From: Candidatus Dormiibacterota bacterium
GTDB lineage: Bacteria > Vulcanimicrobiota > Vulcanimicrobiia > Vulcanimicrobiales > Vulcanimicrobiaceae
Assembly (NCBI GenBank): GCA_035532035.1
Contig: DATKRS010000035.1
Location: 1-64,000 of the forward strand
Direction of reading: 5' to 3'
Length of the DNA: 64,000 bases
Below are positions 1-64,000 of this stretch, in pieces. A program made the translations under genes and the position numbers. The notes beneath the pieces are model-generated. The model was not told the origin of the DNA. It made no database searches and saw only the letters and a program-made list of their open reading frames with translations. Position 1 is the first letter of the stretch. Every line of letters starts with the position of its first letter.

Positions 1-663
1 GAGATCAAAAACACTTCGAATCACCACGAGGATATTCGCTAGACGGAGGCGATCATGCATGGTCAGAGTTCGCGCCCGCGCCGCCGTATCGACGAGCAAT
101 CTCGCACGCGCGGCTGCTTCAAGCGCCGCCGGCGTCGCGGAGAATGCGATGTCCGCAAGGTTTTGCGCGACTTTACCGCGGTCGTAGCTCAGGTTCGAAT
201 TATCTTCAATGGCATCCAGAACCGCCTGAATTCGTACCACCATCAGATTCAACCGCACGATGCTTTGCGTTAGCGACGCCGGCCGACGTGCATCCCGCCA
301 GGCGCGCCATGCGCTCCGCCACGGACGAAGCGCCCCGAGCTTCGGGCCGGCGCCGCTTCGCAATGCCCCATCGAGACGCAGCATGAGTGCGCCTACGCGG
401 GCTCGTTCGCGCGCGATTGTCGTTGCGGACGCGCGGCTTGCGATGATACGCCGCAGTTCACCAACCTGCGCCACCGTTGCAAACAAGTCCGTGTTCAGGC
501 TCACCGCAAACTGCTCGCGCTGCAATCCCGCGCGATTAATACCAACTTCATCGTTGAGCTTCGATACTTGCCACAGGACAGGCCCGAGCGCGAGCACGAA
601 GAGCGCCGTGATCGCGATGCCCAAGAACCCGAGCCAGCGCGGCCGGGCCCAATCGCGTTTCAT
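1..663 (-). CDS. Membrane-anchored protein, N-terminal part only
   Basis: An uninterrupted frame of 221 codons runs off the left edge of the window, so only the N-terminal part is present. I place the start at ATG 663, with GAGAAG about ten bases upstream. Residues 10-30 form one strong hydrophobic segment (WLGFLGIAITALFVLALGP). It is followed by about 190 polar, probably helical residues with no motif I recognise. One membrane anchor followed by a helical region is common in sensor kinases, chemoreceptors and GGDEF proteins, but any output domain lies outside the window, so no function is assigned. The frame stays open upstream to about 765 without a convincing start codon, so a somewhat longer N-terminus is possible. 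Confidence 0.75.
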   Translation of the reverse strand, partial: MKRDWARPRWLGFLGIAITALFVLALGPVLWQVSKLNDEVGINRAGLQREQFAVSLNTDLFATVAQVGELRRIIASRASATTIARERARVGALMLRLDGALRSGAGPKLGALRPWRSAWRAWRDARRPASLTQSIVRLNLMVVRIQAVLDAIEDNSNLSYDRGKVAQNLADIAFSATPAALEAAARARLLVDTAARARTLTMHDRLRLANILVVIRSVFDL

Positions 664-767
664 GATCGAGCGACTTCTCGCTTCAGCAATTGACTCCCCG
701 CGCAGTTCCTGGTTCAAACGCGCAGCGCGGTCGGCGTATGCATCCGACCGCGCAACTGCGCATTAAG

Positions 768-845
768 TGGGGTGACTGACCGGCCTCGAACCGGCGACCT
801 CCTACGTCACAGGCAGGCGCTCTAACCAACTGAGCTACAATCACC
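768..845 (-). tRNA. tRNA-His (GTG)
   Basis: The minus strand folds into a full cloverleaf. The acceptor stem GTGATTG pairs with CAGTCAC, and the extra G-1 faces discriminator C73, which is the identity element of tRNA-His. The anticodon loop CTGTGAC gives anticodon GTG on a CCTGC/GTAGG stem. CCA is encoded. It is the last of three tRNAs in a Pro-Arg-His cluster. Confidence 0.95.
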
Positions 846-881
846 ACGGATGACGCTCGGACCCCTTCCGATTCTCCGATT

Positions 882-955
<74 letters not shown>

Positions 956-959
956 GTGC

Positions 960-1036
960 TGGTCGGGACGACAGGAATTGAACCTGCGACCTTTCGCTCC
1001 CAAAGCGAACGCTCTACCAAGCTGAGCTACGTCCCG
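960..1036 (-). tRNA. tRNA-Pro (TGG)
   Basis: The acceptor stem CGGGACG pairs with CGTCCCG. It starts with the C1-G72 pair typical of bacterial tRNA-Pro. The anticodon stem TTCGC/GCGAA carries loop TTTGGGA, so the anticodon is TGG. CCA is encoded. It lies 35 bases downstream of the GNAT gene and may be co-transcribed with that operon. Confidence 0.95.
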
Positions 1037-1071
1037 CAATTCCCGCATTCATGGACTTCTTCAGAGCTTCC

Positions 1072-1920
1072 CTAGTATAGCAGCGGATGGCAAGCGACGT
1101 ACCGGCTTGGGTCTCCGCGCGCACGCCCGCGAGCCGAGAGCCACGCCGTCTCGACGGCGAGCCCGCACCGGATCGCCGCGCGCAAGACGCGTACGTTTTC
1201 GCCGGGCACGAGACACTGCGTCCACGAGGCGCCGTAGCGGTGCGCCAGCGCCGTGAGAGCGAATGCGAAGATCTGCTCCTCATACGAGCTCGACGAAGCC
1301 GCGATCGGCCCGATCCTTCCGTCGGGCCAGACGTACGCATAGCCGACGAGCTCGCCGTTGAAGAAGAACGCGTGCGCGGTCGCAAGGAGCCCGAGCAGCG
1401 CGTGATCCGCACCGAGCGGCGCGCCGCGAACCTCCCGTTCCAGGGTTTCAATGGCGAAGCGGTTCCCGCCCGCATCGAGCGCTACAACCTCGAAGCGCCG
1501 GCCCTCAGACGCGGCCAGACGCAGCAGTTCCTCTTCGCTCGGCAGCGCCCCCGTGCAGCGGAGCAGCGCGCCGCGGACGGCAGTGCCGTGTCGAATCGCA
1601 AAGGCCAGCGAAGCGCCGTCGGTTGCATCGACGATTGCAAAGAGCGATTCCGCCTCGCGCGTCGCCTCTTCCAGAAGCCGCGATGCGAGGCCCGCTTTGC
1701 GATGTGCGGGCCGAACGAAGAGCTCGTGCACGAACGTTTCGCCGTCGTTCGCGCTCGCAAAGACGATCCCGACGGCTTGGTCTCCCAATCGTGCAACGAG
1801 CGCAGTACTCTCCCGCGCGAGGCCGAGGTAGAGACGGCGGACGACGTCATCGCGGCAACGCAGCTCGGCGAAGACCTGCAGCTCGTCGTCCGTGGGCGCA
1901 GTGAAGATCGGCTCGCTCAT
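1072..1920 (-). CDS. Tandem GNAT-fold N-acetyltransferase
   Basis: This 282-residue protein looks like two GNAT domains in a row. The first (residues ~1-120) carries an acetyl-CoA loop-like motif A, FVRPAHRKAGLASRLLEEA, after a strand with V/E residues. The second half (~150-270) is more divergent, with a strand-helix pattern around FFFNGELVGYAYVWPDG, and may be degenerate. Family members transfer acetyl from acetyl-CoA to an amine; the substrate cannot be read from sequence. It is the last protein gene of a lepA-rdgB operon and overlaps rdgB by ATGA, so it is probably translationally coupled. Confidence 0.75.
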   Translation of the reverse strand: MSEPIFTAPTDDELQVFAELRCRDDVVRRLYLGLARESTALVARLGDQAVGIVFASANDGETFVHELFVRPAHRKAGLASRLLEEATREAESLFAIVDATDGASLAFAIRHGTAVRGALLRCTGALPSEEELLRLAASEGRRFEVVALDAGGNRFAIETLEREVRGAPLGADHALLGLLATAHAFFFNGELVGYAYVWPDGRIGPIAASSSSYEEQIFAFALTALAHRYGASWTQCLVPGENVRVLRAAIRCGLAVETAWLSARGRARGDPSRYVACHPLLY

Positions 1921-2513
1921 ACGAGCAGCGTTGCGAGCAACGCGTCCGCGGCGCGGCGCCGGTGGCTGATCGCGTTCTTTCGCGTCTCACCCAACTCGGC
2001 GAGGGTCAGCGATTCGCCGCTAGGGATGAAAATCGGGTCGTATCCGAAGCCGCCGGTACCGCGCTCTTCGCTCGGGATGCGGCCTTCGATAACGCCGCGC
2101 CCGATCCACATCGCGCCGTCGGGGACCATGAATGCGACGACGCAGACGAATCGTGCACTGCGCGCGCTGTCGGGAACGCCGCGCATCTCCTCGAGCAGCC
2201 TCCTGCGCCGCTCTTCCCACGGTGCGTCTGCGCCGGCATAGCGCGCGGAAAGCACGCCAGGCCTGCCGCCGAGCGCATCGACCTCCAGCCCGCTGTCGTC
2301 TGCGAGCACCGCGGCATCGATCCCGGCATGCCTCAGCTGCGCGTGCAACGCTCGTACCTTGAGCACGGCGTTGTCATGAAACGACGCCTCTCCCTCGGCG
2401 ACGTCGGCATACGCCTCATACGCGCGCAACTCGAGCGGAGTGCCCGCAAAGATCGCTTGCAGCTCGCCGAGCTTTCCGCGGTTCTTCGTCGCCACGTATG
2501 TGAGCGCGGTCAA
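1917..2513 (-). CDS. rdgB: Non-canonical purine NTP pyrophosphatase (RdgB/HAM1)
   Basis: At 198 residues this is full length for the family. It hydrolyses dITP, XTP and ITP to the monophosphate, keeping deaminated purines out of DNA and RNA. The hallmarks are [15 protein letters not shown] at the N-terminus (substrate-binding T/SxNxxK), [15 protein letters not shown] with the metal-binding acidic residues near the middle, FGYDPIFIP, and SHRRRA near the C-terminus. It overlaps lepA upstream and the GNAT gene downstream by four bases each, so all three form one coupled unit. Confidence 0.95.
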
Positions 2514-4333
2514 TCCTCCAGACGAAGCACGGCCATGAAGGCCTCCTGCGGCAACTCGACGCGGCCAACGCGCTTCATGCGCTCTTTCCCGGCCTTCTGC
2601 TTCTCCAGCAGCTTGCGCTTACGCGTGATGTCGCCGCCATAGCATTTCGCGAGAACGTTCTTGCGCATCGCGCTCACCGTCTCGCGTGCGACGATCTTCC
2701 CGCCTATCGACGCTTGAATGGGTACGTCGAACATCTGCCGCGGGATCAGCTCCTTCAATCGCTCGGTCAGCGCCCGCCCGCGCTGGGCGGCGCGTTCGCG
2801 CGCGACGATGAACGAGAGGGCGTCGACCGGCTCGGCGTTGAGCAGAATCTCGAGCTTCACCAAGTCGCCTTCGCGGTACCCGATGAGCTCATAATCCAGC
2901 GACGCATAGCCCTTCGTGCGCGATTTCAGCTGATCGAAGAAATCCACGATGACCTCGATGAGCGGCATCTCGTAGGTCATAATGACGCGGCCGTCATGCA
3001 AGTACTCCATGCCGGCGAGACTGCCTCGCCGGTGCTGCGTGATGTCCATGATCGCGCCGACGTACTCCGGCGGCGAGATGATCGTCGCCTTGACGTACGG
3101 CTCTTCAATCGTTCGGATGAGGTTCGTGATCGGGAGCTTCGAGGGGTTGTCGATCATCTCGACCTCGCCGTCGGTCTTCGTCACGCGAAAAACCACCGAC
3201 GGTGAGGTGGCGATCAGATCGAGAGAGTAACCGCGCTCCAAGCGCTCCTGCACGATCTCCATGTGCAGTAAGCCGAGGAAGCCGCAACGAAAGCCGAATC
3301 CCAACGCGACCGAGCTCTCGGGCTCGTAGACGAGCGCGGCGTCGTTGAGCTTGAGCTTCTCGAGCGCGTCCCTCAGCTCGGAGTACTCGACGCCTTCGTT
3401 GGGATAGAGGCCGCAGTAGACCATCGGCACGGCCTTGCGGTATCCGGGAAGCGCGACGTGCGCCGGGTTTCCGGCCTCCGTGATGGTGTCGCCGACGTCG
3501 ATTTCGCCGAGTGACCGAATGTTCGCGATCACGTATCCGACGTCGCCGATGCCGAGCGCGTCGGTGATGCGCATCTCCGGTGAGAATATGCCAACCTCTG
3601 CGCATTCGAAGACCCGTTCGTGTGCCATCGAGAGAAATCGCGTTCCGGGCTTCAGCTCGCCGTCGACCACCCGCACGTAGCAGACCACGCCTCGGTACGG
3701 ATCGAACTGCGCATTGAAGACGAGCGCGCGCAGACGATCGCGGTGCCCCTTCGGCGCCGGAATGCGCGCGACGATCGCTTCGAGGATCTCGTCGATGCCT
3801 ATGCCGTTCTTGGCGCTTGCCAAGATGCACTCGCTGCGCTCCATGACCAGCAGCTCTTCGACCTCGCCCATGACGCGTTCCGGGTCGGCAGCGGGTAAAT
3901 CGATCTTGTTGATGACGGGCACGATCGTAAGATCGTGCTCGAGCGCCAAGTGGTAGTTCGCGAGCGTCTGGGCTTCGATGCCCTGAGCCGCGTCGATGAT
4001 CAGGACCGCACCCTCGCAGGCAGCCAGCGATCGCGAGACCTCGTACGAGAAGTCGACGTGACCCGGCGTGTCGATGAGGTTGAGCGTGTAGGTCTGTGCG
4101 TCTCCGGCGCGATAGCGCAGCGTGACCGGATGCATCTTGATCGTGATGCCGCGCTCGCGCTCGAGATCCATCGCGTCCAGCAGCTGGTCGGACATTTCGC
4201 GCGCCTCGACGGTCTTCGTCGTTTCGATGAGGCGGTCAGAGAGCGTCGTCTTGCCGTGATCGATGTGCGCGATGATGCAGAAGTTGCGCACGCGGCCGGC
4301 GGTCTCCAGCCGGTGTGGATGCTCGGCCTTCAC
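2510..4333 (-). CDS. lepA: Elongation factor 4 (LepA) GTPase
   Basis: This 607-residue translational GTPase is the usual length for LepA/EF4, which acts on ribosomes and aids assembly or elongation. Visible are G1 [13 protein letters not shown], the switch I region ERGITIK, G3 [12 protein letters not shown] and G4 NKIDLP, followed by domains II and III. The LepA-specific C-terminal domain ends with [18 protein letters not shown]. The start is a GTG at 4333, just after the yggT stop. It shares an operon with M23 peptidase, yggT, rdgB and GNAT. Confidence 0.97.
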
Positions 4334-4337
4334 GTCG

Positions 4338-4628
4338 CTAGTAGAGTGGGGCGCAGGCTTGGATCGTTAGATTCTGCAGCAGCGGACGGATGAGAAACTG
4401 CAGGATGACGATCAACACGAGGAACGCGATGTCCAACCCGCCCATCGGCGGAATGACGCGGCGAATCGGCATGAGGAGCGGCTCGACGAGCATGCCGAGA
4501 TACCGCTCGAAGACGCTGCCGCGAAGGTCGGGAATCCACGACAGGACCGCATAGACCAGCAGAACGATGGTGTAGACCCAGACCAGCAGGCCCAGCAGCT
4601 GGGTCAGGTCGCATGCCACCCCGCTCAT
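4338..4628 (-). CDS. YggT family small membrane protein
   Basis: This 96-residue protein has two hydrophobic segments (~9-30 and ~65-85) flanking the loop [20 protein letters not shown]. The P-x-L/R-R-hydrophobic-P loop is the YggT (YGGT repeat) signature. Family members are inner-membrane proteins linked loosely to cell division, osmotic tolerance and cofactor or membrane-protein assembly; the mechanism is unknown. Its ATG directly follows the stop of the M23 peptidase gene. Confidence 0.85.
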
Positions 4629-5516
4629 CTACCGCAGCGCTGCGATAACGGAGGAAGGAATGCCGTCGAGATATGGTGCCGGATCGACCGGGCGGCCATC
4701 CAGCATCACCTGGTAGTGCAGATGCGGACCGGTTGCGAAACCGGTCGCGCCGACGGCCGCAATGGTCTGTCCCTTGTAGACGCGCTGCCCTACGTGGACG
4801 TCGATGCGCGACAAATGCGCGTACCAGGTGTGATAGCCGTTTCCGTGGTCGATGTCGATCTTCAAGCCGTACCCGCCGTCCCAGGCAGCCGACGCGATCG
4901 TTCCAGCGGCGGATGCGCGCACGGGCTCGCCATAGTCCGCGCTCAAGTCGACGCCTTCATGAAACTCCACGTCAGGGGAGGTGCGATAGCAGAAGCACCC
5001 GGTCACCGCCGCCCCCGCGACCGGATCGATCGACGGAATGAACGCCATGAGCCGCTCCTGCGCGAGCGCGTGAATGTGGCGCAGATTCAGCACGCGTAGA
5101 ACGAGGCGGTGATTGCGCTCGGATTCGCTCAAGAGCGTCGCCGAAGCCAAAGCTAGAATGCGCACGCGCGACTCCAGGGATCGGACGCTGCCGCTCGGGC
5201 GAGCCCAGGAGACTTTGGCCTTCGCATGCCGGGGCGCCGGTGTCGGCGCGCCGATGAGGCGCGCGATCTCTCGATCTTCTTGCTGGACGCGTTGGAGCTG
5301 ACGATGCAGCGCCGCAGTCTGCCCTGCGATATGCGCCAGCGCGGCGCGCTCGTCGCCCAGGTGCCGGTACTGAAGAGCTGCATAGCCGAGCGCCGCCAGA
5401 AGGCATGCGCAAGCAAGCGCGCTCACCAGCGCGACGTGGCGGCGACGCACGACGAAGCGATGAATGGCATCGCCCTTGTGCGGCACGATCTTGATGTAGT
5501 AGCGGTCCTCGGGCAT
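4629..5516 (-). CDS. Membrane-anchored M23 metallopeptidase
   Basis: This 295-residue protein has one N-terminal membrane segment (~28-50, ALVSALACACLLAALGYAAL), then a coiled-coil-like region (~55-110) and a C-terminal LytM/M23 domain. Zinc-ligand motifs are intact: HEGVDLSADYG (HxxxD), HLSRIDV and GPHLHYQV (HxH). M23 enzymes cut peptidoglycan cross-bridges or peptides in the periplasm. The coiled coil plus LytM layout is typical of envelope-remodelling hydrolases or their activators. It is the first protein gene of the yggT-lepA-rdgB operon; the SRP RNA gene lies about 55 bases upstream on the same strand. Confidence 0.9.
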   Translation of the reverse strand: MPEDRYYIKIVPHKGDAIHRFVVRRRHVALVSALACACLLAALGYAALQYRHLGDERAALAHIAGQTAALHRQLQRVQQEDREIARLIGAPTPAPRHAKAKVSWARPSGSVRSLESRVRILALASATLLSESERNHRLVLRVLNLRHIHALAQERLMAFIPSIDPVAGAAVTGCFCYRTSPDVEFHEGVDLSADYGEPVRASAAGTIASAAWDGGYGLKIDIDHGNGYHTWYAHLSRIDVHVGQRVYKGQTIAAVGATGFATGPHLHYQVMLDGRPVDPAPYLDGIPSSVIAALR

Positions 5517-5571
5517 TAGCCAGGGGCCCTCGTTCGCTCGCGCACGTGCCCACTCTTTCCTACCACGACGA

Positions 5572-5671
5572 GGGTCGGGGAGTTCACGGCACCCGTAAGG
5601 GCTCGCTTACCGTTGCTCCCTTCCGGTCCTGGCGGGGTTCACGAGGTTACGCCGCGTGAAGCCCGACCCCC
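5572..5671 (-). ncRNA. ffs: Small SRP RNA (4.5S type)
   Basis: About 100 bases fold end to end into one long hairpin. The ends pair as GGGGTCGGG with CCCGACCC, and GGCTTCACG with CGTGAACTCC further in. The tip carries the conserved Ffh-binding region AGGACCGGAAGGGAGCA with the GGAA-type tetraloop. This is the bacterial 4.5S form without an Alu domain. A -10-like TATCAT lies at 5692-5687 on the minus strand, about eight bases before the likely transcription start. Confidence 0.95.
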
Positions 5672-5686
5672 ATCAATGGCCCGCCC

Positions 5687-5860
5687 ATGATACCACAGGG
5701 GTCGGCGAAGAACTCGGCCATGGTGGCATCGGCGCTCCTCGCGCTGCAGCTCCTCAGCCTGCCGTTCGCGTCCGGTGGACGCCTGCCGGAATGGACGGCG
5801 CACGACGACGGGCATGCGATCGCACGGGGTGGCCTCCTCGGCCGCTACGGCGTTCGCTGA
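5687..5860 (+). CDS. Possible 57-residue small exported peptide
   Basis: A short open frame lies between the SRP RNA and the next gene. It begins at ATG 5687 or, more likely if real, ATG 5720. The second start gives a hydrophobic N-terminus (VASALLALQLLSLPFAS) like a signal peptide, then a polar tail ending LLGRYGVR. There is no clear ribosome-binding site, and ATG 5687 overlaps the putative SRP RNA promoter on the other strand. I recognise no family. It could be a small secreted peptide, the relic of a larger gene, or chance. Confidence 0.22.
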   Translation: MIPQGSAKNSAMVASALLALQLLSLPFASGGRLPEWTAHDDGHAIARGGLLGRYGVR

Positions 5861-5864
5861 TCGC

Positions 5865-6848
5865 CTACCGCGTCCGCGTGAATCCCGGGGGAATCGAGAA
5901 GAGCGCCTCGGCTTCCGGCTTGTAGAGCCAACGGACGTTTCCGGCCTCGGTCACCATCCCAAAGCGTTGCCCTTGCGTCTGCTCGCCGCCGTAGACCATG
6001 CGCCGATACATCGTCACGCGTGATGACGTGCCCGACAGCAGCGACATTCCGGAGGCGTTGCCGTGAATGCGTGGCCTGCATCCCCCGTGAACGATGGTCT
6101 GCTGTGCGGGCTGCATCGCTCCGCTGACGCGCGGCAGCGGGCAATAGGCGCGCGGAATGCCCACGCCTGACACGTACTCGACGATCTCCATAGAGGACGA
6201 GCCGTTCGTGCACGACCCCGTCGCGTTGGACATCACGATGGAGAGCGAGGCGGAGCTTCCGTGCGTCGCAACGTTGTCGAGCGTTCTCGGCCCGAGATTC
6301 TGCGCGCTCGCGCGTACGGTCAAGTCCTCGCTCCCCGGAGCTTCGTTCACGATGGCTGGCCGGCCGTAACTCTGCGGCATAGGCGCCGGCTGCGGTGATG
6401 GCACCGTGCTCGCGATCGTGTACGTCCGATGCGCGAGATCCAAGGTCACGTACTCGTGCAGGTCGCATTTCGTGATCGTCGCAGTTTGGTGGACGACATC
6501 GTCGGTGCGCACCCAGTTGCGATAGTACGTGTACCGCGTCAGGAACCCGGAGCGCATCGACTGCATGGTGTTCATCGCGGATTGATAACCGTTCATCACC
6601 CCGCTGAAGAGGCCGCGATGCGGCGCGGGAGTGTTTTGGACCGCAGCCATGATAGCCGCCCGGTCATCTTGGAACGTTCCGGGCGGAACGGGGGTAGCGG
6701 GCGGCATCTCGACGCGAGAGATCTCCTCGTATTGAAGAGCGACCGGCGTCGGCGTCGGACGCGGCATGGCGTTCGCCACGGTCGAGCCGGTGGCGATCGC
6801 GGCTGCAAGAGCCACCGCCGCGAGAGTTCCCAGAACGAAGCGCTCCAT
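5865..6848 (-). CDS. Secreted protein of unknown function
   Basis: This 327-residue protein begins with a clear signal peptide (hydrophobic core LGTLAAVALAAAIATG, likely cleavage after ANA near residue 27). A Pro/Thr-rich stretch follows, then a mostly beta-strand-like body that includes TYTIAST, LGPRTLDN and LYKPEAEALFSIPPGF. The last motif vaguely resembles the end of DUF4412-like periplasmic proteins, which is only a suggestion. Four cysteines in the body could form disulfides. The start ATG 6848 has GGAGGAG about eight bases upstream. It stands alone on its strand, diverging from hmgA. Confidence 0.7.
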   Translation of the reverse strand: MERFVLGTLAAVALAAAIATGSTVANAMPRPTPTPVALQYEEISRVEMPPATPVPPGTFQDDRAAIMAAVQNTPAPHRGLFSGVMNGYQSAMNTMQSMRSGFLTRYTYYRNWVRTDDVVHQTATITKCDLHEYVTLDLAHRTYTIASTVPSPQPAPMPQSYGRPAIVNEAPGSEDLTVRASAQNLGPRTLDNVATHGSSASLSIVMSNATGSCTNGSSSMEIVEYVSGVGIPRAYCPLPRVSGAMQPAQQTIVHGGCRPRIHGNASGMSLLSGTSSRVTMYRRMVYGGEQTQGQRFGMVTEAGNVRWLYKPEAEALFSIPPGFTRTR

Positions 6849-6925
6849 CAGTCATCTCCTCCGTTACAAGCAACCGCCTTCTCCCCGGACGAAGAGACCC
6901 CTGGGAGAGCGCCGAACTCCCGCGC

Positions 6926-8092
6926 GTGCCGAGTTACATGCGGGCGGGTGCCCTTCCGCCCAAGCGCCACATTCAGTTTCGCCGTCCCGACGGCGGCTTG
7001 TACGCCGAGGAGCTGCTCTCAACGCAAGGCTTCGAGAGCGTCTACTCCTTGCTCTACCATCTCCATCCGCCGACGGCCACGCTCGACGTTCGCTCGTGGG
7101 ACCGGCCGCAGCCGCCGCTGCAGGCGAATGAGCCGCTCCGTAACCGGCACTTCAAGACCGCGCGCATCGCGACGTCCGGCGACGCCGTCTCCTCACGCGT
7201 CCCGGTTCTCGGCAACGCCGACGTAACGATCGCCGTCGCGGAGTTTTCCGAGTCAATGCCCTACTTTTACAGGAACGTCCGGGGCGACGAGCTCCTCTTC
7301 GTGCATCGTGGCAGCGGGCATCTCCAGACGCCGCTTGGGCGGCTCGATTACCGCCCGCACGACTACCTCGTCATCCCGGTGGGCACGACTTACCGCGTCC
7401 ATCCGAGCGAAGCCACGCGGATGCTCGTCTACGAGACCTCGGGGCCGGTGCAGACTCCACGCAGGTACCGCAACGAGTTTGGCCAGCTCGCCGAGCACGC
7501 TCCGTACTACGAGCGCGACTTTCGCGGGCCCGCGCTCGACGAGCCGATCGCGGAAGATGGCGCCTTCGAGATTCGCGTCTCCGGCAAGGAGCGCAACGCG
7601 ATTTACATCGTCGCACACCATCCGTGCGACGTCGTCGGTTGGGACGGATACTGCTACCCGTATGCGTTCAACCTCGACGAGTTTGCGCCGATCACGGGCA
7701 AGCTGCATCAGCCGCCGCCCGCGCATGCAACGTTCGAGGCACCAGGCGCTGCGTTTTGCGCTTTCGTGCCGCGTCTGTTCGATTATCACCCGCTCGCGAT
7801 TCCGGTTCCATACAATCACTCGAGCGTCGATTGCGACGAAGTGCTCTACTATGTCAGCGGTAACTTCATGAGTCGCCGCGGCGTGGAGGAGGGCTCGATC
7901 ACCCTACACACGGCGGGTGCGCCGCACGGCCCACAGCCGGGCGCGGTAGAGCAGTCGCTCGGAAAAACGTCCACGGACGAGATCGCCGTGATGATCGATA
8001 CGTTCGCCCCGCTCCATATCGCTCGGGCCGCGAGCGACGTCGAGGACGAAAACTACTATCGTTCTTGGCTCGAGGCGCCGGCGGTCACCTAG
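6926..8092 (+). CDS. hmgA: Homogentisate 1,2-dioxygenase
   Basis: This enzyme opens the ring of homogentisate to maleylacetoacetate using Fe(II) and oxygen, the third step of tyrosine catabolism. The 388-residue cupin-fold protein starts at GTG 6926 and matches the family start (SYMRAGALPPKRHIQFRRPD). Probable iron ligands are the His of PYNHSSVDCDE, the Glu shortly after it, and the His of TAGAPHGPQPGA. It is somewhat short compared with eukaryotic enzymes of about 440 residues, as is common for this bacterial branch. It converges on fahA. The stop codon lies inside a perfect 18-base tandem duplication. Confidence 0.95.
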   Translation: MPSYMRAGALPPKRHIQFRRPDGGLYAEELLSTQGFESVYSLLYHLHPPTATLDVRSWDRPQPPLQANEPLRNRHFKTARIATSGDAVSSRVPVLGNADVTIAVAEFSESMPYFYRNVRGDELLFVHRGSGHLQTPLGRLDYRPHDYLVIPVGTTYRVHPSEATRMLVYETSGPVQTPRRYRNEFGQLAEHAPYYERDFRGPALDEPIAEDGAFEIRVSGKERNAIYIVAHHPCDVVGWDGYCYPYAFNLDEFAPITGKLHQPPPAHATFEAPGAAFCAFVPRLFDYHPLAIPVPYNHSSVDCDEVLYYVSGNFMSRRGVEEGSITLHTAGAPHGPQPGAVEQSLGKTSTDEIAVMIDTFAPLHIARAASDVEDENYYRSWLEAPAVT

Positions 8093-8116
8093 CCTACTGC
8101 GGTCACCTAGCCTACT
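8081..8116. repeat. Perfect 2 x 18-base tandem duplication over the hmgA stop
   Basis: The unit GCGGTCACCTAGCCTACT occurs twice without mismatch at 8081-8098 and 8099-8116. The length is a multiple of three, so the second copy supplies another in-frame TAG behind the real stop at 8090-8092. Confidence 0.95.
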
Positions 8117-8124
8117 AAGGAAGC

Positions 8125-9282
8125 CTAACAGGCAACGATTCGGCCGCGGCAGGCGCCGAAACCCACGCGTAACCCGTCGCGCTCGCACCATCCGCGCAGC
8201 GTGACCTCGTCGCCGTCCTCGAGAAACGCGCGCTGCTCGCCGCTCGGAAGCGAGAGCGGCTTCGTGCCGCGCCACGTGAGCTCGATGAGGCTTCCATAGC
8301 TCGCCGGATCCGATCCCGAGATCGTCCCCGATGCGAAGAGGTCCCCGGGGCGGATGCGCGTTCCGTTGCTGCGCACGTGCGCGAGTTGCTGCGCCATCGT
8401 CCAGTAGAGCTCGCCGGCGTTCGTTCGCGCGATCGTGAGGGGCGCAAGCCCGGCCGTACGCATTGCAGCGCTCTGCAGGTCGGCGGCGAGATCGATGTCG
8501 TACGCGCAGTCGTTTTCGAGGCGCAGATACGGCAGCGGCGCCGGACTCTGCTTCTGTGGCGCGATGCGAAAGGGCGCGAGCGCATCCAGGGTAACGACCC
8601 ACGGCGAGATCGTCGTCGCGAACGATTTGCCGAGAAACGGGCCGAGCGGCTGGTATTCCCAGGCTTGAATGTCGCGCGCGCTCCAATCGTTGACGAGGAC
8701 CAGCCCGAAGATCGACTCGCTGCCCGTCACGAAGCCCACCTCGAGCTCGATGTCGAGCATCGTGCTCGGCCCGAAGACGGGCGCGTCCGCGTCCTGCGGT
8801 TTGCGCTGGCCGTTCGGGCGCCGCACGGGCGTCGCGTCAACGACGATGCTGCCCGCGCGTCCGTGATATCCGACGGGCATCCATTTCCAATTCGGCAGAA
8901 GCGGCTCGGCGTTTGGGCGGAAGATGCGGCCTAGATTCCTCGCGTGCTGCTCCGACGAGTAGAAGTCGACGTAGTCGCCGACTTCAACGGGCAGGCGCAT
9001 CGCAGCCCCTATCCGTTCCACGTATAGCTCTGCGTCGAGATCGTCTTGCAGCAATGCCTGCAACCGTTTTCGCAGCGCGTGCCAGGCGCCCGGTCCTTCG
9101 GCGAGCAGCGGATTGAGAGACGGCGCGCGCAGCACGCCGGGTGCGCAGACCCCGTCGAAGAGTGCAGCCTCCGCCCCGGCATGCAGGTCGAAGATGCGAT
9201 CCCCGATCGCCACGCCGAGATGGACGCTTCCGTCGCGCTCGAACGCGCCGTACGGCAAGTTCTCGATAGGAAACTCGTTCAT
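8125..9282 (-). CDS. fahA: Fumarylacetoacetase
   Basis: This 385-residue enzyme hydrolyses fumarylacetoacetate to fumarate and acetoacetate, the last step of tyrosine breakdown. The N-terminal SH3-like domain (to ~110) is followed by the FAH catalytic fold. Signatures are VDFYSSEQHARNLGRIFRP with the catalytic His and metal-side Asp, then PVGYHGRAGSIV, MLDIELEVGFV (Glu ligands), VLVNDWSARDIQ and WEYQPLGPFLGKSF. It overlaps the upstream 296-residue unknown gene by ATGA and is presumably translated with it. It faces hmgA tail to tail. Confidence 0.96.
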   Translation of the reverse strand: MNEFPIENLPYGAFERDGSVHLGVAIGDRIFDLHAGAEAALFDGVCAPGVLRAPSLNPLLAEGPGAWHALRKRLQALLQDDLDAELYVERIGAAMRLPVEVGDYVDFYSSEQHARNLGRIFRPNAEPLLPNWKWMPVGYHGRAGSIVVDATPVRRPNGQRKPQDADAPVFGPSTMLDIELEVGFVTGSESIFGLVLVNDWSARDIQAWEYQPLGPFLGKSFATTISPWVVTLDALAPFRIAPQKQSPAPLPYLRLENDCAYDIDLAADLQSAAMRTAGLAPLTIARTNAGELYWTMAQQLAHVRSNGTRIRPGDLFASGTISGSDPASYGSLIELTWRGTKPLSLPSGEQRAFLEDGDEVTLRGWCERDGLRVGFGACRGRIVAC

Positions 9283-10169
9283 TGCCGCGGCAGAATGCCG
9301 AGCGCCATGAGATCGTCGACCGGCTCCGCGAAGCTACAGCTTCCGAAGCCGAGAAAGCGCTGTAGGCGATCCGCACGCAACGCCTCGGCATCTGCGAGGA
9401 CCGTGTCGTGCCACAAGAACCCGCGTTCGTCGAACGAAAACGCCGACGCCTCTTCCTCCGCGACGACTTCTCGGACAGTTGCAGTATCGTACCGCGACGC
9501 GACGCACGCGGCGCCGAGCACGTTGAGAAACCCGTGCATGACGAACCCCGCTGTGGCGTTGAAGTGCCGTACTGGATGGTGCAGTCCCGCCGTCGCCTTG
9601 AAGGCGACGCCCGCTCGCGAGGCGGCGACGACGAAGTCTGCAACCTCTTGGACCGGCGGCGTAGCGTCCGGCGTCGCGCCGCCGCACCGAATTTTCGCGC
9701 CAAACCTGCTATCCGAGAGCGCGTCCATCGCCTCGGCGAGCGCCGCGGAGCTCAGCCTGCGCGGAAGCTCCACGGCGATCGGCAACCCCGGCGCGAGCCG
9801 CTCCAGGACTTTGCGCAGCGCGCGAATCGCCGTACGGGTTGCGCCGAGTTCGCGTACCGGAAGCGCCAACGTGATCTCGCAGCTCTCGGGCAACACGTGC
9901 TGCATCGGGCGTATCGCCGCTTCACCGCCTAGCAGCACGGCCATAGGCACCGGCAAGTCCTCCGCGAGCGCCGCGTCCAGCTCGCCGACTCTCTCTGCCG
10001 GGACGACGAACTTGCCGAGCATCCAGGCGTGTGCGTTCTGCCGGCAGCGCTCGTACTCGCGCGCCGCTGCCGGCATCGAAAGCTGTGCCGGCGGGAAGAG
10101 GCCGGCGTAATCGACGATACGCTCGAGAGCGACGCGAGCTGAGGTTGGAACCAGCAGCGACTCAGGCAT
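9279..10169 (-). CDS. Conserved protein of unknown function coupled to fahA
   Basis: This 296-residue soluble protein has no signal peptide or membrane segment. The start ATG 10169 has AGGAG seven bases upstream. I know no characterised family. Its N-terminus YAGLFPPAQLSMPAAAREYE looks distinctive. The second half has a beta/alpha-barrel-like rhythm: PIAVELP, FGAKIRCGG, then FVVAASRAGVAFKATAGLHH. The lysines in AKIR and FKATAG and the paired His could be active-site residues. It overlaps fahA by four bases and diverges from hppD. Since hppD, hmgA and fahA are all present but no GST-type maleylacetoacetate isomerase is seen, a role in that missing step is a testable guess, not a call. Confidence 0.8.
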   Translation of the reverse strand: MPESLLVPTSARVALERIVDYAGLFPPAQLSMPAAAREYERCRQNAHAWMLGKFVVPAERVGELDAALAEDLPVPMAVLLGGEAAIRPMQHVLPESCEITLALPVRELGATRTAIRALRKVLERLAPGLPIAVELPRRLSSAALAEAMDALSDSRFGAKIRCGGATPDATPPVQEVADFVVAASRAGVAFKATAGLHHPVRHFNATAGFVMHGFLNVLGAACVASRYDTATVREVVAEEEASAFSFDERGFLWHDTVLADAEALRADRLQRFLGFGSCSFAEPVDDLMALGILPRQ

Positions 10170-10223
10170 GGCGCGCTCCTTTCGACAGGGCCACCTGGTT
10201 CGCTTCGCAAAGCCTCAACGGTT

Positions 10224-11336
10224 ATGAGTACGGCCCCGCGGACCCATCCCCACCCGCTGGCACACATCGACTGGGACCACGTGGAGTTCTACGTCGGAAA
10301 TGCAAAACAAGCGGCGCACTACTACATGTCGGCGTTCGGCTTCGAACAGATCGCCTATGCCGGGCCGGAGACCGGAGTACGGGACCGGGCGAGCTACGTG
10401 CTCGCACAGAACGATCTGCGCTTCGTTCTCACGTCGAGCCTGCGGCCCGACGGCGAGATCTCAGATCTCGTGCGGCTGCACGGTGACGGCGTTCACGACG
10501 TCGCCATCCTCGTCGACGACGCTCGCGCTGCCTGGGAGGCCGCACGCGACGGCGGCGCCGTCTCCCTGCTCGAACCGACGGTCTACGAGGACGCGTCCGG
10601 TGCTCTCTTGCGCGCAACGATCAAGACGTACGGCGACACGGTGCACTCGTTCGTTCAGCGCGACGGCTACCGGGGGATATTCGCGCCCGGGTACGTCGAG
10701 CATCGCCGGTCGCTCACCGCGCACAAGCCCGGTCTAAAAGCGGTCGACCATTGCGTGGGCAACGTCGGATGGGGCGAGATGGACGCGTGGGGAACGTTCT
10801 ACGAACGCGTCTTCGGCTTCTCGCAGCTCGTCTCGTTCGACGATCGAGACATCTCGACGGAGTACACCGCTCTGCGCTCGAAGGTCATGACCGATCCGCG
10901 CCACCGCGTGAAGTTTCCGATCAACGAGCCGGCTCAGGGCAAGAAAAAGTCACAGATCGAGGAGTACCTCGATTTCTACGGCGGTGCCGGCGTGCAACAT
11001 ATCGCCATTCGAACCGACGATATCGCCGAGACGATCCGCGCGCTTTCCGCCAACGGTGTCGAGTTTCTCGACACGCCGGATTCGTACTACGAGATGCTCG
11101 CCGAGCGCGTGGGCAGGATCGACGAAGCGATCGAAACCTTGCGCGAGTTGCGGATCCTCGTCGACCGCGACGATCGCGGATACATGCTGCAGATCTTCAC
11201 CAAGCCGCTCCAGGACCGCCCGACGCTCTTCTTCGAGATCATCCAGCGCAAGGGAAGCCTCTCCTTCGGCAAGGGGAACTTCAAGGCGCTTTTCGTCTCG
11301 ATCGAGCGCGAGCAGGAGAGACGCGGCACCTTATGA
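10224..11336 (+). CDS. hppD: 4-hydroxyphenylpyruvate dioxygenase
   Basis: This 370-residue Fe(II) enzyme turns 4-hydroxyphenylpyruvate into homogentisate, the substrate of the nearby hmgA product. It has two vicinal-oxygen-chelate domains. The catalytic second domain shows the metal ligands in VDHCVGNV (His), GVQHIAIRTDDI (His) and FFEIIQRKG (Glu). The first domain carries the family start HVEFYVGNAKQAAHYY. It diverges from the fahA-side unknown gene across only 54 bases, so the two probably share a regulatory region. It overlaps deoC by ATGA. Confidence 0.97.
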   Translation: MSTAPRTHPHPLAHIDWDHVEFYVGNAKQAAHYYMSAFGFEQIAYAGPETGVRDRASYVLAQNDLRFVLTSSLRPDGEISDLVRLHGDGVHDVAILVDDARAAWEAARDGGAVSLLEPTVYEDASGALLRATIKTYGDTVHSFVQRDGYRGIFAPGYVEHRRSLTAHKPGLKAVDHCVGNVGWGEMDAWGTFYERVFGFSQLVSFDDRDISTEYTALRSKVMTDPRHRVKFPINEPAQGKKKSQIEEYLDFYGGAGVQHIAIRTDDIAETIRALSANGVEFLDTPDSYYEMLAERVGRIDEAIETLRELRILVDRDDRGYMLQIFTKPLQDRPTLFFEIIQRKGSLSFGKGNFKALFVSIEREQERRGTL

Positions 11337-12235
11337 CGGCGACCGTTCCGGTCGATGCGGTCATGCTGGAAGCGCGCGCTGCAGAGCTGGGCAAGCGCTC
11401 CATCAAGACCTCGGCAAAACTTGCGGGAATCGACATCGCGGTGCGCTGCACCGACCTCACGACGCTCGAAGGCAAAGACTCTGAGGGCCGCGTGCGTTCG
11501 ATGTGCGCAAAGGCGATTCGTCCCCGCCCAGGGTGGAGCGAGATTCCCAGCGTGGCGGCGGTCTGCGTCTATCCGAACCTCGTGGCGGTTGCGAAATCCG
11601 CACTCGAAGGCAGCACCGTCAAGGTGGCGTCGGTGGCGACGGCTTTCCCAAGCGGCTTGGTCGACCTCGACGTGAAGCTCGCAGATACAGCTCAAGCAAT
11701 TGCGGCCGGCGCCGACGAGATCGACATGGTGATCGACCGCGGCGCGTTTCTCGCAGGGCGCGAGCAGATGGTCTTCGACGAGATCGTCGCAATCAAGAAG
11801 CTCTGCTCCTCGACGAGCTCCGCGCAGGCCGTCCGCCTGAAAGTCATTCTCGAAACGGGCGAGCTCGGCAGCTACGAGGCAACGCGCCGGGCCAGCGACC
11901 TCGCTCTCGAGGCGGGCGCGGACTTCATCAAGTCCTCGACCGGCAAGGTCGGCACGAATGCAACCTTTCCCACGGCGCTCGTCATGTGCGAGGCTCTTCG
12001 CGATTTCTCTAGGCGCACCGGGCAGAAACGCGGCCTCAAGCTCGCCGGCGGTATTCGCACGACCAAACAAGCGCTGACCTATCTTGTCATCGTCAACGAG
12101 ACTCTCAATGAGTCGTGGCTCGACCCCACGCTCTTCCGCCTCGGCGCAAGCTCGCTTCTCGACGACCTGCTCATGCAGTTCGAAAAGGAACGAACGGGCC
12201 ACTACGCCGGAGCGGACTACATACCGAAAGACTAA
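11333..12235 (+). CDS. deoC: Deoxyribose-phosphate aldolase
   Basis: This 300-residue class I aldolase splits 2-deoxyribose 5-phosphate into glyceraldehyde 3-phosphate and acetaldehyde. The barrel motifs are clear: CTDLTTLEG, the CVYPNLVAVAK strand, DEIDMVIDRGAFL, LKVILETGEL, the Schiff-base lysine in DFIKSSTGK, and the second lysine in KLAGGIRT. It has the longer form with an N-terminal helix (AAELGKRSIKTSAKLAGID). The start overlaps the hppD stop (ATGA). The acetaldehyde product gives a natural role for the aldehyde dehydrogenase that begins five bases after it ends. Confidence 0.96.
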   Translation: MTATVPVDAVMLEARAAELGKRSIKTSAKLAGIDIAVRCTDLTTLEGKDSEGRVRSMCAKAIRPRPGWSEIPSVAAVCVYPNLVAVAKSALEGSTVKVASVATAFPSGLVDLDVKLADTAQAIAAGADEIDMVIDRGAFLAGREQMVFDEIVAIKKLCSSTSSAQAVRLKVILETGELGSYEATRRASDLALEAGADFIKSSTGKVGTNATFPTALVMCEALRDFSRRTGQKRGLKLAGGIRTTKQALTYLVIVNETLNESWLDPTLFRLGASSLLDDLLMQFEKERTGHYAGADYIPKD

Positions 12236-12239
12236 AAGC

Positions 12240-13679
12240 ATGGCGACGAAATTTGCATACGCCCCAGCTCCCGAACGCGTGCGACCGCAGTTGCGGGAAC
12301 GCTATGGACTCTTCATCGGCGGTCGCTGGACCGCGCCGGAGAGCGAGCGCTACATGGAGACGATCAACCCTGCTGACGAAACGCGTATCGCCGAGGTCGC
12401 CTACGGCGACGCACAGGACGTCGATCGCGCCGTACGCGCCGCCCGCAAAGGTTTCGAGCGCTGGAGCAAGCTCTCGCCGGCAGATCGCGCGAAGCTCATC
12501 TACCGCGTCGCGCGCGCGATCACGGAGCGCTCCCGCGAGCTCGCCGTGCTCGAGTCGCTCGACGGCGGAAAGCCGATTCGCGAATCGCGCGACTTCGATA
12601 TCCCCACGTCGGCGGCGCACTTCTTCTATTATGCCGGCTGGGCTGACAAACTCGAGTGGGCAATGCGCGCAGAGCGCACGCCGGAGCCGATTGGCGTCTG
12701 CGGACAGATCGTCCCATGGAACTTCCCGCTCTTAATGGCCGCATGGAAGGTCGCACCGGCACTCGCCTGCGGGAATACCGTCGTTCTCAAGCCCGCCGAG
12801 ACGACGCCGCTCACCGCCCTCGCGCTCGCCCAGATCGTCGAAGAAGCTGAGATCCCCCCGGGCGTCATCAACGTCGTCACCGGCGACGGTGCGACGGGCG
12901 CAGCTCTCGTCGACCATGACGGCGTAGACAAAATCGCCTTCACCGGCTCGACCGAAGTCGGCAAGATCATCCAGCGACGCATCGCAGGCAAAGGGAAGCG
13001 CCTGACGCTCGAGCTCGGCGGCAAGGCTGCCAACGTCGTCTTCGCGGACGCGCCGCTCGACCAAGCCGTCGAAGGGATCGTCCAAGGCATCTACTTCAAT
13101 CAAGGCCACGTGTGCTGCGCGGGATCGCGGCTACTCGTGGAGGAGAATGTCCACGACGACATCGTCGAGCGACTCACCAACCGGATACGCACGTTGCGCC
13201 TAGGCGACCCGCTCGACAAGAACACGGATATCGGTGCGATCAACTCGCGCGTGCAGCTCGAGAAGATTCGCGAGCTCGTCCACAGCGGGATCGACGAAGG
13301 CGCGACGCTCGTCCAAGCGGAGTGCGAACTGCCGCCGCGCGGCTTCTTCTTTCCCGCGTCCTTCTTCACCAACGTGCAGCCGTCGCACCGCGTCGCTCGC
13401 GAAGAGATCTTCGGCCCGGTGCTCGCCGTCATGACCTTCCGCACGCCCGACGAGGCGATCGACAAGGCCAACAATACCCCGTACGGTCTATCGGCGGGCG
13501 TTTGGACCACCGAGGGGAGCAAGAACATGTGGGTCGCGCAGCACCTACGCGCAGGCGTCGTCTGGTGCAATACCTTCAACAAGTTCGACCCCAGCTCGCC
13601 GTTCGGAGGATACAAGGAGTCGGGGTTCGGTCGCGAGGGCGGCATCCACGGCCTGCGCGAGTACCTCAAGCATGCATAG
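12240..13679 (+). CDS. NAD(P)-dependent aldehyde dehydrogenase
   Basis: This 479-residue enzyme is full length for the ALDH superfamily and oxidises aldehydes to acids. It shows the cofactor strand VPWNFPL, the GSTEVGK motif, general base Glu in TLELGGKAANVV, nucleophile Cys in NQGHVCCAGSRL (two adjacent Cys), and EEIFGPVLAV and SPFGGYKESGFGRE near the end. It starts at ATG 12240, directly behind deoC, so acetaldehyde from DeoC is a likely substrate (inferred from context). A second ALDH-like gene lacking the catalytic half lies at 18.3 kb. The end overlaps the next lipoprotein gene by eight bases. Confidence 0.95.
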   Translation: MATKFAYAPAPERVRPQLRERYGLFIGGRWTAPESERYMETINPADETRIAEVAYGDAQDVDRAVRAARKGFERWSKLSPADRAKLIYRVARAITERSRELAVLESLDGGKPIRESRDFDIPTSAAHFFYYAGWADKLEWAMRAERTPEPIGVCGQIVPWNFPLLMAAWKVAPALACGNTVVLKPAETTPLTALALAQIVEEAEIPPGVINVVTGDGATGAALVDHDGVDKIAFTGSTEVGKIIQRRIAGKGKRLTLELGGKAANVVFADAPLDQAVEGIVQGIYFNQGHVCCAGSRLLVEENVHDDIVERLTNRIRTLRLGDPLDKNTDIGAINSRVQLEKIRELVHSGIDEGATLVQAECELPPRGFFFPASFFTNVQPSHRVAREEIFGPVLAVMTFRTPDEAIDKANNTPYGLSAGVWTTEGSKNMWVAQHLRAGVVWCNTFNKFDPSSPFGGYKESGFGREGGIHGLREYLKHA

Positions 13680-15279
13680 AATGCTTGCCGCCCTCTTGGC
13701 AGCCGCGTTGCTCGCCGCGTGTTCTCGCACCGGCGGCACGGCCGGAACAACCGGCGGAAATCTTCGCATCGCCCTTCCAATCGATATCACGAACATCAAT
13801 CCGATCCTCGCGCAGAACGCGGTAGAGAGCTTCGTCGACGGCTTGATTTTCGACGAGCTGGTCACGATCGACAGCCACGGGAACGAGGTGCCGGACCTGG
13901 CCGCGGTCGTGCCGACGATGCAGAACGGCGGCATCAGCCGGAACGGCTTGACGATCACCTACCACTTGCGCCACAACGTCCGCTGGCAGGACGGTACGCC
14001 GTTCACGAGCCGCGACGTCAAGTTCACTTGGCAGGCGATCATGAACCCCAACAACAACGTGCTCTCGCGCCGCGGATACGACCAAATCGCCTCGATGGAC
14101 GCGCCCGACCCGTACACGGTCGTGCTGCACATGAAGAGAATCTTTCCGCCCGCCATCGACACGATCTTCGGCGAGAGCGACACGCCGTACCGCATTCTTC
14201 CGGCGCATCTGCTGGCGCAGTACCCGAACCTCAATCAGGTGCCGTTCAACTCGAGCCCGGTCGGCACCGGTCCGTACCGCTTCGCACGCTGGGAGCGTGG
14301 CGACCGCATCGTCCTCGACGCAAACCCGCAGTACTTCCGCGGCGCACCGCATATCGCGCAGCTAACGCTGCTCATCATCACCGATGCGAATACTGCCGAA
14401 ACCGAGATGCGCTCGCGCGGCGTCGACCTCGAGATCGAAGTTCCGACGACGAACTACCATAGCCTGATCCAGGATCCCGGCTTCGTCGGCCTGTTGGCCA
14501 ACGCTCCGTCGTACGACGCGATCCTCTTCAACACGGCGCGCGCACCGCTCGATGCCGTCAACGTGCGCCGCGCCCTGGCGCTCGCGATCGACGACAGGAC
14601 GCTCGTCCGCGATACGACCTACGGCACTGCGCAAGTCGGCAACGCGGACCTGACACCGTTCTCGTGGGGCTACGACGCCGCGCTCGCTCCGACGCCGTAC
14701 GACCCGACGCGTGCGGCCTCGATGCTCGACGCGGCCGGTTGGCACCTCGGCCCGAGCGGCCTCCGCACGAAAAACGGCAAGAGGCTGACGCTCCAGCTCG
14801 CGTACGGCCAAGGGAGCACGGGCGCGCGTGCCATCGTCGAAGAGGTACAGCAGATGCTGCGTAAAGTCGGGGTCGACGTGCAGCTCAAGAGCTACGCCTA
14901 CGCCAATCTCTATGCCGCCGCAGAGAACGGCGGGATACTCAACGGCGGCAAGTTCGACATGACTCTCTATGCCTGGATATCGGGAGCCGATCCGGACAAC
15001 TCCTCCCAGTGGACGTGTGCGGCAATTCCGCCCAACGGGAACAACGTCGCGCGTTACTGCTCCTCGCAAATGGATGCCGCGCAGCGCCTCGCGCTTTCGA
15101 CGTTCGATCGCGCGGTCCGCAAGCGCGCCTACGCACGGATCGAATCGCTGCTCCTGCAGGATGCGCCCGCTGCGTTCTTGTTCGACGCACCGCTGCGATA
15201 CGTGCTCGTGAGGCAGCTGCAGAACTTCACCCCCAACGGCATCAGCGAAGGATGGAACGCTCAGGAATGGCAGTTGTAG
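13672..15279 (+). CDS. Peptide/nickel-type ABC substrate-binding lipoprotein
   Basis: This 535-residue solute-binding protein belongs to family 5 (OppA/DppA type). It opens with a lipoprotein signal (MLAALLAAALLAACS, lipobox LAAC), so it should sit on a membrane facing the periplasm. Family signatures include the ligand-cleft start GNLRIALPIDITNINPILAQ, TYHLRHNVRWQDGTPFTSRDV and DRTLVRDTTYG. No permease or ATPase gene is nearby, so its transporter lies elsewhere. The start could be ATG 13672 or 13681; the latter removes most of the overlap with the ALDH gene. The ligand is unknown. Confidence 0.92.
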   Translation: MHRMLAALLAAALLAACSRTGGTAGTTGGNLRIALPIDITNINPILAQNAVESFVDGLIFDELVTIDSHGNEVPDLAAVVPTMQNGGISRNGLTITYHLRHNVRWQDGTPFTSRDVKFTWQAIMNPNNNVLSRRGYDQIASMDAPDPYTVVLHMKRIFPPAIDTIFGESDTPYRILPAHLLAQYPNLNQVPFNSSPVGTGPYRFARWERGDRIVLDANPQYFRGAPHIAQLTLLIITDANTAETEMRSRGVDLEIEVPTTNYHSLIQDPGFVGLLANAPSYDAILFNTARAPLDAVNVRRALALAIDDRTLVRDTTYGTAQVGNADLTPFSWGYDAALAPTPYDPTRAASMLDAAGWHLGPSGLRTKNGKRLTLQLAYGQGSTGARAIVEEVQQMLRKVGVDVQLKSYAYANLYAAAENGGILNGGKFDMTLYAWISGADPDNSSQWTCAAIPPNGNNVARYCSSQMDAAQRLALSTFDRAVRKRAYARIESLLLQDAPAAFLFDAPLRYVLVRQLQNFTPNGISEGWNAQEWQL

Positions 15280-16721
15280 CCGCCAAGAAAACCCCGGTTA
15301 CCGTCGCATACGGCGATGGCATCGGCCCCGAGATCATGGACGCGACGCTACGGATCCTTCAACACTCCGGAGCGTTGCTCGATATCGATCGCATCGAGAT
15401 CGGGGAGTCGATCTACAAGCGCGGACTGCAGAGCGGCATCGAGCCGCGTGCCTGGGACTCGCTGCGCCGTACGAAGGTGTTTCTCAAAGCGCCGATTACG
15501 ACGCCGCAAGGCGGCGGTTTCAAGAGCCTCAACGTAACCGTGCGCAAGACGCTAGGAATGTATGCAAACGTCCGGCCGTGCGCGTCGCTCTACCCGTATG
15601 TCGCGACGAAGAATCCGAACATGGATCTCGTCATCGTGCGCGAAAACGAGGAGGACGTCTATGGCGGCATCGAGCATCGCCAGACGCAGGACGTCGTGCA
15701 GTGCTTGAAGCTCATCTCGCGTCCCGGGAGCGAGCGCGTCGTCCGCTACGCCTTTGAATACGCGCGATCCCACGCGCGCAAAAAAGTGACGTGTTTCTCG
15801 AAAGACAACATCATGAAGATGACCGACGGTCTCTTCCACAAAATCTTCGACGAGATCGCCAAAGAGTATCCCGAGATCGAGAACGAGCACTGGATCGTCG
15901 ACATCGGCTCGGCGAAGATGGTCGATACCCCCGACGCCTTCGACGTACTCGTCATGGAGAATCTCTACGGCGACGTGCTCTCCGACGTCGCCGCCCAGAT
16001 GACCGGCTCGGTCGGCCTCGCCGGCTCCGCGAACATTGGGGACCATTGCTCGATGTTCGAGGCGATTCATGGTTCCGCGCCGCGACGTGCAGGCCAGAAC
16101 CTGGCGAATCCGTCAGGACTCTTGCACGGCGCGCTTCTGATGCTCTCGCACATCGGTCAAGGCGACATCGCCGAGCGCATTCACAATGCATGGCTGCGAA
16201 CGATCGAGGACGGCATACATACCTACGACATCTACGATGCGCGCGTCTCGAAGCAGAAGGTCGGCACCAGCGAGTTTGCCGATGCAGTGATCGCGCGCAT
16301 CGGCCTTGAGCCCGAGCATCTGCGCCCCGCGCGCTACGCAAAGCGCGCCGAGATGGAGCTCGGCGTACGCGCAGCCGGCCCACGTGCTCGCAAAGAACAC
16401 GTCGGAGTCGACGTCTTCCTCGATCTCCCCGGCGGCAATCCGGACGAGATTGCCGCGCGCATTCAGGCGCTCTCGATTCCGAGAGCCACGCTTACGGTGA
16501 TTGCCAATCGCGGGACGAAGGTCTGGCCGAACGGCGATCCCGACACGTTCTGGAGCGATCACTGGGCGTGCCGCTTCGAGCGCGAGGGCACCGCCTTCTC
16601 CACGAAGGACGTCGTGAGCATCGTCGGAGCGCTCGATGCAGCGGGGCTCGACGTCGTGAAGACCGAGGGGCTCTACGCCTTCGACGGCGCGCGCGGCTTC
16701 TCGCTCGCACAGGGTGAGTAG
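15267..16721 (+). CDS. icd: Isocitrate dehydrogenase, long Thermus/Rickettsia type
   Basis: This 484-residue beta-decarboxylating dehydrogenase makes 2-oxoglutarate from isocitrate. The core shows YGDGIGPEIM, TTPQGGGFKSLNVTVRK (substrate loop), DLVIVRENEEDVYGG, the metal site ENLYGDVLSDV and the cofactor loop EAIHGSAPRRAGQNLANP. A further ~130 residues after the core (HVGVDVFLDLPGGNPDEIAARI onward) form the extra C-terminal domain of the Thermus and alphaproteobacterial long type. I chose ATG 15267, which overlaps the previous stop by 13 bases; ATG 15252 is also in frame. Confidence 0.93.
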   Translation: MAVVAAKKTPVTVAYGDGIGPEIMDATLRILQHSGALLDIDRIEIGESIYKRGLQSGIEPRAWDSLRRTKVFLKAPITTPQGGGFKSLNVTVRKTLGMYANVRPCASLYPYVATKNPNMDLVIVRENEEDVYGGIEHRQTQDVVQCLKLISRPGSERVVRYAFEYARSHARKKVTCFSKDNIMKMTDGLFHKIFDEIAKEYPEIENEHWIVDIGSAKMVDTPDAFDVLVMENLYGDVLSDVAAQMTGSVGLAGSANIGDHCSMFEAIHGSAPRRAGQNLANPSGLLHGALLMLSHIGQGDIAERIHNAWLRTIEDGIHTYDIYDARVSKQKVGTSEFADAVIARIGLEPEHLRPARYAKRAEMELGVRAAGPRARKEHVGVDVFLDLPGGNPDEIAARIQALSIPRATLTVIANRGTKVWPNGDPDTFWSDHWACRFEREGTAFSTKDVVSIVGALDAAGLDVVKTEGLYAFDGARGFSLAQGE

Positions 16722-16729
16722 AGGCGCAC

Positions 16730-17521
16730 TCAGAGAACGCGCACTGCTTGTCCGACGATGGCGCGGCGCGGCACGCAGCCGAAGACATGGGAGTCCTCGG
16801 AATCGTTGACGTTGTCGCCGAGGACGAAGTAGCAGTTCTCCGGTAGGCGTGCAGGATCGTTCCATGCCGTCGGCAGGGGCACGTCGGCGATGCTGCGATC
16901 GAGGGGAACGCCGTTCACTTCAATCGTGTCTTGTGCGACATCGAGCGTATAGTCGGGGAAGGCGCGGTTTCTCCAGCCCCGGGGTCTGCGCCCGTTCCTG
17001 AGAACGCCGAGGCCATCGACCTCGAAGCGATCGCCGGGCTTTGCGACGAGGCGTTTCAGATACACGCGGTTCGGGGCTACCGCGACGGCAACGATGTCGC
17101 CGATGCGGGGCATGCGGTGCCGGTATGCGGAGAAGTCCACCACCGCAAGGGACCCTACCGCAATCGCGGGCTCCATACCATCGGAACGCACCGTTACGAT
17201 GGTATATGCGTCCCCGTGCGGGACGCTGAGCGCCGCGGCGACGTTCGCATAGACCCGGTGAACCGCCGGCAGGCTCGTCCAGCTCGCGTACAAGAAAAAG
17301 AACGACGCGCCGAGCAGCACTCGCGCGCTGCCCGCGCCGATGACCGGGAGCGCGTGCGCGGATTCGATCGCCGCCAGGAGCACGATGCCGACACCAAGGC
17401 GCAGGTTCGTACGTTCCAGCTCGAGCTGGATTGCGGCGGAACGCACGGCGCAGACGTACGCCAGCCAGAGCGCAATACCAAGCTCCACATCCAGCCGCCG
17501 CGTTGCCGCACATGCACGCAT
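16730..17521 (-). CDS. lepB: Signal peptidase I-type protease (S26)
   Basis: This 263-residue protein has several N-terminal hydrophobic segments (~15-90) followed by an S26 catalytic domain. The nucleophile is in VRSDGMEPAI (SxMxP with a small variation), the general-base Lys is in VYLKRLVAKPGD, and the C-terminal box GDNVNDSEDSHVFGCVP matches box E. It should cleave signal peptides of exported proteins at the membrane. The N-terminal part is longer and more hydrophobic than in the standard two-anchor enzyme, so this may be a secondary, specialised peptidase. It is transcribed alone, convergent with icd. Confidence 0.88.
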   Translation of the reverse strand: MRACAATRRLDVELGIALWLAYVCAVRSAAIQLELERTNLRLGVGIVLLAAIESAHALPVIGAGSARVLLGASFFFLYASWTSLPAVHRVYANVAAALSVPHGDAYTIVTVRSDGMEPAIAVGSLAVVDFSAYRHRMPRIGDIVAVAVAPNRVYLKRLVAKPGDRFEVDGLGVLRNGRRPRGWRNRAFPDYTLDVAQDTIEVNGVPLDRSIADVPLPTAWNDPARLPENCYFVLGDNVNDSEDSHVFGCVPRRAIVGQAVRVL

Positions 17522-17601
17522 GCGACCAGTCTAGCCGAAGCGCGCTCGCTCTTCCTCGGCCCCGGTGCAAATGGGGAAAAAGGTCCCGAATTACGTAGAG
17601 T

Positions 17602-18183
17602 CTAGCGTCCCTTGTGAAGGCCGTCGCTCTGCGTGGTCAGCTCGGGCTCGAGCCGGTCGATGAGGTCCTGCATGTCGTTGGCGTGCTCTTCTTCTTTTTC
17701 GAGGATCGATTCGAGGAGCCGTCGCGATGTCGGATCGTTGTCGGCAAAATACCGGATAATCTCCGTATAGGACTCGATCGCTACGCGCTCTGCAATGAGA
17801 TCTTCGCGGATCATGTCGACGAGCGTGTCACCTTCCTTGTATTCCGAGTGGCTGCGCATTGCGAGGCCCTCCGGATTGAGGTCGGGCGCGCCGCCCAGCT
17901 GCGTGATGCGCTGCGCGATGCGATCGGCATGATCTTGCTCGTCGTTCGCGTGCTCTAAGAACTCTTGCGCCACCGCGTCCTTGTTCAGGCCCTTCGCCAT
18001 GAAAAAATGACGCTTGTAGCGCAGGACGCACACGATCTCCGTCGCCAGGGCTGCATTGAGGATCTCGCAGGCGACCTTCGGGTCGCCTCGATAGCTTTCG
18101 GTGACGGCTCCCCGCTCGATGTTCTCGCGAGCGCGCCGGCGTAGTTCCTTCACGTCGCTCAGAAATGGTTGCGTCTTTGCCAC
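17602..18183 (-). CDS. Ferritin-like diiron protein (bacterioferritin family)
   Basis: The 193-residue protein starts at GTG 18183 with AGGAG eight bases upstream. It is a four-helix ferritin-like bundle. Diiron ligands are visible in ALATEIVCVLRYKRH, EFLEHANDEQDHADRIAQ (ExxH), LIAERVAIESYTEI and LEKEEEHANDMQ (ExxH). It resembles bacterioferritin-like proteins, but I see no obvious equivalent of the haem-ligand methionine. The likely role is iron storage or peroxide protection in the cytoplasm. It diverges from the ALDH-like gene across 108 bases. Confidence 0.88.
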   Translation of the reverse strand: MAKTQPFLSDVKELRRRARENIERGAVTESYRGDPKVACEILNAALATEIVCVLRYKRHFFMAKGLNKDAVAQEFLEHANDEQDHADRIAQRITQLGGAPDLNPEGLAMRSHSEYKEGDTLVDMIREDLIAERVAIESYTEIIRYFADNDPTSRRLLESILEKEEEHANDMQDLIDRLEPELTTQSDGLHKGR

Positions 18184-18291
18184 TGCAGCGTCTCCTTCCC
18201 GATGCGGGCTTTCCCCGTTACGAACCCGGGGACACGAGCGTACGGGTCGCTCTCCTAGGGCTCCTGCCTCCCGGCGTCGTAGGTTGCTCCC

Positions 18292-19176
18292 GTGTCGAAG
18301 AACGGCGTCGCGCGCCTCCCAGTCCGCAAGATGTACAAGCTCTTCATCAACGGTTCGTTCGTCCGCTCTGAATCGGGACGCAGCGATCTGCTGAGCGAGG
18401 GCAAGTCGTTCGCCGCAAACATCGCCCGCGCGTCTCGAAAAGATGCGCGCGACGCGGTCGTCGCCGCGCGTGCCGGGCAGCGCGCGTGGTGGGGAACGGC
18501 GCCGGGGACACGCGGCCTGGTCCTCTACCGTCTCGCCGAGATGATGGAGGCGCGCCGAACCGAGCTGACGGAACGGGTTCGCGAAGGTACGCCGTGCGAA
18601 CCGGCCGCGGCGTCGCTCGAGGTAACCGCCGCGATCGATCGCACGATCTGGTACGCGGGCTGGTGCGATAAATTCGCGGCGCTGCTTTCGACGCGTAACC
18701 CCGTGGGCGGACCGCACTTCAACTTTTCGACGCCGGAGCCGACCGGCGTCGTTGCGGTGCTCGCGCCGGACGCGCCCGTCCTGCTCGGACTCTTGTCGGT
18801 GATCTTGCCGCCGCTCGCAGCCGGAAATGCGCTCGTCGTCGTCGCCTCCGAGCACGATCCCCGTACGGCTGTCGTCTTCGCAGAGTCGGTCGCAACGAGC
18901 GACCTTCCCGCCGGCGTCCTCAACCTTCTCACCGGTTCGCGCGCCGAGGTGGGGCCGGTGCTCGCCAAGCACATGGACGTCAACGCAATAGCGTACGACG
19001 GTTCCGAGAGCGTGCTCGCCGCGCAGCTGGAGGCCGATGCCGCAGAGAACGTCAAGCGTACGCGCCCGCGGCCTGCGCGAGCGCGCGACGAATGGTTTTC
19101 GGACGAGGCACAGAGTCTCGACGATATCGAGGCCTTCTCCGAGATCAAGACCATCTGGCATCCGGCCGGCGTGTAG
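18292..19176 (+). CDS. Truncated, probably non-catalytic aldehyde dehydrogenase homologue
   Basis: This 294-residue protein covers only the N-terminal cofactor-domain half of an ALDH. It opens with YKLFINGSFVRSESGR, contains AAGNALVVVASEHDP and VLNLLTGSRAEVGPVL, then ends in a short unrelated tail (EWFSDEAQSLDDIEAF). The general-base Glu motif, nucleophile Cys and oligomerisation domain are absent, so it cannot be a normal dehydrogenase. The frame is clean and codon use matches its neighbours, which argues against simple decay. GTG 18292 or ATG 18331 may be the start. From memory, similar half-ALDHs accompany deoC-ALDH pairs elsewhere; a regulatory or partner role is an inference. Confidence 0.8.
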   Translation: MSKNGVARLPVRKMYKLFINGSFVRSESGRSDLLSEGKSFAANIARASRKDARDAVVAARAGQRAWWGTAPGTRGLVLYRLAEMMEARRTELTERVREGTPCEPAAASLEVTAAIDRTIWYAGWCDKFAALLSTRNPVGGPHFNFSTPEPTGVVAVLAPDAPVLLGLLSVILPPLAAGNALVVVASEHDPRTAVVFAESVATSDLPAGVLNLLTGSRAEVGPVLAKHMDVNAIAYDGSESVLAAQLEADAAENVKRTRPRPARARDEWFSDEAQSLDDIEAFSEIKTIWHPAGV

Positions 19177-19209
19177 AGAGGTTCGCTTACCCTGAGCTAT
19201 CGCCAACCG

Positions 19210-19992
19210 ATGCATCGCCGGTTCGCAAACGCGCTGGTGAACAACGAGTTCGTGCTTTTCTACCAACCGGTGCTCGATCTGCAGACCGGGGAGATCATCG
19301 GCTGCGAGGCCCTGTGCCGATGGCCGCAGCCGGACAACACCTTCACGCCCCCGGACACGTTTATACCGCAGGCCGAAGCCTCCGGGTTTATCGTCCAGCT
19401 CGGCGAATGGGTGCTTCGCACGGCAACGCAGCAGGTCTACGCGTGGCAGAAGAGATTCGACATACCGATCCTGCTCGAAGTGAATCTCTCGGCACGCCAG
19501 TTCGTGCACTACAACCTCGTGCGCTCCATCGAGGGCACGCTGGCGAACGTTCAATACCGGCCGGAGTGCCTCGAGTTCGAGATCACCGAAACCGTCGCAA
19601 TGACGAACGCCGACGACTCCATCGGGATCATGCGTCAGCTAAAGAACTTGGGAATCAGCCTCGCGCTCGACGATTTCGGTACGGGCTATTCATCGCTCTC
19701 GCATCTCAAGCGCTTTCCTCTCGATAAACTCAAGATCGACAAGACCTTCGTACGCGACATTCCCAACGACGGCAACGATCTCGCGATCGTATCCGCGATC
19801 ATCGCCATGGCGCATGCCTTGGGACTCAAAGTGCAAGCCGAAGGCGTCGAAACGGAAGCCCAGGCGGAGTTTTTGCGGGAATGTGAGTGCGAGCTCGCGC
19901 AGGGTTTTCTCTTCGGCCGGCCGCTGCCGCCGGGCGAGTTCGAGGAACTCTTTGAACGCTACCACAAAGGCGGGCTTGTATTTAAAAGCTAG
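19210..19992 (+). CDS. Stand-alone EAL domain c-di-GMP phosphodiesterase
   Basis: This 260-residue protein is almost nothing but an EAL domain, with no sensor or membrane segment. Catalytic signatures are intact: CEALCRW (the EAL motif), VNLSARQF, FEITET, the loop-6 metal site LDDFGTGYSSLSHL, LKIDKTFV and AEGVETEAQ, then QGFLFGRPLPP. It should hydrolyse cyclic di-GMP in the cytoplasm. With the GAF-GGDEF cyclase at 57 kb it gives the window both halves of c-di-GMP turnover. The ATG 19210 start lacks a good ribosome-binding site. Confidence 0.93.
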   Translation: MHRRFANALVNNEFVLFYQPVLDLQTGEIIGCEALCRWPQPDNTFTPPDTFIPQAEASGFIVQLGEWVLRTATQQVYAWQKRFDIPILLEVNLSARQFVHYNLVRSIEGTLANVQYRPECLEFEITETVAMTNADDSIGIMRQLKNLGISLALDDFGTGYSSLSHLKRFPLDKLKIDKTFVRDIPNDGNDLAIVSAIIAMAHALGLKVQAEGVETEAQAEFLRECECELAQGFLFGRPLPPGEFEELFERYHKGGLVFKS

Positions 19993-20026
19993 GAGTACCG
20001 CGCACGGTGGGGCACCATTTGAACCG

Positions 20027-20117
20027 GGAGAGGTGGCAGAGCGGTTGAATGCACTCGCTTGGAAAGCGAGCAGAGGTGATAAGCCTCTCGGGAGTTCGAA
20101 TCTCCCCCTCTCCGCCA
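20027..20117 (+). tRNA. tRNA-Ser (GGA)
   Basis: The acceptor stem GGAGAGG pairs with CCTCTCC. The long variable arm (GCAGAGGTGATAAGCCTCTC) marks a class II tRNA. The anticodon loop reads TTGGAAA on a CTCGC/GCGAG stem, giving GGA. Discriminator G and CCA are encoded. Confidence 0.96.
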
Positions 20118-20120
20118 CGC

Positions 20121-20142
20121 TTCGACGAGCTCAGCGTGACAC
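20121..20142. repeat. REP-like dispersed repeat, short copy
   Basis: The stretch TTCGACGAGCTCAGCGTGAC lies just behind tRNA-Ser. It shares its TTCGAC-GCTCAG-TGACAC layout with a copy between ftsZ and thyX at 44.6 kb. Confidence 0.5.
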
Positions 20143-20157
20143 GATGTTCCCGAACTC

Positions 20158-21123
20158 CTAGTTGCCCGCCGCGACGCCCAGCACCAAGGCGCCGAATCCA
20201 ATGGTCGTCTGCGCCACCGGAACGCTCGCCGCGCTAAAAGGAGGCGAGTATTCGTAGAGCGTCGACGCGAGCGTTACGGTCTTCGTCGTCGTATAGTAGA
20301 GGTTTCCGTTCGCGTCAAACGCGAGGTTCTCCGAGTTGGGCAGCGTCGCCGTCGAGATAACTGTCGCCGGCGTGCTCAAGTTGCTGAACGGCGGATTATA
20401 AATCTCAATTTGTTCCGGGTTGCCGCCCGCAGCGTACAGATTGCCGCTCGCGTCGAATGCAACGCCGGAGTACCCCTGAGAACCACCGCTGGTAATGGAT
20501 GCGATCGGCGTCGACGCAGCGGTTAGCGGCAACGAATAGACGTAGATGTGGTCGGTGAACCCGGTAAAGGTGGCGACGGCCAACGTGCTTGCGTGTACGG
20601 CTAACTCTTGAAGGCAACAATGGTTACCGTTCGGTAGCAAGAAGTTGAAACTCGCGGTGCTCCCGCTGCTGAGCGGCGTGGAAAAGACGTACAGCGAGTT
20701 GCCGATCCCGGCGATGAGATTCCCCGAGCCGTCGAAAGCGAGTCCCTGAGCGGCACCGGGCGGCGTTGAAATCTCAAAATCCGGCGAGGAGAGATGCATG
20801 AGCGGCAGCTTGTAGACGGCGATGTATTTGTCCTGATAACCGACGAACAAGCGATGGCTCGAGTCGAGCGCGAGCCCGAAAGGCCCTTCGTTACCGGAAG
20901 GGGGTGCAACGCTGACGAGCGGGGCGGAGTTACTCGAGAACGGTAACGTGAACGCGAGCAGACTCCCTGGCGACACGTCGGCTGAGTTGGATGCATTGGC
21001 GACGTAGAGAAGCGTCGGAATCGCGTTCGTCGGCGGATTTAAGGCGGTGCCGCTTCCGTTGCAACCCGCGGTCATGGCGAAAGCGATGAGGGTAGCGGCG
21101 AGCGAGCGGTGTCGACGTGTCAT
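20158..21123 (-). CDS. Beta-propeller (NHL-like) surface lipoprotein
   Basis: The ~321-residue protein starts at ATG 21123 with GGAGG ten bases upstream. It has a lipoprotein signal (SLAATLIAFAMTAGCNG). The body is built from repeats of about 45-50 residues with the core G-L/V-A-F-D-x-S/N-G-N-L, seen as GLALDSSHRLFVG, GLAFDGSGNLIAG, GVAFDASGNLYAAG and NLAFDANGNLYYTT. This is the pattern of a six- or seven-bladed propeller. Such proteins bind ligands or act as scaffolds; no enzyme motif is seen. It is transcribed away from the aroE side and is likely monocistronic. Confidence 0.85.
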   Translation of the reverse strand: MTRRHRSLAATLIAFAMTAGCNGSGTALNPPTNAIPTLLYVANASNSADVSPGSLLAFTLPFSSNSAPLVSVAPPSGNEGPFGLALDSSHRLFVGYQDKYIAVYKLPLMHLSSPDFEISTPPGAAQGLAFDGSGNLIAGIGNSLYVFSTPLSSGSTASFNFLLPNGNHCCLQELAVHASTLAVATFTGFTDHIYVYSLPLTAASTPIASITSGGSQGYSGVAFDASGNLYAAGGNPEQIEIYNPPFSNLSTPATVISTATLPNSENLAFDANGNLYYTTTKTVTLASTLYEYSPPFSAASVPVAQTTIGFGALVLGVAAGN

Positions 21124-21190
21124 CTCCTGGGCACCTCCGTGGCGCATACTTGGCACTCGGTTCATGGGGCCCTTCAATAGCGTTTCTTGC

Positions 21191-21910
21191 TTATCTGCTC
21201 TCCAGCCAAAACGAAAACGCTGCCCGAGCCTGCGCCTCGAGCATCTCCGCGCCGTCCACGACGCGGCGTCCTATCTGTCTGCCCAGCGTCGCACGATCGC
21301 CATAGTTCGCATCCATGACGAGCGGTACGCGCGACGCCACCGCGGCGACCTCCGCAGGCAACTGCGCCTCCGGTGAGAGGGCGGAAAAAACAGCATCTTC
21401 GATGCGAACCTCGCGAGCGAACGCCAGCCCACCAAAGCGCGCGCGGAGTGCCTCGACCTTGCCCGCGTCGCGGCTCCAGAGCCAGAGGCGCACGCCCTCT
21501 TCGGCGAGCTGCGCGACGACCGCACGAGCCGCCGGACCGGTTCCGAGGACGAGGATCTCGCGCCCGGCGAGCGATCCGAGATGCGCGCGCAAAGCCTCCG
21601 CTGCGCCGGTACCGTCGGTCGTCGTCCCCAGCAAGGTCCGTCCGAAGACGACCGTGTTCACCGCCCGAGCGCGCTGCGCGGCGAGCGAAAGGTGATCGCA
21701 TGCCGCCAACGCTTCTTCTTTGAGAGGCGACGTCACGTTACACCCGGCAAAGGCTTCCTCCGCGAGCCGGCGCAGCGCGCCCGCTGCTCCGCCAGCCCCA
21801 ACGCGAATCGCTTCGTACGATCCGTCGACTCCGGCCTCGCGCAGCAGGCGACGATGAATCTCGGGGCTTGCGCTGTGTGCGACGGGATCGCCGATGACCG
21901 CTAGTTTCAT
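21191..21910 (-). CDS. aroE: Shikimate dehydrogenase
   Basis: At 239 residues it is short for AroE (usually ~270), which reduces 3-dehydroshikimate in aromatic amino acid synthesis. Substrate-side motifs are HSASPEIHRRLL and NVTSPLKEEAL with the catalytic Lys, then NTVVF and TDGTGAAEAL with the catalytic Asp. The nucleotide-binding loop is VLGTGPAARAVV, and DGAEMLEAQARAAFSFW closes the protein. It starts at ATG 21908-21910, overlapping the yqeG-like gene by ATGA. A yqeG-aroE neighbourhood is also known from Bacilli, which supports both calls. Confidence 0.93.
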   Translation of the reverse strand: MKLAVIGDPVAHSASPEIHRRLLREAGVDGSYEAIRVGAGGAAGALRRLAEEAFAGCNVTSPLKEEALAACDHLSLAAQRARAVNTVVFGRTLLGTTTDGTGAAEALRAHLGSLAGREILVLGTGPAARAVVAQLAEEGVRLWLWSRDAGKVEALRARFGGLAFAREVRIEDAVFSALSPEAQLPAEVAAVASRVPLVMDANYGDRATLGRQIGRRVVDGAEMLEAQARAAFSFWLESR

Positions 21911-22386
21911 CGCCGCTGCGGCAGCATCAAACGCTCGAAGAACCGGAACACGTTGGTGATCGGGTGGTCGTTCGCTTCGAGCGGCTCCGTCAAAATCGTG
22001 TAGAGCCCGCAAAGCTTACCGCCAAGGACGTCGGTGAAGAGCTGGTCGCCGACTACGGCGACGTGACGTCGGGGAAGCTGCAGCGTACGCAGGGCTCGCA
22101 CGAACCCGACTGGGGACGGCTTACACGCATTGGCAACAAATGGAATACCCATCTGCCGAGCGATCTGCGTGACGCGATCGGAGAAGTTGTTCGAAAGCAT
22201 CACGAGCCGCAAGCCACGCTCCTGCGCGCTTCGTACCCACGCGAGATGCTCTTGCGCGATCTCGCTGCCACCCCAGGAAACGAGCGTGTTGTCGAGGTCC
22301 AGAATCAGTCCTCGAATCCCGGCTGCCTCCAGCTCCGCGAGCGGCACCTCACAAAGGCGCGGGGCAAAGCGATCCGGGCCGAGCAT
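21907..22386 (-). CDS. YqeG-family HAD phosphatase
   Basis: The protein is ~159 residues if begun at ATG 22386, which aligns with the family start. HAD motifs are LILDLDNTLVSWGG (nucleophile DLDNT), VMLSNN (motif II), ANACKPSP (motif III Lys) and VVGDQLFTDVLGGKLCG (motif IV). It belongs to the YqeG/HAD-IIIA group, related to phosphatidylglycerophosphatases; the substrate here is not certain. The frame is open to 22500, but the extra residues show no conservation-like pattern and would reach the nrdJ control region. It is coupled to aroE. Confidence 0.88.
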   Translation of the reverse strand: MLGPDRFAPRLCEVPLAELEAAGIRGLILDLDNTLVSWGGSEIAQEHLAWVRSAQERGLRLVMLSNNFSDRVTQIARQMGIPFVANACKPSPVGFVRALRTLQLPRRHVAVVGDQLFTDVLGGKLCGLYTILTEPLEANDHPITNVFRFFERLMLPQRR

Positions 22387-22494
22387 CGGGCGGCTCTTGC
22401 ACCGGCTATCCTCGGTATCCTCGGTTCTCTCCACAGGGCAGATAACGCTATCCCCAGCCATCAACAGCCGGTTCACAAGGATTCCACCGGTCCA

Positions 22495-22542
22495 CCACAA
22501 TATCTTGTGGTCCTAGCGAAAATATGCCACAATAGATGCCCC
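22495..22542 (+). promoter_or_regulatory. nrdJ promoter with tandem NrdR-type boxes
   Basis: CCACAATATCTTGTGG at 22495-22510 matches 13 of 16 positions of the NrdR box as I recall it (ACACwATATATwGTGT). A second half-conserved box starts 32 bases downstream (CCACAATAGATG, 22527 on), the usual tandem spacing. A likely promoter, TTGTGG - 17 bases - CACAAT (-35 at 22505, -10 at 22528), overlaps both boxes. NrdR binding would therefore block transcription. NrdR, a repressor that senses dATP/ATP, is not encoded in this window. Confidence 0.75.
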
Positions 22543-22556
22543 AGGAGCTACTGCGC

Positions 22557-25500
22557 ATGAAGTTTCGCCGCACCTATTCTGCCCCGAACGACCCCTATTT
22601 CGGCCTGACCTTCGAGCCGCGAACCTCGCGAATCGTGAATCCCGACGGTTCGGTCATCTTCGAAGCCGAGCGTGTAATGGTTCCGACGGAGTGGAGTCAG
22701 GTTGCGGTCGACGTGCTCGCGCAAAAGTATTGCCGCAAGGCCGGGGTGCCGCGAGCGCTCAAGCGCCTCGAGGAAGAAAACGTCCCCGAATGGCTGCAGC
22801 GGTCGGTCGCCGATGACGAGGCGTTGGCCAAGTTGCCGCGCAGCGAGCAGTTCGGCGGCGAGCTCGACTCGCGCGAGGTTTTCAATCGACTCGCTGGTTG
22901 CTGGGCGTACTGGGGGTGGAAGCACGCGTATTTCGATTCGGAAGACGACGCTCGAGCGTACTACGAGGAGATGTGCGCCATGCTAGCACGTCAGATCGGC
23001 GCGCCCAACTCACCGCAATGGTTCAACACCGGGTTGCATTGGGCGTACGGGATCTCGGGGCCGGCGCAAGGACATTTTTTCGTCGACCCCGCGAGTCAGG
23101 AGCTCGTGCGCTCCACGAGCGCCTACGAGCATCCCGCACCGCACGCCTGCCTTCCGTACTGGGCACCGGTCTCCACGCCTGACGGTCCGGTTCCGATCGG
23201 TCACATCGTCGAGCGCAGACTCATCGGCCTCGAAGTCTATGACGCACGCGGCACTACGCGCGTCGTCGCAGCGAAGCGCACGGGAATCAAGCCCGTGTTG
23301 CGCGTGCATCTGGCCGGCGGCACGTACATCGAAGCTACGCCCGATCACCGCGTCTATTCGCAGCAAGGCAATACCGCTCGCTGGCGTCACCTCGGCGACC
23401 TGCAGGCCGGCGACGTGCTCTTCGCCCGCAGCGGCATCGATCCAGCGCCTTTACCGCAACTCTCGCGCGCTGGGGGAGGATCGCCGCTCGCCACCGCGGT
23501 GCTCGAGATTCACGCCGTTGAAATCGTCGCAATCGATCAACTCCCCCAGCCGATGCCCGTCTACGACATCGAAACCGCGAGCCACACCTTCCTGACGAAT
23601 AACGTCGTCGTGCACAACTGCTTCATTCAGAGCGTCGACGACGACCTCGTCAACGAAGGCGGCATCATGGATCTCTGGGTGCGCGAAGCGCGTATCTTCA
23701 AATTTGGCTCGGGTACTGGTTCGAATTTCTCCAAGCTGCGCAGTGCCGGCGAGAGACTCTCCGGCGGCGGAACCTCGTCAGGGTTGATGTCATTTCTGCG
23801 CGTCGGCGATCGGGCGGCAGGAGCGATCAAGTCCGGCGGCACCACGCGTCGTGCCGCGAAGATGGTCGTCCTCGATCTCGATCACCCCGACATCGAGCAC
23901 TTCATCAACTGGAAGGTCCGCGAGGAGCAAAAGGTCTCCGCGCTCGTTGCGGGATCGATCACGATCGAGAAGCATCTCAACGCGATCATGCGCGCCGCGC
24001 ACGATCAGACGCTGCCGGAGAGCGCGCGCCTCGACCCGTCGCTCAATGCAGGCTTGAAGTCCGCGCTACGCGTAGCGCTCGGCGCCGGGATACCATCGGC
24101 AAACGTCCAGTACGCGCTCGACTTTGCCAAACAAGGGTACACGGCGCTCGAGCTCGACACATACGACGTCAACTGGGACGGCGAGGCGTACGGTACCGTT
24201 TCCGGGCAGAACTCCAACAACTCGGTCCGCATCCCGAACGAGTTCTTCAAAGCGCTCGACGGCGGGGGCTCGTGGGACATGATTCGGCGTACGGACGGTG
24301 GCGTGGCTCGCTCCGTCCCGGCATCGGACTTGTGGGAACAGATCGGGACCGCCGCGTGGCAATGCGCCGATCCCGGCCTCCAGTTCGATACCACCATCAA
24401 CGAATGGCATACGTGTCCCAGCGACGGCCGCATCAACGCGAGCAATCCGTGCTCCGAATATCTGTTCCTCGACGATACGGCTTGCAATCTTTCAAGTCTC
24501 AACCTCGTGAAGTTCGAGAACGAGCGCGGCGAGTTCGACGCTGCACGATTCGCGGAAGCCTGCCGCATCTGGACTTTCACGCTTGAGATCAGCGTGCTCA
24601 TGGCGCAGTTCCCCAGTCGCGTCATCGCGCAAAAGTCCTACGATTTCCGCACCCTCGGTCTCGGGTACGCAAACCTCGGCACCTTGCTCATGCGCATGGG
24701 CCTCCCCTACGATTCGCTCTATGCGCTCGATTGGTGCGCTGCGATAACGTCGCTGATGACGGGAGCCGCGTACCGCTGCTCCGCGGAGATGGCGCAGCAG
24801 CTAGGCGCATTTCCACGGTACGCGAACAACGCCGGCGACATGTTGCGTATCATGCGCAATCATCGCCGCTTCGCGCACCAGGCGAAGGCGGACGAATACG
24901 AAGGGCTCACGATCCCCCCCGCGACGCAGACGCCGACGCTCTTCACGCAGAAGACCTGGGAGCTCGCGCGCTCCATGTGGGACGATGCGCTTGCCATCGG
25001 CGAGGTCGCTGGATTCCGCAACGCACAAACAACCGTCATCGCCCCGACTGGAACCATCGCCTTGGTTATGGGGTGCGATACGACCGGTATCGAGCCCGAC
25101 TTCGCGCTCGTCAAGTTCAAGAAGCTCGCCGGCGGCGGCTACTTCAAGATCGTCAACGAGTCCGTCGAATGTGCGCTGCGCCGCCTCGGATACGGCGAGG
25201 AGCAGATCGCCGCCATCGAAACGTACGCCAAAGGCACCGGCACGCTCGAAGGTGCGCCGCATGTCAATCGTGCGACGCTGCGCGCCAAAGGCTTCGACGA
25301 AGAGATTCTTTCACGCGTCGAAGCCGCGCTACCGACCGCGTTCGAACTGCCATTTGCGTTCAATCGCTTCGTGCTCGGCGACGAGTTCTGCAAGACCAAG
25401 CTCGGCCTCACCGAGGAGCAAATCTCCGATTGGAGTTTCTCGCTGCTACGCGACGGTCTCGGCTTCACGACCCAGCAAATCGAAGAGGCCTCGGCACACA

Positions 25501-26636
25501 TCTGCGGCCGCATGACCTTAGAAGGAGCGCCGTACCTGAAGGACGAGCACCTGCCCGTCTTCGACTGCGCCACGCCGTGTGGAAAGTACGGCACGCGTTT
25601 CATCCGGCCACTGGCACATGTCGACATGCTCGCTGCCGCCCAGCCGTCGATCAGCGGCTCGATCTCCAAGACCATCAACCTTCCGCAGACCTCCACGATC
25701 GACGACGTCAAGGAAGCCTACCGCTACTCGTGGGAGCGCATGGTTAAGGCGGTCGCCCTCTATCGCGACGGCTCGAAGCTTTCGCAACCCCTTGCGGCGA
25801 GCTACGACCTCGGCGGTGAGAGCGACGTCGACGACAACTCGTCGCTCGCGCAGCAGCCGTACGCGCAGCCGTTGCAGGTCGCCGAGCGAATCGTCTATCG
25901 GTACATCGCCCGCCGCCGGCGCTTACCGGAACGCCGTAGCGGTTACACGCAGAAAGCGATCGTCGGGGGGCACAAGGTCTATCTCCGGACCGGCGAGTAC
26001 GAAGGCGGCCAGCTCGGCGAGATCTTCATCGACATGCACAAGGAAGGCGCGGCCTTTCGCTCGTTGATGAACAACTTCGCGATCGCGATCTCGCTCGGTT
26101 TACAGCACGGCGTCCCGCTCGAGGAGTTCGTCGACGCCTTCACGTTCACGCGTTTCGAGCCGAACGGCCCCGTCGTCGGACACGACCACATCAAGATGGC
26201 GACCTCGATCCTGGACTACATCTTCCGCGAGCTCGCGGTTACATATCTGGGTCGCTACGATCTCGCTCACGTGCAACCATCGATGGAGATGGACGCGATG
26301 GGTCCAGGCACGGACGAAGAGTACGTTGCCGAGGAAGTGGGCGAGGTCAGCATGCGTCCCGCAGGCGTTGCGGAGAGCCTGCATCCGGTGAGCGAGCATC
26401 TCCACGTCGGCGGTACGCACGAGCACGACGGCGAGCATGAGCCCACCCCGCCCCACGCTTCGCTGCTCTCTGCCGCGACCGGCGTCGCCACTGCGACGCG
26501 CACGCAGCAGGTTACCGCTGCCCGCGCAAAAGGTTACACCGGTAACGCCTGCCCCGAGTGCGGCCAGCTCACCATGGTTCGTAACGGCAGCTGCGAGAAG
26601 TGCGACTCGTGCGGCGCAACGTCGGGCTGTAGCTAG
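22557..26636 (+). CDS. nrdJ: B12-dependent class II ribonucleotide reductase with in-frame mini-intein
   Basis: The precursor is 1359 residues (about 1202 after splicing). The enzyme reduces ribonucleotides to deoxyribonucleotides using adenosylcobalamin. I chose ATG 22557 because AGGAG lies nine bases upstream; ATG 22536 sits inside a NrdR box. Active-site motifs: the first redox Cys in CFIQSVDDD (residue 355, just after the intein), GSGTGSNFS, thiyl-radical site NPCSEYLF, and second redox Cys [10 protein letters not shown] His-rich linker ([15 protein letters not shown]) precedes a C-terminal Cys cluster ([16 protein letters not shown]) that likely relays electrons from thioredoxin. The intein spans residues 198-354. 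Confidence 0.97.
23148..23618 (+). other. Mini-intein (157 residues) in NrdJ
   Basis: The insert begins with Cys1 (block [14 protein letters not shown]) and ends with His156-Asn157, followed by extein Cys+1. Block B is [14 protein letters not shown], with the TxxH pair at positions 64 and 67. Block F is [20 protein letters not shown]. Between B and F there are only ~70 residues and no LAGLIDADG motif, so the homing endonuclease is absent. All residues needed for class 1 splicing (Cys1, block B His, HN, Cys+1) are present. Removal rejoins PAPHA to CFIQSVDD, an uninterrupted NrdJ core. Confidence 0.93.
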
Positions 26637-26646
26637 GGTAGCTAGG
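26629..26646. repeat. Perfect 2 x 9-base tandem duplication over the nrdJ stop
   Basis: GTAGCTAGG occurs twice in direct succession at 26629-26637 and 26638-26646. The real stop TAG is at 26634-26636, and the second copy gives a further in-frame TAG nine bases on, as in the hmgA duplication. Confidence 0.9.
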
Positions 26647-26695
26647 GCGATCGCCCGCACGATCGCGAGCGCTCTTAGCAGGCGCGCGCGAAGTT

Positions 26696-28588
26696 CTACT
26701 CGACGCGGATGATGCCCATCATCCCGCGGTCTTCGTGAAAGAGCATGTGGCAGTGAAAGACGAACTCGCCTTTGGGAACGTGGCGAAAGTCGAGAATCAC
26801 TCGCGTAATGCTCGGGTTGACGAGCGGATAGTTTCGGTTCTGCGGGTTCGGCTGGAGGCTTCCGACCGGAACGAAGACCGTATCAATCGTGACGGGCATG
26901 CCCATCGAGCTCTGCTCCTGCACGAACGCCATCTGGTGAATGTGAAAGGCGTGCGACTCCATCGTCGCGTTGATCAGGTACCACTCTTCGATCGCGCCTT
27001 GCCGCACCACGATATCCGGGTTTGACGGGACCATTGCTCCCGAGCTGTAGACCGGCCAGAAGGGATGCTCGTGAAAGTGCGGATTGGTCGTGTCGGTAAT
27101 GTAGTACGCGGCGTGAAGCGGTATCGCTCCCCTACGCGGGAACGCGTATTCCGTAAACGTGATCGCGCGCCGATGAACGAGCGACGGATGCGTGCGCACG
27201 AAGGCAACCAGCCGTGCGGCGGGCGTATCGGCGATTGCAACTGGCGCCGATGCCACGTTCACTGCGTGCGAGGTCGTGGCGATGCCGGCGATCGTGAGCA
27301 GATCGTGGTGCATCTGGAAGAACATGTCCTTGCCTTCGCAAAAGTGCTCGCTCGACAGCGTCAGGGTCGAACCGGCCCCCACAGTTACGAGAACGTCCGC
27401 GCGCGACATCGGGGAGAGCATCAGCGAGTTCATCGGAATGTATCCGGCTAACGGGTGCTCCATATTGCCAGCGACCGGCACGCCGTCGAGCCCGACGACG
27501 CGAAACGGAACTTCGCGGCCGGCACCGTCGCGGATCCGTAGCAGCTTGGGCGAGTCCGAGGTTCCGTTCAGGATGCGCAGCAGCTGCGTCCGCGAGGCAG
27601 GAACGCCCAGGCGTGCGGGCGTCTCGGATCCGTTCACGCTGACGATCGCTTCCGAAGCGAGGCCGTTGCAGCCGGTTGGATCCAGCGAGACGCCGCCGGC
27701 CCGCATCGGAAAGGTAACGGGCCACGGCGGCGGCTTAAACGGGTCGTACGAGACCGGCGGTGCCGCCGGCCGTGCTCCTTCGTAGCTCGCTCCCGCCGTC
27801 CCAAAGGCGTCTTCGTTCGGCGCGAACGGATTGTCGAGCCGGGCGGGCAGCCGGTAGCGCAGTATGATGACGTGCTCGGCCGAGCGCGCGATCTGCGGCT
27901 TGTCGGGCTCGACGATCCACACGCCGTCGAGTCCGCCTGCGACTTCGTTGTAGGAAGCGCCATGGATGTGCGGATGGTACAGATACACTCCCGGAGGCTG
28001 CGTACGCGGAACGGTGATCCGATACTCGCACGCATGCATCGGCGTGCTGAGCGTCGAGAGGAAGATATTCTCTTGGTCCGCCGGCCCTTCGAAGCCGTGT
28101 AAGTGGATGTTCGTGTCGACCGGCGCGACGTGCATATAGCGATCGTATACGGTGTGATTGAGGTACCCGACGTAGCGCGTCAACACCGCCGAAGGCATGT
28201 GCATCGGCATGCATGGCAGCATGGCCGTCGATGCGACGCTCTCGCCTCGGCTTGGCCCGGAGATGTCATTGGCGATACGGAGCGCGAAATGCTCGCCGCG
28301 CCGAACGCGAATCGTCGGGGCTACGGTTCGCACGACGCCGTCCCAAGCGTAGCGGTAGCAGAATCGATCGCCGTCGCGATGGACGGCGAGAATCAGTTCG
28401 CGTTCGCCCGACGCATCGAGCGGCGCCTTCCACATCTCGACGTCCGGGGGTTGCTCGAGCGCGTGCGATGCGACGGAGGGGCCGCAGACGTGCGATGCGT
28501 GCGCGACCGCGGGCGCCCCCGGCGCCGCGCGGCCGGCGAATGTAAAGACGAGCGCGAAGGTGAGCCACGCAAAAGACCGACCCCTCAC
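26696..28588 (-). CDS. Secreted multicopper oxidase
   Basis: The 630-residue protein starts at GTG 28588 with GGAGG six bases upstream and has a signal peptide ending near AHA (residue ~31). Three cupredoxin domains carry the four copper-binding segments: TNIHLHGFEG, YLYHPHIHGAS, NPHFHEHPFWPV/SHAFHIHQMAF and FVFHCHMLFHEDRGMM. All His ligands plus the type 1 Cys and axial Met are present. Family members couple oxidation of metals, phenols or Cu(I) to oxygen reduction in the periplasm; the substrate cannot be told here. An inverted repeat lies just before its ribosome-binding site. Confidence 0.94.
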   Translation of the reverse strand: MRGRSFAWLTFALVFTFAGRAAPGAPAVAHASHVCGPSVASHALEQPPDVEMWKAPLDASGERELILAVHRDGDRFCYRYAWDGVVRTVAPTIRVRRGEHFALRIANDISGPSRGESVASTAMLPCMPMHMPSAVLTRYVGYLNHTVYDRYMHVAPVDTNIHLHGFEGPADQENIFLSTLSTPMHACEYRITVPRTQPPGVYLYHPHIHGASYNEVAGGLDGVWIVEPDKPQIARSAEHVIILRYRLPARLDNPFAPNEDAFGTAGASYEGARPAAPPVSYDPFKPPPWPVTFPMRAGGVSLDPTGCNGLASEAIVSVNGSETPARLGVPASRTQLLRILNGTSDSPKLLRIRDGAGREVPFRVVGLDGVPVAGNMEHPLAGYIPMNSLMLSPMSRADVLVTVGAGSTLTLSSEHFCEGKDMFFQMHHDLLTIAGIATTSHAVNVASAPVAIADTPAARLVAFVRTHPSLVHRRAITFTEYAFPRRGAIPLHAAYYITDTTNPHFHEHPFWPVYSSGAMVPSNPDIVVRQGAIEEWYLINATMESHAFHIHQMAFVQEQSSMGMPVTIDTVFVPVGSLQPNPQNRNYPLVNPSITRVILDFRHVPKGEFVFHCHMLFHEDRGMMGIIRVE

Positions 28589-28599
28589 AAGGAACCTCC

Positions 28600-28615
28600 A
28601 AACCGCTTGCGGTTT
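28600..28615 (-). promoter_or_regulatory. Perfect inverted repeat before the multicopper oxidase ribosome-binding site
   Basis: AAACCGC-TT-GCGGTTT is a perfect 7-base inverted repeat ending about three bases before the GGAGG of the oxidase gene. It could be an operator or an RNA hairpin affecting translation. No known box is recognised. Confidence 0.4.
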
Positions 28616-28700
28616 CCCCGTACCCTTCCTCGCCGAACCGCCGAGTCCATGCCGTCCCCGGGGCTAAGAGGCGCTCGGCCGCGCGTCGAAAGGCCCCGCT

Positions 28701-30485
28701 GTGAAGGCGCAGTTCCGCGCGGTCGTCGTCGTGGCATTAGCTGCGATTTCCCTTGTCTACACCGCTCCGGACCTTATCTTGCCGTGGCACCCGTGGGGCA
28801 ACTTCGGCATGACGGAGGCGGTTACGAGCCGTACGGAGGCGACGATCGCGTCCGTCGACCCAGGTGGCCCCGCGGCTCGCGCCGGCATCCGCGTCGGTGA
28901 CAAAATCGACCTCGCCGCCATGCCGCTCGACGACCGGCGCTCCGTCTACACGTCGTACAACACGGAGCGCCCTGCGAGACGAGCGACGTTTCAGTTCGTT
29001 CGTGGTATCGGCTTGCAGGCCGTGACGCTCGTTTCAGTGCGGCACTTGCGAACGCTCGCAGACAACGTCACCGACGTGATCCAGCTGCTCACGCTGATCT
29101 CCTTCCCGATTCTCGCGGGCGCGCTCTTGCTGTTGCGTCCCGCAGCGCTCACATGGGCATTTTTCATCTACGCTCTCGACGTTTCGAACGGATCGACCTT
29201 AAGCCAGTCCTACTCACCCACGTGGCTTCAGGTTCTCGAGTACGCGTGGAGCTCGGCATTCGGCGTCGCCGGGCTCGCTGCGTTCATCATCTTCGCATTG
29301 CGCTTTCCGTCGAACGTCGTGACGGGCTGGAAGCGCACCGTCGAGCGCGCCGTGCTCTTTGCCGCGCCTCTGTTGGTCCTCTCAAACCTCTACTGGGGGC
29401 TCGGGCTAGTCTTCTTGCTCCCCCACGCCCTCGCCGTTTCCTCCGTCGCGGACGCCTTCGTGCTCCTCGGGTACTGCGTCGGTGCGGGAGCATTCATCGC
29501 CACGCTCGTCCAAGCTACGCCGCAAGAGCGCCCGCGAATCGTTTGGGTCATCTTCGGCTTTCTCGTCGGATACGGAGCGTTTGCGAGCTTCAACGCATTC
29601 TTCGGCTACACCGGCACGTCCCCGATCTGGCTCACCAACACGCTGCAGATCTTCGATGTCCTCATTCCCATCACGGTGACATATGCGATCCTCAAACATC
29701 GCGTCATCGACATTCGCTTCTTCCTCAATCGCGCGCTTGTCTACGGTATTCTCACGTCGATCGGCGTCGGGCTGCTCGTTTTGCTCGACTGGGCGGTCGC
29801 ACGGCGATTGGAATCGTTCGGTCTCGTCATCGAGGTCGCGGGCGCGCTCGCGCTCGGTGTCGGCATCCAGCATCTGCATGGGTTCGTCGATTCGCTCGTC
29901 GACCGGTTCGTCTTCCGATCCGTGCATGAAGCCGAGCGGCACTTGGAGCGCGTCGGCGAGGCGATGATGTACGCGGAATCGCTCGCGTCGCTCGACAAGC
30001 TGCTCGTCGAAGAGAGCACGCGGGCGCTGCGCCTGGGCTCCGCCGCGGTCTTTCGGCGCGACGGTGCCGGCGCGTTCGCACAAGCTGCGGCCATCGGATG
30101 GAGCGGGGTCGGGCGCGACGCGATCCCCGCCGACGACCCGCTCGTGCTCGATCTACAAGCGCAGAAGCGCGGCATCGCGGGCGGCCCGTTCCTCGCAGGC
30201 CGCGACGATTTCCCTCAAGGAGCCGCCGCGCCGGCGTTCGCCGTCCCGATACGCATCCGCGAGCAGATGATCGGCTTCGTGCTCTTCGGCGCGCACGTGA
30301 ACGCCTCCGATATCGACCCGAACGAGCAGCGGATCCTCGAAGAGTTCGTTGGGCGCGCGAGGATCGCGTACGATCACGTCTCGAATATCGAGCGGGCTGC
30401 CGAGAACGCGCGCATGCGCATCGAGCTCGACTTCCTGCGCGGGCTCGTCCAGCCGCTCAGGGCGTCGACGAACGTCCCCGACTAA
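28701..30485 (+). CDS. PDZ - multi-pass membrane - GAF sensor-like protein without an output domain
   Basis: This 594-residue protein begins with a membrane segment (~8-27). A PDZ-like domain follows (VDPGGPAARAGIRVGDKIDL), then about eight hydrophobic helices (~110-390), the linker HRVIDIRFFLNRALVYG, a coiled segment (VDSLVDRFVFRSVHEAERHL) and a C-terminal GAF-like domain (~415-570). The membrane-linker-GAF part looks like the input half of certain histidine kinases, but the frame stops before any HisKA, HATPase, GGDEF or phosphatase domain. It may act by protein contact or be a shortened kinase. The start is GTG 28701. Its stop overlaps the stop of the convergent GNAT gene. Confidence 0.8.
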   Translation: MKAQFRAVVVVALAAISLVYTAPDLILPWHPWGNFGMTEAVTSRTEATIASVDPGGPAARAGIRVGDKIDLAAMPLDDRRSVYTSYNTERPARRATFQFVRGIGLQAVTLVSVRHLRTLADNVTDVIQLLTLISFPILAGALLLLRPAALTWAFFIYALDVSNGSTLSQSYSPTWLQVLEYAWSSAFGVAGLAAFIIFALRFPSNVVTGWKRTVERAVLFAAPLLVLSNLYWGLGLVFLLPHALAVSSVADAFVLLGYCVGAGAFIATLVQATPQERPRIVWVIFGFLVGYGAFASFNAFFGYTGTSPIWLTNTLQIFDVLIPITVTYAILKHRVIDIRFFLNRALVYGILTSIGVGLLVLLDWAVARRLESFGLVIEVAGALALGVGIQHLHGFVDSLVDRFVFRSVHEAERHLERVGEAMMYAESLASLDKLLVEESTRALRLGSAAVFRRDGAGAFAQAAAIGWSGVGRDAIPADDPLVLDLQAQKRGIAGGPFLAGRDDFPQGAAAPAFAVPIRIREQMIGFVLFGAHVNASDIDPNEQRILEEFVGRARIAYDHVSNIERAAENARMRIELDFLRGLVQPLRASTNVPD

Positions 30486-30997
30486 GGCGCTGACAGCGGG
30501 ATCAGATAGCGCCGGTGCGGCCGGCCGTCCCTCTCGCTGTCGTGGATCCGCACGCCGCCGCACTTCTCGATGACGCGCGCGGACGCCGGATTGTCGTCGT
30601 CGCAGGTGACCAGCGCCTCCACCTCGCCAAGGGTCCGCAAACGCTCCAGCGCAAAGCGTAACATTGCCGTCGCGACGCCCTTGCCGCGAAACGCCGGCTG
30701 AACCGCATAGCCGACGTGCCCGCCGTGGCGCAGGAGCATGCCGCGCAGGTGGTGGCGGATCCACAACTCTGCCGCCATCTCGTTTCCGTTAAAGACCCAA
30801 TACGTGTCGGATTTCACGAGCGGCTCCATCTCGCCGCGTGCGAAACGCTGCGCCTGCTCGACGTACGCCGCCGGATCGCTGCGCGCGAGCGCGTGCGTGC
30901 GCGACCACATGTCCACGTCGGTCGGCAAGAACGACGCAACGAACGCACGGTATTCAGGAACCAGCTCGACCGAGGGTACGCGAAAGTCGAGCTTCAT
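30482..30997 (-). CDS. GNAT-family N-acetyltransferase
   Basis: This 171-residue acetyltransferase is a typical single-domain GNAT. Motif A is VGYAVQPAFRGKGVATAML with the acetyl-CoA pyrophosphate loop RGKGVA. Motif B is CDDDNPASARVIEKCGG, and the end PHRRYLIPL matches the RimJ-like subgroup. The substrate is unknown. It is the last gene of a three-gene minus-strand operon, overlapping the amine oxidase by ATGA. Confidence 0.93.
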   Translation of the reverse strand: MKLDFRVPSVELVPEYRAFVASFLPTDVDMWSRTHALARSDPAAYVEQAQRFARGEMEPLVKSDTYWVFNGNEMAAELWIRHHLRGMLLRHGGHVGYAVQPAFRGKGVATAMLRFALERLRTLGEVEALVTCDDDNPASARVIEKCGGVRIHDSERDGRPHRRYLIPLSAP

Positions 30998-32304
30998 CGT
31001 GCTTCCTTTAGCGCGGCGCAGACTTCGCGTGCGGCGCGCACGCCGCTCTCGAGCGCGCCGCCGACAGTCCCGGCCTCACCGCGTAGCGCCGTCGCCTCGC
31101 CCGCGAAGAACAGCGTCTCGTCCAGCGGAGCGGCGAGTTGCTCCCGCGCGCCCATGCCGCCGACCTTCACGTAGCTGTAGCCGCCGCGCGCGAACCGGTC
31201 GCGTTGCCAGTCGTGGACGTAGATCGTCTGCACGGCATCGCGCGCGCTTTGACCGAGAATGCGCCGCACCGATTCGAGAACGCAGGCGTACAGCTCCTCG
31301 TTCGACGCACTGCCGAGCGCCGCGGCGTGCGGTCCGCCAGCCCATGCGACGAGCGTCGACGAGCGCATCGGCAGCGACGTCCACAAGGCCGGGAACGGCG
31401 CATCCTCTCCGTGCATGAACGCAACGTCGCAAAGCGCGTCGTCGTGCACGCTTTCCCAGACAGGTTCGCTGCACACCATCACCGCCTTGAGGACGGGCCC
31501 CATCGCAAGCGCATCGATCGCACAGCGCCGTACGGCAGGAAGCTCCGGATCCAAGCGCACGGCGCTCTCGCCCTGCAGTTGGAGGACGCCCAGCGGCAGC
31601 GTCACCACGGCGGCGCGCGCCTCGACCTCGATCTTTTCCTCCTCGTGCGTTGCGCATACGCGCACGGCGCCACGCTTCCACGCGATGCTCTCCACGACCG
31701 CGCCGAAGAGCGACTCCACGAAGCCCGCGTCGAGCGAGCGCACGAGGTGCTCCACGACAGGGCCGTAGCCGCCGACGGGACGCGATTCGGCACTGCCGGC
31801 TCCCGCGTCGCCGGCCCACTCTTGCGCGATTGCCTGGACGCTCGCGACGGCGGGATCCGAAGCGTCGAAGCCTTCGACCATCAAGCGCATCCGCCGCGAT
31901 GCCTCCACGAACTCAGGGCGCGTACCGAAGTCTTGCAAGAACGCCTCCACACTCATGTCGCCGTCGAGCCGAGGCACGCATTCGAGCAGCGCCTCGAGTT
32001 GTGCCTCGATGTTAACATTTGTGACGATCTCACTGTTACGCACCTCCGCGCGCGACTCAGGCACGTCGCAGCGCGTCGTCCCCATCTCGCGCAGCAGACG
32101 CAAGGTCTGCGACGGCGCCCCGTGGACGAACTCGGCGCCCAGCTCGAGCGGTACCGGCGAGCGCGGATCGCGCACGCCGTACATCCGCCCACCGGCACGC
32201 TCTCGCGCCTCCAGGAGCAGCGTACGCTTCCCACATGCTCCGAGTTCGCGCGCCGCCGCGAGCCCCGCAGCGCCCGCCCCGATGACGACGACGTCCGTCT
32301 TCAC
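30994..32304 (-). CDS. Flavin-containing amine oxidase
   Basis: This 436-residue FAD enzyme of the monoamine/polyamine oxidase family starts at GTG 32304. The Rossmann FAD motif VVVIGAGAAGLAAARELGA is followed by LLEARERAGGRM and ELGAEFVHG. The C-terminal FAD-binding segment is FFAGEATALRGEAGTVGGAL. Family members oxidise amines to imines with release of hydrogen peroxide. No export signal is seen, so it is probably cytoplasmic. It overlaps both neighbours by four bases in an operon with the secreted protein upstream and the acetyltransferase downstream. Amine oxidation plus acetylation suggests amine handling, but this is only context. Confidence 0.92.
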   Translation of the reverse strand: MKTDVVVIGAGAAGLAAARELGACGKRTLLLEARERAGGRMYGVRDPRSPVPLELGAEFVHGAPSQTLRLLREMGTTRCDVPESRAEVRNSEIVTNVNIEAQLEALLECVPRLDGDMSVEAFLQDFGTRPEFVEASRRMRLMVEGFDASDPAVASVQAIAQEWAGDAGAGSAESRPVGGYGPVVEHLVRSLDAGFVESLFGAVVESIAWKRGAVRVCATHEEEKIEVEARAAVVTLPLGVLQLQGESAVRLDPELPAVRRCAIDALAMGPVLKAVMVCSEPVWESVHDDALCDVAFMHGEDAPFPALWTSLPMRSSTLVAWAGGPHAAALGSASNEELYACVLESVRRILGQSARDAVQTIYVHDWQRDRFARGGYSYVKVGGMGAREQLAAPLDETLFFAGEATALRGEAGTVGGALESGVRAAREVCAALKEAR

Positions 32305-33122
32305 GGGCGAGGCGTTGGCGTTGGAGTCCCCAGGTCCTCAATCGAGCCGTTGGTGTCGATCTTGTACATGTGGCCCTGCGCGGAGACGTAGTCCGGAACG
32401 CGCGGCTCGCGAAGCAAGACGTGGAAGACATCGGTGTCCTGCGGCACGTCGTCCACGACGACGGTATGAAAGCCGGCGGCCATGTGCGCGCCGTTCGGCA
32501 GGCTCGCCGATTCCTCGTCGATGATCCCGTTGTGCATGCGGTGGCGCGCGACGATCTGTCTCCCGTCAGCGGAGACGAGATACCGGGCATCGCCGCCCAG
32601 CGGATACGCGTGCGCCGCCGTCGGGCCCGGATATATGTAGACGTACCATTGACCGTCCGCGCGTTGGAGCGCAGCATACTTGTACGGCGATGACCGCACG
32701 GCCTGAAAATCGCCGATCGCACGTGTGATGGCGCGCGCTGCCTGAACGTCGAACGCTCCGGTAGCCGGTGCGTCGACCTTCGTCACGTCGAACGCTCGAG
32801 CGCCTGGCCCTGCCTGCACCGCGCGATAGAACACCACAAACGACGCCGTATCGCCGGACAATGCGCCGACGTCGACGGACCATCCGCTGAACTCCGGCCG
32901 GCAGATGGAGAGGACGCGCGAGCCCGCTGGTGCCTGCGGCATCGCCGTCCCATAGCGCGCTCGTACGGCATCCATGGCGAGCGTCGCGGCCACATCGTAT
33001 TGGTACAGAGCTCGCCCACGCGCGGTGATCTGCGCCAGCTCCGACGCAGTCTGCTGCCCCGCGGCGAGTACGATGCCGGCGCCCCCGGTGAGCAGAGCAA
33101 GGCAGACCGCCAATATCCGCAT
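32301..33122 (-). CDS. Exported protein of unknown function
   Basis: This 273-residue protein has a signal peptide (ILAVCLALLTGGAGIVLAAG, cleavage near residue 21). The mature part alternates strands and loops (WYVYIYPGPTAAHAYPLGGD, ARYLVSADGRQIVARHRMH, HTVVVDDVPQDTDVFHVLL) and ends in a Thr-Pro tail. The repeated His/Asp pairs could bind a metal, but no known family is recognised. It starts the operon with the amine oxidase, overlapping it by GTGA. Confidence 0.75.
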   Translation of the reverse strand: MRILAVCLALLTGGAGIVLAAGQQTASELAQITARGRALYQYDVAATLAMDAVRARYGTAMPQAPAGSRVLSICRPEFSGWSVDVGALSGDTASFVVFYRAVQAGPGARAFDVTKVDAPATGAFDVQAARAITRAIGDFQAVRSSPYKYAALQRADGQWYVYIYPGPTAAHAYPLGGDARYLVSADGRQIVARHRMHNGIIDEESASLPNGAHMAAGFHTVVVDDVPQDTDVFHVLLREPRVPDYVSAQGHMYKIDTNGSIEDLGTPTPTPRP

Positions 33123-33171
33123 GCTCGAAGCTTCATCCGAGCGAAAGGCAGTCCCTCGGGAAACGCAGCTC

Positions 33172-34542
33172 CTAGCGCTCGGGAGGTGCTGCCGGGTCGA
33201 TTACGTGCGGGGTGATCAGGAAAACGATCTCGTCTCGCTCGTGCGATGCCTGCCTATTTTCAAAGAGTTTTCCCAAAATCGGAATATCGGAGAGCCACGG
33301 TACCCGCTCGATCGTTTCGTTAGATACGTCGCGAAGCAGCCCGCCGAGAACGATTGTCTGCCCGCTTCGTACCCTCAGCGTGGAATCGATCTTTCGACTT
33401 GCGATAATCGGGTATCCCGACGAAGTAAAACCTTGCAGCTCGCTATATTCTGGGTGAAGTTCCGCGGTAACGCTTCCATCAGGGCCGACGATCGGCGTCA
33501 GGCGAAGTTTTACACCGATATCGACGAATTGAACGTTCGCGCCGCCGAGCACCGAGGTATTGTACACGACCGGGTACGTCTCGCCGATGAGGAGGTCGGC
33601 CTCCTTCCCATTGAGCGTCACCAAGCGCGGCGTGGCCAGTATTTGCGCGTGCCCGCGAGAGAGCAGGGCGTTTAGTCGCACGTTTACCGCAATGCTACCG
33701 CCGGCGAAGGCGTACGTGGAACCGCCGACGATGGGCTGCCCGTGCGCGTCTACTCCGCCAAACTCTAGGCCGATGTTGCTCGAATCGTTCGCCGGCGTGA
33801 CGTCCGCCACGCGCACCTCGAAGAGGACCTCGGGCCCTGCGACGTCCAAAGCCCCGATCGCCTGACGCGCCGCCTGTTGGACGCCGTCGTCGCCCGTCAC
33901 GAGAACCGCGTTTCCTTGGTCGTCGGCAACGAACGCACCATCCGTCAAAGCGGCCTTCAACTCGCGCGCGACGTCCCCGGCACGCGAGTAGCGCAATCGA
34001 TAGGCAACGCTTTGAACGCGGGCCGGCGCCGCAAGCGGGGAGTCGAGAGCGGACACCAGCATACGCGCGCGTTCCAACACCGGAGGATCGCCACTCAAGA
34101 CGAGGGCGTTCGTGCGCGAGTCGGGTACCACGAGCGTTCCCACCGGAAGCGACGCTACGAGCACCTTGCCGACGTCTTGCGCTTGCGCATGCTCGAGCTG
34201 CATGATGATCGTGTGAGGATCGTTCGCGCCCGTATCCTGCCCGTCTCGGTTCAATGCTTCGCGCGCTCCGATGACGAGGACCGTTCCACGCTGCTCGATG
34301 CTAAGCCCGTGTGCCCCGGCCAGAATGTCCAGCGCCGTCATGAAGGGAACGTGCATCAAGCGTAACGTCACCCGCGATGACCCAACCGATTGATCCGCGA
34401 CCAAATTGACGCCGGATTCTTGAGCCAGCAAAGCGATGACGTCGGTCATAGACGCATCGCGAACGTCCAACGATACCGCCGGATTCGGTACGGCGGCGAC
34501 GAACCAGAACGCGAACAGCGCGCCTGCAATATGGCGGCTCAT
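33172..34542 (-). CDS. pilQ: Type IV pilus secretin (PilQ/GspD family)
   Basis: This 456-residue outer-membrane channel protein has a signal peptide (~5-24), then an STN/N0-like domain (SLDVRDASMTDVIALLAQES). One or two N1-type secretin modules follow (~110-220, e.g. DPHTIIMQLEHAQAQDVGKV). The C-terminal secretin domain runs from ~240 to the end, with GGLLRDVSNETIERVPWLSD and LGKLFENRQ as family signatures. It lacks AMIN domains and is short for PilQ. I chose ATG 34542, which overlaps the pilP-like stop by ATGA. It is the last gene of the pilus operon. Confidence 0.94.
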   Translation of the reverse strand: MSRHIAGALFAFWFVAAVPNPAVSLDVRDASMTDVIALLAQESGVNLVADQSVGSSRVTLRLMHVPFMTALDILAGAHGLSIEQRGTVLVIGAREALNRDGQDTGANDPHTIIMQLEHAQAQDVGKVLVASLPVGTLVVPDSRTNALVLSGDPPVLERARMLVSALDSPLAAPARVQSVAYRLRYSRAGDVARELKAALTDGAFVADDQGNAVLVTGDDGVQQAARQAIGALDVAGPEVLFEVRVADVTPANDSSNIGLEFGGVDAHGQPIVGGSTYAFAGGSIAVNVRLNALLSRGHAQILATPRLVTLNGKEADLLIGETYPVVYNTSVLGGANVQFVDIGVKLRLTPIVGPDGSVTAELHPEYSELQGFTSSGYPIIASRKIDSTLRVRSGQTIVLGGLLRDVSNETIERVPWLSDIPILGKLFENRQASHERDEIVFLITPHVIDPAAPPER

Positions 34543-34955
34543 GGTGCAGCTCCTCGCAGCCATAGTCGCGTACCGTCGGCCAGACGGACGCCGCGTGCGT
34601 CTATCGACTGAATGCGAATACCCGCGACGGCATCGCCGACACCGACGATCGCCGTTTGCGCCCCGACGGAAATGAGCGCGTGCGGCGATTCCCCGAGAAG
34701 CACGGCCTCAACGACCGTTCCGGACGGCAGCTCCGCGGCGCGTGGAATAAACGGATCGCGCTTCAGGGCAATCGGGCTCGGAACACCGAGCGGAGCGAGC
34801 CTTCCGATCCGGATACGTGCGCCCGCCACGCCGTTGCGAGGGGTTGCGGAAGATGCTCCGGATAAAGGCGCCAACGCACACGCGGCCGCCGCCAGCAGCA
34901 TTCCCCAACGAAAGATTACGGCTCGCTGGCCGTCATACAAAGCCGGAAGCCTCAT
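34539..34955 (-). CDS. pilP: PilP/GspC-like pilus assembly protein
   Basis: This 138-residue protein, from ATG 34955, has one N-terminal hydrophobic segment (GMLLAAAACALAPLSG). A C-terminal homology-region-like beta fold follows: SPHALISVGAQTAIVGVGD, AGIRIQSIDARGVRLADG, TRLWLRG. In the PilMNOPQ complex PilP links the inner-membrane PilNO proteins to the secretin. There is no lipobox, unlike proteobacterial PilP, so it may be a bitopic, GspC-like version. Position between pilO and pilQ and ATGA overlaps on both sides support the call. Confidence 0.78.
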   Translation of the reverse strand: MRLPALYDGQRAVIFRWGMLLAAAACALAPLSGASSATPRNGVAGARIRIGRLAPLGVPSPIALKRDPFIPRAAELPSGTVVEAVLLGESPHALISVGAQTAIVGVGDAVAGIRIQSIDARGVRLADGTRLWLRGAAP

Positions 34956-35536
34956 CGAAACTCCTGTGACCAATGGGCATCGAGTTCATACGTGCGCGCA
35001 CTCAACGTCGCGTGGAGCGTGGGCGACCCCTTCTGCTCTCCGTCGGCCGTGGTCATTGCGATCGAATCCACTCCGATCAGAGGTGCGCCGGACGTCATCT
35101 CGTGGAGCAATGACAACAGCGATTCAAACGTGCCGTCGACCTCAATCGTGAAGCCGTCAGAGTGAAGAGTCGAGCGCCGTGCTCCGGAACGTTGCGAGAC
35201 GTCGGCCAATGGATTCACGCTGATCACGCGCACGCCCAACTCACCACTTTCCACGTCGAGCTCGCCGAGCAACGCATCTGCCGGCCGCGTCGTATCGTGT
35301 ACCATACGCGCGATATCAGCACGCACGTAGTTGCGCTCCGAGATGAGCGCTGCTTCTTGCGAGATAATGCGCTCGTTTCGGTTTGCCGCATCGTAGACGG
35401 ACCGCTCCGCCGCTCGCACGGCGGCAAGCTGCCGATGCTCGCGCGAGACGATCGCAGCGTACGCGAGAATTATGCAGGTAACGGCGACCGCCCAGGTCCC
35501 TCGCATAGCCCGGCTTTTCACGTAAGCATTTATCAT
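34952..35536 (-). CDS. pilO: PilO-like inner-membrane alignment protein
   Basis: This 194-residue protein has one membrane helix (~14-30, TWAVAVTCIILAYAAIV), a coiled-coil segment (~35-80) and a C-terminal ferredoxin-like alpha/beta region (FTIEVDGTFESLLSLLHEM, a typical PilO pattern). PilO pairs with PilN to form the periplasmic collar of the pilus machine. Sequence similarity in this family is low, so the call rests on topology, this motif and position between pilN and pilP. It overlaps both by four bases. Confidence 0.8.
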   Translation of the reverse strand: MINAYVKSRAMRGTWAVAVTCIILAYAAIVSREHRQLAAVRAAERSVYDAANRNERIISQEAALISERNYVRADIARMVHDTTRPADALLGELDVESGELGVRVISVNPLADVSQRSGARRSTLHSDGFTIEVDGTFESLLSLLHEMTSGAPLIGVDSIAMTTADGEQKGSPTLHATLSARTYELDAHWSQEFR

Positions 35537-36072
35537 TCCGAGACGTGCGCCTCAAAGTCGACGACGCGCGCCGAGTTCGAGCCGGAGCTTCGTACGGAGG
35601 TCAAGCGTATCGCGCGGTAAGCGTGCAAGGCGCGCTCCACTCCGCGGAGGCCTACAGCCCTGCCCGTCACGGAATATCCCGCCAAATCATAGCGGATACT
35701 GGTGAGCCATGCATCCAAAGGAAGCGTATTAGCCGCGGAGGTGATGTTCCGTGCCGTCGCGGATCCGGATGTCCTGATCGCGCGTATACGCCGATCGAGC
35801 GAAAGCCACGATCGAACGCGACGTGCGCGAGCGAGAACCTTGTTCGCTTCGAACGTGCTGCGTTCGAGATAGGCTCTGGCCTGCGCCAGGGTCGAACGCT
35901 CTTTCCGAACGTGGAACTCACCGATCGCCCAGGCACTCAAAAGCACGATTGCCGCAATCACGACGACGCTCGCCAGAGCCTTCGCTTCCGGATGAAGCCC
36001 AAGGGCGAGAACGCGTTCGACCGCTTCCGGTGCCTCATCTCGCAGGTAGTCGAAAGTCACGCTGCACGCCAC
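35533..36072 (-). CDS. pilN: PilN-like pilus assembly protein
   Basis: This 179-residue bitopic protein has a short cytoplasmic start, one membrane helix (ALASVVVIAAIVLLSAWAIG, ~32-51), a coiled coil, and a PilN-type periplasmic region (NTLPLDAWLTSIRYDLAGYSV). PilN's cytoplasmic tail normally binds PilM. The usual INLLP tail motif is not obvious. It overlaps pilM by 16 bases and pilO by four. Confidence 0.82.
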   Translation of the reverse strand: MACSVTFDYLRDEAPEAVERVLALGLHPEAKALASVVVIAAIVLLSAWAIGEFHVRKERSTLAQARAYLERSTFEANKVLARARRVRSWLSLDRRIRAIRTSGSATARNITSAANTLPLDAWLTSIRYDLAGYSVTGRAVGLRGVERALHAYRAIRLTSVRSSGSNSARVVDFEAHVSE

Positions 36073-37016
36073 GTAGTCAAGGCTGCGGCGAGCGTCCAGT
36101 CAGGCGAGCCACATTCCACCGCTTCGTCCGACAGTCTTGCCGTTCTCATGAGAAGCGAAACCGGCGTCCTGACGCGGACATCGGTCCGTTCAGCCACCGA
36201 TTCCACCACGCCAGGGAGACGGGCGCCATTACCGATAAATCCAATCTCACTAACGCGTACTCCGCCAGCTCGCGCCTCTTCGATCAGTGCGCAAATCGCC
36301 TCCACGCAGGACTCTCGGGCACTCTCGCCGGCGCCGGCAACGCCCAGTATACGTTTGCGCCGCTCCGCACTTGCCGTGTCGATAAGAAGGTCGCTCGCGA
36401 TGCATCGCGTTACGTCCACCCCTCCCACGCCCGCCGTCCACGACAGCGGCGCTCCTTCCAAGAACACGTGAAGTCGCAGCGTCTCATAGCCGATATCAAC
36501 CACGGCATCGACGTCGCCCAGTACGCGCTGCAACGCGCAGGCATCGTGATCTACGCCTGCTACGCGTAGGCGTGCTCTGCGCAGGATATCGACATGATGC
36601 CGCAACAGCATCTCGTCTACCATTCCGACGGCAAACACGCCCGACGTTCGATCGATCGAGTGCAAACGCACCCGTATCGGCTTTCGCGACGTCCCACCGT
36701 ACTCTCCCAGAGCCTCGAAGCGCGCAGCGTTCCTCCGCTCCAGCCAACTCATCTTAGGAAATCGCACGTTACGAAGCGTCGCTTGAGGCGATCCTAGCGC
36801 TGACACGCACTCCCTCTGTCGCCGCAGCCCGAGCTCGCGGCTGAGATCTTCGAGAACGGCGACCGCCGCGGCATCGCGTTCGGCTTCGTTACAGTCTGCG
36901 CGCTCGCGCGACGCGATCCCAAGAATCCGTATCGTTCCGTCCCTACGCCGTTCCGCAACGGCAACGCGGATTCGTGTCGCCCCGATATCAATTCCGAGCG
37001 GAAGGACGTGTATCAT
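36057..37016 (-). CDS. pilM: PilM-like actin-fold ATPase of the type IV pilus
   Basis: This 319-residue cytoplasmic protein has the FtsA/actin-fold layout. Phosphate-1 loop LGIDIGATRIRVAVAE lies at the start, phosphate-2 loop VDIGYETLRLHVF near 175, and the adenosine-side motif IGFIGNGARLPGV near 275. PilM binds the PilN tail and connects the membrane collar to the cytoplasmic motors. It is in the expected order pilM-N-O-P-Q. It overlaps the prepilin peptidase gene downstream by four bases. Confidence 0.92.
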   Translation of the reverse strand: MIHVLPLGIDIGATRIRVAVAERRRDGTIRILGIASRERADCNEAERDAAAVAVLEDLSRELGLRRQRECVSALGSPQATLRNVRFPKMSWLERRNAARFEALGEYGGTSRKPIRVRLHSIDRTSGVFAVGMVDEMLLRHHVDILRRARLRVAGVDHDACALQRVLGDVDAVVDIGYETLRLHVFLEGAPLSWTAGVGGVDVTRCIASDLLIDTASAERRKRILGVAGAGESARESCVEAICALIEEARAGGVRVSEIGFIGNGARLPGVVESVAERTDVRVRTPVSLLMRTARLSDEAVECGSPDWTLAAALTTWRAA

Positions 37017-37612
37017 CGTCCCACCACGAGCGCGCCAAACCAGGCACCGATCGAGAGAAATGGAGCAAATGGAAGCACGTCCGAGAATCGCTTTCGGCGC
37101 GCAAGCACGAGGGCGGCCGCGACGATCCCACCCATAATAAACGCAACTGCGACCATGGACAACGCCCCGCTCACGCTTTCAGACATTCCGAGCAGTGCAG
37201 CGAGCTTTACGTCACCCAGCGCGAGCCCGCGTCCTCGACTGCCAACGCTGAGTAATGCCGGGAGAGTCGCTCCTGAGAGAACCCCCAGCGCAGCATTCAG
37301 GGCGTTTCCTTCCACGAGGCAACATGCCATCGTCAGCGCACATCCGAATGCAACGACATAATCGAAGATGTAGCCACATTCCAAATCCGTCACGGCGCAA
37401 ATTCCCGCCACCGAAAGCGCAGCAACCTCACCTGCTGTCACGCGTGATAAGCTAGACCCCACGACATCGATTGCCACGACCGATCCCATCAGAATGTGCG
37501 AGCGGAACCGTGGTTCGGCGCGGCATCCATAACGCTCGGCCGCGCAGCGAGAAATCACGACGCACGTACCGCCAATGACCGCGCTGGCGATCCCTGCATG
37601 CGCGCCGTTCAT
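37013..37612 (-). CDS. pilD: Prepilin peptidase, short form without methylase domain
   Basis: This ~199-residue membrane protease of the A24 family has about six hydrophobic segments. The two catalytic aspartates are in VTDLECGYIFD (usually DLxxxxIPD; here Phe replaces Pro) and GLALGDVKLAALLG (GxGDxKL). It removes the leader of the pilin encoded in the same operon. The N-terminal cytoplasmic methyltransferase domain with its four cysteines is missing, so N-methylation may not occur or may need another enzyme. I chose ATG 37612, which shares one base with the preceding stop; the frame is open upstream but overlaps the TPR gene. Confidence 0.87.
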   Translation of the reverse strand: MNGAHAGIASAVIGGTCVVISRCAAERYGCRAEPRFRSHILMGSVVAIDVVGSSLSRVTAGEVAALSVAGICAVTDLECGYIFDYVVAFGCALTMACCLVEGNALNAALGVLSGATLPALLSVGSRGRGLALGDVKLAALLGMSESVSGALSMVAVAFIMGGIVAAALVLARRKRFSDVLPFAPFLSIGAWFGALVVGR

Positions 37613-38175
37613 CACCGGGCCAACGCTCGCAGCGCCGGCACGTACCGGCGCCGAGCCTCCAATGCCAGGTGCCACCAGAGCCGCGCCCGTTCTCGCGATC
37701 CGAGGCGCAACGCTGCGTAGCCGGCAAAGACGAGCGCGCGCGCATCTCGCCCGAGCATTCCGGCTGTAACGAAGTCTTGCTCCGCTGCAGCGTACTGCCC
37801 GAGGGCGCGCTCGCAAAGCGCCCTGTCTAGGAGCAATGTTTCGCTCATCCGAGGTCCTCGCAAGAACGCGGTCAGCTTGCGAACCGCGAGCCGCAGGAGC
37901 GACCTTCTGTGCATCATTAGAGCTACAAATGCATATCGGTCCATCGCTGTCGCACTGCCTGGATCGAGGAACAATGCACGTGCGTAAAACTTCATTGCCG
38001 CTTCGACCTTCGATTGATACAGCATATCGTCGCCTCGGGTGACCATTGCTGAAGCGAGCTGCGCGTGCAGCAACACGGTCGTCATAGCGATTGCGGTGAG
38101 GCTCGCCAGCGCATTGCGTGCGGGCTCCGCTCGCCCATGGGCACCGTCACGCGAGCAGAGCATAGTATCCCGCAA
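37612..38175 (-). CDS. TPR-like protein in the pilus operon
   Basis: This 187-residue protein has an N-terminal hydrophobic segment (ALASLTAIAMTTVLLHAQLA, ~22-42). About three helix-turn-helix units follow with the TPR-type pattern (KVEAAMKFYARALFLDPGS, GQYAAAEQDFVTAGML, GSRERARLWWHLALEAR). TPR proteins commonly act as pilotins or assembly scaffolds for pilus secretins (PilF/Tgl type). An equivalent role fits the context but is not proven. The start (38175, or ATG 38163) overlaps the CcdA-like gene by up to 29 bases. Confidence 0.78.
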   Translation of the reverse strand: MRDTMLCSRDGAHGRAEPARNALASLTAIAMTTVLLHAQLASAMVTRGDDMLYQSKVEAAMKFYARALFLDPGSATAMDRYAFVALMMHRRSLLRLAVRKLTAFLRGPRMSETLLLDRALCERALGQYAAAEQDFVTAGMLGRDARALVFAGYAALRLGSRERARLWWHLALEARRRYVPALRALAR

Positions 38176-38812
38176 GCGCGACCATCACGCCCCCTCCGAC
38201 GACCGATGCTGCCCGTCGCCACTGCTCACCATGCAGCAGTCCACAAATGCGCGAGTCTCTGCACGTCAACAGGGTGAGGGGCATCCCATGACCGATTGCA
38301 AATGCGGCGGCAACTGCCGCGGCGAAGAAAGGACTCGATGCTTTCGCAGCAACACCCGCGATGGCCACGAGAACAGGCGTGCAGCACGGTGACGCCACGA
38401 AAGCGAAGGAAGCTCCACTCAAGAACGCGCACCCGATCGAACGTACCGCCGGTGCAGACATTGTGGCACCGCAGCACTCGTGCGTATTCGATCGCGCAAG
38501 CCCGCGCGCTCCGTAGATCAGCAGGCCGAATGCGAGCGCGCCATATATCCAAGACGATTGCATCGCAATTCGAAACCACAGCGTTGCAGAGGACGCGATC
38601 AGCACGTACGACGCTACGATACCAACGACGAACGTCGCCACGAGCACCAACCGCCGAACGCCGCGCGCTCCGCTGGTGAGACCGGTAAGCGATGCGGCGC
38701 GAGCTGCAAAGCAGGGCCCCACCGAGCCCGCGACCCCGGCCGCGAACGCCAAGGCCGGCGTCGCCCCGGCCTGCCGCGAAAGCGACGCAAGGAACGCGCC
38801 GACGATATCCAC
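38147..38812 (-). CDS. CcdA/DsbD-like membrane thiol transporter
   Basis: This 221-residue protein has six or more membrane segments. The two halves carry the CcdA-type cysteine sites GVAGSVGPCFAARAAS and FVASPCCTPVLVAIAG. Extra cysteines lie in HECCGA and LTCRDSRICG. CcdA/DsbD proteins pass electrons from cytoplasmic thioredoxin across the membrane to periplasmic thiol proteins, mostly in cytochrome c maturation. None of the usual partners is nearby. Instead it sits between pilin and TPR genes, three bases after the pilin stop. The pilin has two cysteines, so a role in pilin disulfide handling is an attractive inference. Confidence 0.82.
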   Translation of the reverse strand: MDIVGAFLASLSRQAGATPALAFAAGVAGSVGPCFAARAASLTGLTSGARGVRRLVLVATFVVGIVASYVLIASSATLWFRIAMQSSWIYGALAFGLLIYGARGLARSNTHECCGATMSAPAVRSIGCAFLSGASFAFVASPCCTPVLVAIAGVAAKASSPFFAAAVAAAFAIGHGMPLTLLTCRDSRICGLLHGEQWRRAASVVGGGVMVALAGYYALLA

Positions 38813-38815
38813 GGC

Positions 38816-39271
38816 TTATTGACTGCTCACGGCGGAAAACCCAGTCTGCGAACCGTACTGGATGTGAGTCGCAGTCGTGTTGCCTTGATTGAAGCCCTGA
38901 AGAGTCCCGGGATCGTGAATTCCCGGACATGTAATCGTATACGAAGGCTGTCCGTTACCATCCGTACTTACCGTAAACGTATACGGCTTACCCGGGCCTG
39001 CTGCCGGATCCACCGGGACCTGCTGCACGTACGGCTGAAGATCACTGTTGCTTGCGTCCACATTGCCGCTCTGGGGATAGGCATCATGATCTGTTTCGTA
39101 GAGCTCTAATGCCGTTGCAATTTCTTTGAGGTTCGCCTCGCAGGCGGCCGTCTGCGCCTGCGCCCTCGCTCGCATCAGATTCGGTACGAGTATCGTCACT
39201 AAGATCGCGATGATGGCCACGACGATCATCATCTCAATCAGCGTGAAACCACGCTCGCTGTCATTCGTCAC
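38816..39271 (-). CDS. Type IV major pilin precursor
   Basis: This 151-residue prepilin has a short leader (MTNDSERG) cleaved before Phe in G-FTLIEMMIVVAIIAI. Glu5 is present, as needed for assembly, and a long hydrophobic N-terminal helix follows. The globular part is small, with NLKEIATALELYETDHDAYP typical of GspG/pseudopilin-like type IV pilins. It has exactly two cysteines (44 and 115 of the precursor), which could form one disulfide. The start is a GTG overlapping the sigma-factor stop by GTGA. It is the only pilin in the operon; minor pilins must be elsewhere or absent. Confidence 0.95.
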   Translation of the reverse strand: MTNDSERGFTLIEMMIVVAIIAILVTILVPNLMRARAQAQTAACEANLKEIATALELYETDHDAYPQSGNVDASNSDLQPYVQQVPVDPAAGPGKPYTFTVSTDGNGQPSYTITCPGIHDPGTLQGFNQGNTTATHIQYGSQTGFSAVSSQ

Positions 39272-39978
39272 GACGACATCACCTTGTTATCGTAATGCCC
39301 CGTGCACGAGACCGCGGGACGCATTAATCCCGCTAGCTTTCGAAGGGTTCGACGATGCAATCTCGCCACATGACGCCGGGAATATCCGAGCTTTGCCGCG
39401 AGTGCGGTCATCGGAGTATCGCACTCATAAATTTCTCGCAGAATAGTACGCTCGAGAGGTGAAAAGCGACTGACAACGCTCTCCAGTCCGATCCGGTCCA
39501 GCTCCGCGTCGATCGTATATGCCAGCGACTGCTGCTCGGGAGGCTTCAGCGCATCGAACGGAACGACGTGGCTCGCAGCGCGATACTGCCTGAGCTCGCG
39601 GCACTCCGAAGCGGAGGCGCCGAGTGCCTCGACGATCTCGGCTTGCGTCGATTCTCGGCCCTGCTGCATCCAGACGTCGTGTTCCGCCTGAAGCCAGCGA
39701 CGATCGAGATCTCTGAGTCGTCGCGGCGCGCGGACGAGCCGCTCGCTGTCCCGCACGTAGTGCATCAGCTCTCCGATCATCAGAAGCCACGCATAGGCCT
39801 CGAACGGCGTGCGCGACGCGGGGTCGAACCGATCCGCGGCCTTGATGAGACCGATCGCGGCTACTTGTTCGAGATCGGCTCTGTCGAGACCGGGTCGAGC
39901 GAAACGTCGAGCGGCGCGAACGTATAGGTACCGATAGCGCGCGACTACATCGTCGCGCGAAAGACACAAGGCTATCAC
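39268..39978 (-). CDS. Sigma-70 family factor (group 3, SigB/SigF/FliA-like) inside the pilus operon
   Basis: The 236-residue protein starts at GTG 39978, overlapping the pilC stop by GTGA with AGGGA eight bases upstream. Region 2 is clear: RRFARPGLDRADLEQVAAIG, IKAADRFDPASRTPFEAYA and IGELMHYVRDSERLVRAP (-10 recognition). A region 3-like part (STQAEIVEALGAS) and region 4 (FSPLERTILREIYECDTPM, then the helix-turn-helix KLGYSRRHVARLHRRTLRKL) follow. The GEL-HYVRD pattern places it with SigB/SigF/SigG/FliA-type factors, not ECF. No anti-sigma gene is visible nearby. The natural guess is that it directs transcription of pilus or other envelope genes. Confidence 0.92.
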   Translation of the reverse strand: MIALCLSRDDVVARYRYLYVRAARRFARPGLDRADLEQVAAIGLIKAADRFDPASRTPFEAYAWLLMIGELMHYVRDSERLVRAPRRLRDLDRRWLQAEHDVWMQQGRESTQAEIVEALGASASECRELRQYRAASHVVPFDALKPPEQQSLAYTIDAELDRIGLESVVSRFSPLERTILREIYECDTPMTALAAKLGYSRRHVARLHRRTLRKLAGLMRPAVSCTGHYDNKVMSS

Positions 39979-41195
39979 CGAATGTTCCCTATTGCAGCGT
40001 ATAGCGGGATGATGATCGAGGCGACGATCGTGCCCACCGCAATTCCAAGAACCGCAATCATTATGGGCTCGATGATCGATGTGATCGTCGCGAGTGTCGC
40101 GGAAACGTCGGCTTCGTAATGCTCGGCGGCGCGCAGCAACATGCCGTCGAGGGAGCCCGATTCCTCTCCTATAGCAGCCAGCCCGACGCAGAGTGCTTCG
40201 AAGGTTCCTACGGTTCGCAGCGCGAGGGCAAAGCCGGTTCCTTCGGCAAGCAGCCGCTCTACTCGCAGTATCGCTTGCCGGTACGCCCCATTCCCCACCA
40301 CGCCGGCCGCCGTGCCAACGGACTCCGCGATGGCGACGCCGCACTGCAGCAGCGTTCCAACGGTCAGCGCAAACGTCGCCGTCGCTGCGCTGCTTCGGAT
40401 CCTTCCGATGACCGGCAGCTTGAGCATCCTCTCGTCCAGCCAAAGACTGCGCGCTCCTCCTTGCTGAAATGCCACCGTACCACCGATGATGCACGCGCAA
40501 ATAGCAGCACCCGCGAACGGTGCCACCGGCGTGCGCAAGCTCTCACTCACAGCGATCATCAGTCGCGTTGATAACGGCAAGGAGGCATGCAGTTCCGTAA
40601 AGATAGAGCTCAGGCTGGGCACGGTCGTAAGGAGCAAGAAGCCGACCAGGCCGCCAGCCGCAGCCATGACGAGCCCCGGATACGTCAGCGCCGCCGCCAC
40701 GCGGCGACGTAGTTCGCCTTCGCGCTCGAGCATGATCGCGCAACGATCGAGAACCTCTTCGAGCACCCCGCCAACCTCCCCAGCACGAACCATTGCTACG
40801 ATCGTCGTAGAGAACTCGGCCGGTCGCCGCGACATCGCATCTGAAAGCGCAGTCCCCTCGTCGACATCTGCGGCTGCAGCGCGCAAAGCTTCCGCGAATC
40901 GCGAATCGCCGCATTGATCGATTGAAACAGCGAGGGCGCGCCGCAACGTCGCACCTGCGCCAACAAGAACGGCGAGTGAGCGAAAGAATGCCGCTCGCGT
41001 ACGCCGCCGCGGTGCTGCGAGCGTCAAAAGCGCCTTGACCTTGCCCCGTACGTCCGCCTCATCGTCCAAGGATGTCACGAAGAGTCGCCGCCCCCGCAGC
41101 TGCAAAACGGCATCGTACCGCGAGGGCGCCCGCATCGTTCCCGTGACGATGCTACCCTCATCTGAGCGCGCCGTGTAATGATACACAGCGTCCAA
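39975..41195 (-). CDS. pilC: Pilus inner-membrane platform protein (PilC/GspF)
   Basis: This 406-residue protein has two repeated GspF domains, each with a conserved entry. The first runs AAFFRSLAVLVGAGATLRRAL to GGVLEEVLDRCA, followed by a membrane hairpin near 175-240. The second runs TATFALTVGTLLQCGVAIAE to SGSLDGMLLRAAEHYE, with a final membrane helix. PilC is the platform turned by the PilB/PilT motors. The apparent start is TTG 41195, directly after the pilT stop; the next GTG is four codons in. It overlaps the sigma gene by GTGA. Confidence 0.94.
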   Translation of the reverse strand: MDAVYHYTARSDEGSIVTGTMRAPSRYDAVLQLRGRRLFVTSLDDEADVRGKVKALLTLAAPRRRTRAAFFRSLAVLVGAGATLRRALAVSIDQCGDSRFAEALRAAAADVDEGTALSDAMSRRPAEFSTTIVAMVRAGEVGGVLEEVLDRCAIMLEREGELRRRVAAALTYPGLVMAAAGGLVGFLLLTTVPSLSSIFTELHASLPLSTRLMIAVSESLRTPVAPFAGAAICACIIGGTVAFQQGGARSLWLDERMLKLPVIGRIRSSAATATFALTVGTLLQCGVAIAESVGTAAGVVGNGAYRQAILRVERLLAEGTGFALALRTVGTFEALCVGLAAIGEESGSLDGMLLRAAEHYEADVSATLATITSIIEPIMIAVLGIAVGTIVASIIIPLYAAIGNIR

Positions 41196-42233
41196 TTAGC
41201 GCGCGGCCTCCGCACAAGCGGGGGTTATCGCGCCCCTTGCCACCAACGAGGAGAGATGCGCTTCCAGCGTTTGCATCCCAAAGCGCCTGCTCGTCGCCAT
41301 GACGCTTGGCAGCTGGTGATGCTTGCCGTCGCGAATCATATGCCGCACGGCATCCGTTGCGACGAGCACTTCTGCCGCCAAGTGCCGGCCGCTTCCCGTG
41401 GCTCGGGGGACGAGCCGCTGACAGATCACGGCTAGCAAGACGTTCGCTATTCGACCGCGCGCATGCTCTGCGCGATCGGATGGAAACGCATCGATGAGGC
41501 GGTCAACGCTCTGGGGGACGTCGCCCGTATGAACGGTTGCCAGCACGAGATGTCCCGTCTCGGCGGCGGCTATCGCAGCGGAAATGGTATCGGCGTCCCG
41601 CATCTCGCCAATCACGATTACGTCCGGATCGCTACGCAGTGCTCCACGTATTGCCTCCGCGAACGTACGCACGTCACGCCCGATCTGGCGCTGCACGATC
41701 AGCGAGCGCTTCGGTGGAATGCGGTACTCCACAGGATCCTCAAGCGTGATAATTTTGCGAGCGCTCGTATCGTTGAGCATCGCAATGAGGCTCGCAAGCG
41801 TCGTAGACTTGCCGCTCCCCGTAGGCCCCCCGAGCATCAAAAGTCCACGTGGCGCACGCGCGAGGTCGCTCAGGACCTCCGGGAGCTCCAGAGAACGCGG
41901 CGATGGGACCTCTCGCGCGAGAAAGCGCAGCGTCAGTGAGAGGCCGTCCATCGTACGAGCCGCGTGCGCGCGAATCGTCGTCCCCTCTTCCGCGATCGTG
42001 GTAGTGGCGTCGCCGACTTCAGCCAAACGCTCCCGTTCGGCGTCGCCGAACAACGAGGCAGCAACGCGTTCGACGTCCTCCGGCGAAACGCCGGAGGCAC
42101 CGCACGCTTCGAGCCGACCGTCGATGCGTAGAACCGGCGGAAGACCCGGGGCAAAGTGTACGTCGGAGGCTCCGCGCATCTGCGCTGCATGTAGCGTGTC
42201 CGAGAGCAATATCGTTGCTAGCGCGCTCGTCAC
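41196..42233 (-). CDS. pilT: Pilus retraction ATPase (PilT)
   Basis: The 345-residue protein starts at GTG 42233, overlapping the pilB stop (GTGA). The N-terminal PAS-like domain begins LSDTLHAAQMRGASDVHFAP. The ATPase core shows Walker A GGPTGSGKSTTLAS, the Asp-box region TLEDPVEYR, Walker B DPDVIVIGEMRD and His box GHLVLATVHTGD. A C-terminal AIRNLIRE-like motif appears as VRHMIRDGKHHQLPSVM, which marks PilT rather than PilB. It powers pilus disassembly, so the pili are probably retractile and usable for twitching or DNA uptake. Confidence 0.94.
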   Translation of the reverse strand: MTSALATILLSDTLHAAQMRGASDVHFAPGLPPVLRIDGRLEACGASGVSPEDVERVAASLFGDAERERLAEVGDATTTIAEEGTTIRAHAARTMDGLSLTLRFLAREVPSPRSLELPEVLSDLARAPRGLLMLGGPTGSGKSTTLASLIAMLNDTSARKIITLEDPVEYRIPPKRSLIVQRQIGRDVRTFAEAIRGALRSDPDVIVIGEMRDADTISAAIAAAETGHLVLATVHTGDVPQSVDRLIDAFPSDRAEHARGRIANVLLAVICQRLVPRATGSGRHLAAEVLVATDAVRHMIRDGKHHQLPSVMATSRRFGMQTLEAHLSSLVARGAITPACAEAAR

Positions 42234-43627
42234 GTGGGAATGCGCTCGCCAAGAACGCGCTCTACCTCGGCAGCGGTCGTCCGGCCTGCCATGACGTGAC
42301 GCAGGCCGTCTCGCGCAAGGCTGCCGCACGCGTCGCGCTCGATGAGATGTCGGAGCTGCTGTGCCGGCGAGCCGCTCGAGATCGCGCTACGCAACTCCTC
42401 GCTAATAGCGACGCACTCGAACATCCCCGTACGCCCAGAGAAGCCCATGCCGAAGCAGTCCTGACAGCCGGCTCCGTCGACGCAGCTGGAGCATTTTGTC
42501 CTCACGAGTCGCTGCGCAATGATGCCGGTCAAAGCTGCACCAAGCGTGTGACGCGCTACGCCCAAGTCCATCAGCTTTTCGATCGCACGCGCCGCATCCC
42601 GACTGTGAAGCGTCGTGAGAACGAGCTGGCCGGCGAGAGCGGCGGAGCTGGCAATCCCTGCGGTCTCTGCGTCGCGCATCTCACCTACCATGACGACGTC
42701 GGGATCCTGCCTCAGTATCGAGCGGAGTGCGCGCGCAAAGGTCAAGCCCGCTCGGACGTTCACCTGCATTTGCGCAATGCCGGGAAGGTGCATTTCGATC
42801 GGATCTTCTATGGTGCACACGTGCTCGGCGTCGCACGTCCGCTCGGACAGTGCTGCGTACAACGTCGTCGATTTTCCGCTTCCGGTCGGACCGCATACCA
42901 CGACAAAGCCATGCGGAGCCCCCATAAGAGAGCGGCAGCGCTCTAGCGTCCCTATGTCCATGCCGAGGAGATCGAGACGTGGACGCTCAGCATGCCAGTC
43001 GAAGAGGCGAATCACGACGCGTTCTCCATCGATCGTCGAGATCGCCGAAACGCGTGCGTCGATGGTTCGGCTGTCGACGTTCAGCGAGTATCGCCCATCC
43101 TGCGGCTGCCTCCGCTCCGCTACGTCGATCTCCGCGAGCACCTTCACGCGCGAGACTATTTGCGCGTGAAGCCGCTCCTCGAGCACGCGTACTTCCTGAA
43201 GGCGCCCGTCGATGCGTTGGCGCACGCGTCCTCCGCGAGCGTACGGCTCGATGTGAACGTCCGAAGCGCGCGACCGGATTGCGCCCTCGTGTATCTCGTC
43301 GAGAACCCGAACGGCTGACGACGACGTGTCACCTTCGAACCGGCGATTTCTGGCGCCGCCGTACGCAACAGCGAGCTGCTTACGAATGAGCTCGCGCGCA
43401 ACTGGCATGGCCCGGACACGCATCCCGGTAAGCAAGCGAATCCGATCCACGGTCGACGGCTCGCCGTCCGGCACCGCAACCAACAACTCAGTGCCGTCGA
43501 CACCGTACGGCAGCACATCGTGCCGGAACGCAAAGCCTGCGGGAATATAGCGGAGCGCCTCCGGATCGGGATGGAAAGGCGCACTTTGCGTGCCCAAGCC
43601 AAATCGAAACTCATGAGAAAGAGTCAC
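42230..43627 (-). CDS. pilB: Pilus extension ATPase (PilB/GspE)
   Basis: This ~465-residue motor ATPase has an MshEN-like N-terminal part shorter than in PilB of Proteobacteria. The core follows with ASDVHIEPY, Walker A CGPTGSGKSTTLYAAL, Walker B DPDVVMVGEMRDAET and His box GQLVLTTLHSRDA. A zinc-binding tetracysteine is present (CSSCVDGAGCQDC). It extends pili by rotating PilC. I chose GTG 43627 with AGGAGAGG about eight bases upstream; another GTG at 43648 is in frame. It is the first gene of the 13-gene pilus operon. Confidence 0.94.
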   Translation of the reverse strand: MTLSHEFRFGLGTQSAPFHPDPEALRYIPAGFAFRHDVLPYGVDGTELLVAVPDGEPSTVDRIRLLTGMRVRAMPVARELIRKQLAVAYGGARNRRFEGDTSSSAVRVLDEIHEGAIRSRASDVHIEPYARGGRVRQRIDGRLQEVRVLEERLHAQIVSRVKVLAEIDVAERRQPQDGRYSLNVDSRTIDARVSAISTIDGERVVIRLFDWHAERPRLDLLGMDIGTLERCRSLMGAPHGFVVVCGPTGSGKSTTLYAALSERTCDAEHVCTIEDPIEMHLPGIAQMQVNVRAGLTFARALRSILRQDPDVVMVGEMRDAETAGIASSAALAGQLVLTTLHSRDAARAIEKLMDLGVARHTLGAALTGIIAQRLVRTKCSSCVDGAGCQDCFGMGFSGRTGMFECVAISEELRSAISSGSPAQQLRHLIERDACGSLARDGLRHVMAGRTTAAEVERVLGERIPT

Positions 43628-43697
43628 ACCTCGACCTCTCCTCTTCACGGATCACTACGTCGCGGGCATCCACCCTCTGCCCAGCTGCTATGGAATC

Positions 43698-43726
43698 TCT
43701 TATGCCATAAATTGGTCAGTCGCGCA
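43698..43726 (-). promoter_or_regulatory. Possible promoter of the pilus operon
   Basis: On the minus strand TTGCGC (43726-43721) and CATAAG (43703-43698) are separated by 17 bases. They resemble a sigma-70-type -35/-10 pair with four of six matches each, about 70 bases before pilB. The match is modest. If the sigma factor encoded in the operon has its own consensus, this site could equally belong to it. Confidence 0.3.
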
Positions 43727-43729
43727 AGA

Positions 43730-43746
43730 GGCCGGTCTCTCGCCGG
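43730..43746 (-). other. GC-rich hairpin between thyX and the pilus promoter
   Basis: GCCGG and CCGGC pair across a seven-base loop, 25 bases after the thyX stop and just before the possible pil promoter. There is no T-run, so a rho-independent terminator is weakly supported; it may still slow read-through from thyX. Confidence 0.3.
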
Positions 43747-43770
43747 CACAATCTTGTCGCAGCACTCCGG

Positions 43771-44568
43771 TCATTGGGCACTCTCTATGGCTTGGCGCAT
43801 TTGCACCCAGCCGCGAACATTTGCATGGAATCCGACGTCCGCTGCCGGCGTCGCAACGTGTTCGAACGGCGAGAGATGGCGATCGTGCCTCAGGCGCTCG
43901 TAGAGCTCGAGGTCTTTCTCGATCTCACGCCTGCCCGCGTGTGTCAGGTACGAGACGCGCGCGCATCGAGCGGCGGAGATTCGCTTCAGCATTTCTCGAT
44001 CCAGATCGCGCTCGTCGGTCTGCACGAGCGGCAGATGCCACTCGCCGTATCCAACCGGTGACGGCGCGCTCCCGTCCATCGCATCGCGCATGCGCATGGC
44101 GGCCTCGCGGATCTCTGGCTGCGCGCTCGGCGAACAGCGCAGCTCGAAGAAATTCTCCCACTCCGTCGCCGTCACGATCACCGTGTGCCAGAGGAACGGT
44201 TCCAAGAGACGATTGACGATCTGCTTGTGCGCCTGAAGCTGCTGGAGCTTCTGCGCCCCCTCGACCGCCGCGTCTCGTGCTTCCAGCCAAGCGCGCTTAG
44301 CTTCGTCCACTTCTTCCTCGGCAAGCCGCTCGCTCGCGGACATGCCCTTCCTGTTGCGTCCCCACTCGAGCGGCATCACCGGGTCCTTCTCGACGCGCCC
44401 GATAATTGTACTCGTCGGAATGGCGCGGCTGCTCGCGCTGTTCCGAGAGAATTGGCGGTGCGTGTTAAACTCCGCCAGGACGAAGCGAGGAAACGTCACC
44501 TCCAACGTGGTGAGCCGAATCCCCGCCTCGCTGATGCTGTCCAGTAGCACCCGCGCTGCGTACGCCAC
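43771..44568 (-). CDS. thyX: Flavin-dependent thymidylate synthase (ThyX)
   Basis: This 265-residue enzyme makes dTMP from dUMP using FAD and methylene-tetrahydrofolate. It begins at GTG 44568. The ThyX signature RHRxxSxNxxSxR appears as THRQFSRNSASSRAIP, with Thr in place of the first Arg. Other family segments are PVMPLEWGRNRKGM and HTVIVTATEWENFFELRC, and ARVSYLTH near the C-terminus, followed by LSPFEHVATP. The THR variant is known in a branch of the family. With NrdJ, it gives the window two dNTP-supply enzymes. It is transcribed from the ftsZ side, possibly continuing from it. Confidence 0.94.
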   Translation of the reverse strand: MAYAARVLLDSISEAGIRLTTLEVTFPRFVLAEFNTHRQFSRNSASSRAIPTSTIIGRVEKDPVMPLEWGRNRKGMSASERLAEEEVDEAKRAWLEARDAAVEGAQKLQQLQAHKQIVNRLLEPFLWHTVIVTATEWENFFELRCSPSAQPEIREAAMRMRDAMDGSAPSPVGYGEWHLPLVQTDERDLDREMLKRISAARCARVSYLTHAGRREIEKDLELYERLRHDRHLSPFEHVATPAADVGFHANVRGWVQMRQAIESAQ

Positions 44569-44593
44569 GAACGTCCCTTCGACTTCGCGCTAT

Positions 44594-44630
44594 TTCGACA
44601 GGCTCAGTAGCGCTGCGCTCAGGATGACAC
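44594..44630. repeat. REP-like dispersed repeat, long copy
   Basis: TTCGACAGGCTCAG is followed after nine bases by a second GCTCAG, then GATGACAC. On the minus strand it reads like the TGTCATCCTGAGC...CTGTCGAA elements seen in many genomes. A shorter relative lies behind tRNA-Ser at 20.1 kb. Confidence 0.5.
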
Positions 44631-44641
44631 TGCCGGCGTTT

Positions 44642-45715
44642 CTAGCCGCGATAGCGCAGGAACGCAGGTACTTCGATGTCGTCCATGTTGACCGGAGCGA
44701 CGGTTTCGAACTTCCCCGAATCGAACGTGAAGCCCGCGACGGAGCCGCGATACGAGCGTCCCGCGCCGAATCCGGCCGCCAGCACCGTCACGCGCACTTT
44801 GCCCTGCATGCTCTTGTCGATCGATGCGCCAAAGATGATCTGCGCGTCCGGGTCGACCGCGCGGCTGATCATCTCCGCGGCTTCGTTCACTTCGTACATC
44901 GCCATATCGGGGCCGCCCGTGATGTTGAATATCACGCCGCGCGCGCCTTCGATCGTCGTCTCTAGCAACGGCGATGCGATCGCCTTCTGCGCGGCATCGG
45001 CCGCGCGGTGCTCGCCAGAGCCTTCGCCGATGCCCATCATCGCCGAGCCTGCGTCGGTCATGATGGTCTTCACGTCGGCGAAGTCGAGATTGATCAAGCC
45101 GGGCTGCGTGATGAGATCGCTGATGCCCGCAATGCCTTGGCGCAACACGTCGTCGGCGTACGCAAACGCCTCGTTGAGCGGCGTCTTCTTCTCGATCACC
45201 TGCAGGATGCGCTCGTTCGGGATGGTGATGAGCGTGTCGACCTTCTGCTCGAGCTCACCGATGCCGTGCTCCGCCAGCTGCATACGCTTGCGGCCTTCGA
45301 AGGCAAACGGTTTGGTCACCACGGCGATCGTCAGCGCTCCCGCTTCGCGCGCGAGCTCCGCGATCACCGGCGCCGCGCCGGTTCCCGTGCCGCCGCCCAT
45401 TCCCGCGGTGATGAAGACCAAGTCAGCGTCGGAGAGCAGCATCGAGAGATCTTCGCGCGATTCTTCCGCCGCCTCGCGTCCGAGCGTCGGGTTCGCGCCC
45501 GCGCCGAGGCCGCGCGTCATCCCGCCGCCGATATGCACGGTGTTCTCGGTCAGCGAGCTTCGCAATGCCTGAACGTCCGAGTTCACCGCGTAGAATTCCA
45601 CGCCGGTAAGCCCCGCTTCGATCATGCGGTTCACGGCGTTGCAACCGCCTCCGCCTACGCCGATGACTCTGATCGTGGCCGCGTGTTCGGGTACGTAGCG
45701 CCGTCCGTCTGCCAT
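44642..45715 (-). CDS. ftsZ: Cell division GTPase FtsZ
   Basis: This 357-residue tubulin homologue forms the division ring. It starts at ATG 45715 with GGAGGACAAC directly upstream. Signatures are [15 protein letters not shown], the tubulin GTP loop [28 protein letters not shown] (T7 loop, catalytic Asp) and a short linker. It ends with the FtsA-binding tail [13 protein letters not shown]. The linker between GTPase core and tail is very short (~15 residues). It follows ftsA by 26 bases. Confidence 0.98.
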
Positions 45716-45741
45716 GTTGTCCTCCGATGACGAAGAGAAGT

Positions 45742-46959
45742 TTAGTTCCACAGATCCGATGCAAACTTGCGAATACGCTGCCACGGCGATCCGCTGCGCC
45801 GCGAGGTCTCGATGAGCGAGCCGTTACCATTGGCGCCGAAGAGAATGAGCCCTATGGCCGTCGCGTACTGCGGCTGCGCGACCGTCTCCGTCAGCCCGAC
45901 GACGTGCTTGGGAACTCCGAGCCGCACCGGCAACCCGAAGACGTCTTCCGCGATCGCGTCGATGCCGGGCAAAAGCGAGCCACCGCCCGTGATGACCACT
46001 TCGCCGAGCACGAGATCGCGTGGCACGTTCTCGACGATCTTCTGCCGCGCCATGCGCAGCGTTTCGAGCACGCGCGGCACCACGATCGCACGCAGCTCCG
46101 CGGTCGAGGTCTCTTTGGTCGTGCGACCGTCCAGCGCCTGAACCGCAAACGCATCCTCGGTCGAGCCGTCGCGCACGCCTGCGCCCAAGCGGCGCTTGAT
46201 CGCCTCCGCCTGGTCGTGCGAGGTCTTCAAGCCGAGCGCAATATCGCTCGTCAGGATGTTGCCGCCGACGGGAATCGTCGCGGTGTATATCGCGCTTCCG
46301 AGCGAGTAGACCGCGATGTCCGTGGTGCCCCCGCCGATGTCCAGCAACACCGCTCCCACCTGCCGCTCCTCGGGGAGCAGCGTCGATGCAGAGCTGGCGA
46401 GCGGCTCGAAGACGACGCCCGCGGCTTCCAGACCCGCGCGATGGACGCACTTGAGCACGTTCGTGATGAAGGTCTGACCGCCGGTAACGATATGCGTGTC
46501 CACCTCGAGCCGGCCGCCCGCCATGCCGACCGGATCGTCGACGCCGTCCTGCCCGTCGACCGTGAAGTACCGGGGCAGAGCATGGATGATCTGGCGATCC
46601 GAGGTGACGTTGATGAGCTTGCTCGCGTCGACGACGCGGCGCACGTCGCTCTCGCTGACCTCGCGCGTGTCGTTTGCGGTTGCAACGACGGCGCGGTTGT
46701 TCGTGCTGCGAATGTGATCGCCGGTGATGCCGACGTAGACGTCCTGGACGGGCATGCCGGCCATGCGCTCGGCCTGCTCGGTCGCAGCCTCGATGGACCT
46801 GATCGTCTCGTCCAAGTCCACGACCACGCCCTTGCGCATCCCACGGGACGGCGCTTCGCCGATCCCGACGACCTCGAGACCGCTAGGGCCCTCGACGGCA
46901 ACGACTGCACAGGTTTTCGTCGTTCCGATATCGAGACCGCAAACGGTCTCTTGCTTCAT
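45742..46959 (-). CDS. ftsA: Cell division protein FtsA
   Basis: This ~405-residue actin homologue tethers FtsZ to the membrane. Phosphate loops are [15 protein letters not shown] and [18 protein letters not shown], and the adenosine motif is [14 protein letters not shown]. The 1C domain lies between the first two. The C-terminus ([15 protein letters not shown]) is an amphipathic membrane-targeting helix. I chose ATG 46959; ATG 46968 is in frame. It is followed by ftsZ, but ftsQ, which normally precedes it, is 2 kb away beyond two genes on the other strand. Confidence 0.96.
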
Positions 46960-46990
46960 ACCCACCATATATTGCGGCTTGGCCCCGGAA

Positions 46991-47009
46991 CTCCTACAAT
47001 CTATAGGAG
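46991..47009. promoter_or_regulatory. Inverted repeat in the ftsA/chemoreceptor divergent region
   Basis: CTCCTA and TAGGAG pair across CAATCTA, with flanking CCGG on both sides extending the symmetry. It lies in the only intergenic region between the divergent ftsA and chemoreceptor genes. It could be an operator or a hairpin in the ftsA leader. No known box is recognised. Confidence 0.35.
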
Positions 47010-47078
47010 CCGGGAGAGAGTCTGGGCCTGGGTTGGCGGGGCTCCGGCAGACTCCTTGAGGACAACGTGTGAAAACGT

Positions 47079-48662
47079 GTGGAGAAACTGAACAAATCCG
47101 TGCATAGCCGCGTAGAGCACGGCCTCGCGATGGCCTTCGGCATCGTCGCCGTCGCGGTGCTCGTAGACATTCTCATCGGCTTGTGGGCGTACGAAAACGG
47201 CTCCGCCTTCGCCGGCGTGATGCTCGTCGCGGCACCGCTGCTGCTCCTTGCAACCGTCGCGTTTACGCTCGCGTGGCTGCGTGCGTCGATACTGCGTACG
47301 ATCGGGCGTTGCACCGAGATCTTCGCAGCGATGGGACGCGGCGACCTTGCGGCGCGAACGGGCTGGGCCGGGAGCGATCTCCTCGGCCGGCTCGGCAGCT
47401 CGATCGACGCACTCGCCGATCGTCTGAGCCGTACGATCGGGGCGATTCAGCGCGCTGCGACGATGCTGCAAGAAGCCGGCGAGCGCAGCAGCCGCCTCGC
47501 GGCCGACGTGGCGCAGCGTGCGGGTGAGGAGCACACGGTGCTCGGCGAAGCGTTCGCCTACTCAACCGAACTCGCGACCGCCGCAGGCAGCGTTGCGGAG
47601 AACTCTGAGGGCGTCGCGCGCCTCGTCACCGACATCTCAAGCTCCGTCGCACAGATGACCGCGTCCATCTCCGAGATGGATCGCAATCTCCTCAGCCTCT
47701 CGACCGTCGTCGAGCAAGCCGTTGCGAACGCGCAAGAGATGTCGGCTTCGATTGCGCACGTCGCCGCCAACACCGACAGCGTTCGCGCGGAGGCCGGCGC
47801 TACCGACGAGCGCGTACGCGGCGGGCGCAACGACGTGCTCGCGCTCACGCAGGGCATTGCGAGCATCGGCGAAACCGTCTCCGCTGTCGTCGCCGAGATG
47901 CAGAACCTCGATCGCGCTGCGCATCAGATCGGTGACATCCTCAGCATCATCGAGAACATCGCCGACCAAACGAATCTTCTCGCGCTCAACGCCGCGATCG
48001 AAGCGGCTCGCGCCGGCGAGCACGGACGCGGTTTCGCCGTCGTCGCCGACGAAGTACGCAAGCTAGCGGAAACGTCCGCCGGCTCGACGCAGCAAATCGC
48101 GTCGCTCGTCGTCGACATTCAGCGCCGGACCAAAGCCGTGCTCGATCGCGCCGGCCGCGCGGACGAGCTCGTGCAGCACAACGTCCGATCGGCCGGCAAC
48201 GTCACCGCGACGATCGAGCAGATCAGCGAGCGCGTCGCGCACGTTGCGGACCTCATCTCGGAGATCAGCATCGCAACGACGCAGCAGGCGCGCGGCTCCG
48301 AAGAGCTGGCCAAGGCGAGCGAACAGATGGGCGCGATGACGCACGAGGCCGCAGCAACGATGCGCGAGCAGTCGATCACATCGAGTCAAATCCTCTCGTC
48401 GGTCTCGGAGATCGAGCGGCGTACGGGCGACGTGGCGCACGCCGCGGCCGCGCAGCAGGCAGCGATCGACCGACTCCGGACGCGCGTTCGTCGCGCTGAG
48501 GACCTCGGCGAGCAGAACGCCCAGGCAGTCGCTGCGATGGCCTCCGGCGCTCGCGAGGTGCACGCCGGGACGGGGGAGATCAAGCGGCTCGCCGGTCAGT
48601 TCGAGACGACAAAGGCCGACGGGCCCCTAGAAGAGCAGGGGCCCTTTGCGCTATCATCTTGA
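47079..48662 (+). CDS. Methyl-accepting chemotaxis protein without a ligand-binding domain
   Basis: The 527-residue protein starts at GTG 47079. Two membrane helices (~17-37 and ~44-67) are joined by only about five outside residues (ENGSA), so there is no periplasmic sensor. A HAMP-like segment (~68-120) leads to a long signalling coiled coil. The kinase-contact hairpin tip is intact ([20 protein letters not shown], then [16 protein letters not shown]). It probably reports internal or membrane-energy states. No che genes are nearby. The last ~15 codons run through a terminator-like hairpin. Confidence 0.94.
48621..48644 (+). terminator. Terminator-like hairpin inside the chemoreceptor 3' end
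   Basis: GGGCCCCT pairs perfectly with AGGGGCCC across an eight-base loop and is followed by TTT. The chemoreceptor reading frame continues through it for six more codons before TGA at 48660. The short T-run makes termination likely only in part. Confidence 0.5.
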
Positions 48663-48666
48663 GATT

Positions 48667-49002
48667 ATGCGACTCGTTGCTATCGTAATTGCCTGGGCGC
48701 TCGCCCTTCCCGTGGCCGCAGCGGCATCTCAGACCGCGACGGCCGGCCGCACCCTCAACGCGACAACCCAGATCCCGGATACGACCTATAGAGTCATCGT
48801 CAGCCAAGTTCAGGATGCAACCCACATCCTTGTCAGGTTCCAGGACGGCGATCAGGCCGTGCTCGCCGCAGGACGGCCGACGATGACCTTTGCGGCCGTG
48901 CACCCCGGCGACACGCTCATGCTCTCTACGGAGAAGGGCGCGGTCCTTGTCTTCAAGGACTACGGCGTCCAGTCGGAGCCAGCGCCGACCTCGCGGCCCT
49001 AG
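48667..49002 (+). CDS. Small exported protein of unknown function
   Basis: The 111-residue protein starts at ATG 48667. The N-terminus MRLVAIVIAWALALPVAAAA is a signal peptide with cleavage near AAA-SQ. The mature part (~90 residues) is beta-rich: TTYRVIVSQVQDATHILVRF, DQAVLAAGRP, GDTLMLSTEKGAVLVFKDYG. It has a single-domain, OB- or SH3-like strand rhythm. No family is recognised. It begins four bases after the chemoreceptor stop, and its 3' end overlaps that of the convergent ftsQ by 50 bases. Confidence 0.68.
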   Translation: MRLVAIVIAWALALPVAAAASQTATAGRTLNATTQIPDTTYRVIVSQVQDATHILVRFQDGDQAVLAAGRPTMTFAAVHPGDTLMLSTEKGAVLVFKDYGVQSEPAPTSRP

Positions 49003-49747
49003 GCCGCGCGCTGCCGCGCTCCGTCACCACCGGCGTGGTGGGGGAGCGCAGGTCGAGCGTTCCGACGAAGCGCCCCAACAAGGCGAAACGCGTGAGAATC
49101 GGCTCGACCAGCGCAACGGCGCCGGCAACGTTCGTTTCGTCGCCAAGCAGGACGCGAACGCCTCCAGGTAGCAGCGCGTCGACGTCCCCTCGATCGTCCA
49201 ACAGACGTTGAACGCTCACGCCGTGCGCGCGCAGCGAGAGCAACGCCGTGCGCAGCGCTAGGGCGGAAGGCGCGCGCACGAACTTCCCCGCGCGCAAATC
49301 CACACCCGGTGCGACGACCAATACCGGGAGCGCGGCGTCGCTCGCGCCCGTCTCTAACACCCGCAACGATAGATCCACCGTCGCCATCTCACCGCCGCTC
49401 TGCACGATCGCAAGGGGGCGGCGCTCCGTCACGACGATCGTGACGTCAGCCGGCGGCAAACGGTGGACGCGCGCCGTAAGCACGTACGGGATCGTCTCGA
49501 TCCGGCGCGCGACCGCTGCCGTGTTCTGGAGCCAGACGTTACCGTGCGGCTCGATGCGCGCTCGCGCGAGGATCTCCTGCGCCGGCACGACGCTGTTACC
49601 GATCACGCGCACGTGCTTCGCTCGGAAACCGGGCCAGCTCATCAAGAAATATCCCGCGGCGACCGCAACGAGCAACGCCGCCGTTCCGACGAACCAGAAG
49701 GGCCGCAATCGCGCAGCCGGCGCGCGGCGCCGCCTTCTCCCGCTCAT
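48953..49747 (-). CDS. ftsQ: Cell division protein FtsQ/DivIB
   Basis: This 264-residue bitopic protein has a basic cytoplasmic start (RRRRR), one membrane helix (FVGTAALLVAVAAGYFL, ~21-38) and a POTRA domain (FRAKHVRVIGNSVVPAQEIL through IPYVLTARVHRLPPADVTI). The FtsQ beta domain follows, starting VTERRPLAIVQSGGE. FtsQ links FtsK with FtsL/FtsB in the divisome. It is the last gene of the dnaE-his operon, overlapping the HAD gene by ATGA. The C-terminal tail is Arg/Ser-rich and overlaps the convergent small exported gene. Confidence 0.92.
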   Translation of the reverse strand: MSGRRRRRAPAARLRPFWFVGTAALLVAVAAGYFLMSWPGFRAKHVRVIGNSVVPAQEILARARIEPHGNVWLQNTAAVARRIETIPYVLTARVHRLPPADVTIVVTERRPLAIVQSGGEMATVDLSLRVLETGASDAALPVLVVAPGVDLRAGKFVRAPSALALRTALLSLRAHGVSVQRLLDDRGDVDALLPGGVRVLLGDETNVAGAVALVEPILTRFALLGRFVGTLDLRSPTTPVVTERGSARPRAARSALAPTGRRSP

Positions 49748-50541
49748 GCCGGTACGTAGCGCGCGAGCGCCTCTGCCACGCCATCGTGCTCGACGTCGCC
49801 CACGACAGCATCCGCAAGCGCCTTTACCGCGTCCGGGGCGCTGCCCATGGCAACGGCCACGCCTGCAACGCGCAAGAGCGGCTCGTCGTTCCAGGAATCT
49901 CCCACGGCCAGTACTTCGTCCATCGCAACGCCCAGCCTCGCGCAGACGAACTCGAGCGCTTCGCCCTTGTCGATGTTCGGATTGAGGATCTCGATGAACT
50001 CCGGGTAACTGCGCGTAACGTATGCGCGCTTGCCCAGGCGAACCTGTACCTGCGCCACATACCGGCTCGCGACGTCGGCATCCGCAACGATCACCGCCTT
50101 GGTTGCATCGCTCGTCGCGAACGCTTCGCGCAGCGACGGTACCACGATCGGCTCCACGCGCGAGAGCCGCGCGTAGAGATCCGAGAAGCGATTGCGCTCT
50201 TCGCTGTAGTAGTTGTCGTTCCGGTACAGCTGCACGTGCAGCCCTTCCGCTTGCGCTATCGCCACGACGTCGAGCGCCACCTCGTTGCTCAACGGCATGT
50301 CGAAGAGCACCTCGTCGCCCTGCGGATCGACGATCGCCGCCCCCTGATAACAGACGATCGGTGCGTCCAGGTCGAGTTCTCGTGCATAGGGGAGGGCCGC
50401 ACGGTACATGCGCCCCGTGACGAGACATCCCACGACGCCGCGCGATCGCACGCGAGCGATCTCCGCTCGCACCCGCGGGCGCAGGACAAGGTCGCGCCCG
50501 ACGAGCGTTCCGTCCAGGTCCAGAGCGACGAGGCGAATCAT
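49744..50541 (-). CDS. Cof-type HAD hydrolase
   Basis: This 265-residue phosphatase has HAD motif I LVALDLDGTLVGRD, motif II CLVTGRM, motif III Lys within NPNIDKGEALE and motif IV AVGDSWNDEPLL. The large C2B-type cap lies between motifs II and III, typical of the Cof/YbiV family that dephosphorylates sugar phosphates and flavin precursors. It overlaps hisD upstream and ftsQ downstream by ATGA. A histidinol-phosphatase role is conceivable since it follows hisD, but Cof enzymes are not known for that step. Confidence 0.93.
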   Translation of the reverse strand: MIRLVALDLDGTLVGRDLVLRPRVRAEIARVRSRGVVGCLVTGRMYRAALPYARELDLDAPIVCYQGAAIVDPQGDEVLFDMPLSNEVALDVVAIAQAEGLHVQLYRNDNYYSEERNRFSDLYARLSRVEPIVVPSLREAFATSDATKAVIVADADVASRYVAQVQVRLGKRAYVTRSYPEFIEILNPNIDKGEALEFVCARLGVAMDEVLAVGDSWNDEPLLRVAGVAVAMGSAPDAVKALADAVVGDVEHDGVAEALARYVPA

Positions 50542-51839
50542 TCCGGCTCCCGCTGCGCCCGCTCGCGGACGCCTTTCGCGTGCTGTGCAAGGCCTTCGTA
50601 CTCTGCAAGCGTCGCGATCGCCGGAGCGTCTTGACGAATGCGGCGATCGCCGTTGCGCACGACGGAGAAGGTGCGCGTAAAATCGGCGAGTGAGAGTCCC
50701 GACGCAAAGCGCGCGCTTCCCGACGTGGGCAGGACGTGGTTCGTTCCCGCAAGATAGTCGCCGCATGCGACAGGCGTTTGCGCGCCGACGAAGACCGCGC
50801 CCACATGACGTACGCGCGCAAGCACCGGCTCGGGTTCGCGCATCTGTAGGGCGAGGTGCTCGGGCGCGAAGCGCTCGATCGTCGCACACAACTCGTCGAA
50901 GTGCGCTGCGTGAATGAGACGGCAGCGCGACGCTAGCACCCGCGCGACGATCTCGGCGCGCGGCATGCCTGCGACATCGTATCGCTCGAGCACGCCGGCG
51001 ACGGATTCGAGGATCTCGCGCGACTCCGAGAGCGCTGCGACGCGGGCAAGAGGATCGTGCTCCGCTTGCGCGAGCAGTTCCCCGGCGATCTCTTTTGGCT
51101 GGGCGTAAGCGTCGGCGACGACCAGCACTTCCGACGGGCCGGCGGAGCCGTCGATGCCGCAGACGCCGGCCACTTGACGCTTTGCCTCCGTCACCCAAAC
51201 GTTGCCCGGACCGACGATCTTGTCGACCGGCGCGATCGAATCGGTTCCGTAGGCGACCGCAGCGATCGCATGCGCGCCGCCCACGGCGTATAACTCGTCG
51301 GCTTCGCACAGCGCGCAAGCGTAGAGAATCCCCGCGTCCACGCGGCCGTTGCCTTGGGGCGGCGTCAGCACGACGACGCGCGAGACCCCAGCGAGCTTCG
51401 CCGGTACGACCGTCATGACGGCGGTCGACGGCAGCGGGGCCGACCCTCCGGGCACGTAGGCCGCTACGGCATCGAGCGGGCGCGTAACAAACGCGTAGCG
51501 CGTCCCGTCGGACTCCTCGTACGCGATGTCCTTGCGGCGCTGTCGCTCGTGAAATCGTGCCACCCGCTCCTTCGCGATTGCAAGCGCATTGGCGACCTCC
51601 GGCGCGACGAGCGAGCGCGCTTGGCCCTGCATCGGGATCGGGACGCGCAGCGCGCGCAGGTCGAACGCCGGATCGTCCCATCGCCGCGCGTAGTCGAGTA
51701 GCGCCGCATCTCCTCGCTCGCGCACGTCGGCGACGATGGAGCTGACGGCGGCCGAGATCTCCGGCGACGGCTCCCAGCCGGCTTTGAAGAAGGGGCGGAG
51801 CGCGGGGTCCGACGCCTCGACGATGGCGAGTCTAGTCAC
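50538..51839 (-). CDS. hisD: Histidinol dehydrogenase
   Basis: This 433-residue enzyme carries out the last two oxidations of histidine synthesis, from L-histidinol to L-histidine, using NAD and zinc. It starts at GTG 51839. Signatures: AAYVPGGSAPLPSTAVMTVVP, GGAHAIAAVAYGTDSI, the family core VDKIVGPGNVWVTEAKRQV, IDGSAGPSEVLVVAD, and zinc-site residues in LLAQAEHDP and LAGTNHVLPTSGSARF. It overlaps hisG by eight bases and the HAD gene by four. Confidence 0.98.
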   Translation of the reverse strand: MTRLAIVEASDPALRPFFKAGWEPSPEISAAVSSIVADVRERGDAALLDYARRWDDPAFDLRALRVPIPMQGQARSLVAPEVANALAIAKERVARFHERQRRKDIAYEESDGTRYAFVTRPLDAVAAYVPGGSAPLPSTAVMTVVPAKLAGVSRVVVLTPPQGNGRVDAGILYACALCEADELYAVGGAHAIAAVAYGTDSIAPVDKIVGPGNVWVTEAKRQVAGVCGIDGSAGPSEVLVVADAYAQPKEIAGELLAQAEHDPLARVAALSESREILESVAGVLERYDVAGMPRAEIVARVLASRCRLIHAAHFDELCATIERFAPEHLALQMREPEPVLARVRHVGAVFVGAQTPVACGDYLAGTNHVLPTSGSARFASGLSLADFTRTFSVVRNGDRRIRQDAPAIATLAEYEGLAQHAKGVRERAQREPE

Positions 51840-52461
51840 GCTGCAAGCGCTCGAGTAAGTTGATGATCGCTGCGTATTTCGCGCGAAAGCGCACGGGATT
51901 CACGACGAAGCGCGCCGAGGAGCGGCCGACTTCGTCGACGACGACCATGTCGTGCTCCTGCAGCGTCCTTCCGGTCGCGACGAGATCGACGATCACATCC
52001 GCAAGACCGACGAGAGGCGCGAGCTCAACCGATCCGTGCAGCGCGATGATCTCGCAAGCGACGTCGCGCTCCGCAAAATATGCCTGCGCCGAACGCTTGA
52101 ACTTCGTCGCGACCCGCAGGAACGTCGGGTAGCGCGCGCCTTCGTGGTAGCCGTCGCTGCGCCGCGCGGCGACGACGAGCCGGCATTCGCCGAATCGCAA
52201 ATCCGCAAGCTCGCTGACCGAGCGATCCGTCTCCCAGAGCGTGTCCTTACCGACGACGCCGCAGTCCGCTGCGCCGAACTCCACATACGCCGGAACGTCA
52301 CTCGAGCGAAGGACGAGCAGCTCGGTGCGGTCGTCGCCGGCCATGACCTGCAGCCTGCGCCCGACATTTGCCGGCACGTCGATGCCCGCCCTTGCCAGGC
52401 GCCGTCTCGTCTCTTCGTAGAGCGCGCCCTTGGGAAGCGCGATGACGAGGCGCTCGCTCAC
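51832..52461 (-). CDS. hisG: ATP phosphoribosyltransferase, short form
   Basis: This 209-residue short-form catalytic subunit performs the first step of histidine synthesis (ATP + PRPP). It starts at GTG 52461. Motifs: ALPKGALYEETRRRLARAG, ADCGVVGKDTLWE, and the PRPP-binding loop DVIVDLVATGRTLQEHD. It lacks the C-terminal regulatory ACT-like domain of long HisG and therefore needs HisZ, encoded directly upstream and overlapping by GTGA. Confidence 0.97.
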   Translation of the reverse strand: MSERLVIALPKGALYEETRRRLARAGIDVPANVGRRLQVMAGDDRTELLVLRSSDVPAYVEFGAADCGVVGKDTLWETDRSVSELADLRFGECRLVVAARRSDGYHEGARYPTFLRVATKFKRSAQAYFAERDVACEIIALHGSVELAPLVGLADVIVDLVATGRTLQEHDMVVVDEVGRSSARFVVNPVRFRAKYAAIINLLERLQRD

Positions 52462-53642
52462 GCGAGCTCTTCCCGCACGATCTCCTCCACGCGGTCGCCT
52501 TCGACGATGATGACGCGCGGGATCTCTTTGTGGCTCGCGTACGCGAGCAGGCCGCCGCGATCCAGGTCACGGACGTCCAGACGAACGCGCAAGCCCTTCG
52601 CGCGCTCGCGCTTCGCGATGACGTCCGAACCGCTGACGAGCACGTCCACTTCGTTGCGCGGGCGCTCGTCCTCTCGCCTCCGCTCGAGCGCCAGCAGTAT
52701 TCTCTCGACGCCGACCATCCAGCCAACGGCGGGCACGTCGTACCCGAAGCGCGGTAGGAGTTGATCGTACCGTCCGCCGCCGCAGAGCGAGAAGCCGAGA
52801 TCGTCGATGTACCCTTCGAACACGAAGCCGGTGTAGTATCGCAGATCGCGCAAGAGCGCGAAGTCGATATTGATCCGCTCCCGCCATCCGAACGCGTCCG
52901 CGCGGTCGAGGATCTCTTCCAGGCGCGCGAGCGCGGCGAGCGATTGTTGCGTCGCGCAGATCGGGCGCACGAGCCGCAGCACGTCGTCGCGTCCGCGCGT
53001 CATCGTGAGCCGTACGAGCATCTCAAATCGCTCCGGCTCCACCGCATTGCGCTCACCGAAGTCTTGCAATGCGACGATATTGCGTTCGGCAATGAACTGC
53101 TTGCAGGTCTCGGCCGCATCCCCCGATAGGCCTACGCTCGCGAGCACGCCGTCGACGATTGCAGCATCGTTGATGTCGAAGCGCGCGTCGCCCAGGCCGA
53201 CCGCGTCCAGGGTCTCGGCCGCCATGAAAAGCGCCTCGGCGTCGGCGCTCGTGCCGATACCGCCGATGAGCTCAGCGCCGGCTTGCGTGAACTCGCGCAT
53301 GCGCCCGAGCTGCGGCTCCTCGTATCGAAACGCGGTCGCGATATACGAGAGGCGCAGCGGAAGCGTCGCTTGGCGTAAGCGCGCGGAGACGACGCGGGCG
53401 ATCGGCGTCGTCATCTCCGTGCGCAGCGCCAGCGACTGCCCCAGCGGATCGCTGAAGCGGAACGTCTGCTGCATCAGCCGCTCGCCCAGGCCGCGTTCCA
53501 GCGCCTCGTAGACTTCGAAAGTCGGCGTAAGAACCTCGCTGTAAGACCACGAGCGGAAGACCTCGCGAATGCGCTCCTCGACGTCGCGCTTGAAGGCGAA
53601 CTCCTGCGGCAGCCAGTCGCGGACGCCTGGGGGGATCTTCAT
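52458..53642 (-). CDS. hisZ: HisZ, regulatory subunit of ATP phosphoribosyltransferase
   Basis: This 394-residue paralogue of histidyl-tRNA synthetase serves as the regulatory partner of short HisG. Class II synthetase traces are GVRDWLPQEFAFKRDVEERI, EVLTPTFEVYEALERGLGE and RTEMTTPIARVVSARL (motif 2). The late segment YYTGFVFEGYIDDLGFSLCG recalls the HisS histidine site. It keeps a C-terminal anticodon-binding-like domain (~310-394). A tRNA synthetase cannot be excluded from sequence alone, but pairing with short HisG makes HisZ by far the better call. It overlaps dnaE by ATGA. Confidence 0.93.
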   Translation of the reverse strand: MKIPPGVRDWLPQEFAFKRDVEERIREVFRSWSYSEVLTPTFEVYEALERGLGERLMQQTFRFSDPLGQSLALRTEMTTPIARVVSARLRQATLPLRLSYIATAFRYEEPQLGRMREFTQAGAELIGGIGTSADAEALFMAAETLDAVGLGDARFDINDAAIVDGVLASVGLSGDAAETCKQFIAERNIVALQDFGERNAVEPERFEMLVRLTMTRGRDDVLRLVRPICATQQSLAALARLEEILDRADAFGWRERINIDFALLRDLRYYTGFVFEGYIDDLGFSLCGGGRYDQLLPRFGYDVPAVGWMVGVERILLALERRREDERPRNEVDVLVSGSDVIAKRERAKGLRVRLDVRDLDRGGLLAYASHKEIPRVIIVEGDRVEEIVREELA

Positions 53643-56600
53643 GCTTCGCGCACGTGTTCGCCGCCGAAGATCCGCTCGAGCTCCGGGCGCACGCGCACGT
53701 CGCCGGCGATCGTACGCGGAAGACGCCGCACCCTGCCTCGCGCGTGCAGCAGTACCGGGGCGTCACCGGGGAAGCGCTCGATGAGCGCCGCCAACCTGTC
53801 GATCTGCTCGCGCTGCGAGACTTCTACCAGCCAGCCGCGCACGCTGTGCGTCTGCGCTGCCCCCTCGAAAGAAGCGACGTCATTCGCGCTCACCGAAAGA
53901 TCGACATTCCCCTCGTCGCCGTTGTGCGCTCCGGGTCGCTCGCGAATGCGCACGCGTCCTTTCACGACCAGAATGCGGTCGCGTTCGAAGAGCTGCTGCA
54001 CGTGTGGATAGAGCTTCGGAAAGACGACGACTTCGCAGCTTCCGGTCGTATCTTCGAGCTGTGCGATCAGGATTTGGCCTCCCGCACGCGTCGTCGCGCG
54101 GCGCGCGCCCGTGACGGCTCCCGCGATGGTCACTGCCGTGTCGTCGTCGAGGCTGCGCAACGCCTTCATCACCGTCGCGCCTGACCGCACGAGAGTATCC
54201 TGAACGTCCGCAAGCGGGTGCCCTGAGACGAAGATGCCTAGCGTCTCCTTCTCCCACGAAAGTTTCTCACGCTGCGACGGCGCGGCGACGCTGGGCAGCA
54301 CGGGCGCGAGCGACGGTGCGTCACGCGCAATGTCGCCGAAGAGCGATGCCTGCCCGAGCTCCAAATCGCGCGTCGCTCGAGCGGCTAGGTCGAGCGCGAG
54401 ATCCAGCGCCGCGAGCTTCTGGGCGCGGTTTCCGGTAAGCGCGTCGGTCGCGCCGCACTTCACCAACGCCTCGAAGACCCGGCGGTTTACTTGGCGCGCG
54501 TTGACGCGTCCGGCGAAGTCGAACAGATCGGTAAACGGTCCCCCGCGCTCGCGCGCGTCGATAATCGCGCGCACGGCGTCCTCACCGACGCCCTTGACGG
54601 CGGAGAGCCCGAAGCGAATCTGGTCTGCGACGACGGTGAAGTCGACGAGCGATTCGTTGACGTCGGGTGGAAGAACGGCGATGCCGTAGCGGCGGGCGTC
54701 CTCGATGTACTCGGCAAGTTTGTCGGTGCGGTCTTTCACCGACGTCAGCAGCGCCGTGATGTACTCGAGCGGGTGATTCGCCTTCAGATACGCCGTCTGA
54801 TAGGCGATCATCGCATACGCTACCGCATGCGACTTGTTGAAGCCGTAGCCGGCGAATGGTTCGACGAACGCAAAGATATCCTCGGCAAGCCGGCGTGAGA
54901 TGCCGCTGTGATTCATCGCGCCTTCGATGAAGCGCTCCCGGTAGATGGGCACTTGGTCCTTGAGCTTCTTGCCCATGACCTTGCGCAGCTCGTCCGCTTC
55001 CCCCATCGAGAATCCAGCCACGTCGCGCGCGATCAGCATGACTTGTTCCTGATACACGGCGATGCCGTAGGTCTCGGCGAGGATCGGTTCTAGCTTCGGA
55101 TGCAGGTAGTTCGGCCTGCTGCGGCCGTGCTTGTTGCCGATGTAGTGCGGAATCCACTCCATCGGCCCCGGACGGTAGAGCGCGACCAGCGCCACGATGT
55201 CTTCGAAACGCGAGGGCTGCAGCTCGGTGCAGACGCGCTTCATGCCCTCCGACTCCAACTGGAAGACGCCCACGGTCTCGCCGCGCCCGAGCATCTCCAG
55301 CGTTTTTGCGTCGCCGAGAGGAATCCGCTCGAGCGCGAACGCGCCGTCCGTGGTGCGCCGAATCTCGCGCACGGCGTTGTGCATTACCGTCAGGTTGCGC
55401 AAGCCGAGGAAGTCCATCTTGAGCAGGCCGATCTTCTCGATCCACTCCATGTCGTATTGCGTGTTCACGCCGCCATCGCCAAACTTCACGAGCGGCACGT
55501 ACTCGACGAGGGGTCTGTCCGAGATCACGACGCCCGCCGCGTGAGTTCCCGCGTTGCGCGCGAGTCCTTCGATGGTTTTCGCCGTATCGAGCAAATGACG
55601 CAGTTGCGGGCTCGTATCGTAGAGCGATTTCAACTCCGATATCTGCCGGACGGCCGCCGCGATAGACAGCCCCGTAGGGCCTGAAGGGATGAGCTTCGCG
55701 ACCCGATCGACGTCTGGCAGAGGCACGCCGAGCACGCGTCCAGCGTCGCGGACGGCCGCGCGCGCGGCCATCGTACCGAACGTCACGATCTGTGCAACGC
55801 GATCGACGCCGTATTTTTCCGTCACGTATGCGATGACTTCGTCACGCCGTTCCACGCAGAAATCTGTGTCGATGTCGGGCATCGAGATGCGTTCCGGATT
55901 CAAGAACCGTTCGAAGAAGAGGTTGAACGCGAGCGGGTCGAGATCGGTAATGCGCAGGCAGTAGGAGACGAGCGAGCCGACGGCCGAGCCGCGGCCCGGC
56001 CCCACGGGGATGTCCCGGTCTCGAGCAAACTTGATGAAATCCCACACGATGAGGAAGTAGGATGCGTACCCCATCGCCGCGATGACGCCCAGCTCGTAGT
56101 CGAACCGCTCACGCAGTGCGCCATCGTCTCGCGCGCGCTCCTCCCCATAGCGTTCCACAAGCCCCGTTTCGCAGAGCCGGCGCAAGTACGCGTCGTCGTC
56201 TCCAGCGTCGGGCGGGACCGGGTACTCCGGCATGCTGAACGTACGCTTCGGGAACGCGAGATCGACGCGCTCGGCGATGCGCAGGGTGTTCTCGCAGGCT
56301 TCGGGCAAATCGCTCCAGACGTCGTACATCTCGTCGGGCGTCTTCAGGTAGAACTGATCCGTCGAGAAGCGCAGCCTGTTCGTGTCGGCGACGGTGCGTC
56401 CCGTGCCGATGCACAACAGCACGTCGTGCGCGACGGCGTCCGCACGCTCGTGGTAGTGCGCGTCATTCGTGGCCACGATCGGTACGTCGAGCTCGCGCGC
56501 GATGCCGATCAGGCCTTCGTTGACGACGTCTTGCTCGGGCATGCCGTGACGCATCACTTCGATATAGAAGCGGTCCCCGAAGATCTCCCGATAGGTCCTG

Positions 56601-57067
56601 GCGTTGCGAACCGCAGCGACGCGATCGTTGCGCAGGAGCGGGGCGGCCACGAGGCCCGATATGCAGCCGGAGAGGAGGATCAGGCCCCGGTTATGCCGCT
56701 CGAGCAGATCAAGGTCGATGCGAGGCTTGTAGTAGTATCCCTCGAGGAAGCCCTTAGAGACGAGGACGCTCAGGTTCCGGTACCCTTCCAGATCGGCCGC
56801 GAGGAGGGTCACGTGCGCCTCATCGCGCAGCGTACGATCGAGATGGCCGCGTGGCGCTACGTACGCCTCGCAGCCGATAATAGGAGTGAGGTTCGCTCTG
56901 CGCGCTGCATCGTAGAATTCCATCGCACCGTACATCACCCCGTGGTCGGTGAGTGCGACCGCAGGCGAGCCGAACTCGGCGACTCGGCGGCAGAGCTGCT
57001 CGATGCGGCATGCACCGTCGAGCAGCGAGTACTCGGAATGGACGTGTAGGTGAACGAACTGATGCAA
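53639..57067 (-). CDS. dnaE: DNA polymerase III alpha subunit
   Basis: This 1142-residue replicative polymerase is full length for DnaE. The PHP domain opens with HLHVHSEYSLLDGACR and VALTDHGVMYGA, with metal-binding His and Asp kept. The Pol3 active site shows GPGRGSAVGSLVSYCL and catalytic aspartates PDIDTDFCVERRDEV. Thumb and fingers follow, with GYGFNKSHAVAYAMIAYQTA. A helix-hairpin-helix (FGLSAVKGVGEDAVRAII) and an OB domain (VTIAGAVTGARRA) lie near the end. It is the first gene of the dnaE-hisZ-hisG-hisD-HAD-ftsQ operon, all joined by overlaps. Confidence 0.98.
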   Translation of the reverse strand: MHQFVHLHVHSEYSLLDGACRIEQLCRRVAEFGSPAVALTDHGVMYGAMEFYDAARRANLTPIIGCEAYVAPRGHLDRTLRDEAHVTLLAADLEGYRNLSVLVSKGFLEGYYYKPRIDLDLLERHNRGLILLSGCISGLVAAPLLRNDRVAAVRNARTYREIFGDRFYIEVMRHGMPEQDVVNEGLIGIARELDVPIVATNDAHYHERADAVAHDVLLCIGTGRTVADTNRLRFSTDQFYLKTPDEMYDVWSDLPEACENTLRIAERVDLAFPKRTFSMPEYPVPPDAGDDDAYLRRLCETGLVERYGEERARDDGALRERFDYELGVIAAMGYASYFLIVWDFIKFARDRDIPVGPGRGSAVGSLVSYCLRITDLDPLAFNLFFERFLNPERISMPDIDTDFCVERRDEVIAYVTEKYGVDRVAQIVTFGTMAARAAVRDAGRVLGVPLPDVDRVAKLIPSGPTGLSIAAAVRQISELKSLYDTSPQLRHLLDTAKTIEGLARNAGTHAAGVVISDRPLVEYVPLVKFGDGGVNTQYDMEWIEKIGLLKMDFLGLRNLTVMHNAVREIRRTTDGAFALERIPLGDAKTLEMLGRGETVGVFQLESEGMKRVCTELQPSRFEDIVALVALYRPGPMEWIPHYIGNKHGRSRPNYLHPKLEPILAETYGIAVYQEQVMLIARDVAGFSMGEADELRKVMGKKLKDQVPIYRERFIEGAMNHSGISRRLAEDIFAFVEPFAGYGFNKSHAVAYAMIAYQTAYLKANHPLEYITALLTSVKDRTDKLAEYIEDARRYGIAVLPPDVNESLVDFTVVADQIRFGLSAVKGVGEDAVRAIIDARERGGPFTDLFDFAGRVNARQVNRRVFEALVKCGATDALTGNRAQKLAALDLALDLAARATRDLELGQASLFGDIARDAPSLAPVLPSVAAPSQREKLSWEKETLGIFVSGHPLADVQDTLVRSGATVMKALRSLDDDTAVTIAGAVTGARRATTRAGGQILIAQLEDTTGSCEVVVFPKLYPHVQQLFERDRILVVKGRVRIRERPGAHNGDEGNVDLSVSANDVASFEGAAQTHSVRGWLVEVSQREQIDRLAALIERFPGDAPVLLHARGRVRRLPRTIAGDVRVRPELERIFGGEHVREA

Positions 57068-57093
57068 GCTGTACGTATCAATCTCGGTGGGGC

Positions 57094-58218
57094 ATGACGG
57101 ACCCTGCTTCTTCTGCTTCCCACGACGGGCCGGCCCCGCACGAGGAGGTCGAGCAACTGAAGTCGCGCCTCGCGGCGCTAGAAGCCGAGAAAAACGAGTA
57201 CGCCCGGCAGATCGAGGAACTCTTCGTCCTCCAGCAAGTCTTCTCCACCATCAACTCGTCACTCGAGATCAACGACATCCTCTCGACCGTCTTGCGCGGC
57301 GTCCGCGCGGCGCTGAAGTTCGGGCGCGTCATTCTCTTCGACGTCCTCGCCGACGGCGCGATCCTCCGGCGGCTCGAGTGCGACGCAGACGGCAACGTCG
57401 CTCGCTCCGAGGACGAGCGCTCCTATCGAGCCGACTCGACGTTGCGCGAGGTCGCTTCCGGAGCGATCCCTCTCTCCACGGGTTCGCCCGCCGACCCTGA
57501 CGCACCGCTGACCGACGGCCGGGGCGCTTACTGCGTCGTTCCTATCGTCACGCGTGACGTGGTACGGGGCTTGCTCTATGCAGACGACCTGCCGACCGCA
57601 GAGATCGACGACGGCCACATGCGCATGCTTCTCGACTTCGCCGCACAGGCCGCAATGGCGATGGAGAACGCGCGTCTCTACGACGAAACGCGCCGCCTGC
57701 TCGAAGAGACGCAACGCCTAGCCCTGACGGACACGCTGACGGGCATCGCCAACCGGCGAGCCCTCCACCAGCTCTTCGAGCACGAGCTGAGGACGGCAGA
57801 GCGCTACCAGACACCGCTCGCGTTTATCATCCTCGATCTCGACGACCTCAAGGCGATCAACGACAGCGGCGGCCACAGTCTGGGCGACCTCGCGCTCCAG
57901 CGTTTCTCCCAGGTGCTGCTTGCCAACGCCAGGCGAGGCGATATCGTTGCTCGCTACGCCGGAGACGAGTTCGTCATCGTCATGACCCACAGCGAGCGCC
58001 GTGCCGCCGCCAGGGGCGTGGAGCGCGTTCTGAGCGCCCTGCGGCGTCACGGCCTGCCGGCCTCGATCGGCATCGCGATGTTCCCCGACGATGGCCGCGA
58101 CGCGCAGTCGCTGTTCTTCGCCGCCGATGAAGCGCTCTACGACGCCAAGATCGCAGGCAAGAATCGCTACCGCTTCTACCGCAATCCCGAAGCCGCGCTG
58201 CTCGACGTCGCTCAGTGA
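57094..58218 (+). CDS. GAF-GGDEF diguanylate cyclase
   Basis: The 374-residue soluble protein starts at ATG 57094 with GGTGGGG upstream. A coiled coil (~15-45) leads into a GAF domain (~50-200), a second short coil (NARLYDETRRLLEETQRLAL) and a GGDEF domain. The signature reads ARYAGDEFVIVM, a functional-type variant with Ala for the first Gly. The product-inhibition site RxxD is present five residues before it (RRGD). It should make cyclic di-GMP in response to a small ligand bound by GAF. Its stop overlaps the PAP2 gene by GTGA. Confidence 0.95.
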   Translation: MTDPASSASHDGPAPHEEVEQLKSRLAALEAEKNEYARQIEELFVLQQVFSTINSSLEINDILSTVLRGVRAALKFGRVILFDVLADGAILRRLECDADGNVARSEDERSYRADSTLREVASGAIPLSTGSPADPDAPLTDGRGAYCVVPIVTRDVVRGLLYADDLPTAEIDDGHMRMLLDFAAQAAMAMENARLYDETRRLLEETQRLALTDTLTGIANRRALHQLFEHELRTAERYQTPLAFIILDLDDLKAINDSGGHSLGDLALQRFSQVLLANARRGDIVARYAGDEFVIVMTHSERRAAARGVERVLSALRRHGLPASIGIAMFPDDGRDAQSLFFAADEALYDAKIAGKNRYRFYRNPEAALLDVAQ

Positions 58219-58628
58219 GGTTCGGTGTCGCCGCCGTCATCGAGTGCCTCGCCCTGCTGCCGCTCCCGCTCTGGATCGTCGCGCTCTTGGCCCGGCGCCG
58301 CCGGGGAGAACCCATCGCCGCGCTCGTCCGCGCGACACTCTTCGCAGTGCTCGTCTCCTTCGTGCTCGCGCATGTCAACCGATGGTTCGACGTGTGGAAA
58401 TCGCACCCGTACTTCCCTAGCGGCCACGAAACGTTTGCGTCGTGCATGGGAGCCGCGGTCGTCGTCGCGGATCGCCGCTACGTAGGGCTCTGCGCGGTCC
58501 TGCTCGCGACCTTGGGATATGCCCTCGTCCGCGCCGGGTGGCACGGAAGATTCGAAGTCATCGCTGGCTTCCTGCTCGGTACCGCGACCCTCGCCACGGT
58601 ACAGGTAATCATCGACAAGGCCGGCTAG
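58215..58628 (+). CDS. PAP2-like membrane phosphatase
   Basis: The 137-residue protein starts at GTG 58215, coupled to the GGDEF gene. It has about four membrane helices. PAP2 motifs are partly kept: FPSGHETFASC (motif 2, SGH) and RAGWHGRFEVIAG (motif 3, with Glu where Asp is usual). Motif 1 is reduced to NRWFDVWK. It is short for the family (usually 180 or more). It may hydrolyse lipid phosphates or undecaprenyl pyrophosphate, but the missing motif 1 makes activity uncertain. It overlaps the convergent VOC gene by four bases. Confidence 0.78.
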   Translation: MRFGVAAVIECLALLPLPLWIVALLARRRRGEPIAALVRATLFAVLVSFVLAHVNRWFDVWKSHPYFPSGHETFASCMGAAVVVADRRYVGLCAVLLATLGYALVRAGWHGRFEVIAGFLLGTATLATVQVIIDKAG

Positions 58629-59002
58629 CGCGCTTGAACCGACAGCTCCCAACGATAACCGTCTTCATCGTGAAACCAGAGTCCGAGGTTCTTCGATCCC
58701 GGCGCCTCAGGACCGACCTCGTTGCCAGGATCCTCGAGCTCCACGCCACCCTCACGTAGCGTTTCCAGAGCCGCTTGCAGCTCCTCGGTATCGCCGAGAT
58801 GGAAGGACATGTGCCCCAGAACGCCCGGGTGAGGCACGCCGCGATGGAGCACGATCGTGACGCATGCGTTCGTGAGCCCGACGTACTCCTCTCCGCCGAA
58901 AATCTCATGCAGGTCGAAATGCCGTTTCCACCATGCGGCGCTCGCGTGCGGATCGCGTACGGCGAGGCCGAAGTGGCCGACCGATCCCAGCTTCACTCTC
59001 AT
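58625..59002 (-). CDS. VOC-superfamily protein (glyoxalase/dioxygenase fold)
   Basis: This 125-residue single VOC module has two beta-alpha-beta-beta-beta units. VGHFGLAVRDPHASAAWWKR starts the first and LGHMSFHLGDTEELQAAL the second. Potential metal ligands are His in GHFGLAV, His in GHMSFH and Glu in YRWELSVQ. Such proteins act as isomerases, ring-cleaving dioxygenases or resistance proteins; the substrate is unknown. It overlaps the peptidase gene upstream by ATGA. Confidence 0.9.
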   Translation of the reverse strand: MRVKLGSVGHFGLAVRDPHASAAWWKRHFDLHEIFGGEEYVGLTNACVTIVLHRGVPHPGVLGHMSFHLGDTEELQAALETLREGGVELEDPGNEVGPEAPGSKNLGLWFHDEDGYRWELSVQAR

Positions 59003-60153
59003 CGTATCGCCCTTGCCTCGCGCAGCATACGAAGTACCCGTTCGCGCGGTAAGGCATGCACGGTAATGCCGCCGCGGCCGGTCACCGTCGTCGCCTCGAA
59101 GAGCGCGTCGTAGATCGCCGCTTGCGTCGCCTCCGCCGTCGCTCGGTAGAGCGCATCCAGGCGGTCGTTGTCGGAGAGCGCGGCTCTCGTCGGCGCGGTA
59201 ACCACGAAGTGCCCGGTGTGATGGAAGATACGCGTCGTCGAGAACGCGATGAAGAGGTCGCCGCTGCCGACGTCCGAGGTCAAGCCGGTGCGCCCCATAC
59301 CCAAGGCCGCGCGGAGCGCAACGGCGTGGAGCTGCCGCGAATCCAGCGGCGCATCGGTGGCAACGACGACGATGATCGATCCTGACGCGGCACGGCCTCG
59401 CACCGAGGTACGATGTGGAAACCGCGTGCGGTCGACGTCGATCAGACGCTCGCCGATCGGTACGCCGACGATCGTCAGTTGTTCGCGCGTGCTGCCCGTG
59501 TTGTCGTTGACGAGTACGCCGACCGTATATCCGCCGAGCTCCGGCGGCAGTACGCGCGACGCCGAGCCGATGCCGCCCTTGAAGTCGAAGGCGCGCATAC
59601 CGGTACCGGCGCCGACGCTTCCACGCGCGAACTGCCCTTCGCGCGCCGAGTCGAGGAGCCGCACGACGTCGGCGGAACTCACGGCTCTGCCTTGGATGTC
59701 ATTGAGAAGCTGATCGTCGCATTCGGCGACGACCGGAAGAGGCACGTCGTCGGTGCGGCCGATCTCGGGGTGGCGTGCGATTTGCCACGAGACGACCCCG
59801 TCGTCGGCTCGGCCGACGTCGAGCGTATCGGTCAGCACGATCGGCTCTTCGAGGTATCCCGATTCTTCGATCCAGTGCGTTCCCGTCATCTCCCCATTGC
59901 CGTTAAAGCCGACGAATGCTGCCGCGACTTTCTCGTCCCACGGATCGGCGTCGGGAAGTACCGCCGTCGCGCCGGTCCGGACGTCGCTGCCCTCGATTTT
60001 CGTCAGGTTCGCGACCCGGACGCCCGGAACGTCGGTGATGCCGTCGAGCGGGCCGCTCGGGAAGAATCCGAAGCGGAACGGCAGCGCGGCCCCGGCCCAT
60101 ACGGGCAGGCTAATCGCGACCGCGAGGAGGGTAGAGAACAGCGGCTTGGGCAT
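58999..60153 (-). CDS. P1-family (DmpA/BapA-type) aminopeptidase, exported
   Basis: This 384-residue N-terminal-nucleophile hydrolase has a signal peptide (LFSTLLAVAISLPVWAGAA). The family start GITDVPGVRVANL is followed by GSVGAGTGMRAFDFKGGIGS. The autocleavage/nucleophile site is the Ser in AASGSIIVVVATDAPL, and LFIAFSTTR lies near the end. Members self-cleave into two chains and remove N-terminal residues, including beta- and D-amino acids, from peptides. Export suggests periplasmic peptide scavenging. It is coupled to the VOC gene. Confidence 0.93.
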   Translation of the reverse strand: MPKPLFSTLLAVAISLPVWAGAALPFRFGFFPSGPLDGITDVPGVRVANLTKIEGSDVRTGATAVLPDADPWDEKVAAAFVGFNGNGEMTGTHWIEESGYLEEPIVLTDTLDVGRADDGVVSWQIARHPEIGRTDDVPLPVVAECDDQLLNDIQGRAVSSADVVRLLDSAREGQFARGSVGAGTGMRAFDFKGGIGSASRVLPPELGGYTVGVLVNDNTGSTREQLTIVGVPIGERLIDVDRTRFPHRTSVRGRAASGSIIVVVATDAPLDSRQLHAVALRAALGMGRTGLTSDVGSGDLFIAFSTTRIFHHTGHFVVTAPTRAALSDNDRLDALYRATAEATQAAIYDALFEATTVTGRGGITVHALPRERVLRMLREARAIR

Positions 60154-60222
60154 AAGTCAGTTCAGTTCGCAGCTCCGGGTCGAGCGCCTGGAGCCTGGAT
60201 GCCCATTCTAAGAGGAGAACGT

Positions 60223-61791
60223 ATGCTTACCGTTCCCGATAAACTGCGCGCGGCGACGCTATGGGAGAACCTCTCCGCGGCAGAACTTGCCGAGCATGCC
60301 GTCAAACGCGGCGAGGCCGTTCTCGGGCCCGACGGCCAGATCGTCGTCGACACGCGTCCGCATACGGGCCGGTCGCCCAAGGACAAGTTCTTCGTCCGGG
60401 AGCCCGGCAGCGAGACGCACATCGACTGGGGAGACGTCAATCAGCCGATCGACGAGGCGCGATTCGACGCGCTGTTCGAGCGCGTGCAGAGTCATCTCTC
60501 CGAGCGAGATGTCTACGCCCTGGACTGCTACGTCGGCGCCGACGAGCGGTTTCGCTTGCCGGTACGCGTCTACACCGAGCTTGCATGGCAGAGCCTCTTC
60601 GCGCGCCATCTCTTCATCACGCCGGAAAGACTGCCGGCGGATTTCGTTCCCGACTTCACCGTCGTCGACGCCGCGCTCTTTCAGGCCGATCCCGAGCGCG
60701 ACGGCACGCGCACCGGGACGTTCGTCATCGTCAACTTTCGGCGTCGCATGATTCTCATCGGCGGCACGCGCTACGCGGGCGAGATCAAGAAATCGGTGTT
60801 CACGGTGATGAACTATCTCTTACCTTTGCGCGAGTCACTGCCGATGCACTGTTCCGCGAATGTCGGTGAGGCAGGCGATCTCGCCATCTTCTTCGGCCTC
60901 TCCGGCACGGGCAAGACGACGCTCTCCTCCGATTCGCATCGTCCGCTCATCGGCGATGACGAGCACGGATGGTCCGACGACGGCGTCTTCAACTTCGAAG
61001 GCGGGTGCTACGCCAAGGTCATCCGGCTCTCACCGACGGCCGAGCCGGAGATCTGGGCCGCTACGCAACACTTCTCGACGGTTCTCGAAAACGTCGCATA
61101 TGACGAACGCACGCGCGCGCTCGACGTCGACTCCGAAGAGAAGACCGAGAACACGCGCGCCGCCTATCCGCTCGAGTTCATTCCCAACGTCGTCGCCGGA
61201 AGCAGAGGCGGCCATCCGAAGGTCGTGCTCATGCTTACCGCGGACGCCTTCGGTGTATTGCCCCCTATCTCGAAGCTCTCGCGCGAGCAGGCCATGTATC
61301 ATTTTCTTTCGGGGTACACGGCGAAGGTTGCCGGCACCGAGCGCGGGGTCACCGAGCCGCAGGCAACGTTCTCCACATGCTTCGGCGCGCCGTTCATGGT
61401 CCATCACCCCACGGTCTACGCAAAACTCCTCGGCCGCAAGATCGCCGAGCACGAGGTGGACTGCTGGCTCGTGAATACCGGATGGACCGGCGGCCCGTAC
61501 GGAATCGGCAAGCGCATGTCGATCGCGCACACGCGCGCCATGGTGAACGCGGCAATCGAGGGCCGCATTCCCGCCGAGTTCGAGCGCGAGGAGTTCTTCG
61601 GGTTGCTCGTTCCCAAGAGCGTTCCTGGGGTTCCATCCGACGTGCTCAATCCTCGGAACGCCTGGAGCGATGCGCGGGCGTACGACGCGCAAGCCGCAAC
61701 GCTTGCCCGGCTCTTCGCGGACAACTTCCAACGGTTCCAGGAGCATGCTTCGGAGGCGGTCAAGGCGGCGGCGATTCGTCCGCGTCCCTAA
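60223..61791 (+). CDS. pckA: Phosphoenolpyruvate carboxykinase (ATP)
   Basis: The 522-residue enzyme starts at ATG 60223 behind AGAGGAGAAC. It converts oxaloacetate to PEP using ATP, the entry to gluconeogenesis. Signatures: substrate loop TGRSPKDKFFV, kinase-1a GLSGTGKTTLSSD, kinase-2 metal site GDDEHGWSDDGVFNFEGGCY and ENTRAAYPLEFIPN (oxaloacetate side). It ends in the adenine loop area LVNTGWTGGPYGIGKRM. It stands alone, diverging from the peptidase gene. With amino acid breakdown genes nearby it fits growth on peptides and amino acids. Confidence 0.97.
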   Translation: MLTVPDKLRAATLWENLSAAELAEHAVKRGEAVLGPDGQIVVDTRPHTGRSPKDKFFVREPGSETHIDWGDVNQPIDEARFDALFERVQSHLSERDVYALDCYVGADERFRLPVRVYTELAWQSLFARHLFITPERLPADFVPDFTVVDAALFQADPERDGTRTGTFVIVNFRRRMILIGGTRYAGEIKKSVFTVMNYLLPLRESLPMHCSANVGEAGDLAIFFGLSGTGKTTLSSDSHRPLIGDDEHGWSDDGVFNFEGGCYAKVIRLSPTAEPEIWAATQHFSTVLENVAYDERTRALDVDSEEKTENTRAAYPLEFIPNVVAGSRGGHPKVVLMLTADAFGVLPPISKLSREQAMYHFLSGYTAKVAGTERGVTEPQATFSTCFGAPFMVHHPTVYAKLLGRKIAEHEVDCWLVNTGWTGGPYGIGKRMSIAHTRAMVNAAIEGRIPAEFEREEFFGLLVPKSVPGVPSDVLNPRNAWSDARAYDAQAATLARLFADNFQRFQEHASEAVKAAAIRPRP

Positions 61792-61852
61792 AAGCGCCGG
61801 CTTTCATGCGGTTTTCAGGAGAGCCAGCAAGGCGATAGCGTAGAGTGTGCTC

Positions 61853-62245
61853 ATGCGTACCCCTCGCGCTCTCGCCGCAGCGCTTCTCTTGGCCGCTCCG
61901 TGGGCTACCGTCCGCGCGCAGACCACGCCGCAGCCGTCTCCCGTCCCGGTCCAGAGCGGTACCGTCACCGGACCCAACGCACCTCGCGGCTCAGGGATGT
62001 GGCGCCTCGTCGAAGCCCTGGACGGCATCACGCCGGCCCAGCGGCAGCAGCTGGAGGCGATCCGCGTACAATACATGCAGAGCCATCCGGCAAACACCAT
62101 GCCCGATCGCTCGTCGATGCAGTCGCTGCGCGCCCAGGTGATGCACGTGCTCACGCCCACTCAACTAACCCAGCTCCGCTCCGAAGTCCGGCAGCTGCGT
62201 ACGCGACGTGCCCAGCAAGGGATGGCCACGCCGCCGCCTGCGTAG
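61853..62245 (+). CDS. Small secreted LTxxQ/Spy-like protein
   Basis: The 130-residue protein starts at ATG 61853 (GTG 61847 is also in frame). A signal peptide ends near VRAQ (residue ~22). A Pro/Thr spacer is followed by two helical stretches that each start like the Spy/CpxP LTxxQ motif: ITPAQRQQLEAIR and LTPTQLTQLRSEVRQ. This arrangement resembles periplasmic chaperones or metal-stress proteins of that group, but length and conservation are too low for a firm call. Confidence 0.65.
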   Translation: MRTPRALAAALLLAAPWATVRAQTTPQPSPVPVQSGTVTGPNAPRGSGMWRLVEALDGITPAQRQQLEAIRVQYMQSHPANTMPDRSSMQSLRAQVMHVLTPTQLTQLRSEVRQLRTRRAQQGMATPPPA

Positions 62246-62248
62246 CTC

Positions 62249-62671
62249 CTACGGGAGTTCCCGCACCGCAACGCGCCCGTTCTCCAGGCTGACCTCGACG
62301 CGGGCCCAGCCGGTGAGAACGCAGACTGCGCGCATTCCCGCAGCACGCGCTGCGCTCATGCCCGACGAGCTGTCCTCGAAGACGACGCACTCGTGCGCAA
62401 GCACGCCGAGCATCTCAGCGGCGTGCAAATAGCCCTCCGGCGAAGGCTTGGGCGTGTTGACGTCGTCCGCGCTGACGAGCACGCGCGGTACCGGCAACCG
62501 GCCGCGCTGGAGCAGCGAGACCGCAAGCTCGCGAGGGCATGACGTCACGATCGCCCAGGGCAGCGGCGCGATGCGCGCCAGAAGCTCGCCCGCACCTTCG
62601 CAAGCGTTACCGCGGCCGTCTACGAGCGTCCCGAAGAGATCGAAGAGTGCGGCGGCATACGAAAGACCCAT
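62249..62671 (-). CDS. Small HAD phosphatase with minimal cap
   Basis: At 140 residues it is much shorter than usual subfamily I HAD enzymes (~210-230). Motif I is LFDLFGTLVDG (DxFGT form), motif II IVTSCPRELA, motif III NTPKPSPEGYL and motif IV VVFEDSSSGMSAARAAG, so the catalytic core is complete. Only ~30 residues separate motifs I and II, leaving almost no cap domain. It could be a phosphatase for large or flat substrates. Its stop faces that of the LTxxQ-like gene, three bases apart. Confidence 0.88.
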   Translation of the reverse strand: MGLSYAAALFDLFGTLVDGRGNACEGAGELLARIAPLPWAIVTSCPRELAVSLLQRGRLPVPRVLVSADDVNTPKPSPEGYLHAAEMLGVLAHECVVFEDSSSGMSAARAAGMRAVCVLTGWARVEVSLENGRVAVRELP

Positions 62672-62691
62672 CTCCTTGATATACTACCGTC

Positions 62692-63999
62692 ATGCGGACG
62701 GGATCCGTCGGGCCGGCTCTCTTGGTTGGCCTCGCTCTCGCGGCGACGGCCTGCGCCGGCGGCTCCGGGAGCCAAAACCTCTCGTACCCCGGCGGACGGG
62801 CAGGCGCGCCGTCTCCCAGCTCGTGCAGGAGCGGATTCGCTACGCCGGATCCGAACGCCGTCGGCCCCTCGCCCGCGCCGATGCCATCCGGCTTGACCCT
62901 ACCAGCGGGTTTCAGCGGCGCGATCGTCGCCAACGTGCCCAAAGCCAGGGAGCTCGCAATAGCACCGAACGGGGACCTTTTCGTCGGCACCGAGGGGAGC
63001 AGCGTTTTCATCGTTGCGCACGCCGACGATGCGGGCGCGGCCGCCACGCCGCAGATCTTTTGGACCGATCCTAACGGTGACGGCCCGAACGCGGGCGTTG
63101 CGTTGTCGCTCCAAGAATGCGCGCTCTACGTCGGGAGCAACACGGCCGTATGGATGGTCGGCTATCACCCGGGGGATAGAAGCGAATCTAGCGCACTGCA
63201 CGTTGCGAGCGTTCGAACCGGCGGCGTCCCCGCGGGAAGCGACGGCGACGTGCATCGAACGACGTCGGTTGCGTTCACGCAAGGCGCACTCTTCGTCTCC
63301 ATCGGATCGTCGTGCAACGCCTGCACGGAGGTCGACCCGACACGCGCAGTGGTGCTGCAGTTTGCGCCGACGGGCGGCAGCTACACGACGAAAGCTCATC
63401 GCATCCGCAATGCCATGGCGCTCGCCGTCGATCCCGTAAGCGGGCACCTCTGGGTTGCCGGAGCCGGGCAAGACGGCCTTCCCTACGCCCATCCGTACGA
63501 GTTCGCGGACGACCTGAGCGCGCACGCAGGCAACGCCGACTACGGCTGGCCCGACTGCGAGGAGAATCACGTCGCGTATGTCTCCGGTTCGAACTGCGCC
63601 GCCACCGTCGCGCCGATCGTCGAGCTGCCCGCGTATTCGACCATGATCGGAGCGACGTTCTATCCCGCACATCAAACCGGCACGAACGCGTTCCCCGCAC
63701 GCTTCGGCGGCGGGCTCTTCCTGGCGGCACACGGCTCGTGGCATACCATTCCGGGGAGCTCCAGCTACTCCGCAGCGCCGCAAGTCGTCTTCATCTCGAT
63801 GAACGGCGACACGCCGTCGACCCCGGTCAACTGGAGCGATCCTACCATGCAGTGGCAGACGTTCCTCGGCGGATTTCAACAAGACGGAACCGATCGAATC
63901 GGACGCCCGACCGGAATCGTCGTCGGGCCGACCGGTTCGCTCTTCGTCGCCGACGATCAAACCGGGAACGTCTACCGCATCAGACCAACGGGTCCGTAG
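62692..63999 (+). CDS. Sorbosone/glucose dehydrogenase-like lipoprotein
   Basis: This 435-residue protein has a lipoprotein signal (LLVGLALAATACAGG). The body is a beta-propeller of the GSDH/L-sorbosone dehydrogenase type: LPAGFSGAIVANVPKARELA, APNGDLFVGTEGSS, NAMALAVDPVSGHLWVAGAG, ADYGWPDCEENHV, FGGGLFLAAHGSWH and GPTGSLFVADDQTGNVYRI. Several cysteines could form disulfides. Relatives bind PQQ and calcium and oxidise sugars, but many such lipoproteins have no shown activity. The stop lies two bases before the window end. Confidence 0.88.
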   Translation: MRTGSVGPALLVGLALAATACAGGSGSQNLSYPGGRAGAPSPSSCRSGFATPDPNAVGPSPAPMPSGLTLPAGFSGAIVANVPKARELAIAPNGDLFVGTEGSSVFIVAHADDAGAAATPQIFWTDPNGDGPNAGVALSLQECALYVGSNTAVWMVGYHPGDRSESSALHVASVRTGGVPAGSDGDVHRTTSVAFTQGALFVSIGSSCNACTEVDPTRAVVLQFAPTGGSYTTKAHRIRNAMALAVDPVSGHLWVAGAGQDGLPYAHPYEFADDLSAHAGNADYGWPDCEENHVAYVSGSNCAATVAPIVELPAYSTMIGATFYPAHQTGTNAFPARFGGGLFLAAHGSWHTIPGSSSYSAAPQVVFISMNGDTPSTPVNWSDPTMQWQTFLGGFQQDGTDRIGRPTGIVVGPTGSLFVADDQTGNVYRIRPTGP

Positions 64000-64000
64000 T

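Follow-up and report, generated by a model that had tools for sequence, protein, structure and literature searches.

The window, that is, the whole stretch of 64,000 nucleotides analysed here, lies on contig C35 of an Eremiobacterota metagenome-assembled genome (G000; 2.25 Mb, 96% complete). Its minus strand carries a pilus operon in the order pilB, pilT, pilC, a sigma factor gene, the pilin gene, genes for a CcdA/DsbD-like protein, a TPR protein and a PilD-like protein, pilM, candidates for pilN, pilO and pilP, and pilQ (Table 1). Family matches are clear for PilB, PilT, PilC, the pilin with its prepilin motif, PilM and the PilQ secretin, whose joint occurrence identifies a type IVa pilus operon. 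The true start of pilT is probably located downstream of that of the maximal open reading frame given in the table. As stated in the original prediction, which had been made on this DNA from its letters alone, the sigma factor gene is complete and embedded between pilC and the pilin gene. It extends from a GTG start at 39978 to a TGA at 39268 and codes for 236 residues with Pfam matches to regions 2 and 4. The pilC stop and the sigma start share one GTGA, and the sigma stop shares another with the pilin GTG (39271), each being an overlap of 4 nt. In line with the prediction, neither an anti-sigma domain (including the RsbW/SpoIIAB type) nor a FlgM-like gene was seen among the window proteins scanned. 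Elsewhere in the window, a methyl-accepting chemotaxis protein gene adjoins ftsA (47079-48662, plus strand).

Table 1. Pilus operon of the window and its candidate promoters (window positions).
Feature	Position	Strand	Evidence
Conserved promoter-like motif upstream of pilB, TTGCGC-N14-TGGCATAA or equally TTGCGC-N17-CATAAG	43700-43727	-	
pilB, extension ATPase, at the head of the operon	42230-43648	-	Family matches
pilT, retraction ATPase	41196-42329	-	pilT_fam above cut-off
pilC, inner-membrane platform	39975-41195	-	Family matches
Sigma factor gene, SigB/SigF/SigG type, group 3	39268-39978	-	GTGA overlaps at both ends; phylum-wide orthologues
Predicted pilin promoter, GTCCCG (39320-39315)-N14-GGGCAT (39300-39295)	39295-39320	-	Leave-one-genus-out p=0.0025
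Major pilin gene (151 aa) with prepilin motif RGFTLIEMMIVVAIIAIL; probable main target	38816-39271	-	Family matches
CcdA/DsbD-like membrane protein, in operon	38147-38812	-	DsbD_TM 6.9e-7
TPR protein, in operon	37612-38175	-	Pfam
Probable prepilin peptidase (PilD-like), true start uncertain	37013-37816	-	Peptidase_A24 1.2e-5, just below curated cut-off
pilM	36057-37016	-	FtsA-fold 4.5e-10
pilN candidate	35533-36072	-	Position; no Pfam match; tblastn-conserved
pilO candidate	34952-35536	-	Weak T2SSM_b match, 4.5e-6; position
pilP candidate	34539-34973	-	Position; no Pfam match; tblastn-conserved
pilQ secretin, closing the pil cluster	33172-34563	-	Family matches

The sigma factor matches Sigma70_r2 (6.5e-11, residues 12-80) and Sigma70_r4 (4.9e-8, residues 173-215). 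Its top NCBIfam model is SigBFG (1.2e-33); FliA_WhiG scores 3e-18. SigBFG is the highest-scoring model for every pil-linked sigma factor shown, followed by the SigF model NF005644, a likeness drawn from model scores; NF005644 is presumably the cyanobacterial SigF model. All the same, the curated SigBFG cut-off (TIGR02980, 234 bits) is missed by the window protein (116.7 bits) and by its counterpart in G057 (203 bits), which makes of them divergent SigB/F/G relatives rather than members by that model. According to the models, the window sigma factor is thus neither of the FliA/WhiG nor of the ECF type. The closest PDB match is the SigF structure 1l0o_C (3.4e-18 over residues 7-214). An AlphaFold model (mean pLDDT 78.5, pTM 0.40) places helices where sigma2, sigma3 and sigma4 belong and a disordered tail past residue 221; the helices at the sigma3 position indicate that region 3 is present too, as is expected of a group 3 sigma factor and unlike group 4/ECF proteins. 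Foldseek retrieved SigB- and FliA-containing structures with this model (E about 1e-9 to 1e-7); as the domains have no fixed arrangement, TM-scores over the whole chain are low. Residues invariant among the pil-linked proteins fit region 2 (DL.QV..IGL.KA and GE..H..RD) and region 4.2.

The association of the sigma gene with the pilus operon was followed in 60 relatives, in which the best sigma match was traced by its place and its surroundings compared, yielding a first set of 48 loci including the window. The synteny proposed as a check of the original prediction was recovered: the sigma gene directly follows pilC at 41 loci and directly precedes pilB at five, hence adjoins one or the other in 46 of the 48, across families f1-f8. 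This runs counter to the refuting case named in the prediction, a sigma gene located outside the pilus operon in most relatives. One of the two remaining loci is cut by a contig end and the other, in G027, has no pil genes around it. The 41 pilC-sigma loci include five deep families represented by one genome each (G055-G059), and the order pilB-pilT-pilC-sigma is also seen in G015. The 4-nt overlap of pilC and the sigma gene is shared by almost every genome of f1 and f2; the two genes are separated by a few nucleotides in f3 and by more in f4-f8. In a maximum-likelihood tree that also contained 21 other Eremiobacterota sigma factors and six sequences from Actinomycetota or Bacillota, all 48 pil-linked sigma factors form a single clade (support 90/95), within which f4-f8, f3 and f1/f2 branch in this order. 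Phylum-wide linkage together with a single clade supports an association that goes back to the ancestor of the phylum as sampled and has been passed on mostly by vertical descent. A second SigB/F-type gene of the window genome (G000:C29) lies beside an alaS-like coding sequence, outside the pil operon. Paralogues of this C29 type fall outside the pil-sigma clade and were found in most Eremiobacterota searched.

Several loci show additional elements. In operons that begin with the sigma gene (L117, L120 and L123 of G024, G021 and G022, respectively), the inverted repeat AACATTAAGAAGATTTAATGTT or a relative of it, as well as ACATTTG-N5-SATAATCG, is found upstream of the sigma gene, and together they probably constitute an operator; some of these loci have a divergent response-regulator-like gene near the repeat. 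Genes for GT39-like membrane glycosyltransferases, recognized by eye, are located between the sigma gene and the pilins at L066 and L073 (f3) and at L114 (f4). A MazE/MazF-like toxin-antitoxin pair, also recognized by eye, is apparently inserted between sigma and pilin genes at L130 of G025 (about 9268-9977).

A candidate promoter, GTCNNN-N14-GGGCAY, was found before pilin genes. It takes the form GTCCNN-N14-GGGCAY in f1 and GTCTAA-N14-GGGTAT in the AT-rich families, where it comes near the textbook sigma-B consensus. Among the AT-rich deep families, the spacers before pilins contain GTCTAA-N14-GGGTAT in G057, and GTCTAA-N14-TGGTAT and GTCAGA-N14-GGGTAG in G055; sites resembling GTCTAA-N14-GGGTAT precede pilins in f4, f6 and f8. 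The window site is embedded in the 3'-terminal part of the sigma gene, some 24 nt ahead of the GTG that starts the pilin. In the window genus (g1), the sigma reading frame continues through the promoter (window 39268-39330, minus strand) into a tail (...GHYDN..) that is disordered in the model, whereas the sigma stop precedes the motif in other genera. A FliA-type promoter was considered for these sites and rejected, as the -10 element misfits GCCGATAA and GTC-N17-GGGCAY differs from TAAA-N15-GCCGATAA.

In g1 the motif coincides with conserved codons near the end of the sigma gene (R-P, G-H, in the C-terminus of the protein), and constraint on the protein could therefore maintain it there. This is what speaks for regarding the motif as a product of chance or codon constraint, with a sigma factor that is co-transcribed with the operon without acting on it. 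The motif forms tried by eye before one was fixed were TTGC...CATAA, GTCTAA...GGTA, CTAA...GGGCATTG and GTCC...GGGCAC, a freedom of choice against which only the held-out and leave-one-genus-out tests guard. The pattern GTC[ACT]NN-N13..14-[GT]GG[CT]A[CTG] was present in 15 of 49 pilin upstream regions for 0.26 expected from shuffles, a result that is partly circular, the pattern being derived in part from the same sequences. Once fixed, it matched 10 of 17 sigma-adjoining pilins in previously unseen genomes, spread over eight genera; among the remaining 150-nt windows from these loci, 15 of 4317 matched (0.35%). Four held-out genera have a member in the first set (g1, g7, g19 and g24); for the genera absent from it, five of nine loci matched (g52, g48 twice, g50 and g20) and the fixed pattern was unmatched in g25 (three times) and g9. 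Most held-out matches stand after the sigma stop codon.

The leave-one-genus-out search, seeded with the sigma-B consensus of the literature, covered 66 pilin upstream regions from 36 genera. It retrieved 20 regions, belonging to 13 genera, at p<=0.01 and 32 regions, belonging to 20 genera, at p<=0.05, exceeding the 0-2 obtained at p<=0.01 when the same procedure was applied to random operon windows, and its matrix converged on GTC-N17-GGGCAYT. The other 34 of the 66 regions lack a clear site at p<=0.05 in this search, and no pilin site was seen in the clade whose sigma gene precedes pilB. The held-out test largely contradicts an origin of the motif by chance or codon constraint, against which the leave-one-genus-out result and the sigma-B-like form in AT-rich families also argue, and such an origin is very improbable.

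Sites of the same kind occur away from the operon. A scan of the whole genomes G055-G059 with GTCTAA-N13..15-GGTA, which asked nothing about gene function, reached prepilin genes in G055 (L185), G057 (L195, L203) and G059 (L179, L194, L196), as well as a secreted protein gene at L192; further matches, most notably in G057, stand elsewhere than at prepilin genes. The reversed control pattern outnumbered the motif overall, so that raw match counts prove nothing and the weight rests on the prepilin genes found behind many of the matches. With CTAA-N13..15-GGGCATTG, a scan of ten f3 genomes equally blind to gene function gave seven matches (control 1), four of them just before pilins. In G000, GTCC-N16-GGGCAC occurs four times and one occurrence (C4:260490-260465, minus strand) directly precedes a second gene, unlinked to the operon, whose prepilin signal (C4:260445-260377) accounts for one of the three N-methylation matches in this genome. 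The gene (L310; C4:258397-260481, minus strand) contains an open reading frame of 694 residues with the signal at its N-terminus, and its upstream site, GTCCCG-N14-GGGCAC, lies about 11 nt before the likely ATG, which would leave a very short leader.

The sigma factor reading these sites could in principle be the second one of the SigB/F type. It belongs to the same SigB/F/G family as the pil-linked protein, could share a GTTT/GGGTAT-type specificity with it and is present in most of the Eremiobacterota searched, in which case the pil-linked sigma factor would have another job. Two observations point instead to the pil-linked protein, neither of them being proof. First, a SigBFG search of G057 and G059, which have the motif at their pilins, returned the pil-linked gene as the strongest match; the weaker sigma matches were interpreted as RpoD and as a FliA-like type. 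A C29-type paralogue was not seen in either genome (90% and 75% complete, respectively), an absence that could be an assembly gap at this completeness. Second, the change of the pilin -35 element from GTCTAA (f3-f8) to GTCC (f1) is accompanied by one in helix 4.2 of the pil sigma, which reads SQKHISR in f3-f8 and YSRRHVAR in the window genus and its kin, while the paralogue keeps SQMHVSR. As the linkage of the sigma gene to pil genes and the pilin motif are moreover both conserved, recognition by the C29-type sigma factor is improbable.

The preferred reading builds on the sigma gene with its two overlaps, its linkage to pil genes across the phylum, the clade that unites the pil-linked sigma factors and the enriched motif. 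The window sigma factor would be dedicated to the pilin, be produced together with the assembly proteins and initiate at pilin promoters, and on these sequence grounds this reading is probably correct. It is an inference that the motif is recognized by the pil sigma and not by a different factor, and likewise that the pil sigma is active, that pilin production requires it and how it is kept in check. Co-transcribed and translationally coupled behind pilC, the sigma factor would be made alongside the motor and platform proteins. Core RNA polymerase carrying it would initiate at GTCNNN-N14-GGGCAY (ancestrally GTCTAA-N14-GGGYAT), where such promoters immediately precede the pilin gene and certain prepilin genes not linked to the operon. 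The pilin being the subunit presumably needed in the greatest amount, its strong expression would have to await that of the machinery genes, in a feed-forward manner similar to that of FliA and flagellin. In its simplest form, the cascade would have RpoD or another input driving the machinery and the sigma gene, and the sigma factor driving the pilin.

The original prediction went further in suggesting self-amplifying pilus expression, and a promoter motif common to pilB and other targets was to be looked for. The window motif upstream of pilB is the sole G000 match to TTGCR-N15..17-GKCATAA. The related TTGCR-N14-TGKCATAA is conserved before pilB in g1, in G036 and probably in g7, and stands before the orphan sigma gene of G027; moreover, the pilB -10 element resembles KGGYAT and the g1 sites are without the usual final T of TATAAT. 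The pil sigma might accordingly drive pilB, and hence itself, from TTGC-N14-TGGCATAA, which would be compatible with its role at the pilin and merely add to it. The window motif can be read as a weak version of the sigma factor's own promoter or as an RpoD extended -10 promoter, for the same bases spell TTGCNN-N17-CATAAR with an extended TG. Furthermore, the -35 element at pilB is unlike that of the pilin promoter, and the deep families display a plain RpoD-type TTGC-N17-TATAAT before pilB as opposed to GTCTAA-N14-GGGTAT before pilins. Autoregulation through pilB was rejected as the main model on account of the RpoD-like reading and of the clear TATAAT of the deep families; as an addition, it is rather doubtful. 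Support is accordingly best for the pilin gene as target rather than for self-amplification through pilB, GTC/GGGYAY-type sites being shared by pilins and some unlinked prepilin genes.

The sigma gene also outlives the pilus. Members of genus g51 as well as G073 have retained it in an ftsZ-thyX-[pil]-aroC neighborhood devoid of pil genes (loci L009-L012, L014, L015, L018, L242-L246, L248-L253 and L257). A search for T2SSE ATPases in ten genomes with such an orphan sigma gene (nine of g51 and G073) found no PilB or PilT type, only more distant members. Persistence without a pilus implies that the sigma factor can be useful without one and that the pilin is not its sole use everywhere. A motif resembling TTGCGC...TGGTATATAAC precedes the sigma gene in most of the g51 loci displayed. 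At three g51 loci, GTCCTA-N14-GGGCAC faces a divergent gene for a GT87-like membrane protein. Genome-wide matches to GTCC-N16-GGGCAC in g51 were also considered and set aside: they were mostly unshared and chance-like, and only the divergent GT87-like gene recurred.

These three loci, the retention of the sigma gene after pil gene loss in g51 and G027, and the GT39-like genes between sigma and pilin genes in f3 and f4 could together mean that the sigma factor mainly governs genes unrelated to the pilus, for surface glycans or something else, and that its position among the pil genes only couples this regulon to pilus expression. Against this, the GTCCTA-N14-GGGCAC site is missing from most g51 loci checked and genome-wide motif matches in pilus-bearing genomes favor prepilin genes, which makes a mainly non-pilus role unlikely. 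The switch toward another regulon that had been envisaged for the operon is accordingly upheld only in part, by the unlinked prepilin gene with its site in G000 and by the g51 orphans, which must act elsewhere.

Group 3 sigma factors controlling type IV pili are known. In Synechocystis PCC 6803, SigF alone transcribes pilA1 in vitro (PMC2758279) and in Nostoc punctiforme, pilA alone among the characterized hormogonium genes depends stringently on sigF (PMC6495340). As far as the accessible portions of these papers go, cyanobacterial SigF likewise is a group 3 sigma factor with a very small regulon and the major pilin gene as key target; unlike the pil sigma, it is not described there as encoded in a pil operon, and that of Nostoc acts in a SigJ cascade. 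In Rubrobacter, the type 3 sigma factor WhiG controls type IV pilus genes from promoters within the pilus cluster (PMC8325347). According to the accessible text of that report, WhiG differs by its FliA/WhiG promoter type (TAAA-GCCGATAA), its c-di-GMP-dependent anti-sigma RsiG and its targets, which include whole pil units and DGC/PDE genes; a location of whiG within the pil operon is not stated in that text. SigB of Bacillus and Staphylococcus and the sporulation factors SigF and SigG are of the same SigBFG family and provide the best solved relatives (1l0o_C, 8x6g_H), but they serve general stress or sporulation whereas the regulon predicted for the pil sigma consists of prepilins. FliA (sigma-28) resembles the role proposed for the pil sigma in being a late sigma factor, made with the machinery, that switches on the filament subunit, and differs from the pil sigma in sigma subfamily, promoter and organelle. 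The PilS-PilR genes lie between pilC and pilA in Myxococcus. Regulators of pilus expression encoded inside a type IVa pilus cluster are established (PilS-PilR; PMC6060248), although control of pilA in Myxococcus and Pseudomonas involves a two-component system and sigma-54 (RpoN) instead of a sigma-70-family factor. The earlier statement that a pilus operon carrying its own sigma gene was without precedent consequently holds for the location, for which no description was found in the literature searched (most subscription papers being outside reach), and not for pilus control by such factors. Nor was a description found there of a promoter read by a sigma factor and situated in the end of that factor's own gene.

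The analysis adds the candidate cognate promoter; in the literature searched, the location of the sigma gene inside the operon is likewise without a described precedent. Tentatively, a pilin-specific group 3 sigma factor might be an ancient module common to Eremiobacterota and Cyanobacteria (SigF). In Eremiobacterota it would have been fixed in the pilus operon from the origin of the phylum onward, its target promoter adjoining its own gene or lying within it, and in some lineages it would have survived the pilus and been recruited to new targets. For a mostly uncultured phylum, the analysis provides a concrete, testable rule of pilus control and a promoter motif for genome annotation. Vulcanimicrobium alpinus, a cultured species with type IV pilus phototaxis whose description covers pili and phototaxis and mentions no sigma factor in its main text (PMC9758169), makes this rule amenable to experiment. 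The g51 orphans offer a natural experiment on the fate of a dedicated sigma factor after the loss of its organelle. Overall, the pil sigma would add a case in which a sigma factor encoded in the operon couples the expression of a filament subunit to its machinery, in parallel with FliA and flagellin and with SigF and pilA.
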